This document shows positions 1 to 64,000 of a stretch of DNA of 64,000 nt, piece after piece. The stretch spans positions 14,322,001 to 14,386,000 of the forward strand of contig NC_088788.1 of the NCBI RefSeq assembly GCF_949628265.1, in the 5' to 3' direction. Within the stretch, counting starts at the first letter, position 1. Every line of letters starts with the position of its first letter. The notes under the pieces were generated by a model. That model saw only the letters and a program-made list of their open reading frames with translations, was not told the DNA's origin and did no database searches. Position numbers and translations under genes: made by a program. Origin of the DNA: Cloeon dipterum. Its lineage: Eukaryota; Arthropoda; Insecta; Ephemeroptera; Baetidae.

Positions 1-584
1 CTGCGTCAAGTGCCGACTTGCCTTCTGCCAAAATTGAGACACCCTGAACACAAAATCTTAATGAATGGTGTAACGAAACTGATAAACACCTGTACCTTTC
101 TGCAAGCAGCTTTACACAGCTTAGCGTATTCATTCTTTTTGCTCGCACTGTGTTTCCCGGCACCTGGCAAAAGTTCAATAACTAAAATGTATTTTCCGTA
201 TTTTCATGGCTCGTCAAAAACAAAAATTGGCTTCTTTGAGATATTAGCTCTACAAATTTTACAAAATAATAGTCAACCTTAGCAACCTGGACATGAAAAT
301 GCCAAAAATTTAGTCTGTCATTCCAGTGCAGCATCAATACACAATTAATTGCTAGATAAGTAAATCTCCACTAATTTCATTAGACAATATTTAGTTAATG
401 CAGTAATTATATATTTTTAACAATAGGGAGATGAAATTATAATAATGATATAGGAAACTTTGAACTGATAGCATTTGCAGTCATTAAAAGAGATTTGAAT
501 ATTTATTTTTACACAGTTTAAGAGTATCAACTAGTTTAAAAAACATTTTCAACAAGGTTTGGGGCACAAAAAGTGTCTCGAGAT
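1..584. other. AT-rich flank holding the RNMT 3' end
   Basis: No convincing gene is seen. The short open frame at 10-282 has no recognisable domain and no splice context. The right part is the 3' untranslated region of the minus-strand methyltransferase gene that follows. Confidence 0.5.
502..507 (-). terminator. Candidate poly(A) signal of RNMT
   Basis: The plus strand reads TTTATT, which is AATAAA on the minus strand, about 80 bases downstream of the RNMT stop codon. The position and motif fit a cleavage/polyadenylation signal. The motif is common in AT-rich DNA, so the call is tentative. Confidence 0.5.
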
Positions 585-2336
585 TCATTTCCTCTTCATT
601 TTCTTTTTGGCTTCTGGATAGTCATCCAAGTTCAGCTGCTTATGATATTTTTGAAAGACAAACACAAGGTAGAGCGAAGTTGCTTCCCACTCAGACTTGG
701 ACAGAGTTCCTAAGCTCTGTGCCCTGGGATTCCTCCTCAGGTGCTCGCGGGCGTGGTCATAATCTTCTTCTTTGCCCAGCAACGTTTGCTCACTACCCGG
801 TGGGTAGGTTTCGAGAGCGTTGATTTTTTGCAAAAGAAAACGTCCATCGCCATGCACTCGGTCGTAAAATTCAGGGAATGTCGTCTTCTCAATCAACCTT
901 AGGCCGTGCTTCTCAGCCAACTTTACTAGAGTTGGAAAGTGGACTAAGAACTCAGGACAGGAGACCACATCTTGCAAGTGGAAGTTGTACATTGCGCCGA
1001 AGAGGGGGTAACCCTTGCTCTCTTCTTGCATTGTGATTTGATACACCTGAAAGTGGAAGAAGTTTAATTAATTCAAAAGATCCAAAATGTTTTTAAATAT
1101 AAATTTTAGAATTTCACTTGGAAATTGCTAGGAAAAAACATTTTAAATCTATTTTATAACATAATTTTAGTATGAGAACTATTTATTTGACGTTCTAAAT
1201 AAATTGATGTGGAATTTTTACTCAGCAGAAAAATATAATAAATCGAATTATTTACTCTAAACCAAACTCAAGCAAAAAAGGCAAAAAATCGTAATTTAAA
1301 ATAAAAAATATACAAAAATACAAAAAACTGCTCACTCCAAAATGTGCGACATTTTTATAATTGACAAAGGAAATGATGATGACACTCACTTCGTTACCAA
1401 ACTTGTCTTCGCCTGCAGCCTTGTGCCTTTTGACTATTTCATACGCGTTTGGTATTGTGCCTATAAAGTATCCGCCAATTTCCAGCTTCTCTGCCGCATT
1501 CTGCATCATGCAGTTGGCCTGTTGCAGACTCTCAAAGCAGTAGTGGAACGCGAACTGGCAGCTGACAAGATTGAAAACGGCCTGCCTATCCTTGTACTTC
1601 TCCCTGAGCAGTTCCTTGGTGCAGTCGGCAGTGATGAACTCGGCGGTGAAGAGCGGGCCTCTTTGCTTTTTCTTCATGTCGGCGAACCTGTGGGAGTACG
1701 AGTTTTTAATTCATTCTTTGGATTACCTCTGGAGGCTCACCTCGTCTCGCAGTGCTCCATCGAGACGGCCGCGACGTCTGCGCAGGTGACGTGACTGACG
1801 TTGCCCCGCATCCACTTGAGCAGGTCGCCGCCCTTGCCGCAGCCCAGGTCGAGCACCTTGATCGTGGTCGTGCCCTTGGCGCGGATCCTCTTCAGGTACT
1901 CGCCGATTTGCATGCTTTTCACCCAGTTGTTGAAGTTGCGCATGAAAAAGATGCGGGTCTCCTTCCTCGCCTCCAGTCCTGCGTTCTCGATGGCATTGTA
2001 GTGCGAGGCGACCACCTCCACGGCCGCCCCCGGCGTCGGCAGGCTCGCGCCGCCGCCGACGGCCGCCTCCGGCACCTCGATGGGCAGCTTCTCTGCCTCT
2101 TCCGGCGACTGCTTCCTCACCGGCTCGTCTGGAGATTTTCTTACCGGCTCGTCTGGAGATTTTTTTTGCGCCTCGTTCGAATCCGAGTCGCTCAGGTCGG
2201 GCAGAAATTGCTGCTGACTGCCCGAAGACTCTGCTTCGGCAGGTCGACCCTGGTGCGGGTCTTCGTCGAAGAGAGACGGCATCGACGCTGACATATTTTC
2301 GATTTGGTGTTTGCGCGATTGCGATTTGTTTGGCAC
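585..2336 (-). CDS. RNMT: mRNA cap guanine-N7 methyltransferase (three exons, 451 aa)
   Basis: This nuclear enzyme methylates the 5' guanosine cap of nascent mRNA using S-adenosylmethionine. Exons run 2336-1741, 1687-1390 and 1046-585. The introns of 53 and 343 bp both have GT-AG ends, and the joined frame stays open. Residues 1-105 are a low-complexity acidic and proline-rich tail, as is usual before the catalytic domain. The fold starts at VASHYN, followed by the SAM-binding loop DLGCGKGG at 163-170. Exon 2 carries the AEFITAD strand and the QFAFHYCFES core motif (about 243-252). Exon 3 has YPLFG, CPEFLVHFP and the near-C-terminal GTLSKSEWEAT block, all characteristic of animal RNMT. Length is close to the human enzyme (about 476 aa). 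The first Met at 2336 is chosen; in-frame Mets a little downstream remain possible. The N-terminal tail contains an 8-residue tandem repeat encoded by a 24-bp duplication. Confidence 0.94.
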
Positions 2337-4197
2337 GAGTCGTGAATACTAACCTATGTGGACACTGATGAATCCGGCCATGTGTTCAGTTTTCGGACGG
2401 CGCTAAAGGTTTTGGAATGGAACGGGCAGCGTGTGCAGTGATCGAGTTTTTGTTTACGAATCACTCGGCTTAGCTGCACTTCTTGTACTGCACTGCACGG
2501 ATTTACTCTGATTTATGTGTATGTGCTCCAACTCATTGAAAATAAACACCAGCATTTCTTTCGTTCGCGCTCTCGACACCCACAGCGCCATCTCTACGCA
2601 GATGCATGAACAAGTCTCGCAAGAAAAATCCCTATTTTCCTCTAAATGACGATCTAATATACATACATATAAAATTTGGGAAAATTATATCACCTAAAAG
2701 ATAATAAAAAGTGAAGTACTAATATCGCAAAGATAACTTTCACTGTTAGGTCCCTATCATCCTGATCTTTTATGGGAATAAACGAAAAAGTAAGCGAGGT
2801 ATGCAATCCGCTTGACATTTCTATCCTGCTGGTTGCATAAGCACCATAGTCAGGTGGAAAATAATTTTGAATTTTCCTTTCGTTATAAGGTATAACAAAA
2901 ATGATTGCGTCTGATAATTTGTTGCTAATTTTCTGTTTTAAAGCGGAGGGGGAAAATCGCTGTTCAAAATTAAATTTATTAAATATTTTCAAGAAGTTGT
3001 TTATTCATGTAACATTATAATATTTGGTGCAATGTCAACGTTGAGAACTAATATGAATTTAAATTATAAGTTTTTTGATTGGAAAAACTAATCCAAATCT
3101 TTAACGCAGTGCCGATAAATTCACTCAAAGCTGTTTTGGATCATCAATCCCTCATCATCAACAGCTAATAATAATTATTGTTCTCTTCAAAAACATGGGG
3201 ACCTGCGTGCCTCTTTTTTCAAGCTCCGATCCAACCTCCAACAAAACAAAATCAAATCGAGTTTTGAACTGGCAGCTTGATGCTGCTGGGATGCAAAACG
3301 TTTCTATTTCCCCTTTATAATTAGCGTTTTTGGAAAACTATTGCTATTCTAGATCATTTTGAAAAATTATTTTCAGGCGTTTTCGGCTGCACAGGACAAC
3401 TATATATATAAACTACAATTGTGTGCGGTTTAAAATATCGGAAAATTAATTATCAATGTTTGTGAGAAGAAAACTGAATGCTGCGGCCGCATTTGAGACC
3501 AGAGCTCAAGCAAGTCTCAAAATGTTTTGATTTTTAGTTATTACAGTAATTCGAACTGCTATCCAAATGCATTATATGGTCTGCGAAGTTTTGAGGAAGC
3601 GATAGATTTTTTCCCTGCACATTTGCAACTTTTTCGATTTTTCGACCGGATTCTAGCGCGGCGCTGCGTGGATGGCTGATATCTCCACAGTAAAATTCAA
3701 TCTCATTGAAGGAGGAATGTCCTGCCGCGAAAGAGATTGGAATAAGATATTGGTTATAACTGTTTAAAGACTAGAGAAATTTTTCAGAGCAAAATAAATT
3801 TATGGTGAAGCTAAAAATAATACTAATTCTTAAAAGCACTCAAAAAAATAGATCGTTTTAGTAGCAGATTTTTTAGGAAACTTTATTTTCCTGTCTGTAT
3901 TATAGAATGCAAAAGTTAATATTTTTACATTAATGGAAGGTAAACCTGCAAAAATTCTGATTTAATCCGAAGAGCTATACACTCGTTTTTCGAGTTGCTT
4001 TCTGATGCTTTATGTAACCGAAAGAGGGCACATCCAGCATTCAATTTAGAAAATCTGCTGGTGATGAGCATTGACCTCAGGTTCCGGCTCGGTACCGCCT
4101 TGGCTCGCCTACTCTCTTTTATTTGAACACGCACACCTGTTTTAAAAATAAACACATGGAAGAAATCTATTGATCAGTATTTATCAGACGATAAAAA
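2337..4197. other. Intergenic region between divergent RNMT and the caspase-NACHT gene
   Basis: AT-rich sequence of about 1.9 kb between two divergent start codons, so it should hold both promoters. No TATA-initiator pair stands out. Open frames at 2690-2992 and 3925-4155 on the minus strand have no recognisable features. A five-codon upstream ORF (4156-4173) precedes the proposed start of the plus-strand gene. Confidence 0.5.
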
Positions 4198-7100
4198 ATG
4201 GCAAGTTCACTTCAACATCTTGGTGAGAAAAAATCTGTTTTATGTATAATTGTTTATTCTCACACATTTTAAAGCAGTCAGATCATATAAATATATGTGG
4301 AATATAGAATTTGTCCAACAAGAGAAAAAGAGGTGAGAATAAGAGGGCATTATTTCAGTTATCCCAACTTGATAAAATTCTACCTCGAAGGGCAAAGCCG
4401 AAATGGGCCAAGTTCCAGACAAATCACATAACAATATAATACTTTAAAATCTTGATTTCACACACGTGCTGCACACGAAGGAAACTGCACCGCAGAGCAG
4501 TCTTTCAAAGAGGGAGGCATAAAATATACTATATCATTCCACTCAGTCACTATCCTATAGTCACATTTATTAACATTATTATATGTTTTTGGGGTTAAGT
4601 TATTGCATCTCGCTGATTGTAGGGAAAACTGAAGGATCGCCAAATGAACCGTCATTGCTTGGTTATTTTGAAGAAATACAAGAGGCAGCTGAAAAGTATT
4701 TTTGCCAATATAAAATATTACTGTTTTTAAATAATTTCCTTATTATACATTTTAGTGTGTGCGTTTTGGTTATCGACTACAAGTTTGAGAAAGACATCAA
4801 CCACATCCGTTATGGTTGTGAAAAAGACAGAGAAAACTTGAGAGAGACCTTTTATGTCAGAAGAAATTGCAGATTTTGCCAGCTGCTCTCTCCGCGAAAG
4901 GAAGATTTGCTGCGAATTATTTCGAATGAAGACAACCTCTTACAACTTTTTGACTCGCAAAGTAAATTCAACGATCAACAAATCAAACTAAAATTAAATA
5001 TAGCCTGTATATTCTTTGATTTACAGCTCCACCGTCAGTTTTTATTCTTTTTATACTATCACACGGAAAAAGAAACGGAATTATTGCCACAGACCATAAA
5101 AATGAGTCAGGCAAATACGTTTCCTTTTCCACAACCGAGATATTGGACAGCCTCAAAGAACTGAATAGCTTCAAGGACAGTCTGAAACTAATTTTCTTCG
5201 CAGTGAGCCAATATTGAGTTAAATTAATTTATGATTATTGACGAGAAAAATGCGTAGCCCTGCCGTGGTGATGAAGGCAACCCGTTGCTCCTCTCCTCAA
5301 AATTTAGCTCAAAAAGCTCTTGCAGCGTCAACACACTTCCCAATGAGCCGAATTTTGTGATTTGCTACTCGACGGTAGAGAGTATATTTTTCCTTAAGCG
5401 CCTGAAACACCACTTTATATTTATTTTGTTTATTTTAGCTACCTTAGCGGAGAGAAATGCTAAATTCGGGACAGTGTTTGTCCAGAAAATTTGCGAAGTA
5501 CTCAATACCACCGAGAAAGATGTTCCTTTGACTGTTTACCTGACTCTAGTGCAGAATAAAATCCACTCATCAGCTAATCAGAAAGGCCAAACACCGGAAA
5601 TAAAATATTTCCCTCACAAAGGCTTCATGATTATGAGGTATTATATTGTTCATGTTAATTTTCATTGAATATCAACGCACTGTTTTTAGAGTGAAAACTC
5701 CAACTCCTACAATCAATGAGTACGATGGTGTTTGGGATCCCAGGCCAACGCATCAGGCCACCAGATCGAGTTTTTTCCCATGGCTCTCCTCTAGCGGCGA
5801 AAGAAACGTGCGAGGAAAAAAAGCTATTTTGATTTGTGATTACTTCGATAAGAACGTACAAACGCTGGAACAGATTTTGAGGGAGAAAGTCAATTTTGAA
5901 ACTAGCGTCGCAAACAACTCGAATGTGGATTTGCAGAATTTGTACGAAAAAGGTTTGTTTTTTCAGCACTATACGTGTGTCACACATTTAACGGATTTTT
6001 AGTTCAAGGAGAGCAAAGTGATGTTGGCTGCGTTGCGGTTTTCTACTTTGCTAGAATTTGTGTTGGTGTTGACGGTGAAATTTGCGTCTCGGTTGAAGGA
6101 GGTACCGTGCCAATTTGTGATATTATCTACCGATTTGTTGGACCGTCGAATGAAAAGTGGATTGGGAGGCCGAAATTGTTTTTCTTTCAAAATCAAGCAA
6201 CATCCAGCGATGCCTACCACGAAAAAGTAGTGCATTTAAAATAAAATTTAATTTTTCAACTTAAAGTGAATCATTTCAGGCTGTGGGTTCATTATATAAT
6301 ATCATCAGCACAAATCACAGCGGACTGTTTGTGCAAATTCAACCAAACGGCGGTACATTGATTTTCAAATTAAGTATTACTTCTAATAGTTTATATTTTT
6401 GCTTTAGATGATGCAAGTCACCAATTGGTCCGGATGTTTGACAACCCTGAAATACGAAATGGAAAGAAGAGTTTGCAAGAGGTGGCTGCTGAAACGATGA
6501 ATAGCTCAAGAAAAATGGTGAATAATGTTTTATTACAGCCCCAAATTATGTCCACCTTGCAGCACTTGCTCGACTTCCCAATTTGGCCTGTCAGATTTAT
6601 AAAGCCAAGATTCGCGTCTGACTACTACGATTTGAATTTCGATGAATTGCTCCTTGAATGCGAGAGAGACTATTTTCAGTCACACGATCAGAATGAATAT
6701 GAATACCGCGTCAGGCTTTTGGTCTCTGGGGCGGGATTTGGAAAGACGGTTATCATGCGGGAGATGTCGGAGCATTTCAAACGAATACAATGCGAAAAAA
6801 ATGTCATAAGGTGGCTGCTTTTGAGCGAGTACGATTTTATCGACGACTGTCCTTCGTTAGGCGTACGCGAATTTCTCACCAGAGCGAGTCGCGATTTTCT
6901 CAGACTCGATGTGCAGAGAGTGATGGAATTAAAAAACGTCATAATATTCTTGGACGGATTTGATGAGTTGTGCGAAAGACTAAGACCGAAAATTTTGAAA
7001 TTAATAAGGGCGATTTCTGAGCTGCGCCTGCCTTTGTGGGTTGCCAGCAGGCCGCAAGAAAAAGATCTCCAATTGTTGCTCGAGGATGTATCCCCTGAAA

Positions 7101-9643
7101 TATATAACATCCATCCATTTGATGATTCGGAGCAAACCGAGCTGCTGAAAATCATCACGAACAAAAGTGAGGAAGAGTGCCAACGTATTCAGAGTCGATT
7201 CACTGTCATGGAAAATAACAACATTTTAGGAAACCCTCTTCATCTGACCATGATTGCTGAAACTCCCGATATTGCGGAAAACGCCTATAGCTTGTACCAC
7301 TTTTATGAAAAGGTGCTTGAGCATCGTGTGCGGGAAGCGTTAAAAAATAGAGAGTGCTACGACGAAAGCAACAGGAGGTTTAACTCGATCCTGAAAGACA
7401 GGATGAGCCTCTTGCAAGACACTGCTGCATATTACCTTTTCAGAACCAGTTCTGACGTCAAGTTACAGCTGAGCAAATCGGAAATCGAAAAGGTGAATAA
7501 CACAGGCATAGCCTCGATAGACCCCTCTTATCAGGGAAACCAGACGGACATAACCTTCCTGCACCGGACGTTTGCCGAGTTTTTGACGGCCAGGAAATTT
7601 CTTGGTGAAATCGCTCAATCTGGATCCTCTCTTTACGAGATTTTTTTCGAGCCAAGCTACCAGTGGTGTAGGTTCTACGTCGACGTTTATCTGTCGGACA
7701 TTAAAAATCGGAGTCGGGATTTGTGCACCAAGCTTAGTGACTATCTTTTGGAGACGGAATGGAGGTTGGATAGAGTGTTTTGGGAAAGGTTGACGAACGT
7801 TTTTGAAATTTTGGAACATGAGAAATTGTTAGAAACCGCGACAGATTTGTCTACCATGTCGCTGGCGAGCAGTGCATGGCCAGAAGTGGCAATGAAGTTG
7901 ATCGACATGGGCGTTTTGCAAAGGACTATCGAGGAATCGGAGAAAAGGGAACAGAAAACGGCTGTGATGAAACTGCTCATAAGTGCGGCCGTGGAAAGGG
8001 GGCACGATGATTTGTTCAAGAGGTACCTTGACGAGTGGCCAAACGTTGATGAATATCTCAATACGAAGGAAGAGACGTACACACCGGAGGGCTACTCAGA
8101 AATCATGGATTCGCCGCTCTTGGTCGCGGCCTGTAAACGGCAGGTTAACATTATGCAAATTTTGATTAATAGAGGGGCTGACGTGCAGCAGTGCTTCGTT
8201 GATTTAATTGGAAAAGACGACAAGCAGAGCGATAATGATCAGGTCGTCGGTGATGATTTTCTCGAACCAATAAAACTTCTAGTAAAAGCCGGCGGCGTGA
8301 ACGTGAACACAGAAATAGGGATTGAAAAGACGACGGCGCTGCACTGGGCTGTGAAAAACAACCACTTGCAAACAGCAAGGTATCTTTTAGAAAATGGTGC
8401 GGAGGTGGACGCACTTGACGCAAAAGGCAGGAGCCCTCTCCACGAATCAGCCCAGAGCTCGGAGCTAGAAATGTGCCACCTTCTTGTTGGACGGGATGCG
8501 AATTTAGACGCACTTACTTCGGCAGGCGAGAACGTTTTGCATGTAGCTGCTGGAGGAGCGCAAGAAATTAATTTGTTTTACTTCTTGGACATGAACCGAT
8601 TTGACTTATCAGTAAAAAATGCGTTGGGACAAAATGTGTTGCACCTTGCGGCGCAAAAAACGTGTCTGTTCACATTCGAGAAAATACTAAACAATAAGTC
8701 CAGGGAGTTGCTACTGGACAAGTGTGCTTCTGGTCGAAACATTTTGCACTATGCCTGCCTTGGCCGCAATCTGAACGTCATTCAACATATTTTGAGTTTA
8801 AATTGTTTTGACGTAAATGCGCGAGATAATTTCGGCAGAACACCTCTTCTCTTGGCAGTGGCATCCAGCCAGGTTGAATATTATTGCAGGCACCATGAGA
8901 CTGACGTGGGTGAATTTTCGATAGCAAAATTGGCAAATCTGCTTCTGCAGCAAGGCGCCGACATTCTCGCAGTCGACGCAGAGCTGAATAATGCGATGCA
9001 CTTATCCTGCTTTTCGGCCGACACATCAAGTGTCGAATATTTAATGAGAACCGGGCTTTTCGATTTAAACGCAAAAAATCTTGCAGGCGAAACTCCTTTG
9101 CTAGTAGCCGCTACTTCTGAGAGGAATTTAACAATATTGGAAGAGCTGGTTGAGAATGGAGCAGACATTCTCGCCGCTAACAATCAAGGGTGCAACGCGC
9201 TGCACTATGCTTGCAAATTTAGAGAGCCAGATTTCGCGAAAAAGCTTTTCGAGTTGGGCCCGTTTGACGTCAATGCACGAAACGCTGCCGGAGAAACACC
9301 GATACTCATTGCAGCCAAGCACTCGTCACTGTCGACGATTTGGTATCTGACGGACGACATGAATGCCGACATGACTGCTGTTGATTATGCAAATCGAAAC
9401 GTTCTCCACCTCGCAGCAGAGTTTAATTCAATTGAGGAAGTTCAGTATTTCATCTACTATGACGTGTCGTTGGTTTCGAGCAAAACTGCAGCCGGAGAGT
9501 ATCCGCACCAACTTGCGTTGAGGAACCCGCGAAAATTGGTGCAAAAACTATTCACCTCGAACCTTGACTCACTGAATAAGGAGGTGTTTGAGGAAAGCTG
9601 TGCTGTAGCATTTCTAGGCGAGATGTCAAAACTAAGACAATAG
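4198..9643 (+). CDS. Caspase - pseudocaspase - NACHT - ankyrin repeat protein (ten exons, 1532 aa)
   Basis: Exons are 4198-4222, 4623-4695, 4756-4961, 5027-5202, 5258-5381, 5439-5637, 5690-5952, 6003-6226, 6280-6352 and 6408-9643. All introns are GT-AG and every phase matches. Residues about 33-265 form a peptidase C14 (caspase) domain. It has R51 in IRYGCEKD, ENLRETF, catalytic His114 in LSHG, catalytic Cys162 in PCRGD, and AERN in the p10 half. Residues about 311-510 repeat the caspase fold (RPKLFFFQ), but the His and Cys positions are Arg373 and Gln420. A NACHT module follows: Walker A SGAGFGKT at 561-568, Walker B LDGFDEL at 636-642, and a FLHRTFAEFLTA end motif near 837-850. Residues about 1015-1515 hold about twelve ankyrin repeats. 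There is no CARD or death-effector prodomain, and the p20/p10 linker is short. I infer a cytosolic STAND-type sensor that controls a caspase. Exon 1 is short and least certain; Met at 4583 is an alternative start. Confidence 0.85.
4756..5637 (+). other. Caspase domain 1, catalytic dyad intact
   Basis: Coding exons 3-6 of the caspase-NACHT gene. The p20 part contains ENLRETF and the LSHG and PCRGD catalytic motifs. His114 and Cys162 are 48 residues apart, within the caspase range. The p10 part contains a YSTVE strand, the AERN segment carrying the substrate-pocket Arg, and the FVQKICEVL helix. The linker between p20 and p10 has no Asp apart from D165 just after the active site, so classical Asp-directed maturation is not obvious. 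Confidence 0.85.
5690..6600 (+). other. Caspase-like domain 2, degenerate active site
   Basis: Exons 7-9 and the start of exon 10. AILICDYFDK resembles the first caspase strand, VAVFYFAR aligns with the strand that normally ends in SHG, and GRPKLFFFQNQ aligns with GKPKLFxxQAC. The His and Cys positions are Arg373 and Gln420. The segment SLYNIISTNHSGLFVQI resembles a p10 strand and helix. Overall similarity is weak outside the RPKLF block, so a profile search is needed to confirm the borders. Confidence 0.7.
6680..7620 (+). other. NACHT NTPase module
   Basis: Walker A lies at 6725-6748 (SGAGFGKT) and Walker B at about 6950-6970 (LDGFDEL, with the paired acidic residues typical of NACHT). An ASRPQ segment (sensor-1 type) and GNPLHLTMIAE (the GxP motif) follow. 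The module ends with a FLHRTFAEFLTA motif, as seen at the end of the winged-helix region in NACHT proteins. The first glycine of the P-loop is Ser. Confidence 0.85.
8084..9600 (+). repeat. About twelve ankyrin repeats (protein repeats)
   Basis: Successive units of about 33 residues show the ankyrin pattern, for example TALHWAVKNNH then LLENGAEVDA, SPLHESAQ, NVLHVAAG, NVLHLAAQ, NILHYACL, TPLLLAVA, NAMHLSCF, TPLLVAAT, NALHYACK, TPILIAAK and NVLHLAAE. Two units carry longer inserts (near 8180-8260 and 8870-8930). The array is encoded in one uninterrupted exon. Confidence 0.9.
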
Positions 9644-10194
9644 CTCGAATTTATATCGAGGCTTTGAAGATAATTGTTCAGATTGAACGGTTTTATGCAA
9701 CCTGCTATGAAGCCCTTCTCGGCGGGACAGTATTCAACCCCATGCTATAGGCATGTGTAGTTGAGTTATGAGAAAAGTAAAATGCGAGACAAATGAATAA
9801 TATTAAAAAAACATAAATAAATTTGAAATATTCGAACTTATTTGCTTAGAAACAAAAATGTCTGGGAAGGGGTTATTTTAAATTCATCATTATATTACTT
9901 TTTTAAATCGTATGGACTATTGCTGCTCAATTAATTACTGTGATAAAGACGTCCATGACATATAGTGCGAAATTGAAAATTTATCTGTTTTTCTCTAGTA
10001 AAAGATATATTTTTTCAGATGTAAAATATTCAAACAATTTGAATATCTTATTTTGTGACTCTGTTTCAATTATGTACTTGTGGTAATATAATAAAATAGG
10101 ATGTTTATTAAAATTGTTCTTAACCAATGTGAATTGAATTTTATTTACTTATGCCGAAGATAAAGAAAACGTTGAGAACCGAGTCATCTCTGCT
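9644..10194. other. Convergent 3' ends; poly(A) signals of the caspase-NACHT gene and lectin 1
   Basis: An AT-rich spacer between two converging genes. AATAAA on the plus strand at 9816-9821 can serve the caspase-NACHT gene. TTTATT at 10140-10145, AATAAA on the minus strand, can serve lectin 1 about 50 bases beyond its stop. No coding feature is seen. Confidence 0.5.
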
Positions 10195-11411
10195 TCAGTC
10201 ATCTTTTGTGCACATGAAGAATTGTGGTCTGTTACAATTTAAGTCGACCAATTTGGCTGTTTGGATTTGGAGAGCTGCACAGGATTCCCCAACTCTTCCA
10301 TCATGGTTATTAGGTTGACCTCCGTAGAATCCTGAATCCCACAAGGCACTTTCACTGCTGAGCTTCTCTTTATTCAACCACTCGAAGTTTCCGTTGCTGT
10401 CGCCAGTGTAAGAAAGACCAACCCAGATAAACTTGACTGCCGACATTAATGGTGAATTAAAGCCATTCATTTCGTTCGCATATTGGACACTGACCTGATT
10501 CACTCATTTTTAGCTCTGAAAAAATTTGGTGCAATTTTGATGAAATGTCCGACATTAGAGTGCTGGTTAAATTCGTAACTAATGTAGCTCCGATTGCTGA
10601 ACATTGAGCAATTGAGTCCTTCCATTGCGCCTACAAATTTAATTTTGTTGAATTTTTATTATTTTGGTTTACTTTTTTCTTACCACAGATTTGAAACTAG
10701 TTTTTAAACAGTAGTCTCTCGAATCGATTTGAAAGCATATATGTTCATCTGAGGAAAAACTCATTAACTTGGCTAACATCTAAGATTTAATTCCAAGAAG
10801 GTGACTTTTATATTACCTTTAGCAATTTTTGCAGCTTCTGTTGTTACGGACATGTTCTGCAATTTCAAGGAACATAATTTCAGTATTGTTTGACCAAACT
10901 TAAACTTGTTCAGCTTTAAAATTCCTATCGCGGAAAAAGTCTACACATTATGCTAATAAAATAACAGCCTGAAATTTGAGGAAATTTGGATTTATCAAGT
11001 TTCCTTTAGATTGCCCCTTCACATTTCATACACGCTATTGATAATGCTGAAAACACTTTACAAGCGAATAAGACCTAAATTAATTAATCATTCACACACT
11101 TTGTAAAAATGTATAAATGAAATATATAACCTCTGATCTGCTTGATAGAGGAACAGCAGTGGTTACGGATATTGTCTCAATAGGCCCTCTAAGAGAGAAA
11201 ATTAAATGGATTTGTTGTAGGGAGTATATTTTCATATATACTATATTGTATTCAACATACGTGTAATCTTCGTAACCCTGTTTAAAACAAAATAAATTAA
11301 ATTCACTCAATAATAATTTATGATTTCTGCAAATACCTCACAGTAAGATGAGTCAAAAAAGCTAGCAAGGAGCAGCAGGAAAAGCAAGTCCTTTTCGTGT
11401 ACGGTCTTCAT
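10195..11411 (-). CDS. Secreted C-type lectin 1 (seven exons, 210 aa)
   Basis: Exons 11411-11337, 11277-11261, 11188-11131, 10856-10817, 10748-10684, 10630-10495 and 10436-10195 join in frame. The smallest exon is 17 bp and one intron is 58 bp. The first exon encodes a charged start and a strongly hydrophobic core (LLFLLLLASFF), a likely signal peptide. After a 45-residue linker, the lectin fold shows WKDSIAQC, GATLV, IWVGL (about 134-138), FEW, and C183, C198 and C206 with FFMC at the end. The sugar-site tripeptide is QPN (171-173), neither the usual EPN nor QPD. The WND motif is replaced by VDL before C198, so calcium and sugar binding may be altered or lost. Such lectins usually act in haemolymph as pattern-recognition or clotting factors, but no ligand can be inferred. 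The 58-bp intron has a GTCAGT donor and is the weakest junction; an extra exon in the larger gaps is possible. Confidence 0.78.
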
Positions 11412-12455
11412 TGCTATAGCATCAATTTTCTTCACAGCAGCGACTTAAAGGAAACTACCACGCACCAATTAAAACGTTTAAATGAATCGAGATGTGCGCA
11501 CGGAATATGCCGAGCGATAGCCTATGTTGAACTGTTACTGCGCAATTCCTTTTTGGGGTTTCAGGTTATCAGTAAAGTGGTTTTTTAAAACGCTGAAAAC
11601 CAGGAAAATGTAAAGAAAAGTTCAAAGTCGAAGCTAGTGAGACAAACGATAGTTTGATTTCTGAACTTAAACATAATTCCGTTTGCTTGTTTACAACGTC
11701 TTGTTTAATTTAACCTTATGTTGGATTTTTAAGGTTACAGTTTAAAATAAAAATCAGTAATTGAATTAAAACGTTTGATACCATATTTTTGCATATGTTT
11801 ATTGAACAGAAAAACCTTAAACAACATTAAACACGTAAAGGTGTATAATCACATTAAAATAGAGCAGGAACAGATTGGTTGAAGCGGCTCAATTCAACAA
11901 CCACTAGTCAATATATATATATTACGCATTGCTCATGATTCATCAGAATATTAATTATTATATACGCCTATTAATCTGTATATTAATTTATTGATCTAAT
12001 GCAATAGACATTTCCAAGACACATTCAGAGAAGGACTACATTGGTGATATATGCGGTTATTTGTTGGTGGCAATTAATGTAATTGCAGTTGAGCTTAACT
12101 GTTGCCTTGTAGCATTTTTCTTTCGTTGTTCTACGTGGTGCCATACGAGTTAGACTTTTATTATGTTTTGTGAGACGAATTTGAATCAAAAATGCAATTA
12201 GCATGAAAAAAGTATAATATATATAATACTAGGTATAATGCATTAAATTGGAATAATCTCATAATAAGTGCTCTCAATCCAAAAATATCACTCAAAATTA
12301 TTGATTTGACAAGCAAGAAGCTCCTGTTAAATGTTAATACATAATCAAATCTCAAAGCAACACAAAGGTGAATAACAATCCTTACGAATTAATAAAGAGA
12401 AGAGTTTCAAACTTTAGAATAGTCGAGGAAGTCACAGAACCTGATTCGGCAGGGA
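11412..12455. other. AT-rich intergenic region, including the ZFAND4 3' flank
   Basis: Contains the lectin 1 upstream region and the 3' flank of the next minus-strand gene. TTTATT at 12157-12162 (AATAAA on the minus strand) is a possible poly(A) signal for ZFAND4, about 295 bases beyond its stop. No coding feature is recognised. Confidence 0.45.
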
Positions 12456-15277
12456 CTAAATTTTGGGCAGTTTGGGTAAAACAACCAAGGGGTTTGTCTG
12501 GCTGAGGTACTTGCGCCCTTCTGCTTTGTAGTCAAATGAGCAGTCGTGGGTTTCGGCGTAGCGGTGGCTCGCGCAGAAGATTCCAGAGCACCGGCACGTA
12601 TGGCTATTGGTGATGTTCAGTCGACGTCGACACACCTACAGACAAAATTTAAGTGGTTTCAAAAACTAGTCAAATGCAACTACATTTTTATAATAAATGC
12701 TTTAATTAGTCTCGCTTAAACACTTCTCCACAATAAAAGAAATTGGGATCACCATGCAAAAGTTATGAATTTTACTAGGTTAGAGAGTTACATTTTAAGA
12801 GTTAAGCGCCTGTGACATTTAACATAAAGTATTGCTATTTTAAAATCAAAGTTTTGAAGCCAGTGTATCTTCAATCATTCAGCTAATTAATAGGTAGAGA
12901 TATTACCGGATATCACACCAAAATTAATTTCAAAGAAATCTGCTTCAACGTTTTCTTGGCTCCATTTAAAATGTTATTTAATCATTTACATTATTAGGCT
13001 GATTTCTTTCGGAAAGGTTAAAAACTGCAGGGAAGTTTTATTCAGTGTGAAACAAAAGCGAGAGCCACAGGAAGTTGAAAACCTCAGTTATATCAGTTTG
13101 ATGTATTAACGCTACTCACATTGCATCTTTTCTTGGCCGGTGGCGGCGGCTGAGCAGGCTGTGGCTCCGATGTAGACGCTTTAGTCCATTGTCGTCGACG
13201 CACCTCTCCCAGCAACCGACACATGTCCTTGGCCTCCTTCTGGACAGCCTGATTCAAGTTGTGCCCCACCACGTACAGTGTCTCCGGGCTTGTCCGAGGT
13301 CGATTGTCAAGGACAAAGTGGTTTAGGTGGATTTGCTTGACGAATGTGGGGCTTGCCAATGGGTCCGGACAGTCGTTTGGTGGCTTCTGGGTTGAGATTG
13401 GCGGCAGCAAAGGTTTCCTGTTCAAGTCACTTTCAGACGCAACTTCTGGCTGCTGAGAGAGCAACTGCAGAGTTTTTGTCTGAAAATAAAACCAAAATAT
13501 CAATTAATAAAATCAATAGGCGAGCTTAAAGCCTTCAAAAATAAAGTTAGAAATTAGAGATCAATGATAATTACAAATTAAGGCCCGTAGTTACGTAATT
13601 ATTTATTTTCATAATTTTTTTGAACTTCTAATCAGCATGTCCTGTGGGCTATGAGCTCACCAGAATCACCAGATCCCAATAACACCGCCAAGCGGATAAA
13701 ATTGGGCCCAAGTAGCCGCAGAGGAGCTTGGGCCCCATGTGGCCATTTTTTCGTCATTGATTGAAACGCCAGACAGTTATTTTGTCACTAATTCCGTTGG
13801 AAAGTTGCAAGAACCAGCAAGTGGCGAGGCGGCACTAATGCGCCTCCCAGCCAGTTGAACTATTCAAGCATTTCAAGCCACTTAACTAACCACCTTTTGC
13901 CATCTCTGACATTGAGCAGCCAGATTTATATCTCCAAAAAGCTCAAATATCTCCCATTGTCTTTACACTACTAAAGGAATACTTTAACAAAGCAAGCCAA
14001 GGACTGATTCAAATTTAATAAATGGCTATAAACAAAAACGATCTTATTTGTTCCCTTAATCCAAATAAAACATTTTCTGATCACACTATTAAATTTGAAT
14101 TTAAACAAGACAAGTACCTTTTTCTTTATGGAGAGTTTTTCAATTCTTTGCTTCAGGTCCTCGATTTTGCTCCTTGTGATTGCATTTTGCACTTCTCGAG
14201 TATCAGTCAAAGGAGCAGGCATGATCAAAGGCAAACGCTGGTCGGCCCCAAAATCGCTCACATTGTTCTCCCTTCAGCTCAAAAATAATTTCAAGGGTTT
14301 AAAAACACACTAACGCGCTTACAGCAGTAACTCAGGACTAGGCCAGTCTTCCTTGAGAGGTGAAAAACTACCATCCTCGTTTTTCACCATCTTCAGCAAA
14401 CTCAGGTACTCTCCTTCTTGCGTCAGCAGCACTATGTGGCTGCCAGAAGGAACAGGCTCGAAATCTCTGCGAGAGAAGGTTTTAGACAGTCGGAACATTG
14501 GGCTCATCATTTGATAATACTGCTCAAAGTCGTCTCCACTGCATGTGAGAACTGGTATTCGACGAGTCGAAATCGGTCCGCCTCGAAGAGACAACACCAG
14601 TTTCAGTTTAGAGCCATTTTTCAGGCCGCACTCAGAAAGGGTTGCTGTGTCGTTTTGTAACTCTTTGAGATTGTGGATTAGGTGCTGGTGGGCTACTGGA
14701 ATTCCTGTAATTAATTAAAAAGGAAATGAGAAGTGACATTATCTATTTAAGTATAATATTTACTCATTATAACTCATTTCTAATGATTTCAAGCAAATAT
14801 TTGATCACAAGACTCGACGTAAATTATGAGGAATAGCCCAGTGTTAAGAAAATCAAGATAAAACTTGTAAAAAGAACCACTGAATGGCATTGGCAATGCA
14901 CTGCATTGAATGTCAAAACACTTCCAATAAAGTGTATAATAATATGTATTTCTGTGAAAGCCTCGAGATTATCATCAATCACCATTCGGTTAAAAAAAAA
15001 CGTTTAAACAAAGGCAAAAGATGTTTCGTGACCACCGAATTATCGTAATAATAAAAAACGGGGTGTCCTTGAGCAAGCGAAACGCACCCTCGACGTGTTG
15101 GATCTTCGATTTTATGGAAAGCAGCGTCTCGGAGGGCGAGGCGGTCATTTCGAAGGCCGTCCCTGACAAGGTCTCGACGATGATTTCGATCTGCTGGTGC
15201 TTGGAGCTGCCAGGGACGCCGGCGTACCTGCTGGCCCTGCTGTCCAAAGGCTTTCGGCGGCTATTGCTTCTTGACAT
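12456..15277 (-). CDS. ZFAND4: AN1-type zinc finger and ubiquitin domain protein, ZFAND4-like (five exons, 421 aa)
   Basis: Exons 15277-15088, 14704-14323, 14271-14118, 13479-13120 and 12635-12456 join with consistent phases. Residues about 28-105 are a ubiquitin-like domain (IEIIVETLSGTAFEM, SETLLSIKSKIQ, then LKLVLSLRGGP). RGGPISTRR directly after the fold is a hallmark of ZFAND4/ANUBL1. The middle is a coiled, charged and then proline-rich linker. The C-terminal AN1 zinc finger has the full ligand set C361, C364, C376, C378, C383, H386, H392 and C394, followed by FDYKAEGR. Exon 2 would run into a stop within the GTAAGC donor if unspliced, which explains the short frame at 14319. AN1 proteins bind ubiquitin or proteasome and p97 factors; the specific role of ZFAND4 is poorly known. 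Identification rests on domain order and the RGGP block. Confidence 0.93.
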
Positions 15278-16045
15278 CTTCCTCTTTGGTGCTCACTGTT
15301 CCGTGCCAAATTCGCGCATTTCCTCCCGCGGCCCCTTCGATTTCACTCTGCGAACAGACCGGATTCCAAACTTACGACTGTGTCGAAGGTGAGGTGCCTC
15401 CCTCGGCTTACCTGCAGCGGGTGGAAGTCGCAGAATAGATCACTGCCGTCTCATTTTCGTATGCTATATTTTTTGTATGATGTCTGCTCTGCGGAACCAT
15501 ATGATCGAGCGGGATCCGGGTGGGGATTCTTCAAGGGCCTCAGCGCACGCGCCCTCCTCTGTCTCGACTGGTGCCCGCCAACTCATAACAATATAACTCA
15601 ATGTATTTTACCACCGTCACCGCGTGTTCTCTGCACACTGCACAGCCGCCGCTTTTAACGTGATTTTTTCATCTTAAAAATGTTAAAAATGAGCAAAAAT
15701 TATTCCTTCAACTCAAAGTTTCATTTTAAATTTTAAAATCAGACTAACCCTAGGGAAAGCTCAAAATTGAAATGCAAAAAATAGCAAAATTATTTTCAAA
15801 TATTATCTTAAAAATCGGCAAACAAAATCTAATCACAAAAAGTGGCATATATTTTTTTATTTAACAAAATTAGAAGAATTAAAAGTCTAATAACCTTAGA
15901 AACCGCTGTAGCTACCAGCTCCTTTTGGTATATCTTTTAAATTTTAAAATTAACAATATTTATTCCTTAAATCAATCATTTTTATTGATTAAACTAGACT
16001 GAAATTCAACTTATATAAGTGGGGCCTTTCAGTGTTTGGTTCCGA
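15278..16045. other. ZFAND4 5' flank and lectin 2 3' flank
   Basis: The first 380 bases are relatively GC-rich and probably contain the ZFAND4 promoter and leader. The rest is very AT-rich. Open frames here are short and lack recognisable features. Confidence 0.45.
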
Positions 16046-16844
16046 TCATTCTTCGCAAGGATGTCCTTCGCAAATGTAAAGGCTTTGGGTGTCGCACTTA
16101 TTGTCATTCCATAGATGGTTTGCCTCATGCCACAATTCGATGCAGTGCTCACTTCTACTCTGAGCGTTGTCAGGCTGGTCAGGGGCCCAGTTGATGAAGG
16201 GGCCCACCGAATGCCCCGTTGCTTCCCAATAGAAGGCGCCTTCGTGACCTAGATCGGAGCCCGAAGTCCAGAATCGTTCGCCGGGCATTAACACTATGTG
16301 CGAAGATAATTTATATTAAATTATTGTTGATCATAATTTCATAAAATTGTCAAATGAAAATAAATATAATATGGTACCGATGTTTTCAAGGACTGCATTG
16401 TTTTCCTCAGCACTTTCAATGCTCAGAAGCCTCATTCCTTTTATTCTGCAATCGTTCTTTGCTTGTACCCAACCGGCCTTATTTTTTTAAAAATGAAGTT
16501 TTAACAACATTTAAAATATTTGAAAATTAAATTTTTACCCTGTTTGCAGAAATTTCGTAGGTGGAATTCCCAAAAGTGAATCTTGAGCCTAAAAATTCAC
16601 AAAAAAATAAAAGAAATTTAGTTAAAAATATGTGATAAAAGCTTTTTATAAGTGTTGTTCGAAGCTGGGAAAGTAAAGAATTGGTAACTTACTCACTCTC
16701 TTGGCCCCAGTTCCGTTCTGTGGAGGAAATAAAAAAAGAGATTAACTCGCGCCATAGCAGATGAGGCAGAGAATTTTTTTTTATTTTTACCGACACCGCG
16801 ATGCAGAAGCAGATGACAAAAATAATTGCGTTGTAGGAGCTCAT
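16046..16844 (-). CDS. Secreted C-type lectin 2 (five exons, 158 aa)
   Basis: Exons 16844-16791, 16717-16693, 16588-16539, 16477-16378 and 16293-16046 join in frame. Exon 1 encodes a compact hydrophobic leader (AIIFVICFCIAVS), which I read as a signal peptide. The mature part is a single carbohydrate-recognition domain: WVQAKNDC, MRLLSIESAEEN, FWTSGSDLG, FYWEATG, the sugar-specificity tripeptide QPD (116-118), C127, WND (138-140), C143 and ICE. QPD with an intact WND is known to favour galactose-type ligands. The protein ends in a short HPCEE tail. The last two exons have exactly the same lengths (100 and 248 nt) and phases as those of lectin 3, on the opposite strand 250 bp away, so the two are duplicates. 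Confidence 0.9.
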
Positions 16845-17094
16845 CTTGAACTTTTCCTTCAAAAATGATGTCTTGTGTTACAGTGCGATTTCTGATTGTT
16901 TGTCCATCCAAAAACCTCTGCTCTTGAGATAACAGCGTTTTGATGGGAATGTACCTTGAGATTGCCTCCTTGAATTGTTGAAAAACAAACTTCTATTGGG
17001 TTGCAAGCCAATATCATTCAGTTTTTATCACTACAGAGCAGATCAGTATTTTTGGGTTCAAAAGTTTAGCGCACACAATAATTCAACGAGAAGC
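16845..17094. promoter_or_regulatory. Shared 250-bp region between divergent lectin genes
   Basis: The two start codons face away from each other across 250 bp, so both promoters must lie here or overlap a leader. The segment contains GATAA on the plus strand at 16928-16932 and on the minus strand at 17025-17029. It also contains CCAAT at 17008-17012 and an inverted CCAAT (ATTGG) at 16995-16999. A TCAGT initiator-like element at 17043-17047 would give lectin 3 a leader of about 50 nt. GATA factors drive many fat-body and haemocyte genes in insects; use of these sites is inference. Confidence 0.5.
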
Positions 17095-17825
17095 ATGATG
17101 CGGATAGTGAAAGCGACGTTTGGAATTCTTCTCCTGGGCGCAATCCACCATACGGTATATAATTATATGCAATTGCTAGTAAATTTTGAACTAAAAATGT
17201 GTTTATGCTGGACAGATTGCTGCTAATATTGAAAGTAGGTTGTTTGTTCCTTTAAGGGAAAACTTCAGCCGCGTATAATTGTGTTGAATTTTAGCTTTGA
17301 AGCCTTTTTCTGCAAAGTTCACCCACGAGGATGGAGTCTATGATATATCTGCTTTGCGGGTAGAGACAAAGATCTTATTTTAATAGGCGTTTCCGGGAAA
17401 AATCGTTCTTTTCAGCTTGACTGGTTCAGCGCAAGAAACTTGTGCAGAATCCAAGGAAAGGACTTGGTGAGCATTGAAACGGTCAGCGAAAACAGCGCCA
17501 TCATGAACGCAGTCAGTACGTAAAAATGAAACAGATTTAAAAATGTCTGTATTAAACTTCATCACTGATATTTTTAGGCGCAATGACGACCGAATCTTTT
17601 TGGATTTCCGGCTCTGACCTTTTCCAAGACGACGCATTCTACTGGGACTCTACCGGAGTTGCCATCGGTCCGTTCCAAAACTGGGGACCTGATGAGCCTT
17701 CTGGGGATGGAGACTGCGTCGAGCTGAACATCGACATGAACCACTTGTGGAACGATTACGACTGCGACGCGGAAAAACTGTTCATTTGCGAATGGCACCC
17801 ATGTCCCAACGTCACAAGCTTTTGA
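17095..17825 (+). CDS. Secreted C-type lectin 3 (five exons, 163 aa)
   Basis: Exons 17095-17154, 17216-17234, 17295-17359, 17416-17515 and 17578-17825 join in frame. The N-terminus has a basic start and hydrophobic stretch (FGILLLGAI), a likely signal peptide. The lectin domain runs LDWFSARNLC, KDLVSIETVSEN, FWISGSDLF, FYWDSTG, C128, WND (139-141), C144 and FICE, then HPCPN. The sugar-specificity tripeptide is EPS (121-123), not EPN, so the Asn side chain that usually helps bind calcium and sugar is missing. Its head-to-head neighbour carries QPD, so the pair probably differs in ligand. The start codon chosen is the first of two adjacent ATGs. A poly(A) signal follows closely. Confidence 0.92.
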
Positions 17826-17841
17826 AAATTTGCTCTCACAA

Positions 17842-17847
17842 AATAAA
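17842..17847 (+). terminator. Candidate poly(A) signal of lectin 3
   Basis: AATAAA lies 17 bases after the TGA stop of lectin 3, within an AAATAAATAA run. Proximity to the stop makes it a reasonable signal. Confidence 0.55.
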
Positions 17848-19229
17848 TAATTTCAAATACATTTCAACGATTTTAACTCAGTCTTTTGTGCAATCTTTTC
17901 TCCCGTTTTTAAATTAATTTATCAAATAAAAAAAGTAATGAATTCGCAAAGACGATTTTTTCAACGAAAAGATAAGAATAAAGTCAATTTTTAATATTGT
18001 TTCGATTCGATTTGGCCTGATTGGCTGTAGATGGCGGTGCGAATAAAAATCTAAGCGGCAGGGTCAGTGACTTGGACTTTTAGCCTGCGTCCAGACAAAG
18101 CGCAGAATATGCGCGCCGGGTTTACTTCTCCCGTCCCAGAAGGCACGATTTCACGTGAGATACACAAAAGAAATCACGAAAGCAAAGAAAGGCACTGGCT
18201 GGAAAAAAGACGCAGACTGCTGGACGGGTTCACGACTGTTTGCACGTTTCCCCCTTTATCGCTATTGTTTCATTCCAAATTGAAATTCCATTCTCCACAG
18301 CTTTTTTTAGCTCCTACATAATATGTTATATAACGTTACCTTTTTTTTATTTTAATTTCTCCTTCTCCTTTGAATTGAAGAGAGGAAATTAATCTAGATG
18401 AATCCATGCGTTGAAATCCCCCCATGTTGACTTTTTTGACTCGAAAGAATATCGAACAAGCTAATAAACTGTTTCGCAGGCATCGCTCTTTGGTGAATCA
18501 TTCGCCCTTCATAATATACACACATTATACAAGCGCACACGTGTGCAAATATGATGATGCTGTTGCTCTCGAGCTACAGCATCCTCCCACTATTAACGTA
18601 GCAAAAAAGGCTGCAGCATGATACACTTCGCCTCTCTGCTGCTCCACCTAATTTTCATGAAATAGCAGTTCTCATTTCTAGAAAATTAAAACTAACTGCA
18701 AATGCAAATAATTTTGTTTAACGCATTTACCGAATTTAGAATGGGTTTTTAAAGATAAATGGACAATAATTTAACAAAATATATTATGTTTTATATCATC
18801 AATTCGTACAAACTATCAACTTTGTCAGTTTCAATTTTTAATTACGAGATATTCTTGTTCTTTAAGCAGCACTAAAAATATTGTTAATAATCTTAATTAT
18901 AGACAAAATGATTCGCATCATATGGTCAAATTTTTCAAAACGTAGAGGAAAATACGGAAACAAAAGTAATCACTCTGTGGTTGTTCGGTCTCTTCGAAGT
19001 CTCATTCAAAATCAATTACATTGATAATTTCATTGAAATAAAATGTCGTTAAATCTTAATCAATTTTAAATTTTAGTTAAAATTACAGAGAGAAAATCAT
19101 TAAAAATGTTTTCAACTACTGACCGTGTGTTGTTAAAGATTAAAAAAGGAAAATTTTCAATTTAAACAAAATGAGCAATTTTGATCTGCATCAAAAGAGT
19201 AGGCCGCTGAACGTAACAAATTGCAACCG
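17848..19229. other. Intergenic region upstream of myosin VI
   Basis: AT-rich with scattered short open frames and no recognisable domain. The right end leads into a sharply GC-richer block that looks like the myosin VI promoter and leader. Confidence 0.45.
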
Positions 19230-19482
19230 TGCGTCGGCGAGCGCTGGAGCTAAGCAGAGGGGGCCGCGGGCGGGGAGGGAACTTCCAGCCAGCCGAGCGA
19301 GTGGAGCGGCGTTGCCGGCCGCCAGCCAGCACGGACAGCGAGTGCGAGTGAGTCGTGCGAGGAGAGGACGAGAGGAGAGCACCTTCCGCGCCAGCCTGCA
19401 CTCGCTTCGCGCCCACTCGGCCAAATCTGTTTTCGACGGAAAAGCTGCGAGGAAAGCGCGTTTTCCGCATTTTCCACTGCCG
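19230..19482 (+). promoter_or_regulatory. Probable 5' leader exon of myosin VI
   Basis: A CpG- and GC-rich block in AT-rich surroundings ends in a strong donor (CTGCCG|GTGAGT at 19482/19483). The first coding exon of myosin VI opens with an acceptor (CCCCAG) two bases before its ATG, so a leader exon must lie upstream. This block is the best candidate in the preceding 5 kb. Its left border is arbitrary because no initiator or TATA element is convincing. The frames open through it on both strands look like a composition effect. Confidence 0.5.
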
Positions 19483-22400
19483 GTGAGTTCCGTCGCCACG
19501 CAAAGTTTAGTGTTGTACCGTTGACTTTCGTTCCTGGCCGAAGAAAATTACGCGAGAGGGTTGTTCACCACTTTCCGCTCGCGCTTTGTTTGCTTTGCTG
19601 CGCCGCCAGCTGATTCACCTGACGCGAGGCCGCTTTTTCAGCTTTTTCCTCCAGGGTTTCGCTCGGCTGGAAGGGAAGTGAGTCACACGAATATTTTGCA
19701 GCATGAGAGCATATATTATATTTTGAAATTACGAAACGTGATGATTTAAAAAGAAGTTAAAATAATAGTTTGAAGGTATTATTTTTGTCGATGTCGATGC
19801 TCTCTTTTGGAAAAAATATCTTTTGGTTTTACGGGAAAATATTATAAATTTTTTAATAGATTAACAGGTATTAATTATTGTTTTTCAGTCATATTACATT
19901 ATAATTAAAAAACCTATTACTCTGTATACTGCTAAAATGTAAAAACGTTTTTTTAAATTTATCCTTTATTTTTAAATTTAAGCAAAACAAGTTTTTCTTA
20001 TGTTATTACCTGATTTATAGTCCTATAGAACTATTTTAAGATATTTTCCCAGGGCGATTAGCAAGCCCCAAATTTTTTATTTCCACTCTTATGCACATCT
20101 CTAGGACTTTCTGCTCATAAATTAATCCTAAGCTTTTCGGCATATTTTACCGCTTTGAGAAAGACCCCCTTCTTCAATTATGCGTGCACTAAATTTCCGA
20201 TTGAGTGAACACGCGCGGACAAATGAGACTAGAGACGAGAAGAGTGCAATTATCGCGAGCACGCATCGAATGAATAATGAGAACCGAATCTAAATGCAAC
20301 AGCTGCCCCTTGCCTCGTTGCCTCGTGCATTATACAAGTTACGAAACTGGAAGAAAACGCGGAAGCGATTTGAGAAAAAGATGCAACCCGTTATGTAGTT
20401 GCAGGGGACGAGTAATGAACATTGACCTGCCTCTTCCGAAACCTGATTCGCGGCCGAATGCACTTTTCAGCCGGACTCGCGCGCTCTGCATTTCGTCATC
20501 TGCTCGCGTGAAATTCAAAGTTTGCTCGCACCAGGGGCGGAATGTCGCGGGTTTTAATGAAAATCGGCTTCCTGTCTCGCAGCCGTTTCCGCTCCACGCC
20601 CCCGCAACGGCCAGCCCTGACCGCTCAAGCCGACCCTGACCACCTAAAAAAAGTCGGTTGGGTGGCTGTAAAATGACACTGATTTCGGAATACAGAGCAA
20701 GCTCATTGTCAATGCGGTTCGCGGGCTAATGAACCTAGGGTCTTGTTCTGAAATTTAGTCAGCGAACCGAATTCGCGTTACAACCAACGCTGGAAGTTCA
20801 AAATTGTAAACAAAACAACAAAACATGCTTAGTGTGCTACCTAAATAGAACTTATCGGTTCCTTGCCCTTGTACTTAACTTTTTTGTTTTCTTCTTTGCA
20901 GTATCGGACAAATATTTATGCTTTCCCACTGCCATAAGCTAAATACATAATTATTTTCAAGCTTCGGGGAATTAGTTATTGATTTGTTTGCATTTGAGTG
21001 TGCCTAACAGGCTGTTTTATACAAATTTGGAATTTAAATTTACTAAAATAATGGGACTATATTTATGCTCTTGAAATCTCCCTCTGCATCTGCTGCGGCA
21101 TAAGATTTTGTTTTGATTCAATAGCTCGCGACATCAGCAACTTGCTCAAACTCCAACGGATATACCTCCTTCACAAATTTGAACAAAAGCCGTTTCAAAT
21201 AATAATAATATGGATTGTTATGGTTTGCACTTCATCGAGCTCTAATTTTCTGCGACTAATGATTTCTCAGAAAATTTCAATCCGAGTTTTCGGCCTGCGT
21301 GAATATAGAGAATTTAAAGCACAAGGCGCAGTCACAGTGTTGATCAGCGTTTTGCTTGATTTTGCTGACAAAAGGTTTTTCTTTTTAGCTGTATTTTCTT
21401 CGGTGCGGTTTTCCTGTGGGGCATCGTCCCAGGAGACGTCAAGCCAAAAAATAAAATTAGTGCAGCTCACTTTCTCTGCTCGACGCAGCAACAGCGGGAA
21501 TGAAAAATTTGCACGCTGAGTTGGCCACGAAAACAATCCAAGCACATCAATCTGCTGCTTTTTACTTTTTCCTCTCCTCCGACCGAAAGCAGACGGACTC
21601 TGGATGTAAATGCGCATTCTTCGCAGTCCAGTGTTTGAACAAAATCAAATCACAAATTACGCAATAATTTAACTGTCTCAAAAATCGTGCTAGCTATTTT
21701 GGTCTGGATGCATGGTTTCCGTTACGTTCGCGCGTTTGTTGTGAATTGCTGCTGCCTCATCATGCGTGATTGTGACTCCGTACGGAAAAGGTAATGACGA
21801 TTTTGTTCTTCCTACGATGTTCATTCACTCGGGAGCGAAAAAAGTAACGGCCTCATTTACACGGAACACATTCGAACGAAATGAACAACGCTCTTTTATT
21901 GCTGACGCTACTTTTTCTCCGCGCCGCGGTCGCTGGGAAAAGGCATTATTCAAAGGTGCAATTACGCCGCTTGTCGGCACACATTTGAATTTGTCGCAAC
22001 TTTTATCATCGGCCCGTATGTATTTCAGTTACACTTCGCATGTTTCATTTTAACACAATTGACGTGCATGAAATGAGATTAAGTGAAAATTAGCTGCACT
22101 ATAATTTCCTTTCGCTCCTACGAGCTTGCGAATGTTTGAGACACGAGCAGAAGTTTCCAGATTAATTTGGATATTGCGGCGAAAGTACCTGTGGTTGCAA
22201 GAAAAATAACCGTTGCTATCACTTTATTAAAAGAAGTTATCTTTTTTACTTAATTTTAAAGAACTGCTCAAAAACATTATATTCATAATTGAAAATATAG
22301 TTTCTAAATATTCTTCTATTGAATATTGATCAACCACTTGTTGCTAATCTTTAATATCAGTTATCCTCTTCTCCTGTTAAAATCAATATTTTCTTTTATC

Positions 22401-24104
22401 AGTTTCCCCATTTGCATTTTGTGAATGCATGAAGTTAGGACTTTAAGAGAGCAATCAAATCAACAAATAGTACACCTCAGGGATAACCACCTTGGTTATC
22501 AGAAACGTTTGCTAATTGAACTTAAGTACAAGCCTGATCAGAAGTGTTGTAAGTTTTGCTGCTTTTTGCAATCATAGTGTAGCTCTTCATGAGTGCGTCA
22601 GTTTATTGGTCGAGTGACAGCAGCATTCCAATTAATCTTGAGATAAACAGTGCCGATATCAGCAATTAAATTGAAACGAGTGTCAAGCCGCTTATTCAAA
22701 CGCACCGGCCATACATCATTTTTAAAGCACACGAGGCATCATTTCGTTACTATTTCCTAACTCCCAATTCGACGTAACCGAATTCCTTAATGCTTTATCT
22801 CTGCTCGAATTTGTAGAATTTCTAATGCGTGGAAGATACGCCTGCCAATATCGCGGTTTCTATTTTGTTGCCTCGCTGCGGCTAATGCCGGCGAGAAATC
22901 ATTTATTGCGGTTTCCTCTGGGAGAATCTGATGTATCACTTTCTTCTCTCTGAGTTAAATAGTGTATCAGGTGCATCTCACTCAGATGCAGGCTAACGAT
23001 AATTGCCATTTTCGCTTTTCAAAGGAAATTAAGGGGCTCAAGCATAATTTATACCGTTTATTAAGATAATAATGTGATTTGGTTCCAAACGATGCTTCTG
23101 TTTTTCTCCAGCGCAGGATACACGCTTGCTTTGGCGATGAAATTTCTGCTTCTTATTAGTCTCCTCTCATTGAAGCTCCACCGTTTACATTCAAAAATTT
23201 AAACCGTCACTCTGCAGAGCATGAAAAGTATTTTTCAGCAACGCCAATGAAATCGATCCTGCTGGACTTGATGCGAAAACTCGGCTGCAACTCCTCCGCA
23301 AAACCGTCAGTTTGTGCGCGGGCCCTTTTTAGGCTCTGATGAGTCACTGACTTGTTTATGATCCCTAAATCGAAATTAAGACTCGCTATTATTGTTTCCG
23401 ATTACAGCCATCGATTTGTCCCGCAAAATATTGTTTTCACATACTCGCTCGTTCCTCTGATTTCGTACAACACTGCTCGCGTGTCTCAAAGCAGAAGAAG
23501 CCGCACAACTTTTTAACCTGATTATAGCTGCGGTGTTACGTGAGCAAGAATTGAAAATAACTGTTACGCTGCGGTTCATTCGCTTTTCAACCCTGCGCAG
23601 AGCGCGGATCACGCTTTTCTTGAAATTCTCCAGCGCACGCCTGCGAGTCAGTCGTGTTCCCGACAGAGCACAAAAGAAGAATCGGTTTCGAAAGCGAAAA
23701 TGCCGTTTTGTGCTAATGAGTGACGCGCTCTTGCTATAATCAGGCCGCAAATTACTGGTTGACAAATCGCTTTAAACGTACACGCAAAGGAACTTGTCAG
23801 TCGCGTGCTCCAAATTTTTAATTGTTGGTTAGCATGTCGAAAAACTTGTTGCACTTTATTTCATTGCTTTTAATGCAATTTACTATTTTAGAATTATTGT
23901 TAGTATTTAATGTTCAGCTGTGAAAAAAATACTGCAGCACCACGTCAACTCAAATGCCCCATTGCCCTTATCGCAACTGATGAGCTCATTTCCAAAACTT
24001 ATCTTATCACCTGCTGTAAGAGCGAAAAGCCAAAGTGCCTGTCGAGAAAGCAGTCGCTTTGGAAACCTGGTGCCGATTTTCAAGGCCGATTTTCTCGTCC
24101 CCAG
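19483..24104 (+). other. Large first intron of myosin VI (inferred)
   Basis: About 4.6 kb between the probable leader exon and the coding start. Long first introns often hold regulatory elements. I see only AT-rich sequence with scattered short open frames and no recognisable coding exon or repeat family. Confidence 0.4.
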
Positions 24105-24106
24105 GG

Positions 24107-27100
24107 ATGTTCCAGCGGCAGAAGGTGTGGGTGCCTGACCCTGAGCATGGCTTCATCATGGGGTGCATCGTCGACTTGGGTCTCGACGAATGCACCGTGC
24201 AGGCATTTGATCGATCCCGGAAACCCTTTGTTTGCGGCCTAGACCGCGTCTACCCCGCTGAGGAGGATGAAAACAAAGAAGTGGATGACAACTGTGAGTT
24301 TTCCATCAATCACTAAATTATATTGATGATTTTTTTAATTATTAAACTCTTAACTTAAAATATTTAATCAATCCTCCTGTTGAATTTATAATGGGTTGAT
24401 TCTTCCAGAAAATTCCTAAAATATTCCACTGGGATAACAAACAAATTTGAGGCTCTGGCCAAATGACCCTCTATTTTTTATCCCTGTCCTCTTGTTCTAT
24501 AATTTTTGCATTCCAGGTGGTTTGATGTACTTAAACGAAGCGACACTACTGCATAACATTAAATTGCGCTACAGCAAAGATAAGATCTATGTAAGTTGTA
24601 ACTTTTAATCGTCTCATCCTAACCAGTGCGTGACAATTTAAGACTTACGTCGCTAACATCCTGATCGCTGTAAATCCGTACACTGAGCTGAAGGGCCTCT
24701 ACTCCAGTGAAACCATCAAAAAGTACAAGGGGAAATCTCTGGGCACCATGCCGCCCCACGTTTTTGCGATTGGTACGCTCTAGTTTTCAATCCTCTGTCA
24801 TGAAAATATCTTACAAGCCTCTTGCACAGCTGACAAAGCTTTCCGCGATATGAGAGTGTTGAAGCAATCGCAGTCCATCATCGTTTCGGGCGAGTCTGGA
24901 GCTGGAAAGACTGAGTCAACAAAGTACCTCCTCAGATACATGTGCGACCACTGGGGCTCCTCAGCGGGGCCAATTGAGCAAAAAATTCTGGATGGTCAGC
25001 AGTTTTATTTTTCGCCAAATTATTCTTACTAATTTTAAATTACATTCTAGCCAATCCTGTGCTGGAGGCCTTTGGAAACGCCAAAACCACCAGGAACAAC
25101 AACAGCAGTCGGTTTGGCAAGTTCATTGAAGTGCACTTTGATTCCAAACACCAAGTGGTCGGAGGTTTCATTTCCCACTACCTGCTTGAAAAGTCAAGAA
25201 TCTGTATGCAAGGACCCGAGGAGCGGAACTACCATGTCTTCTATCAGCTGTGTGCTGGAGCACCTGAAAAACTGAGGCAGCAGCTCCAACTCACGAAACC
25301 AGATGACTTTCACGTGAGTCTGCTCTTGCGGGAATACGTTTTTTAAATTTTAACGGGACTTTACTGTATGTTATAGTATTTGAAGAATGGTTGCACTCAG
25401 TACTTTGTGAGCAACAATAGCAAGCTGAACAGCAGCCAGCTAAGTAAAGCACACCAGGCCAAAGGTGGCCTAAGAGATCCCATGTTGGATGACTGCAATG
25501 ACTTTGTTGAGATGGACAAAGTAAGTTTTCCTCCAACGCATAGTCGATTGGGAATTATTAAGATTTAATGCTGTTCGCAGGCATTGACCAGACTGGGACT
25601 TCAGGAGCAGGAAAGGTTTTCCATTTACTCCACAGTCGCTGCAGTTCTTCACTTGGGAAATATTTCCTTTGAAGAAAATCCCGAGGACACAAAGGGTATA
25701 GCATTTCAAATTAGGCGGGCTTAAAATTTTTAAACCAACTAATATCTGTTTGTTGTAGGTGGTTGCAGAGTGTGTGCCTCATCAGAGAAAGCTCTTAATT
25801 TGGCTGCTGGCCTGATAGGCGCTGACAAAGAAGAGTTGCGTCAGGCCCTCATCTCCAAAGTCATGCAGACCAGCAGAGGCGGTCTCAAGGGCACCGTTAT
25901 CATGTAATGTAACATATTTTTCCGTGTCAGAAAAAAAATAAAATTGTTAATGTGCTCAGGGTGCCTCTGAAGGTGTACGAGGCAAACAACGCTAGGGATG
26001 CCCTGGCGAAGGCGCTCTACAGCCGCCTCTTTGACTACATTGTTGGCAGGATCAACAGGAGCATTCCTTTCAAAACCTCCAGCCATTACATTGGAGTACT
26101 TGACATTGCTGGATTCGGTCAGAAATAAGAGATAATTTATTAAATGTTGACGTGATTTTATATTTGTCTTTTCCGCAGAGTATTTCACTGTCAATAGTTT
26201 TGAGCAGTTCTGCATCAACTACTGCAATGAAAAGCTCCAGCAGTTTTTCAATCAGAGGATTCTGAAGGAAGAACAGACCTTGTATGAAAAGGAGGGGCTC
26301 AACGTCAAGAAAATCGAGTTTGTTGACAACCAGGACTGCATTGGTATATTTTAATGAGCTTTTAAGGATTTGTTCTGATGTATTTTAATTAAAATTAATT
26401 TTGATTTAGATTTGATTGAGGCAAGGGGCAACGGCATCTTCAGTCTTTTGGACGAAGAGTCAAAGTTGCCAAAGTCCAGTGGAGCTCATTTCACCACTGA
26501 AGTTCACTCAAGACTTGGTGGACACTTCCGACTTGCTCTTCCTCGCGCATCAAAACTCAGGTATCCTAGAAAATTCATTGCAAACTAAAGGCAGGGTTAT
26601 TTCAACCTATTAATTGCAGAGACCACAGGGAAGTGCGTGATGATGAAGGTTTCCTTGTGCGCCACTTTGCCGGTGCTGTCTGCTACCACACAAGCCAATT
26701 CATTGAGAAGAATAACGATGCTCTGCACGCCTCTCTAGAAGGTTTGGTGCAAGAAAGCCAGAATCCTTTCGTACAAGTGCTCTTCTCAAACGCCTCACAG
26801 CAGAAGGGAAAACTCACCTTCATCAGTGTTGGCTCCAAATTCAAGACTCAGCTTGAGGAACTGATGGAAAAGCTCCGAAGCACTGTAATTCTTGCTAAAA
26901 GGCTTATTATTCTTTAAAATAACTGAATAATCACTTTCCCTCAGGGTACCAACTTCATCAGGTGCATCAAGCCTAATATAAGAATGGTTGACCATCAGTT
27001 TGAGGGCGGCTCAATTCTCTCTCAACTGCAGTGCTCCGGCATGACTTCAGTTCTGGAGCTGATGCAGCAAGGCTTCCCCTCAAGAGCGCCTTTCTCTGAG

Positions 27101-30100
27101 CTGTACAATATGTACAAGAACTATCTGCCACCCAAGCTGGCTAGACTAGATGCTAGGATGTTCTGCAAGGTGAAAGTCAATATTTATTAAACCTCCTTTT
27201 TTACTCGAAATATTTTTAGGCCCTGTTTCAAGCTCTGGGACTTAATGAGAATGACTTCCGATTTGGCTTGACCAAAGTGTTCTTCAGACCAGGAAAATTC
27301 GCCGAGTTTGACGAAATCATGAAGTCAGACCCTGAGAACCTGGCCAATTTGGTTGCCAAGGTGCAGAAGTGGCTGATCATGTCGCGCTGGAAGAAGGCCC
27401 AATATGGTGCTCTCTGCGTCATCAAACGTGAGATAACAAACTTTCGCAGAATTTATGGTGTTCTAATTTTCAATGTAGTTAAGAACAAAATCGTCTACCG
27501 CGCCAAGAACCTGGTGGTGATCCAGAAGACCGTGCGGATGCACCTGTGCAAGAAGCAGCACCAGCCCAGGTACCGCGGCATCAGCAAGATCAAGAGCCTT
27601 AGCTCGATGCTGACTAGAATGGAGCAGTGCATCAGCCAGATGAAGAAGGACAAAGATTCCAGTGCGGCAGAAGTGACCAAGCTGAAGAAGGACATGGATG
27701 CTGCCATCCAAAGAATCAAGGTTCGATTTTAAATACCAATTATGTGTCTGTCCTTCAATTTTTATTGGATTGACATTATCTGTTTTGTAGTCCAATCCAA
27801 AGATTAAGCCGTCAGAAGTGAGCCTGCTGCATACCCAGCTGATGAATCAGGCCAACACTTGCATGGCCTCTGTGCAAAAAAGAGTGGAAGCGCAGAAAAT
27901 TGCTGAGGAGCAGGAACGTATCCGCAAGCTGCAGGAGGAAATGGAAAGGGAGAGAAAGCGAAAGGATGAGGAGGAGCGCAAAAAGAAAGAAGAAGAGGAG
28001 ACAAGGAAAAAGTAAGCAAGGCCGGTGTTTAAAATTTCAATTTTCACACTGATTCTTTGTTTTATCACGTATAATTGAAGAAAATTCCTTTCTTTTGTAT
28101 TTTAAACATCTAGTAGTTTAAAAGTAGGTTAAAATTTTTATATTGAATGAATAATTTATTAAACGCAATTATCCGTTCAATAATAAGCTTGCAATCGTCC
28201 GTATCGATTTTTACAACTCTTTTTGCTGCTTCTGTTAAACTAGTTTTGTTTTTGTTAAACATTTCAAAATATGATACTTTTTACCATTCACCACAAAATA
28301 TACATTTTTACAAATATCTTGGGGTTCATAACAATACATCTGATTGACACAGAAAAAATAGTAATATCCAACAGAAACAAATCGAGTACATGCATGCCTA
28401 TCCCCTCCAGATGCCATTGAACATTGCTTTAGCCTAATAGAATTCATCACAAATCAAAATCATAATATTGACCTTGGTGTCACAAAATATTAATATTTTT
28501 TTATCAATTCTCAGAAACTCCTTATTTAAACTTGACCAATTGCACAGGAAATCAGAGATGGAAGCCAGAAGGAAAATTGAAGAGGAGGAAAGAAAGAAGC
28601 TTGAGTTGGCGGATAAGATACTGGCAGAGAAACTCCAGGTAATTTGGTGCTCCACTATTTTTTGCCACTTATTAAGTCAAGTTAATGCTTATCAATTTTT
28701 TGTGGCTCTTAATCAGACTGATTGCAATAATCTGAAAAGAGAATTTGAACTTGTACTTATTTTAACGTCAGGCTGAGATGGAGAAAGAGAACTCCAAGTA
28801 CAGGGAGCAAATAGAGCAAGAGAGAAGAGACCACGAGTTGGCTTTACGGCTGGCACAAGAAACGCACAGCCAGGTCGAGGACATAACACCAGTGCGGAGG
28901 CAAGTGTCCAAACAACTTTCACACTTCAAATGTTTTCGTACCAATCAATGTACATACATTTTCTCTACCAATACCAACAAGGAGGGGTTTCAAGGGCACA
29001 AAATGCACTATGTAATTAATACAATTCATTGGGTATTACACACATGGGAACAATACTAAAATACCGATGGAAAGAAGCAGACGCGACATTTGATTTTCCG
29101 CTTCAATACCTTGCTTTTGTTCACCGTGAATGTGCTTGTTGTCTCTGACTGTGCGGTCGCCTCAATGTCTGTCCACAGCCTCAGCAGGGTGGCGGAATCC
29201 AAGAGTCCCAACAACTATCGGCTCAACAGGTAAAAGTCAACATTATGAACATTTCGTAGCTCCAGTCTGTAAATAGTGTGCTCGCTCATGTTTAACGCTG
29301 TTGGTGAAATGCTTAACACAAAATATTTCACACATTATTCAGATTAATAATGCTGGTATGACAGGTCTGAGAATGTGCGAGCGCAGCAGGCAGCCAGCAA
29401 GGGCAAGTACGACCTTTCCAAGTGGAAGTATTCGGAGCTCAGGGACACGATCAACACTTCATGCGACATTGAGCTTCTGGAGGTCGGTTTAATATGAAAC
29501 TTAATTTTTAAGGACGTGTTATAGCTGTATTAGTGACTGTTTTACCCGATTTTTGCTTCTATTTTTCAATTTAGGCTTGCAGAATTGAGTTCCACCGCCG
29601 CCTGAAGGTGTACCACGCCTGGAAGGCCAAGAACAAGAGGCGATCCACCATGGATGAAAACGAGAGAGCGCCACGATCAATCATGGAGCAAGGTAAGCTG
29701 CATTTTTTCTCTTTAAGATTTTTTATTTTAAACCTAATTTCTGAATTGTTTAAATTTGTCTGTTCATACTCGATGAAGTCGCCTATTCAAATAAAACTAG
29801 GCCTATAAATTAATTTTACTGAGTTTAGTGTGTGCTCAATGTGTTTCCCTCTTACGAATTGCAGCTAGCAAGCCTTTGGTACACGTCAACAACAATTCCA
29901 AAGTTCCAATCATCACAGAGCAACATCGTTATTTCCGCATTCCGTTCATTCGTCCTGGAACTGGTGGCGTCAACGACCAAAACAACAAGAGAGGCTGGTG
30001 GTATGCCCACTTTGATGGACAGTACGTTGCTAGGCAGATGGAGCTCCACCCTGAAAAGCAGGCCATCCTCCTCACTGCTGGTGAGTACAGAATTTTCATT

Positions 30101-30388
30101 ATCTTAATCCTACTTTTCATTAGTTGCACTTTTGAAACACAAGTGTTCATTTTCCTGCTTATCTCATCATATAACTTAATTTATTAAACTTTAGTCCTGA
30201 GTGCGGATAACATTTTAAATGTGGAAACCAATTTGCTTTGTTCAGGAGTGGACGACATGCAGATGTGCGAGCTGAGCTTGGATGAAACTGGCTTGACTCG
30301 CAAGCGTGGCGCTGAAATTCTCGAGCACGAGTTTAACCGCGAATGGGAAAAGCACGGCGGCCCAAAGTACAAGCCGCGTGCAAAGTGA
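24107..30388 (+). CDS. Myo6: Unconventional myosin VI heavy chain (23 coding exons, 1240 aa)
   Basis: A minus-end-directed actin motor for endocytosis, Golgi and cell-adhesion functions. Exons start at 24107 and end at 30388; all phases match and the frame stays open. The motor has the P-loop GESGAGKT (151-158), LDIAGFE switch II (455-461) and a Thr at 405 in KGTVI, the phosphorylatable site seen in myosin VI. The converter is followed by the reverse-gear insert and an IQ segment ([17 protein letters not shown]). Next comes a long Arg/Lys/Glu single helix (about 900-1010). The tail keeps both known cargo motifs, RRL (in [12 protein letters not shown]) and WWY (in [11 protein letters not shown]). 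It ends [14 protein letters not shown] plus a short basic end. Human myosin VI is 1253-1294 aa. The intron at 28900-29178 appears to use a GC-AG donor. The Drosophila orthologue is jaguar. Confidence 0.97.
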
Positions 30389-30839
30389 GACACAACCGGG
30401 ACCAACCCCTAGTCAGCTGCTTTCAAACTTTTATCAAATTTGAAGGGTAGACGGGATTTTTATGTAACATGTTGTGAAGATTTAAAAATAGGTTCGCCTC
30501 CATTTATCACATTTCAATTATACTATTTAATGTTGTTTTCTTTGTTTGAATTTAGCAAGTTTTAGTGCAATTGTCAAAGTTTCCTCCAGTTTTGAATGGA
30601 TCACATTATATGTGTTAACTTATGTGTAGAGAGTTATTTTCCAGCACAATCACAATTAAATCGATAACTTCTTGTTAGTGCAGCTTAATGTTGAATGACA
30701 CGTTTTGCGTTCTGTAAATGGTTGATTGAAAAATTAATATAGTTGTTATAATAACTACTTTAAGAACGCATTTCTTTTGTTGGTATTAGAGGGAGAACGT
30801 AATGTTTGGAAATGAGACGCCGTATGTTGTAGCGAATCA

Positions 30840-30845
30840 AATAAA
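30840..30845 (+). terminator. Candidate poly(A) signal of myosin VI
   Basis: AATAAA about 450 bases after the myosin VI stop, at the end of an AT-rich 3' untranslated region. It is followed by a T-rich stretch (GACTTTTTTATTTG) that could act as the downstream element. Confidence 0.55.
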
Positions 30846-31109
30846 GACTTTTTTATTTGCACCTTGATGGAATAGGTTTCAATGAGTGACTAACCGTAGC
30901 ACACAGCAAAACGTAAGCGAGGTCAAAGGAATGATGTGACAAGCACGCCAAGGGTTGATTCCTTTTTAAGGCTCAGAATTTGCGACCATTCCAGGCTGGG
31001 GAGCTGCCAGATCGGCTCCGCAGGGTGGGTTGGGCGCGGAATCAACTCAACGAGCAGCCGTAACTCAGGAAATAAAATGGCATGGGGTGTAGGGCCGCGT
31101 CCGAGTTTA

Positions 31110-33220
31110 TCATACGTGGTTGTGTTTGCTGAGGATGGGTCGCAGCAACAAACTCTTAGTCAGCTTCGAGAAATGAGTTTGGATCTGCAACGAGGGTTAG
31201 CCCATAGAGAAGTATTTTTTCACTTCATTGCAAAAATTTGTGCGGAAAGTAATGAAACAATATTTTTAACTTGGAGCAAGCAAAATGAAATTACCAAACG
31301 AGATAATGTAGGTATTTACCACACTGTAGAAGAGACAGTGGGTTGGAAGTTCGTCCTCGCCGTTCGGGCAGTCGCGCATGTGGTCGCACAATTGGAATTC
31401 GGTCACGCACCGCCACTGGCCGTTCGTGTCTGGAGTTGGACAGAAGAACCCTGGACTGCCTTCTTCCGAATCTGGGCATTCTGGAAATGAGGTTTGGTGG
31501 ATTTTAAAAACTCTGAGAGCCTTAATTTTTTTAACTGCATTATTTGATTTTTGTTAAAGATAGAAACTTATTAAGTTACTTTAGGGTCTAGAAAAGCTAC
31601 TGTTTCTGCTGTGTATTTTATAGTGAACTAATTGTTAATTTTCCTAAGCACAATTATTATTACAAAAAATAATAAACATTCTCATATTATCAAATGTGAA
31701 AAAATCATATGGGCTGTTTTGTCTCAAGCCACAAAATCAGGCAGTATTTTTTATCATTTTACGCTCCCTATTGTTGCTTGAAATATAAAAATATAATGTT
31801 ATCCACTATTTTGTAAACCGTAAATTTTTGCTAAAAATCAAACAGGAATAAATCAGCATTTTAGTAATTTGCTTTTCAGACTGACATTGGTGGTGAGCCT
31901 AATCCCTGGGTTGAAGTGTGGATATTTTTAAACTCAGTCGTGGTTAAGTGAGGACAAATCGAGGCCTAATCGTCGCTCTGGCCATTATTTGCGGCTAATT
32001 CTGCAAATTGATTGCACAGGCACAATACACTGGGGCGAGAGCAGGGATGAATGGGAATGACGGAGCAGCAGCGTGTTTTGTGCCCACCGTTGCAAGAGAA
32101 AGCAGAACAAAAAAGGAGAGAGAGAGAGAGAGAAAAATTTCACGTAAAATGCGTGGGGGCATTTTTCTTTGGGGCTTCTCATCAGCTAATTGAGTTAAAT
32201 CCGCACCACTCGAGAGCGGCAGCTCATAACAAAGATGCTGCGTATCATATAATGTTGTGGATGTATATGATTGAGAAATAATTGAGTTAGCACCCCGTCT
32301 CAAGTTTTTAGCTAATTGGTGTATCATAACGGCAGCTCATGCGAAATCCCTCTTGATTGTGTAGAGAAAAGGGAAACAATTTTCTTTCAATCGCACCAAT
32401 TATAGAAAAAAATAATGATTTCAATGGAAAAATATAATTAATTGGTTTATGGAATTCTTATTTTGAATACCTAGAGAGCGCGATGCGGGACAGATAATTG
32501 GCCTTGTTTTAAAACGAGCAAAAATATCTTCCAATAGGCTGCTCTAGAAATTAATTTGGTTCAAGCCTACATAGGAAAAAGTCGGGCAAGGAAGCGCCAA
32601 ATTAGCACCGCTCTAACTCAATATCCGGCCTTCTGCGCTCTCTGTCCCTTCATCACTCCATACGGGTAAAATCCCGTGCATTTAATCTCGATTGTGAAAA
32701 TTTTCAAACGTAAAATTTTCTGCCGGTTGCTTTGATCTCTCTCACCTCCAGACCGCAGCCAAAAAAGATATTCGCTGTATGGGTGGTGCTTCGAATGCCG
32801 CTTGTCCTGAACCTCTTCTTGGTCGCCTTCCTTGTCCTGCTGCACCCGCTGAACGAAGCCAGGGGACAACAAAGACCCTAGCTCGGGCATCGATGCTTTA
32901 AAAAGAAATTTGCAGGGTTAATTTTTAGCAACAAATAATGGCGGTAAACGTTCATGACAATTTTCTTTTTTTTTCTTCATAAGCTAAGAGTTTTAAACGT
33001 TACATTAGGAGTGAAGTGGCGCTAAAAATTACTTGGACCTCTACTAGTTTTAAAGACGTGACAAATGTGACAGTCTCTAGATAATTCAAACTCAGAAGTG
33101 ATATTCGGATTTGAATACTTCACCTATGCTTCTCTTGGTCCTGGAGGGCTCAGAGGCCGCGGGGCTAGCAAGTACCCCGGCGAAAAGCAGCGCAGCCAAC
33201 AACACTGCTTCTCGATGCAT
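31110..33220 (-). CDS. Secreted precursor with dibasic sites and one LDL-receptor class A domain (four exons, 160 aa)
   Basis: Exons 33220-33124, 32895-32746, 31480-31320 and 31184-31110 join in frame. Residues 2-19 form a hydrophobic signal peptide (VLLAALLFAGVLAS). Two Lys-Arg sites, at 29-30 and 64-65, bracket a 34-residue segment beginning SIASMPELG, and would release it in a regulated secretory pathway. A second segment begins HSKHHPYSEY. Residues 84-131 form an LDL-receptor class A module with six cysteines (C84, C96, C107, C114, C120, C131) and the calcium-binding end DCPNGEDE. A basic, Leu-rich C-terminus follows. This layout resembles insect neuropeptide-like precursors with an LDLa domain, such as the prohormone-4 and ITG-like groups, but I cannot assign the family securely. 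Exon 2 has an acceptor with AAAG and is the weakest junction. An ordinary secreted LDLa protein is the alternative. Confidence 0.68.
32116..32132. repeat. (GA)n dinucleotide repeat
   Basis: A short uninterrupted GA run inside the intron of the LDLa precursor gene. It is likely a microsatellite; a GAGA-factor site is possible but unsupported. Confidence 0.8.
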
Positions 33221-33225
33221 CTCGC

Positions 33226-33263
33226 ACTGACACCACAAGCAACCCCCGACTGCCCCCTTTATA
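33226..33263 (-). promoter_or_regulatory. TATA box and initiator of the LDLa precursor gene
   Basis: On the minus strand TATAAAG (33263-33257) lies about 35 bases upstream of a TCAGT initiator (33230-33226), the standard arthropod core promoter spacing. Transcription from this initiator would leave only about 8 nt before the proposed ATG at 33220. That is unusually short, so either the leader is truly minimal or translation starts at another Met. Confidence 0.5.
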
Positions 33264-35159
33264 CCCCCGAAGAGCACGTGACGTCACCCCACCTGTTGGC
33301 CCGCCCGCGTTGCCATGGAGGCAGCAGACGCCGCCCGCCTCCACCACCCTTTCTGCACCGCCAAGGCCCTGACCGGTCATTCTTCGCGAAACGCTTTTCC
33401 AGCAATGTTGAATGGGTGCAAATTGCGTTGTTTTTTGTTTCACACAGTACTTAATGCTAAAATAAGGTATGGCAATCTCAATCAATACCTTTCTACGAAA
33501 AATGTCGAAAAAGATTCTTTGCATCAGAGTATTATGAATAATTTTATTTATTTAATTTATTATGAGTAATTTTGAGAGATATTATTTTCCAGTGTCGATT
33601 TCCTTTCCAGAGTTTGTAATGATTTGGGTCGGATCTGCGATGAGGGTTGGTCGGTGCTTGCGAAAAAGTGTGGCTGCGGCGACAAAGGAAGCCTGCTGAT
33701 GGACTCATGCCTGCGTGATCGCATTTAAATTCTTTTGATATAGACACCTAATGGAGCACGCCGGCCTTTTTGCATCTCCCTCTGCTTCAGCTCAGCTGCT
33801 GTTTTGCTTTTTCGCCCGAAAAGAAAGCATTTTTGCCGGTCGTGATATCTCAGGGGCTTACTCGCATTTTCACCATCTATTTATGGACTCGGTGTGGGGT
33901 CTTGCATTTCGCAGGTTAAAAATAAAAACACCCATTCAGAGCCTTTGCTTGATTTTAAATTTTTTTATTAAAAAACCACACGGCAGCACTCATTTGCTTG
34001 AAAAGTGCATTAGTATTTGTCATTCCCTGCTTACATTATATATCCAGCGTCTTGCACATCCTGAACGATTTCAAGTTTGCCTGATATTTAATAGTTTAGG
34101 ATTTTTATTTCCAACTAAAATAGCTAGTCTATTGCAGAAATTGCAATATATGTGCAGACCAAAAGGTGTTTGAAATGCATTTATTTACTAGGCAACCTGA
34201 CCAAAAGCCTTTCAATTCAATTAACGCACATTGATTCCATTTAGGATTAAATATTACGTTGAAGAAAACTCAGAAAACGCTCTAAAGCGTTTGGAACACA
34301 TATTGCAGGTTGGTTTCATCTTGAATGTGCCAATTTTTATTCAGTTTTATGCATTTTGTTGGAACTAAAAATTACTTAAATAGTATAATAGTTTAAGTTC
34401 AGATTACAATTAATGTCTGGATCCTTTTCCATTTGAGCAACAACTTATGGAAGGAGAAAATAATGTGAAGTTTTGTTCGTAACACTGGCGATAATTCCCC
34501 TTCTCAAACACTCTTCTGCTAAAATATTAGCAGACTTGTATTTTACACAATTTCTAACTACATACTGCTTTTCATGTTTCGTCTTTGCATCGCACAGCTT
34601 GTACGTTTTATAGATATGTTCTAATAATTGCTTTCTCCTGTTAATGACTGCAAAATAGTGAATAATAATCAATCCAACAACAAAGAGTCTGTTCCAGCGA
34701 AATGCTTGTCACAGAGTAACAAAAGTTCCCTAAAGTCTTAAAAGGCACGTTGGAATAATTATCTTTTCTCTTAAAAATACATGCACACATGATGAGAATT
34801 GTTAGAAAGAGTTTCAAATTTGAACAGGCGCAGCCTCGCCCTTTTCGTGCGTATTTTTCAAACTAATATAGTCGATTAATAAAAATGTTGCGGATTAATA
34901 ATGTGTTAACACTAAAAAAACGACGAGTGCGTATAGTCACAAATATAAATATTTCCACATCAGTACAAACGCAACCAAGCACATTTATTCTTATTGCGGT
35001 GTCAGTACGCTCGCGAGAAAAGTCGAAAGTCCACTCAACCCGTCGTTATAGAGTCCAGCCACTTTGACGCGCTCCTGAGACGAGCTTTGTGTTCGTTGTG
35101 CCTCTTCCTTTCCTCATGTTTTAATTCGGTATTCATGGCAGTTTGAAGTGCACAACTCC
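33264..35159. other. Intergenic region between the LDLa precursor gene and FAAH copy 1
   Basis: AT-rich with no recognisable coding region. The first 150 bases are GC-rich and probably belong to the LDLa precursor promoter. TTTATT at 34984-34989, AATAAA on the minus strand, is a candidate poly(A) signal for the FAAH gene that ends at 35160. Confidence 0.45.
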
Positions 35160-38100
35160 TTACATGACGCAGGCCCCCGGTGGCGTCCAGCCCCCCATCA
35201 GTCGCTGTAGTTCTTCGGCGACCGCAATGCTGAGCCGGTCCTGATTTGGTCCCGCCACCACCTGCGAGAAAAAAAACACTTAATCAACGACAAGTGATAC
35301 AAAGAGAGTGTGATTGTGATGGGGTTACTCGTTAGCAGCTATTCACCTGATACCTCCGAGGCACGGAGCGCAATTTTTCTACAAGTGTTTAGATACAAAA
35401 CGCGATTTGCTGGAAACAAGACTGAATGCTTATTTTGTCTGGTGAGTGCGATTGGATCGGATTTGATTGCCGATAATTGGTCTGTGAGTGGGCGTTTGCT
35501 CTCTTTTATTTGCAGAAAGAAACCATAGAGATCCTTTGAATGGGAATCACAGAGATATGTAAAAATACATCATTTTATACAGCTCAGCCAGCTTCGCTGC
35601 GCCGCGCTAGCCGTCTAATTTTAGCTTACGTGGTCTGCCGCCAGCCGCCTTGACTTTGGCTAAGCTGGTCCAGCCACGCCAGTTAAAAGGTAAAAAAATC
35701 AAGTGTCGGAATAAATTGGTCGCTGACCGTTTTGGCCAGTCAAACGTTAATTTTCAAATTTTTTCAGCCGCCAGCAAAAAAATGCTCAACCACCGCCGGG
35801 CCGAACTTCGGTTAAAGGCAGTTCAGCAGTCAGCCGCCGCCTAAAATTACACAGCTGAAACCTCTAATAAAATTATCTAAGAGAGAAAAGGTTTGAAGTA
35901 TCCCTCTGTTTCAATCAAGATATTAGAATTTGGCAAATCGCTCAATTTAAAAATAAAAAAGGAAAGGAAATCCCCGCCATCATGATAGCTCCCAATCTAT
36001 GATAAAAATTTGGCTCAAACCTGAAAACCAAGTGGGAGCCCCTGCGAGTTGAAGCCGACGGGCACCTGCGTCGACGGCAGGCCGAGCGTGTTGATTGCCA
36101 TGGCGTAGAGCACACCTGAGGTCTTGACGTACATTTCGTTGTGGAAGCCAGCAGGCGTGGGGTGCGTCGGGTAGAGCAGGACGGCGTCGTCGCCGAGCAG
36201 CAGGTTCAGCTTCTTGCTCAGGGCCTCGTTCTTCGCCAGGTAGTGTTGGAACTTTCTCTTTGGAATGAAGCAGTTGACGTCGCGCAAGAAGTAGAAGGCC
36301 AGTGTGGAGAACGCCAGCTTAGACAGGCCGAAGCACGACTTCAGGATCTCCACGTACAGGTTTAGGCTTTGTTTGGGGTTGTAAGGGTTGTTCAGTAGAT
36401 CAGGTATGCCATCCATACCGAAGAACACGGCAGAGCTGATCTCCAGAGACTGGCCGAATTCCTTCAACTTGGCCTGCGAAATTAATGTTTCAGTTTTCGA
36501 CTAGTTTCGCTCATCAATAAAAGTACTTTTTCGACGTAGGCGTTGTGTTCCTTCCTCAGGGCCTCGGCTGAGTGCCTGATGCACTTTTTGATTGACTTGT
36601 CCACCGGCAGCACGGCCATCGAGAAACCTGCGTCTTCCATGTAGTATATCCTGAGTTTGGATATATCGACCTGTTAAAAGATAAAAAAAACTTCAGAATT
36701 ATTTTCCAAGGGGAATTTGTCGAAACAGTTCTTCTTTTGATATTCTCTCATGAGGCCTGTAAATAATATTATTTCTTCGTGTACGTGTAAGAGTTTGATT
36801 TCAATGTATTTACAGGTGCAGCAATTTTAGAGTGTTTGACTCTATCATGGGCATGTCCCTCCAGCTCTTCGAAATCGCAAGTTGAAATAAAGGTAACTTA
36901 CTTTCTCATCCAGTCTGAGTTTAGCGGCGTTTTCGCCGGAAAGGACTTTGACCATGGGCCTCAGGTCCTCGGCGTACCTTGCCATGGGACCAATCACCAA
37001 GTACTTAAGGAAGTTGGGGTCTTCGTCCACATACGGGTAGTGTCCAGTGATGGGTATGATTCCTGCATGAAAAAAAACATTATTAGAACACGTGCGAATG
37101 ACTGAACTGAGGGGGAGGTCTTACCTGGTGTTGGCTTGTGCCCGTAAATTCCGTTGTACATGGCCGGGATGCGGATTGATCCAGCAATGTCTGAAGCGAG
37201 GCCAATCACCGAGCCAGCGGCGCCGATTATGGCCGCCTGTAACAATATTTCAGGTCAGGAATAACGCCAAATATTGATATTTTCAGAGTTGGATTTTCAT
37301 AATTTCCGTTTTTTTCAATTTAGTGCACAGGAGTTATCTGATCCTGTGATTTTTAAACAAAAAATAATTTGCTGTGAGGATTAGAGTGTGAATCGCTAGT
37401 TTTTTATCTTTTAAATGTTATAATTATTGAACATAAAATTAGCCAACAGTATTCCATTTAAAATGGATTATTTTATACAAAATAGCTTCCGCCATTAAAT
37501 TTGATTATAACTTATAAAAACTCAAGAATCGTAGAAGATGGCTTTGATAAAAACATTGCTCTGCATTATCAAGCTCTTAGTTCCAACCGTGGTCAAGAAA
37601 TTATTTCAAGCAGTTTTCTTGGTGCAATTATTTGGTCTTGATCCTTCTCTCAATAAATAATAATTTCCCTCTCCACGCCGCTGAAAGGAAAACTAAACGA
37701 GCTTGACCTCGCCACCAGACGATCCTCCCGAGGTCCTGCGCGTGTCGTACGGGTTGCTGGTGGAGCCGATGACCAGGTTGTTGGTTTCCCAGCTGAGGCA
37801 CAGCTCAGGGGTGGTGGTGATGGCCAGCACGATGGCGCCAGCTTTCTTCATGTACGCCACGGCGCCTCCGTCTCTTTCGGCGCGCCGGCCTTTGCGACCG
37901 ACCGAGCCTACCACGTAGCTCATCCCTGGAAAAGGTCACGAACCATTTTCAGCAAAAATTGAAATGTCTGGCCGCTACTTGCAGCGCATAAATTTGACGG
38001 GCCAAAATCAAGGTGTGCCTTGTCGCGTTCAAGGTTTGCGTTTGCTAATTATTACGCGGCGAGAGCCTTTTTATTCACGATGAGCACATGGACGCATCGT

Positions 38101-41100
38101 TATTTTAATTTGGCGTCGTGACGGGCCATGCGTCGCTAACTCTATGCTATGAATAAGCGTTGTGCGATTAATTCATTATTTTTGCTCTATATGCTCTTGT
38201 TTATCATTATCATTAAATTTCATCATTCTTTTGGTCAGAGCAAGGTCGTTCTTTTAATTAAGATTCTGTCGCTTGCTTTAACAATCTAGACTTGATGGAA
38301 CTGATTGTACATTTTGACTCAAGTGTTCTTTAAGGATACAGTTTTACCCAGATAAAAAGACTCTTAAATGAAATTAAAATAGTTAAAACAAAAAAGATTG
38401 ATCAACTCTATGTGATTTTGGATCACGATAGGTAGAGCTAAAATTGGAAGGGAAAAATTATCTTGCATGTTATTGTACTGAACAGCTACTGTTTTGGCCC
38501 CTCGGTGCTTTACAGGTCTACAAAAGTGCAAAACAAAATCCATGCTGCATAATTAACTGAATCACCGGCCGTTGTATACTATCGACAGCTTTTACAAAAA
38601 AAGAGGGCGCATTTTGTAAAGCAACGCAACTTACCCTCCCTGTGCCGTACCCCCCTTTTAAAATGTACTGATTAAAAACATTAAGTATATAGCCATTTAC
38701 GTTTTTAAATATCTCTATTTTATGTCAATTTTCACTATTTGAACTTTCACAAGGTAAATTACTAATGATTAATAAAGTTTCCTTCAATGATTGCTCACTG
38801 CATGTAATTATAAGCTATTGTATTTTGGTTGAATAATTTATCGATGTGAAAAAATGTAAATGAGCAATGCTTTTTCAATTTCAAAGAATGATATCACTAA
38901 CACTGCGCTATTTGTTTTCTGTGATGCAACCTGTTACGACGGCGAGGCGTCACTGCTCATTATACTCAACGCTTTTGAATGAAGTTGCCTAGGAGCGTAG
39001 CCCGCTAACTAATATTCGCAATATTTACAAACAATTAATTGGCCCAGAAACGGACCAATATGACGTCAAGAGGAACCGGTTTTGTGTAAATTGCAGCCAC
39101 ATTGCACTTGCGAGAATACGCGCTAATTTGGTACCTTTGACGGAGCAACTCTCCTTGACTGTGAAAGGCACGCCGAGGAAGGGTGTCTCTTTCTCCATCT
39201 GCTCGAGCGTCTTCTGGCCGGAGGCAATCAGTTGGTCCACGGCGTCGGCCTCCTCGAGGGCGGCCGCGATTCGCGCCTCCACGATGCAGTTGAGCACGGG
39301 GTTGACCTCGGTGATGCGGCGCGCGTACGCCTGCACCACGCTGCGGCTCGTCACCTACGGCACGAGGAAATTGATCACTTGATTGATAATATTCGCGTGT
39401 CCAAGGACTGCGCTGTTTTGCCCGCTGGCCTTTGCATTTGGACAACGGAACCTGTAATTTAAGTGCTCTTATTGTTCGGAAGGATATAGATTACTTCCTG
39501 TTAAGCGGATTTTAAGGGGTAAACAGTTTTGTCGCAAGATAATTTTAAAATAATAAAAATACAGGAAGAGATTTGTTTTAAATAATTGCTTTTTACTTGA
39601 TAAATGGTCTTTTTGCAGTAGTATGAAACAAATTTTAAACCATGAACTCACGCTTAGTGAGAGGGTGTTTAAACAGTCCATTAGACGCTTGCTAATTTCA
39701 AAGTTTAAAACAATAATGCTCATATAGGTACTCTTGGCCTTCGATAAAAAATATGAGGTCATACAACAATGTTTGTCAAGACGTTCTTGCTACACTACAT
39801 GAAGTTTTATTTACTTAGCAATCAACGGTATTGCTAATAATATTTCACACAAGGTGTTTTCACTTTTGCTGTTGTTTTTGCGGTGCTAAAACAATAAAAT
39901 CGAATTGAAGCCTCAACGTAAAGTCAGTTCACTTTTCAAGCATTTAGAACAATAAAAGTGTGTGCCGAATGCGCGGGAACCAAGACGAATTTAGAGCCCC
40001 CACTCCTCAATTCATTAAAAATTGACCTGAGCTTTCAATGGTACGGTCTAATTGTGTTTATGAAAGCGCTTCCGCTAGATCAGCTCGCTTCAATATTCCT
40101 ACTATAATTCATTTACCCGCAGGGTCGGAAGGCAAAAGAGTAACATTGCATGATCAAATTGACATTCAATGACCAAGACTCACGGAATTGTGCGCGGGCT
40201 AGAAGCTTTTAACGTGTTTTTTTCGTTGTTTTCACACGCGTTCTATTAAGAATGAGATGTTTTGTTTGTTCGCCAATTATAAATCTAAAAAACATGCTAG
40301 CGAAGCGAGAGTGTGTTCTCCTTGAAATTCAAGCTTGTGCGGAAATGACGCAGGATCGAGATACATGCCGATTAGCCGATTAAGAATAATTTCTGTGCGT
40401 GTCAAAATATATCTTTCAAAAATAAAATCCGTAGCCCACTATTTGGGCGGCAACTTCAAAAAATAAAATAATACGATTGTTTTTCATGATCAAGGAAATA
40501 TTAGACCGTTTTATTTAATTTTTAAGCGCAAAATATATGGTATTTTTGGTTCAGTTATCAAATTCTCCAGGCATGCAATAAGGTTTCAGGCAGAAAAGAG
40601 TCAGTCTACAAAGGAACAGATCAGACCTTCAGGGAGTTGTCAAGATTAATGTGAATTTAATTAATGCCCTTCGGTATTTTAGACAATAAACTCTAACATG
40701 GCTTCCACATGGTGGCAAAACGATTCAATCGAGGTCTTTCATTAATTTAATTTGACTTTTCTTTCAACAAGAATTAATAGCGCGTTTGATGTGCTATATT
40801 TTCTTTGTCACTGGCTGGTTTCTCCGCTGATTAATAGATTAACGTTTATCTTGAATGATGTTACAACTTTTACTAGTAAAAACAAAGCAAAGCCTGATTT
40901 TCTATGCTTCTCACAACAAAAGAAACTTATTATCTTTATATGTTGATTGCAACAAAAAAGGCCGAATTCAAGACTTATTATAATTTCGATATCGTTGCCG
41001 TCATCCTTGGATCGGTAATCATTCAATTCTTCTTTTTCGCAACGCACACGCAGCCAGCAGAGCTTTCGAAACGATAAGATAAATATACTTAATTAATTTT

Positions 41101-43118
41101 AAGGACCAATGCGGAGAGACGCGTTTGCAAACCACCATTGTTTATACTTTATTTGGGGACCCGGCCAATCTGGGTCAGAGGAGTACTCGAGGAATGTCCA
41201 AAACTCGGTGCATCGCCGGTCCTTGTGCAACGCCGCCGACTTTGGGTGGCGCCGAATTCGCACTACTTTCATTTTCGGCCAGGCATCTCTCTTCTCCTCA
41301 GTTGGTTCGCGCGGCGCGGCACAGGCACACGCGGGCGGACGGGCGGGCGGGCAGGAGTCAATGAACGAGCCACTTTTGGTTTCGAAATAGCGCGGCGCCT
41401 TCTCGCGTGCGACCCACATTGGTGTGTTGGGCGCCGGGAAACGGGGAAAACGCGGCAGGAAAACCCCTCCTGAGGGAAACTGGATCGCCGTTTCGCGAGG
41501 AAAGAATCAAAGGTCGCCACGATTCCTCGGCTGCAAAACTTTCGCCGCCACCGAGAGTGAAGCATGTGGGCCAAATGTGATATAACCGCGTTTGCATAAC
41601 ACATACCTGAGCTATAACAACAAACCAGCTTTCAGCGCGTGGACCAAACCGGCTGCGCGCGTTAAGTGTGCAAGTTTGCAAATTCGCATATTCATATCGA
41701 GGAGTAGACAAAATTATTTTGATTGCCAGCGCTGATCTTGCAATCAGGGCAGTTCATTTCAAATTATACACTTTTGTTTCATTCGCTCTGAAACCATAAA
41801 ATGTTCAAGATTTCTGAAGATCAATAAAAAATAACATTTATGTCGCGTGACAATATTTTAACTTTTAAATTTCAAAAGCTTTTTTCAGTCATATTCAGAA
41901 CACAACTAAGTCATAATATTAGAAAAAAAATCCGAGCGAACTGCAAGCAGGAAGTACATAACATATCAAAAACTTGTTTTTCTGGAAGCCAAAATAGCTT
42001 TTTTTTCTAATATCTGCCACCTCCATATTTTGTTCCAAAACCATTCGTCAGCACAACCTTTAAAAATTTTGAATTAACCATTGGACCAATTACTAATTTA
42101 GGCTTTGAAGTAACCCGACCGATTTTACAAATGAATTTTAATAATTAGAATCATTTAAGGCGTAGGACTTTAAAATATGATCTATATTCATGAAGTCAAA
42201 GCTGTTTAGGTTTATTTTTTCAATAATTTCCAATATTTTCTCTTGCACAGAATATTATGACGAATCATTAAAAATCCTGATTTTGTGGCATTCCTGCCAT
42301 GGGTAACCAGAACTGGAAATCGGCCTTTTACATAAACAGGCACGAGTTCACAGTGCATAAGACACGGCTGCCATAGTAGCACTCATCAAATGCATCAAAC
42401 GACTCTGCACGAATATACTGGGTGATGACTATCTTTTTACCATTTTTGAACTGTGATTAAAATCTAGTAAATTTATTTACATTTTAAATTATTAAAGAAT
42501 ACATACAATTATTTGAAGCTGCAAGCAAAAAAGTGTAATACCTGGTTGCTTTTAAATTTGTCTGTTACACACTTTCGTGTTCAATATATCCCATTTTTTC
42601 TGATTTCAGGGTAATATAGCTTTCACTTATGAATTCGTCATCGCACACTTTTTGAAGGGGATCTCTATCATATATGGGGTTTACGGTTTGCAATTCTAAA
42701 AAAAAATACACTTTCCACCGACAAATTTCACATAAAACTCGTGAAAAATAACAGCTGACATTTTCGCCTGAAACGCGTGAACCAGTTTTTTTGCAAAAAC
42801 AAAACAAATCGGTCGGGGTAAAACAGCGCTGACAAATTTCCTAACATCTAGAATGCCGAGTAACAGGTTATCCTTCAGAATTGTAAATTAGTCCGCTAAT
42901 TGAAAGTTGTGCACGCATCTGTTGATTTTCCTTTTTCTGCCACTCACCTGTCCAGTTCTGATGCTCCGCGCGAGTTCGGTGGCACTCATGAAAACTAGGG
43001 GCTCCTTGATGGGCGGGCAAGGGGGAGCGGGGCGCAGGTTGATCAGCCAGAAGAGCGGCCCGGTCAAGAGGCGCACCAGCGACTGCACGGCCGCACACAA
43101 CCTGAGAAGCACCTCCAT
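35160..43118 (-). CDS. Fatty-acid amide hydrolase, FAAH2-like, copy 1 (eight exons, 526 aa)
   Basis: An amidase-signature serine hydrolase that cleaves fatty-acid amides such as N-acylethanolamines, usually membrane-bound. Exons 43118-42948, 39354-39135, 37925-37708, 37236-37125, 37062-36902, 36670-36527, 36473-36021 and 35261-35160 join in frame. Residues 1-30 give a hydrophobic N-terminal anchor. The catalytic triad is complete: Lys124 in GVPFTVKES, cis-Ser199 in GGSSGGE, and nucleophile Ser223 in LASDIAGSIRIP. The end follows the family pattern, with PVGFNSQGLPLGFQ and then AGPNQDRLSIAVAEEL. Length matches FAAH2 (about 530 aa). An acceptor (TTTTCAG) sits two bases before the ATG, so an untranslated leader exon lies further upstream. 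Introns 1 and 2 are long (3.6 and 1.2 kb). Copy 2 lies 10.6 kb upstream on the same strand. Confidence 0.95.
41101..41720. other. GC-rich island in intron 1 of FAAH copy 1
   Basis: About 600 bases of clearly higher GC and CpG content inside an AT-rich intron, open in several frames on both strands. No domain is recognisable. One minus-strand frame ends in an aromatic-rich stretch (EFWTFLEYSS, then KYKQWWFANA) that is not obviously random, but it has no matching splice phase that I could settle. It could be an internal promoter or an unrecognised exon. Confidence 0.35.
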
Positions 43119-44281
43119 CCCTGAAAATGAAAATGAGACGTTGTGAACAGGCAGACAGATGAATCAATTAATAAAAAAATAATGGAATTAATCTGTAGCG
43201 GTTTGTTATATAAGAATCGGCCTCATCGCTATGCTCGATCTTATCGCAGATGGCCTAATTTTCGGAGATTATTGAGCCGGAGGCAATCCTTGAGCTTGCG
43301 GACCGTGACCTTCCTCTACTTGTTCACAGGTAGACAGGAGTTTTGTGAAGATAAAATTATATTTCTAGTACTAGAGGTGTGAAGAATTTAATAACATAAT
43401 ATTTGATAAACAATGGCAATTACTATACTTATTAAATTTTAACCACTTTTTTGAGGTGTGATTAGTAGTTAGTTTGGTGAATTGTTTTCAACAGTAGTGA
43501 TTTATCCTCCGTAAGGTTGATTTTTTTACAGGTTAAACACTGCTTTTGAGGCCTGAGGGGCCGAAATAACTACTGTCCAATACACAAACAATTTTTTACT
43601 TTTTTTAGCCTCTCATTCTTAACAACACTTAAAATAAAGTGATTAGTGAAACAGTAAATAACATAATTTTAACTTCTAATATCTTTATTTGAAACGCATA
43701 ACAAGTATTCAAAAACATTTCTAAAAGGATATTTTGGACGCACAAGCATGGTTTAATAAAGACCCGTCTTGGTTTGTTTTGTTGCCAACGAGAACTATAT
43801 GCTTGGCTACGATACTTTTACGTGGTAAATAGATGGAATATTGCCGCAAACGCGTTGAAAGACAGTTACCGTTAGTGAGTGAATAATTTATTTGTAGCAA
43901 AGTCACAATGTGTGATCTGTGTTGTTTTGTTTCCCGTTCCCCTTCATAAGTGACTCTCTGGTCAGCATGACCCTTTCTAATGGTGGTGCCGCACTTTTGC
44001 GGGTTGATCACTCACTCTCAGGGTTATCATTTACCCCTTGCACCAACTGTGTGTACAACCACGCCTTATCGTTATTGAGTATTGACATTAATTCTTGTGG
44101 AGTTTTTCAAGTATTTTCATAATTTTAAATGGCGACCAAGGTATAAATAATGTGGACTAAGACGGACGCTTCCCACTCGCACGAGCCTGCTGCATCAGGG
44201 TGTAGAGTCCCAATTCGCACAGCCGCCTCTGCTATGGGTTGCAACCATTTAAAATTCTGAAAAAAAACCTTAAATATTCTG

Positions 44282-44728
44282 CTCTGCAACCAGCCCGTTG
44301 GCTCGCATTGTTAAGGCACTCTCAGGAGTTTCAAAGCAATGTGAGGTATTTGAGCAGTTCGGAGATCTAATACTGGCTACCCAATGTCAGAGATGGCAAA
44401 AAGTGGTTAGTTTAGTGACTCGAATTGCTCAAATTGCTCGACGGGCTGGGAGGCGCACCGGCGCCGACTCGCTACTTGCTGGTTTGCACCTTTCCAGCAT
44501 GCGTGATTTGGCTTCACGGGACAAATGTCTAGCGTTTCAATGCAGTCCTCGGTGCAGAGGCAAGTGGCCCTTCAGTGGGCTGGGTCCCTGTGCGGCCTGG
44601 TGCGCCCATGTTATCCGTTCGCGGTGTTATTGGGACCCGGGTTTCAGCATTCGTGCTAGTGCAGTGCGCGCCCTTCCCGGTCCTCGGACGGACAAGGATA
44701 AAAAGAGCAAAAAAAAAAAAAAAAAAAA
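44282..44728 (+). mobile_element. Possible retroposed sequence with 20-base A tail
   Basis: A block of about 430 bases, richer in GC than its neighbours, ends in an uninterrupted run of 20 A (44709-44728), the signature of an RNA-mediated insertion such as a SINE or processed transcript. I find no clear target-site duplication or tRNA-type promoter boxes, and the left border is a guess. No protein domain is recognised in it. Confidence 0.3.
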
Positions 44729-47700
44729 GACTAAAATCATCAATATCGAACCACGAATAAGACGTCGTTCGACGCTCAGTTGGTGAGAGGCGGATATCTT
44801 TAACCCTGACGTAATGAAGAGCCAAATGTCTTCATTTTGAACCTGATTGTATATTTCATGACGGAAAAGATTAATTGTTCATGAATATCTATTGTTTTTA
44901 TTTATTTCCTTATGTAATTCTTTCATTTGAATATTCGACTTGTGACATAAGCTGCTAATATTTGTGATGTTGAGTAATTGTTGGTCGATGATTCTTCCGT
45001 ATGCATATTTTATATGGAGAATAAATGTTTCTAAAGACTCCGGTTTTGCGTATACGCATTGCGTGTCACTCCCAGATTACAAATAGTCTCTTTTAAGGTT
45101 TGCGTGCTCGCGAAAACAAAGGAAGTAAAAATTCATATTCGTAAGGATGTGTGACATTGTTCTGGAATCAAGTTAATTGTCCCGGCACTCAAGAGGAAGT
45201 AATTTATCTGCAGCTGCATATATTTGCGACTACCAGCCTGATTGGAGACGAGATTTGTTAAAATTAAATTATCAGATGGTGTGGCGCATAATTACAGGAT
45301 GAAATAGTTAATTGCCCGATTTTAAAACACCAGGAACCAAAACACTGTTGCTAATCAACTTTGAATTACCTCGTAAATTAGATAATTGCTGTGTGCTTTT
45401 CAAAAACATTCACGAATAGCACGTTCGCACACACTTACAAAGAGCCCATTGAATCTGTTAAAGGAGCTGTTGACTAATAGTTCGGTTTCTGCGCATTATG
45501 CTTAGCTGTGATTCCGCATAAATGTGCTTATGCAACGGACTCGCGCCATGAACTTGAGTCTCTAGTGCAAGAGCACTTGCACGAGTAATGGGCAGTCTTA
45601 TCTAACGACCAGACTGAATGCAAACACGCTTACTCACACCACAGAGATAAATGAAGAAAGCAAGTCATACGCAGAGCTGAAAGGTCGAAAGTGCGTTGAT
45701 CCCGCGGGTTGATCAACTTTTGACGTAAATTATGCACTTTTCGCGTTAGAGAGGCAGTAGCGGCAGAACCCGTTTCCTTTGCGCAATAATAAACAATGGC
45801 CGCAGCGTTTCGGACAAAAATGGGATTTTGCCCTATCCTTAGAATCGACGCGCTGGTCAGTGAAAGTGGTCGTGAAGAGCAAACGCATAATCACCTCACA
45901 TGCGTGTTAAATTAAATTTCATGCACGCACGTTCACTTTTCGGCAGGTGGTAATAATTAAATGAAATTATCCGGTGCAGTCTAATTTCACGGATAAATGA
46001 ACAGGAGGAAAGGCAAAATGCGACGACCTTCAGGGCTGGCCACACTCTGGCGCACCAGACCCACAAAAGATCTCTTTGAATGCGATTGTGCAAAAATAAA
46101 TACATAACTTGAGACGCAGTAAGAGCGTAACAAAGAATCAAACATCTAAACCCCTCAAACTGCGTGAAAGTTCCATAAAAAACAATTACTATCAGAATCG
46201 AAAATTTAAAAATGCATCTCCCCTTGATCTGGATTGATGGTTAAAATTTATCATTCAAGAGAATTTTTTGTCATAATGCACACATGCAGGAGCTGTTACG
46301 GCGCCTAAGGTCTCATAAATTTATTTCAGTTCCATTTTATATAATTCCCTAAATTTTATGTTTTGAAATTTATTTAGAAAATACCATATATACTAGATTA
46401 TTCCTGCACAATCAATATAAAAAATACAAATAATTGAATGAGTTTAATGCAAGAGTGGGTATAAAGAACTAGCAAAATACTGCAAAAACTGTCAAGTAAA
46501 AACGTAATGTCTCGCCGCACTGAGCAACTAACATTTACAAATGTGGGCTAATAACTGGATTTTTTTAGCTTATTTCGGATCAGCAGAGATATTATATGTC
46601 CCATTCATTTATGTTGCTCTGAATTTCCTTCTCTGTTGGGTCATTTTTTATTAGTCAAAAATGCTAATTAGGTTTATAGTACAAGTCCAGCAGCCAATTA
46701 ATGTACTACCAAAGTTGTTTGCTTGTGGTTGTATGAGTTCTCAATCAGCAGCAATGCTGGGCGGGTTTATCAATTATACTAAGGGGTAGAATAAAATGCG
46801 GAAATAATTGCAATATATAAAAACAGCAGGAAATTTGACATCAGGATCAGGAGTAATTAATTTTTGCAGTGCGTCTAATACAAAGCTGCGGTGCGAGCGA
46901 TGAGCACACATTTCGAAAGTGCGGTCCTTTCCTTTTCCTTCATTCAAAATTTGGTTTTGCAAGTGTGAAATAACTGACGAGCTAATGAAGCAATAAATGC
47001 TGATGTGCCTTTGAAAACGAATGAACCGCTCGGTTTTATTCCACCGTGTTCACTTTCACCTAAAATAACTCGCCTTAAGAGCTTCGAGGAAGTGCTGGGT
47101 TTGATAATACTTTACGCTGATTAGTGAGTTCCTTCGAGCCCACCTTTTGCTCTGGCCAGGCAGTTTAACACATTTAATCTGAACCGTATTTACTCTGAAT
47201 TTTCACTCAGGCACTATAAGAAGGAAGTTTCCAGAACCACTTGTTTGACGTGAAAATTAGGAATCACTTGCATTGCATCAGCAAATATTTGAGAAAACCT
47301 ATATTTGCATGTCATCTTAGCCTTGCTCTCGCTTTTGCATGGCCATAGCCGCAAAGAATTGGAAAGAAAAATATGAGAGGAATAAAACAAATGGTGCTGC
47401 AGTACAAAGCCATAAAATGATAATTTTATTCTGCTTTTATTAAATGACTTATTTAAGTCTGCACGAAAGCCATGATCTATATCTTTTGAGCTGCCGTTTA
47501 TTTAATCTTCACGAATAAGTTCAATCTTGAAAATATAAGGCACAAAACAAAATTGAATTTTTTGGTTGCTAAATATTGTTAAATGAGTGGGTTGCTGGAT
47601 TAAAAAGAACCAACGAGTAAAACACATGACTCAACTTGATTGTATGATGTACAACACGCACTTACGAATGTAGCATTACTAGAAATTGTATACGGTTCAC

Positions 47701-50700
47701 TTCATCTTATACAATTAGCATAACTGACCTGCAGTCGAATCCAGTTGAGCAGCTCGACTAGTATGAGACTCTTAAAAGGAGATCTGCTTGCAATAGAATT
47801 GTGTGATGATGAGAAATAAGTGCACTTCGTACGTAAGTAAAGTGCAACAGCGAGTGCGACTGGATTTGATTAATAGATGCAAGCCGGCAACGTGATTGAC
47901 CAACGACAGACAGAGACAGTGCTAATAATATAATGCAATATCTCACAATCAGTGTGTTCATCTTAAATATTTACGTCGCTTGTCGCGTTTGTCTTTCGCA
48001 TTTCAGCATATATGGCGTGTGTGTGTGTGCACGCAATTCAAAAGGTTTTGTTCGCTGGACGCGTAGTTGCGATTTCCGCACGAAAAAAATGCCGACGAGG
48101 AAGCTGATCTTGATTGGTCAGAAAGTTGTTGTTACCTGATCGGCCGCGATCGTAACATTTTGAACAAGACTCAGGGTCGCGTGGCGCTGTTCAACTTCCA
48201 AATTCACCATAATTCAAACCGGGAACCCAGATTATCTAGACAAGAAGACAGTTTCGCGAAAAGGTCAACAATTTGAACAACCGGGCGACCTTCGAGCGCA
48301 TTTTTCGACACGTGATTTTGAACTGTTTAACAGGGCTCTATTAATTGCGGCTACTCAATTTCTCCCTTTCTTTCCAGCACCCGGTTGGAATACGACGACT
48401 CTAACCTTAATGCTAATGAGTTGACCCTCGTAGTTTTTGGCAAAATGACAAGGTGATAGTTTTTCATATTTTTATTTCAAACTGAACGTATGGTGAACGA
48501 CTAAATATTTGCGCTCCGCGCCGCTGTGCAAAAGGTGATTGGGGTCAAGTGCAGTAAATGTTTTACAACAAATACTCCGCCTAGTACAGGAGAGACGCAA
48601 ACAAGTCGCGGAGTCTGCCGGAAAACGGCTTTCAGTGTCTGATCGCCTTGAAGGATCACTCTTCTCCCAACAGACCAGTCGAACATTGTTCAAAAATGAA
48701 AAACCCCAGCACATTTCAAGGCTCGAAAGTTAGACGCCTGTCCAAGGCGAACCGAAAAGCAATGAATCCGGTGGCTACATATATGGGGCAAGAATTTGCA
48801 TTTAATCGGGAAACTGTTCCTTTCGCGCTCTCGTGGAAAGGTCATTATCATGACAGGTTTTTTTTGTTTGGGTGCGTTAGCAAGTAGCATTACTTTAGTT
48901 TGGCTTAATTGTGGCTTGAAGACAAAATTTGCGGTTGAACATATGGTTTCCAGCTGAATTAGCAAGATCAGTGAGGGGAAAAAATGTATGCGTGCGCGCA
49001 CAATAGACAAATCTTTGCATTATGATTTTTTTTTAAATTTTTAAATAAAAAATAAAATAGTTCAGGGATATACCTGCTTGGAAAATTTGTTTTTATTTTA
49101 TTGCAAAATATTTATGTGCCTTATTTAACAACATTCTATAACTCAGTGGAGGAGTAAATTGTAACTCAAGGCATGCGTTCGTTTTTTGTGAAATGCAACC
49201 GTTATAGGCAACTGATCGTAATGAAGTCTCTAATCCCAGCTTCCAGAAACGCATCCACAAAGCAATCAACGGTGCTTAATTTCTTCTGGAATACTCCACG
49301 ACAAAGCTATTTAGAAGCCGCAAACTTTCGCTGAACCTGGGCCTTTTGTCTCTCAAACAGAAGTGAAAACCACAACAATGACCTCCCAATTATAAGTGCC
49401 AATGGCCGATGTTTTCTGTTGGCACACGCAAATGACTATTTGTGTCCTAGGATATTAATCTCGACAAAAAATTAGTTTTTTTATGAGAATATCCTAATGA
49501 AAACCTTAAGGCTCATGGTCAGTGTTTCTGAAGGTCACGGAATTTGTGGCATCCATTTAATGATTCTCGAACTAAACTAAATTGCGTTTGAAATTGACGA
49601 GGCACTCGGAAATCTTCCTTTTAAAATTTTCGTAAGATAATAGAGTCAGAAATTAATTCTTTGATATGTAGCTCAAAATAAAGGATTTTTTCGCAAGGAG
49701 GACGAGGCGCGGGTTTTCTCAAGACTTTACCTTGTTCACTTTTTTATTTGTGCCAGCAATGAGTGCACCCAATCTTTTTCAGCCATTTTTGATCCAGAAT
49801 CATCTCCAGCTCGGATTTCGTTTTGCAGGTAAAGTACTGCTTTTAAGGACTGAGGTGTCAAAATAGATAAAGTACGAAATGTCTCACTCCAGAAATTTTT
49901 TAGTTTACAGTGTCGTTTATAATATTAAGCACACAGAGAAGAGCTATTTTAATTTTTTTAATTTTTAATTACAATTTTCAGAACAGATGTCAAATTTTTT
50001 CAAGAAGAAATAAAAATGTTGGACAAGATTAAAAGATGTAAAAAATATTCTTAAAATTGGAAGTGAAAAATTTTTATTTGCTTAGATGACCAGGACAAGA
50101 AAATCAAAGGAAAATTCTCTAGTTGAAGGAAAATATTTTCCATTTGCGTGTACGGTCAGCAGGAATTGAAATTTAAGGAGGCAGAGATCAATAACAGAAT
50201 CAGGCAGTGCCTTTTACAAATTTTAAATTTCACTTCCTGACTTACAACATATAAAGAAAAATTTCCTAATCCAACAAGGGATTTTTTTCAAATTTTTACT
50301 ACATCATCTTTCTTCATGAAAATATATTTAATGATACAAAAATGAATTAGAAAATTAGTATAGTGGTGTGAAAAATTAAGGCCTCGACACCAGAGGCGGC
50401 TGCCGTGCAGCACTGGCGCAAGTAATTCGGCAGTGCTGTTCCAGCTTGGTGAATGTGCTCTGAAGAGAGATGCCAGCCAAAAGCGGCTGCGTATCAATAT
50501 TACACAACGAGTTTTGCCGTAATAATTATTTAAACGCACGCTCTCACTGTCAGCACACGCGTGTATTATTCAGGCCCGCCGATTTGGCCAACTGATTGTT
50601 AGTATCCATTATTCATCGACGTTGGGCAAAAGCAACGAATTCCGGTGTCTTAATATAATTCGTTTGTTTGATATGGGAAATAAGAGCTTTACTCTCCGAA

Positions 50701-50741
50701 ATTATAGAGTTCGAATAATATTTAAATGGGTAAAAACTTAC

Positions 50742-51000
50742 TCGATGGGGTGAGTGGGTAGCGGATTCACTAGTAGAAGAAGGGTAGTTGCCAAGAAGCG
50801 AAAAGTCCACTTATTGCGCTGAAAACGGTCTGGCTCGTGCGTGTTATGTAAGGCAGCACTCGCGGAGCGGCAGTTTCGCTTTTCACAGGCCAAGTCGCAC
50901 GGTAAGACTGTGGATCCCCACCTGAGCACCGGGGCTCCCTGGCTCAGGTCGTGTGCGCCCCCACTCTTTGAATTCGCGGATCTCGTCTTTTCGCCCAACA
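50742..51000 (-). promoter_or_regulatory. Candidate leader exon and promoter of FAAH copy 1
   Basis: A GC-richer block ends, on the minus strand, in a strong donor (ATCGA|GTAAGT at 50742/50741). FAAH copy 1 has a splice acceptor two bases upstream of its ATG at 43118 and so needs an upstream leader exon. This is the most attractive donor I noticed on that strand, implying a first intron of about 7.6 kb. The link is inference and the right border is arbitrary. Confidence 0.35.
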
Positions 51001-53686
51001 ATAACCCCCCATGAACTTGCAAGCTGCGCTGAAACTCTTCAAAACCTGCCAGTGGCTGCTGATGCAAATTAAAAATCGCTTTTTGTCTTCTCGCACCGCT
51101 CGGTCATTAAATCCAGAGCAAAAAAGTCTGCCGGGAATCCCTATGGGCGTGATGAAATCGCTTTGTGATTACCCTTAACTTGAACCTTTTTTTAAGCTCT
51201 GTGCAATTACCTCAATTATGCGTGTTGCGATCCGCCGGACGTGATAATTGTGCAGAAAAGAACTGAATTATAGCAAATTCTGTAATTCCAACAGCAGAGA
51301 TAGATGCCGGGAGGCCCGCAGGCTCTGTTTTTCAGCTTTGACGTCTGCATCGAACCTTCCATGTTAACGAGTCAAAGACGTAATTTCTCAAGCCAATGCC
51401 AAGTTCGTTTGCCAATTTTTCGCAAAGTCATCCTTTTTATCAGATCAATTTGACTTTGTGGGCATGCACTTAAATAAGAAGGCAAGCTCTTCTTCACAGG
51501 AGCCGCGCGAGCCTTGTGTTTGTTTTGTGTGCGTGATTTTTCTGCTTTTAATAAGGCAATACTCGAGGGAGCTTTAGTCATTGAGTTCTAAAGGAATTGA
51601 ATAAATATGCGAGAGCTAAACGGCACCTCATTATTTTAAATTGCCTTGCAATGCTCAAGAGGTAAATTGAAGCTTTAGACCGATGATTTGTAAATTACCC
51701 TTTGATTTGGTCGGCCACATAGTGAATGCATTTTGGGTTGTACGCTCAGGTCATCAAACTCTAGTTTAATGTGAAGTACATTTTTAGTTTATATGGGAAA
51801 AAATCGATGTTTTTGCCAGATGTTCATTCATTGGGTTTAAAGAAACGCTTGAGAGTATATTTACCGCTTTTAAAAAATTGAAAGAACAACATTTCGAAAA
51901 AATTAAATGAATTCTTGAAAATCGTTGATTTGTATAATATGGGCTACTTACTTAAGAGGTTAAATAATTTAATGACTTGAATGTGGGAAATCCATTGAAA
52001 AGTAGGAGTAGGGACTACAAACAAATGAGGAGGAGGAAAAATGTTCAAAAAATGTTTGCTCACACCAAATGATGTCAAACAGCACAAGGTGAAATAGAAG
52101 CAAGACTATTTACAACCGAAATTTCCGGCTCCTATGAAGTTACGCTCTCATAAAGTTGTGAAATTTTCCATTCGTCTGAATAACGAAATGAAATAAAAAT
52201 AATATGCGTAGTATGTTAACAGATAACTTAATTTTTATTGTACTGAAATATCAACCAGTTTATGCTATTTTTTTAACTTCTATCGTAGCGTAGTGATTGC
52301 ATAATATATTTTTTTCACAATTTAAAAGGTTATGCCAAGAGTGTTTGTTTAATTAACACATTTTATTTTATAAATTTACTGTAGGATATTTTTGTTAATA
52401 ATAACTTAACAAATTATGGAAAATACAGTGTCCGCGTTGAAAGAAGAGTGGTATGATTTCAAAATATTTATTACGCTTATAATAATTTAATCACTTTGCC
52501 TTTTTTACCACAGCTCATCCGCGTTGAAGGTGTAATAAAACGCGGCTCCAGACATACAATATACAGACACTATTAATCTTTGAAAATTTAACATGTATAG
52601 CAAGTTCGAGCGAACATAAATATGTTTGAAGGGCAGCAGTTCATTCGCTTTGAATGCGAATATTGCGCAACCAACCAATGCACTTTTTTGCTCTTGGAAC
52701 GTTCGCGAACCGGTTGAATAAGAATGCTTCTTTTTTCAAACTATCTACGCAGCCGAGTGACCAGACTCGAGACAAAAACTAAAACTCATCGTGCGACTTC
52801 CATTGTGTGGTCCGCTTTTTTTCTGTCCGCAATTACGTAGCTCTTCGCGCACGCTTGACGTCATTCTTATATTATTTATTTAACAATTTTTCGGTCAAGT
52901 GTTATAAAAACTATTCAAGCGAGAAACTTCCAATTTTATGCGAGCTAGCAGCAAAAGAAGTGTTAATTCGGCCTTCAATTTCTGATTCGCAGAACGCTCG
53001 CTGACGCTGCCAATACGGCGCGAATAAATCTGAACTTGACCTTTCGGGTGGTATTTTAGTTAATTGCTATTTCATATCGTCCCCCGCAGACTCTGAATAC
53101 ATGCAATCAGGGTAGAGAGAAATAATAAGCTGGCACTTAGATTGATTTTCTTTTGTCTTTATTGTCATATTCATGTTTTATGGTCGTTGGGTAAAAACTG
53201 CAGTCTCTTCTTACGACTATAAAAGTAACAACAATTATCTCTCGGGTCATACACGTGTCTGGGCAATTTCATCGCCTCAAAATTACATTCAAGTAAGGGC
53301 CTTTAGTGCGATTAACTTCCTGAACGAGGCTTTTCAGGGAGTCGGTCTCAAATCAGGTACGTAAGACAGAGCTGCGAATTCTTCGGCGATCCGTCCCAAA
53401 CCGCGGTATCGGTTTCTGAACAGGAACTCGACAATTCGCCCTCAAAAATCAGCAAAGGTACAGCACAATCGACCTAAGTGCTGAGGAGAGATCCTGTTTA
53501 CCGTAACGAACGGCATATTCAAAGTGTCCAAACTCGAATCTGTAGTTCACAGTGTGTCTCTCCTAATCCTTTGGTGAAATTCCTCGATTTATATTATAGG
53601 GCCCATTTATTTCGAGCTATTTAAAATGCGTTCTTGCCCTCTCACGGTTCAGGTGGTTTGGAGCCGTTTTTTCTTTATGACGGCCT

Positions 53687-56600
53687 TCAAACCGTCTCCT
53701 TCTCGTCGGAGGGTGGGGCGACCCATCCCCCGAAGGCCTTTTGCAGCTCCTCGGCCACAGCAATGGTCAGTCTGTCCTGAAGAGGGTTTGCGGCCACCTG
53801 AGGAAAAAAACAATGATTTTGACATTCACCTTCAACCAAGGGCAGGATCGCAAAAAAACGTGACAAGATTGATGGTAGCACTATGAATGCGTTTGCTGAG
53901 AGCAGCTCTGATTTTTTGCTCCTGCCGCCAGCAATGTGCTGGAGTTGAGAAAAATTAATCGAGCTTCGACGTCATTAGCGAGTTAAAAAAAGTTCTTTCG
54001 GCAAAAGATATGACGTACCTGGATTCCAATTGGCAGTCCTTGGGCGGTCATGCCTACCGGGCAGTTGGTCACAGGCATTTCAGTCGCGTTGAATGTCACC
54101 AGGTAGGAGACGTTGAGGAATTTGTAGTAGATTTCCCGGTGGAGGAGTGCTGGCTCGGTGAAGGAAGGGAAAATCACGACGCCGTGTTCGCCCAGCTTCT
54201 CCTGCGAACGTTTAAATTCAATTTTGATTGCATTGAAACTAGGTCCATAAAAATTTTTATAGACAACGCCAAGGTGACAAATGAAATTTTACACCTGCCT
54301 TGTTGCGTGCGCTTTGCAAGCTCATGAGGAAATTATACGCATATAATTCAAAAATTTTTATCTGATTGAACAAGGACGACCTGTCTTTTGAACAAATTCA
54401 GCTATACATGTTCCATTAAGGATAGCAAGAAATCCGGAAGCAGTCAAGCATGAATAATTAAGGTACTTAACAGATGTTTAATATCGTTAGGTAATCGTTA
54501 AAGCACATACGAAGGCCATTACAAATTTATTTTTAAATGTACACCAGTCGGAAGATAAACAGCATAAATGAAGAAGATTTTTGCATCGTTTAACCGAGGA
54601 TACATTCTCTTCTTGAAATAAACCAAAATCGGTCCCGTGCCATTTTAAGAATAAATATTTACTTAAAAGCTGAGCACGTAAAGTACGGAGCACGTCTACC
54701 CAAGGCGAGAGGGAGACGAGCCAGTTAAACAGCAAAATTTGACCTTGTCGCAGTCGACATGAAACCAGTATGTTTTGTTCAACATACAATTCTTCTCTTC
54801 CTTTCGCATCCTTCTTGCCGCCCACCGCAATTGTTTCATATTCTTTTTCCTCTTTTAAGTCTGCGACCACAGGATTGGCCACTGGCATCTCCGCATTCAT
54901 AAAAAAGTCGTCGCGCAGATCCCAATCGCAAGGCTCCTTAAATTATTTAGAAATCTATCACCGGTGACGGAGGGGAAATTGTTTGAGTGTCGCAAACGCA
55001 TTAAAGAGCTAAAATCGAACACAATGCTCAATTTGACCCAGGGCTACGCTCCTCCGCCCCTCGTGATTGTCATGAGCAGAACAATGAGGCGAGATATTGC
55101 AACCATTGCGCAAATAATACACCGTGACCGGCGGCCGACTGACTTCGCACCTTTATGCCACCGAGCGGGAAGTGTAACGAGCGTCTAATTTCCGACCTTG
55201 CGACCCACTCGGACACCTGATCAATTCCTTCTTCGTTAATGTGCGCAACTACGGTCGTCCGTTTATAATTGTCACCAACCGCGAGCATTGTGAAAAAGCT
55301 CCCTTGGTCAAGAGCCGTGTTTCCGCTTGACCCGTCAAAATGAATTACCGTGTCCGAGATAATAAATAAGCTCTAGGCTCAAGAGTATTTAAAAATCAAT
55401 TCGTTCTTTTCATGACCTTCACATGTCAAAGTAAAGTTTTTTCTTCCTCAAATTATTGCGAGAAAAAAATTATCCAACTTTGTTCCTTGCAGAGCAACAC
55501 GTTTTATGACATGTGCAGATTTCTGTAGCACAATTATAAATTTATGTTTCAGCCTTGAAATTAACAAGCTCAAAATTTCTGGGCGAATTCCAAAGTGTTA
55601 TTGCCCTGTTGATAGGCCGGGAGGATTTTTTATTCGGATAATATCAAACATGGTGCACCTGAAAATTTGTATGTTCGCAATTTATTACCTTGAAAATATT
55701 TTTGATTCGCTGGTTGCAAGATACCATCTCCCTGAAGTCCTCTTCAGACACTTTGTCTGCAATGCGTTTCAGCATTCCATAGAGAAGAGGCGGGAAAGTG
55801 TAGTCAGACATGCAGGCGAAGTAACGAACCCACTCCCAGGTAACGCTTTTCCATTCCTGAAAATAAACGAACAAAAAAAACATTTTTTAACGATGTGTAA
55901 GTAATCAAAATCATGCGAGCTGCGCGAAATGTGTGAAACTGCTGCTAATAATTTGAAAGGCAGGAAGTTAACGACGAGTTTTTTGATGTGGCATAACAGT
56001 ATAAAAATTTAGTCGCGTGCATGAGCGGTTATTTTAATCCAGCTTTGTGATTTCATCGACTATGGAATGCAGGAAATAAGTAACGGTTGTAATTGTTTGG
56101 AAGTAAAGCAGTGCGGAAAATTGTCTTTAATTTGCAAACACTATACTACCATTAAAAAATTTGATGTTTTAGATCAAATAAAATACTGCACGCGTTTCAT
56201 GCTATTTCCACCAAAATAAATCGAACCGATGAATTTTATTAATTTAATTCCAACAAACTGAAATGTTTAGAATTCGATGGACTTCATTAATTTGTCTTTT
56301 TAATTATAATATGGAACAACCAACATAGATACCAACACTTCAATCAAGTTAATTAATATTGTCAGATTTTTTCCAAATTGAAAGTTGAGAACAAGCATAT
56401 CTTTATTAATTAATTTGTTTATCCTTTTAAATAATTTAGCCCTAAAAATGATTATCATTAAATTTAACGCCTAAAATTTTCGTAGAAATCCATTTAATAG
56501 AATTGAACTTAATTTGTAGCATTAGAATTATTCTCAAAAGCATAATTTCTGCAATTTTCAATTAGCTGCGTTTTCGACAATTAAAGGTTATTATTCGCGA

Positions 56601-59600
56601 CGGCAAAAGCTGCTTCAATTATGGCTAGAAGTCACCTAAAATAGAGAGAGTTCACCTGCCGTGTTGTGAGATTGAAATTTGCGCAAACCACGATCTCGGC
56701 GCTACTGCTGAGCTGCTTTATTTATTAATTTCACGTCTGTCCGCCGCGTGCCGTGCCTCCCGACGCAATAAACAAAATTATCGCAAGGCACGTTTCGGTC
56801 CATATCGGTGTTTACTACGAATTAGCCTGATTGAGCAGCCCCGACTGTCCAAATCAGAGCCGGCAGCAGCGGCTATATTCGCGAGAAATCAGCCGGTCGC
56901 GGAATGGGGTCAGAAAACTCGTTTTTCGCTATAGTTATTCTCACCTTGGATCCGGGCTCGACCTGGAACATGCACTCGACGGCGTTCATCTTGAGCAGGA
57001 TGGTGGATGCAATTTCGAAAATGTCTTTCAGCTCTTCGATGCACAACTACCGACACATTGGTTAAAAAAACGCTGCCCAAACTGTACTTCCCTCATCTCA
57101 CCTTCTCAGCCTTGACGCCGCACGACTTCTCCAGGTGGTTGACGGCCTTTCTCAGGGCGGACCTGACCTCAGGATCGAGCGACCGGGTGAAGACAGCGCC
57201 ATCGTCCTCGACGTAGCATAGGCGCATCCCTTTCAGGTCCACCTAGACGAAAGTTCTAATTAAATAAGGTCACTCAGCCTGTGTTAAAAGAGTGAAGTTT
57301 CGATGCGAGAAGAAATTTACATATTCCTTCGTAATATGATGAAATAGAAAGTAGACAATGTGTTTTCGTAGTTGTATAAATCATTGCTAGGTGCTGCGGT
57401 CAGCAAAAAATATTACTTTACAACCTTAAAGTGCCAAAAAGTTGTTTGAACTTGAACGTAAAATTAATGGACGGACCAGCTTGTGAACAGATTCGAATGT
57501 GAACGGGTTGTGTTGCAGGAAATAAAACTAAAAACGTTCAAGAATTTTCCTTAATAAACTCGTGAAGCATACATAAAAGGTTACAATCGAGGGAATCGGG
57601 GGAAATTTTAATCCGCGATAATTGCCAAGCATGCTCGCGGCAGGTGCCTAGCGCAGATCTTTGGTTGGTGATAAAAGGTTTCAAACTCGGCACCGATGAC
57701 AATCTGCACGGAAAATTGCGACAGAAAAAAATGCAGCAAGATTCCGGCGGCGCCGACTATACGAACAACAAGTGCGCGGGAGATGGGCGGAGGAGAAAGT
57801 TTATGGAGCCGGTTCCACTTAGCTAGCTGCAGCTGTGTGAGTGTGTGCTGCTGCTATGCTGCCTCCCAAAATTATTGTATAACACACACCGCTGGCGAGA
57901 GACAAGATCATGTGTTGCCGGTTGCGCAATTCGAGGCGCGCCGGCCCAAAACTGCTGCTTTCATCACGCCGCGAGCGCGCGCATTGACACTAATTCACCG
58001 ATTAAATGGCATTTTCTAATTGTTGCGTACCTTCTGCTGCAGATTGAGTGCGGCGGCGTTTTCGCCAGCCATGACCCTGAGGGTGGGAGCCAGGTCCTCC
58101 GCGTACCGGCCCATCAGCGCCACGCTGAAGAACCTGTCCCAATTGGGGTCGCTCGAGCTCGGACAGTGGCCCTCGTTGGAAACGAAACCTGCAAACAGTC
58201 CAAGGTGTTAGAAAAGTCCAAGGTGTTAGAAAAATGTGGTCGAGAATTAATTAACACTTCGTCCCTCTCGAATTGAAAAATATTCAAGCGGTCGGTTCCG
58301 CACGAGCGGATTATAAGGAGAAAGATTAGTGCGGTAGTTGCAGGCGTTCAAATCCTGCTCTCGTAGCTTATCTTTGATAATTTATTTGTTATTTTCCTTG
58401 GTCGTGCCCACCTTATAAACCTAAGTAGCGAAAAACCTTCAGGATATATTAGACTTTGGATTTATCTCTGTCACATTAAATTTTTGCTGAGATTTTAATT
58501 TTCAGATAGCAAAATCTTTTTTTATTTACATTCAGCTGTTTAAAACAATTATTCCATCTATTAGTATTAAACATTTTAGTAGGCTTGTGGTTTTTTGAAA
58601 TATTTTTAAGGAGCAGCCAGCATAAGCCCAACTCGCGGAAAATAGTAAAATTTTATTTTTGGGATTTTCCAGTTTAGACATGAATACTCAGCAAATAAAA
58701 ACGTTTGGTTTTAGATAATGTTAAAAATAAATTTAAGTTAAGTCAGAATTCCTTCAACCTAATCATATTTCGTGCTTATTTGGTGCTCTCCAAACATCAA
58801 ACCGCAGTCACAGAATAAGTAATCCATGATAATAGTTTTGTACATTCCTAAAAATCCCGCAAAACTGTGTATTTTTCAATCATGTGAGCATAAAGTTAAC
58901 TCTGGATGAAACTAAATTATTTAACAGGCGCGAGGAAGAATGAAATCGTTGCATCCCACGGCTTCCTTAATTATTTTGATTCTCTTGTTTCGCCGACGTA
59001 ATTAGAGACTCAGTTTTAGTTGGCTGCGTAGCAGACAAAAACGCAAAATTCCCAACGCATTCAGGTTCAAGGGCAGCTGGAAACTGCAAGCTTCTTAACT
59101 CGTGCATTTTCGAATTTGCATTGCACCAGAGCGTAGAGCAAATTCTGCACTTAACGAGCAAAATATATATCGCAGACAGAGTCAACACAAGGTCCGTGAC
59201 AGAACCTTAACCTTTACAGAGTAATTAACATCTTTTGCCGCCTTAATTGTATAGGAAGTTCAAGTTAAGAAAACAGCATGCCTCTCTCAGTACCCAGCAA
59301 CATGCAACCTGCAGTTCGCCGTATTGAGCGTTACTGCTCAGACAGCTCTAAATGTGAGCTCTGGGCGCGTTCAGAAAAACTGCGGAAGCCGGCCGCGCGT
59401 CTGCATCGGCCTTGAACATTTGGAAAGGGACTCACCTGGGGAAGGCTTGTGGCCGAAAATGCCGGTGAATGCAGCGGGAAGACGAGCCGAACCGCCCACG
59501 TCAGAGGCCAGTCCGACCACTGACCCTGCCGAAGCCAAAAGGGCAGCCTGCAAAACAAAGCAAAACGTTTTAAAATTTTGGCGCAAATTTGTAATGCTGC

Positions 59601-62518
59601 ATGGAGATTTTGCATTTTGTTGAAGGCTGATCCCATATGAGGAAAGTGATTCTCATGCCCTAAGAAGCCAATGAAAACAAGGAATTTTTTCGCGAACCTG
59701 CCTGTACTTATAGTTTTAAAGATTAAATAATGCTTTGTACCCTCCCAATAAAAAGGCAGTTAGGCGTTAGGCAAGCCTATGACACGAAATAATTAATTAC
59801 ATCTCTTGTGCAAATACATTCAAATTATTTATATTGAAGCTGTATTTTAATTGCTTGCCCCCGCGGCTAATTTGGAAACCAATCAAGTTAGAAAGTAAAT
59901 TTCCCTGATTATTTCATTTCTCGTACGCTAAGAGATTTTACAGAATAGTTAGTTATACTTTGGTCTTATTTTGAGAATTGTCTTATTTATTTCCTCAATT
60001 AAATATGATTTTTAAGGGATGAATTCTTAATTTCAAAAAACTATACAGCACTAAAAATATTGCATTTTCATTAAATAATCTAATTTCAAATGCACGTCAA
60101 GGTTTCTACCTTCCCTATAAAAACATTGTTTCCATTTTTATCTAGTGAACAACAATTTTGGTGCCGTATGGCCCATCGAACTGGTTTTGATTCCCAAAAG
60201 CACGACACACAAATCCACCTGTTTGGTCACTTTTCTGGCCGATCTGGCTCGCGCTCGAATTATATTATAATGATAGTGGCGGTGTCCTGCCAATGCGATA
60301 GAGACCTGTGGCCGGAATGTGTGCCAAGGTCACAGACTGGTCACAAAATTATTTCTTCACCGCAACCAAAACCCGTGCGGCAGCAGCCATCAAGTTCACC
60401 CAAATAGTAAAATTATTTTTTCACGCTGTCATTGCCGCAGTTGGCCACCTCACGTCGATAATTCGCTAACTGGTCTATGATGCAAGCACCTCGTTGGCCA
60501 TTCAACCATAATATTTTGAGTATTAAGGTTAAGAAAAATAAAAATTATCCCTGCCCCGAAAAATCGCTAAAATCCCCAACAATTATGAGTTACATAAGTT
60601 GCGAAAAAAATTTGAAGTTTTCTTAATTTTCCCAAATTTCTTAAATAATCCTTATATAACTAAGAGTTTCCCACCCGACTAACTAAGATTTAGAATGAAT
60701 GGATCGTCAGTTTCCGCGCAGAAAGCGAAATCCGACGGGCAGGCGCCCTCTGGCGCCCGACTGCGGTGTTTTGTGCGAAAAACAGTTGCTTACTTCTCCG
60801 CCGGAGGAGCCACCGGGCGATCTCCGCAAATCGTACGGGTTGTTGGTGCGACCAGTGTTGTTGTTGTCCGTCTCGTAGCACATGCACAGCTCCGGCGTGT
60901 TGGTCACCACGAAGGGGATACCACCGGCAGCGCGCACCAGCGACACGGTCCGCGCGTCTTGGGCCGCGATTTTCTTTGTGCGGAGCTTTTGACCAGAAGT
61001 GTTGCTCAGTCCTAAAATTTACCACATTATTTTATTACTACATTTATAAATTTTATGGACCACCTAAATCACCATCGGGTTAGAATTACTTTTTATTTTA
61101 ATTGAATTCTTATTTTTAAGGTGAATAAAATTTCTAAATAAAAGTTATTAATTAATCTCAACGTGAAATTTTTTTATTTAATTGCTTGTAAGATAGTTTT
61201 TTTCCGAAAACTGCTTTTTAATAAACGAAACCAATTTAAAACAACAAAAAATATACCAAGCTTTGATAAACTCTAACTTTCACCTTTAAATTAAAAAAAT
61301 ACTTTGGGCTCCTTTACGTGGCATTCAAGCGAAATAAAATGAATGAAATAAATGAATGCCTGTTGAAAGACTCTTTTTTTTAATTGGCTCTCATTCAGTC
61401 ACGGACACGACTTATTTGGTTAATTTTTACGCCATCGTTTCTCACCCTGAACGGCAATGCTCTCTTTGACTGAGAAGGGCACCCCCAGGAAGGGAGTCTC
61501 CATTTCCATTTGTTCGACGCTCTTGGCGCCGGAGCGGATGAATTTGTCCACTTGTTGAGCCTCTTGCAAGGCTTCTTCGTATCTCTCGTCCACCACGCAA
61601 TTAAGTTGTGGCTGGACCTCTTTGGTGCGAGCGATGAATGCTCTCATTACTTCCTCACTGGTAACCTGCGAAGAACACTCTCATGATGATTAATCCTTGA
61701 CATTAATTGTAATTATATTTTGCTAGTGATGTGGTATGAAGTTACGCGCTCATTGCATTTTTTTCTAAGGGAATGACAGAGTTGTTTGCCCTTTTGTTAT
61801 TTTGAGTGTGTGTGTGTGTGTGTAATTAACTCTTCCTCCATTTCTAAGGAACTGCTGGCATCAAGGAAGTGACTAGGCAAGAATGAAAGTGAATGAATAT
61901 CAAACACGAGCTCGATAAGCGCATTGTAGCCGCGTGTATTTTATTCCGCTAAGAGTGGGATTCAAAACGAGGTTATCCGTTTGTGTCACAGAGTCGCGGC
62001 TTGCTGCCACAGCAAAGAGCTATCTCGACGCAAGGTCAAGACTAGTCTAATATGCATATTTCAAATAGTACATCCTTGGTTTCTTTGTTTTAATAGTCTG
62101 AGTTTTGAAAGGAAACAAATAAAGTAATTTGTTCTTTGACATGATTGAAGTATTTTGTGAAGTGACTAGTGGAAAATTTGAAGGTTTTCCAAGCTAAAAG
62201 TTTGACTGATCAATTTAAAATATTCTTTTCATCAAAATATTTTAATATTTCAGTTCAACTATTTCCCCTAATTTTTCCCAGAGGATAAAAACGCTGAACA
62301 AAACAAAATTAAATATTATTAAGAGCAAAATATTTTCTCACCTGCTGGGTACGGATTTTGTGTGCAAGGGTGGTCGCCCTCTCGAGCAGCAGCGGATTAC
62401 GGATGCGAGGAAGGCTCTTGGGCCGTCGCAGGTTGGCCAGTCGGACGAAAGGGTGCGCGATGACAGCGGCGATCCAGACCAGGATCCACAGCAGGCGTTT
62501 GGCGCACTCGCTCAGCAT
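53687..62518 (-). CDS. Fatty-acid amide hydrolase, FAAH2-like, copy 2 (ten exons, 529 aa)
   Basis: Paralogue of copy 1 with the same predicted reaction. Exons 62518-62342, 61665-61446, 61011-60794, 59547-59436, 58188-58031, 57242-57102, 57046-56945, 55856-55689, 54201-54019 and 53797-53687 join in frame. The N-terminus is a hydrophobic anchor (LLWILVWIAAVIA). The triad is complete: Lys126 in GVPFSVKES, Ser201 in GGSSGGE and Ser225 in LASDVGGSARLP. The end is GMTAQGLPIGIQ and then NPLQDRLTIAVAEELQ. Exons 2, 3 and 4 have exactly the same lengths (220, 218, 112) as in copy 1. Exons 7-9 (102, 168 and 183) add up to the single 453-nt exon 7 of copy 1, so two introns were gained here or lost there. 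Divergence is considerable outside the core, so substrate preference may differ. Confidence 0.95.
61806..61823. repeat. (GT)n microsatellite
   Basis: An uninterrupted GT run of nine units in intron 1 of FAAH copy 2. Confidence 0.85.
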
Positions 62519-64000
62519 CTCTGCAACCGCATTTTCCTGATTAATCAACAGCACGATGTGCAGGCCGACTTTCGGGTGCATCCTCCGCGGTTGACGATAC
62601 AAAACGTCACTGCCCGCGAGCACTGTATTTGTGCCAGCTGGCAACGCATCTGATTAAATTCATAAGTTCTTCGGCAGCGGCGGGAACTGTTTATTATTTT
62701 ACATTCGCCGCGCGTCCTTTCTGATAAAGGGAAAGTGACCCTTGGAACTTTAATATTTGTTTCAAAGGAAAGCTTTACAAAAGCCTTGCAAAATTAGGAT
62801 TACGAACGCTAGGCACGCAATTTATTGCGATTTTTCGCATTGAGAGCCTTTTATTTTCCTTCATTTAACAATTCCGCACGCGCTGCGTATGCGACTGCAT
62901 ATTTCATATCGCGCCAGAGGTCAAAGCTTTTTTTATTATTATTATTCCACTTGCTTCTTCCATCGCTTGCAAAATGCGGATATTTTCCTCCACAACATCG
63001 GAAAACCCATTTGTTTTTACAATATTTTTCCGATTTTCTCCTTGAAATTGGCAGCTCGACACCGGCAACACCGGCCGATACAGGAAGAGCAATTGGATCT
63101 AGTTTGCAATGAACTTGGCGCGACAAGAGACTCATCTAGCGCGTGAGATGTGTGGATCATTCATTATTTCCCCGTTTGCAAACTTGTTCGACAAGCTTGG
63201 AAAACGGAGAATGCGAGTCAACCGGTTAATAATCCGCCCTGCTGGAGATGCAGCGCTTCAGGAACTAGATTTTGCTATTTATGCATATAGGATTGTGGTC
63301 ACGGTTATGTGTCATTGGGCTGTTTAGATCTCAAACAAGGGCAGCAACACACTAGTAACTTATTCAAGCAACCATAAAAGCGTAAAAATATTTTGATTCA
63401 ATTACTTACACAAAGAGCACATTCTAATACAATTTAATAAAATATTTTAGCTTTTAAAATTAGTTTGAAATATTTATTTTTTAAGATAACAATTGTTATT
63501 GGAATTAATTGTGTTTACAGATACTTTTAGTTCGGATGCTAAGATTATTACAGAAATTACATTGAAAAATTAAATTGTGCAGCAAATCTTTTACCAAAAT
63601 TAATGTCATCTGTATATACCATTATTACCTGGTTTGCAAACTAAATTACTTACATTGTTTACAACGTTTTTATGACTATGGTGTGACCCAAGACATCCAT
63701 TTTAATATTATTTTTGATGCAATTGTTGTATTTTTTACCTTTCAAATTTAATTTACGTTTAAAACGATAATATATATTTTTTTAATTGGAATAAAAATTA
63801 AGTTGATGGACAAAAGAAAAGAAATTTATTTGATTTAGTAAACTATTGACCCAAGAAATTTGAATTTTAAATTATTACAATATGTGGCACTTAAACCAGG
63901 ACATGTAAAGATGTGTGTGCTAATGCATCTGCATCACTCGAGAATAATGGATGCAGTCTTTGAAAACAAATGTGGAAATTTCAAATAAGAGATACACGTA
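62519..64000. other. 5' flank of FAAH copy 2
   Basis: The start codon at 62518 is preceded after two bases by a possible acceptor (GGTTGCAG), so an untranslated exon may lie in or beyond this stretch. The remainder is AT-rich. Open frames between 62825 and 63327 overlap one another on both strands and show no domain. Confidence 0.4.

Follow-up and report, generated by a model that had tools for sequence, protein, structure and literature searches.

A Cloeon dipterum gene predicted to join caspase, pseudocaspase, NACHT, and ankyrin units, and its large genome-wide family

The window analyzed here is a stretch of 64,000 nucleotides of Cloeon dipterum (C3:14322001-14386000), taken from a genome of 190 Mb in 10 contigs, five of which measure 33-43 Mb. 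The window carries at 4198-9643 (plus strand) a gene for a protein with caspase, NACHT, and ankyrin parts. This gene adjoins, in divergent orientation, a three-exon gene for an mRNA cap guanine-N7 methyltransferase (585-2348, minus strand). C-type lectin exons lie downstream at 10198-10503 (minus strand) and 17.1-17.8 kb (plus strand; Lectin_C, 4.5e-8 and 2.8e-9), and a third one is probable at 16.0-16.8 kb (minus strand), as judged by eye only. The window also features a Myosin VI lever-arm exon (27220-27732, plus strand; 4.4e-26) and an amidase-like exon (36015-36500, minus strand; 4.8e-5, below cut-off). Rfam yielded no match within the window.

The NACHT gene is modeled as ten exons on the plus strand, all with GT-AG borders and with agreeing phases, which join into a single frame of 1532 codons plus stop. 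An earlier note on this DNA had proposed one gene with these exons; the coordinates proved exact, and a chance reading frame was rejected as the source. Exon 1 (4198-4222, 25 nt) carries the proposed ATG and a GT donor in phase 1. It is the weakest exon of the model, being without support from the paralogue models, and another start codon is possible. Exon 2 (4623-4695) codes for a brief leader that bears the motif LG[FY]F of the family and lacks a death-fold prodomain. The first caspase domain, C14a, begins in exon 3 (4756-4961) and continues through exon 4 (5027-5202), with the catalytic His114 in LSHG (codon 5062-5064), and exon 5 (5258-5381), with the catalytic Cys162 in APCRG (codon 5261-5263), to exon 6 (5439-5637), which holds its small-subunit part. 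Exon 7 (5690-5952) codes for a linker and for the beginning of a second caspase-like domain, C14b, which extends over exon 8 (6003-6226) and exon 9 (6280-6352) into exon 10 (6408-9643). The latter contains the end of C14b, the NACHT, the winged helix, the ankyrin array, and the stop codon.

In the joined protein, Pfam-A identifies Peptidase_C14 (4.5e-24), NACHT (4.7e-8), and Ank_2 (7.6e-57). Together with a family profile of C14b and the motifs, these matches bear out the earlier note, which had read a fusion of caspase, pseudocaspase, NACHT, and ankyrin repeats from the letters. The Peptidase_C14 match lies within exons 3-6 (aa 37-257) and covers positions 5-224 of the 233 of the profile, hence the large and the small subunit. 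It depends on the joining of exons, since none of the exons of the gene reached E ≤ 1e-3 in a genome-wide C14 search conducted exon by exon. The route from animal NLRs to caspases is generally taken to run via death-fold adaptors. The window protein has no match to CARD, PYD, or Death domain (Pfam-A, E ≤ 1), and the protease is, as the earlier note had it, built into the sensor. No match to WD40 was found in the window protein either (Pfam-A), and no LRR family matched in it or in the scanned paralogue exons, which feature ankyrin families instead. PADLOC and NCBIfam returned generic ankyrin or NACHT matches; a weak match to BrxC (0.0049) was taken as chance.

C14a resembles animal caspases: the first 268 residues of the window protein match caspase-3 at 1.5e-10, and the C14a family profile matches caspase-3 and CED-3 in a search of the Protein Data Bank. 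The catalytic His and Cys, H114 and C162, are present and are conserved in the C14a of 40/40 paralogues. The active-site pentapeptide departs from QACxG: It reads APCRG in the window protein, and the Gln site of QACRG is occupied by Gly (18), Ala (4), or Ser (2) in the 24 aligned C14a rows and by Gln in none. Two further sites correspond to arginines of caspase-3 that we take to be those of the S1 pocket. Arg is found at the first in 20/24 rows and at the second in 11/24, column counts that leave out L061 (a locus without the caspase); the window protein carries both. Because Gln is replaced throughout and the second arginine is retained in fewer than half of the rows, doubt falls on the Asp specificity of C14a and, in consequence, on autocleavage after Asp—to the greatest degree for the chromosome-4 cluster. 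The same two departures are what speaks for a caspase fold that acts as a nonproteolytic scaffold for assembly, or as a protease of another specificity. This reading is considered quite improbable, given that all 40 C14a domains keep His and Cys while the adjoining C14b has neither, and that C14a is constrained. Among 55 pairs with dS < 0.9, the 25 closest show a C14a omega of 0.22-0.59, and the domain is under purifying selection. A C14a that works as a protease remains the favored reading.

The C14b of the window protein matches Pfam C14 weakly when taken alone (0.0033, below cut-off). A C14b profile built from 10 family members matches solved caspases, at best with 7.3e-9, but the match is confined to the large-subunit part. 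Where the alignments place the catalytic His and Cys, the window protein has V376 and Q420 (both in exon 8). Among 40 paralogues, the residues aligned with His are E, V, I, M, T, or F (two are gapped), and those aligned with Cys are Q, E, T, or F (three are gapped); His or Cys never occurs at either. These columns were set by visual inspection of the alignments, and the alignment to solved caspases concurs with them. As judged by its sequence, C14b is a caspase fold that lacks the catalytic dyad and in this respect resembles FLIP. The kinship of C14a and C14b rests on their separate matches to caspases, since a profile–profile comparison between the two gave no match (probability 0.4%).

The linker between both domains carries Asp280-Gly in the window protein (NEYD/G; Asp at 5724-5726). 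An Asp directly before Gly, Ser, or Ala occurs in the linker of 31/41 members, the window gene included, vs 12.4 ± 2.7 (maximum 21) in 2000 shuffles of the linkers; common ancestry of the members inflates the observed count. Of the 29 sites at a common place, 16 have Thr before the Asp. This Asp–small residue pair could be an autocleavage site and is treated here as a candidate for one. An alternative role for C14b is that of an intramolecular inhibitor, which caps resting C14a until the linker is cut and the caspase released. The missing dyad in 40/40 C14b domains and the position of the recurrent site between C14a and C14b are both in line with it. We hold this alternative to be unlikely, if the most serious of the competing ones, because the linker site is missing from 10/41 members and because the human pseudo-caspase FLIP(L) pairs with caspase-8 into an active enzyme, according to passages of PMC7586951. 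A C14b that supports the activity of C14a is preferred.

The NACHT of the window protein (aa 562-701; 33.5 bits, Pfam cut-off 26.7) features Walker A as GAGFGKT (6728-6748, plus strand) and Walker B as FLDGFDE (6947-6967, plus strand), both in exon 10. As a single sequence, the NACHT part matched no NLR among solved structures; only the family profile (11 members; Protein Data Bank) matched NLRs, with NLRP3 nearest (1.4e-7) and NAIP following (3.2e-5). The winged helix contains His840 in FLHRTFAEFL (7562-7564, plus strand), which is invariant in the 11 aligned members. In alignment A3 of the NACHT (11 rows), the residues H385, T387, E390, F391, and L392 are invariant and are aligned to NLRP3 FIHMTFQEFFAA. 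The winged helix with this histidine is of the NLR type, and the NACHT of the window gene is on these residues and matches classed as NLR type. This assignment had been overlooked by the earlier note, as had the recurrent candidate cleavage site between the caspase units and the large genome-wide family. The C-terminal part of the protein is an ankyrin array (8111-9640, plus strand) of approximately 13 repeats by eye and 11 by a simple pattern.

A NACHT search of the genome at E ≤ 1e-3 yielded 101 matches, the window gene included; the search was exon-wise with only the best candidates scored and may miss or split genes. Thirty matches fall at 0.79-4.7 Mb on C2 (37.5 Mb long) and 45 at 29.2-36.1 Mb on C4 (36.4 Mb long), in both cases near one end. 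The window gene on C3 has its closest other NACHT match 3.3 Mb away. In a tree of 46 rows, in which 12/43 inner branches lack resolution and the placement of long rows is insecure, the closest company of the window gene is L032 (C1) and L048 (C3), two dispersed single members; the grouping has support of 99/97 and stands apart from the tandem clusters. A spliced-alignment script, tried out on the window gene beforehand, served to model paralogues at 47 of the other 100 NACHT loci. This sample is nonrandom, comprising best matches and loci picked to spread over the chromosomes; six loci (L014, L017, L018, L022, L025, and L027) were reached only via the caspase search and are tallied separately. 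The profile alignments were built from 8 to 11 chosen members.

C14a was scored alone at each locus, with the reversed sequence and the antisense as controls. Forward scores range from 147 to 552 over the 47 loci, reversed ones reach at most 196, and antisense ones at most 185. An upstream C14a stands above all controls in 40/47 loci (score >200; lowest 243), or in 34/41 when the six caspase-search loci are set aside. If the latter share extended to all 101 NACHT matches, the genome would hold about 80 such genes. C14a is at noise level in the other 7/47 loci, namely L066 and L045, L061, L062, L068, L079, and L080. C14b is nevertheless above controls in L045, L062, and L066, so C14a may be lost there or lie further upstream. 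L066 (C4:8632950-8636450) has neither catalytic residue (LSYG and MRYTG), with a C14a score within the control range, and is possibly a decayed or a pseudocaspase-only member. The long exons of 10 paralogues were scanned and feature NACHT in 10/10 (9 above cut-off) and ankyrin in 10/10 (L048 below cut-off).

Intron sites were compared in 40 paralogues, within 4 residues of the site in the window gene. The introns at aa 160 and 202 are common to 40/40 paralogues with identical phase in all; those at aa 268, 356, 429, and 455 recur in 36, 37, 37, and 39 of the 40, with the same phase in 35, 34, 35, and 35. Closer to the N terminus, the intron at aa 33 is found in 22/22 covered paralogues (20 in phase) and the one at aa 102 in 22/33 only. 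These data bear on a wrong joining of two adjacent genes, a caspase gene followed by a NACHT-ankyrin gene, which the earlier note had envisaged as a split between 5637 and 6408. Such a split is extremely unlikely: The introns between the domains (5638-5689, 5953-6002, 6227-6279, and 6353-6407) span just 50-55 nt each, their phases are continuous, and their sites recur in 36-39/40 paralogues. Less probable still is that a metacaspase-NACHT gene was recently acquired from bacteria or fungi by horizontal transfer. Such fusions occur in bacteria (passages of PMC3501461) and protease-NLRs in fungi (passages of PMC12881547), but the window gene contains nine introns, and within the Protein Data Bank its caspase matches animal caspases and its NACHT animal NLRs. 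At least 10 bacterial loci in a collection of genome contigs are related to the NACHT, with an identity of only 22-26%, and a crude look at the match frames found SHG in 1/10. Both alternatives were rejected on the evidence of introns, phases, and matches, which leaves one resident gene as the reading followed here. Searches of viral contigs with the C14a profile and the NACHT profile confirmed no relatives.

Further searches addressed related domains in the genome. At E ≤ 1e-3, one CARD and seven Death matches were found, the nearest about 0.2 Mb from any NACHT match (positions compared by eye). The NB-ARC search gave two matches, which both coincide with NACHT matches; hence, no separate Apaf-1-type gene is shown at the exon level. 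The gasdermin search gave no match and no signal anywhere in the genome and, hence, says nothing on the presence of gasdermin. Caspase exons also cluster away from NACHT matches at C5:27.147-27.160 Mb and C4:1.03-1.04 Mb, so tandem conventional caspases seem to be present in the genome as well. The genome further gives five matches to 7tm_6, the olfactory receptor family of insects (best 8.7e-12), and one weak match to odorant-binding proteins. An exact (TTAGG)6 was not found, which agrees with what passages of PMC8977481 report for mayflies and dragonflies.

The ankyrin and NACHT parts were compared in 8 pairs, aligned directly with each other, of which 7 are usable; the NACHT omega of the 25-pair set is less safe, since those alignments ran through the window protein. 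The omega of the ankyrin part is 0.29-0.88 vs 0.19-0.78 for the NACHT and is the higher one in 6/7 pairs, with L041/L053 as the sole reverse case. No omega >1 occurs in this direct set. The pair L038/L039 (C4, ~33.0 Mb) has zero synonymous changes in the NACHT, yet differs in the ankyrin part, a contrast that points to gene conversion or to exchange in the very recent past. Tandem expansion and fast change of the sensor are frequent in defense genes, without being proof of such a role. A family devoted to apoptosis, development, or selfish killing instead of pathogen defense would be compatible with the domain content, which alone leaves the stimulus unfixed. The big tandem expansions near one end of two chromosomes and the faster change of the ankyrin part in 6/7 usable pairs stand against it and render it very unlikely.

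The reading favored here, with moderate confidence, is that of a self-contained, adaptor-free NLR-protease, with a caspase activated on a NACHT platform. It builds on the architecture, the dyad that C14a keeps and C14b has lost, a NACHT of the NLR type, the size of the family, and the constraint on C14a; its steps are modeled on NLRP3-type NACHTs, caspases, and FLIP(L). The ankyrin repeats would sense a ligand or a guarded protein, and sensing would open the NACHT switch and result in oligomerization. The N-terminal caspase domains clustered in this way would turn active by proximity, with the tethered C14b probably serving as a built-in dimer partner of C14a, in the manner of FLIP(L) with caspase-8. 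Once active, the caspase may cleave its own linker behind the recurrent Asp and leave, or remain on the platform, and cleavage of its substrates would lead to cell death or inflammation. Taken to its full extent, the insect might own an arsenal of one-piece inflammasomes—each with an ankyrin sensor, an NLR switch, and a tethered caspase:pseudocaspase pair self-freed at the Asp site—that operate without adaptor or separate protease. This fuller picture is tentative and is held with somewhat more doubt than belief. If true, an animal would have condensed the inflammasome into a single protein, as fungi and bacteria have; direct activation from sensor to protease and the partnership with a pseudocaspase could be tested in one chain; and this insect may be able to detect danger and cleave proteins with no need of the customary adaptors.

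The earlier note had called an insect example notable, in agreement with passages of two papers: Drosophila is without NLRs and arthropod NLRs are without an N-terminal effector end (PMC11508797), and NACHT is absent in Drosophila (PMC2575513). Among the open literature matches listed, as far as their passages go, none describes an animal caspase-NACHT fusion; most subscription papers and all preprints lie outside this scope, within which the family is unusual among animals. The matches further concern bacterial conflict systems with caspase and STAND (PMC7159879, PMC8195603), fungal NLRs (PMC4986451), placozoan NLRs (PMC6321704), the apoptosis network (PMC2246300), and an echinoderm NLR (PMC13133943).

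Animal NLRs such as NLRP3 and NAIP share with the window protein a NACHT with Walker A/B and the winged helix FLHxTFxEFL. They differ in that the window protein features ankyrin repeats instead of LRR, and a caspase and a predicted pseudocaspase in place of PYD, CARD, or BIR. Animal caspases such as caspase-3 and CED-3 likewise consist of a large and a small subunit with a His/Cys dyad; C14a, however, has no prodomain match, is fused at the N terminus of a pseudocaspase and a NACHT, and carries APCRG—in the family mostly GPCRG—instead of QACRG. FLIP(L), as portrayed in part by PMC7586951, is a caspase fold without the dyad and a possible partner of an active caspase like C14b, but C14b shares one chain with the active caspase and is without a DED match. 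The bacterial metacaspase-NACHT-WD40 proteins in passages of PMC3501461 also combine a caspase-superfamily protease with NACHT and repeats and confirm the parallel to bacterial STAND proteins drawn by the earlier note. Their protease is of the metacaspase type, their repeats are WD40, and no pseudocaspase is named in those passages, whereas the window protein has an animal-type caspase and ankyrin repeats. The fungal NLRs with an S8 or CHAT protease, which control gasdermins (passages of PMC12881547), extend this parallel, having a protease as the N-terminal module of an NLR sensor; here the protease is S8 or caspase-like CHAT, the NLR is fungal, and again no pseudocaspase is named in the passages. 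The TNFR-caspase, LRR-caspase, and Death-NACHT hybrids of amphioxus (PMC2575513) are short-cut fusions of a receptor part and a caspase in an animal, and the passages of that paper name no fusion of caspase and NACHT. An NLR or STAND protein with a built-in protease is, hence, already known; the tethered pseudocaspase is the most distinctive part of the protein encoded in the window.
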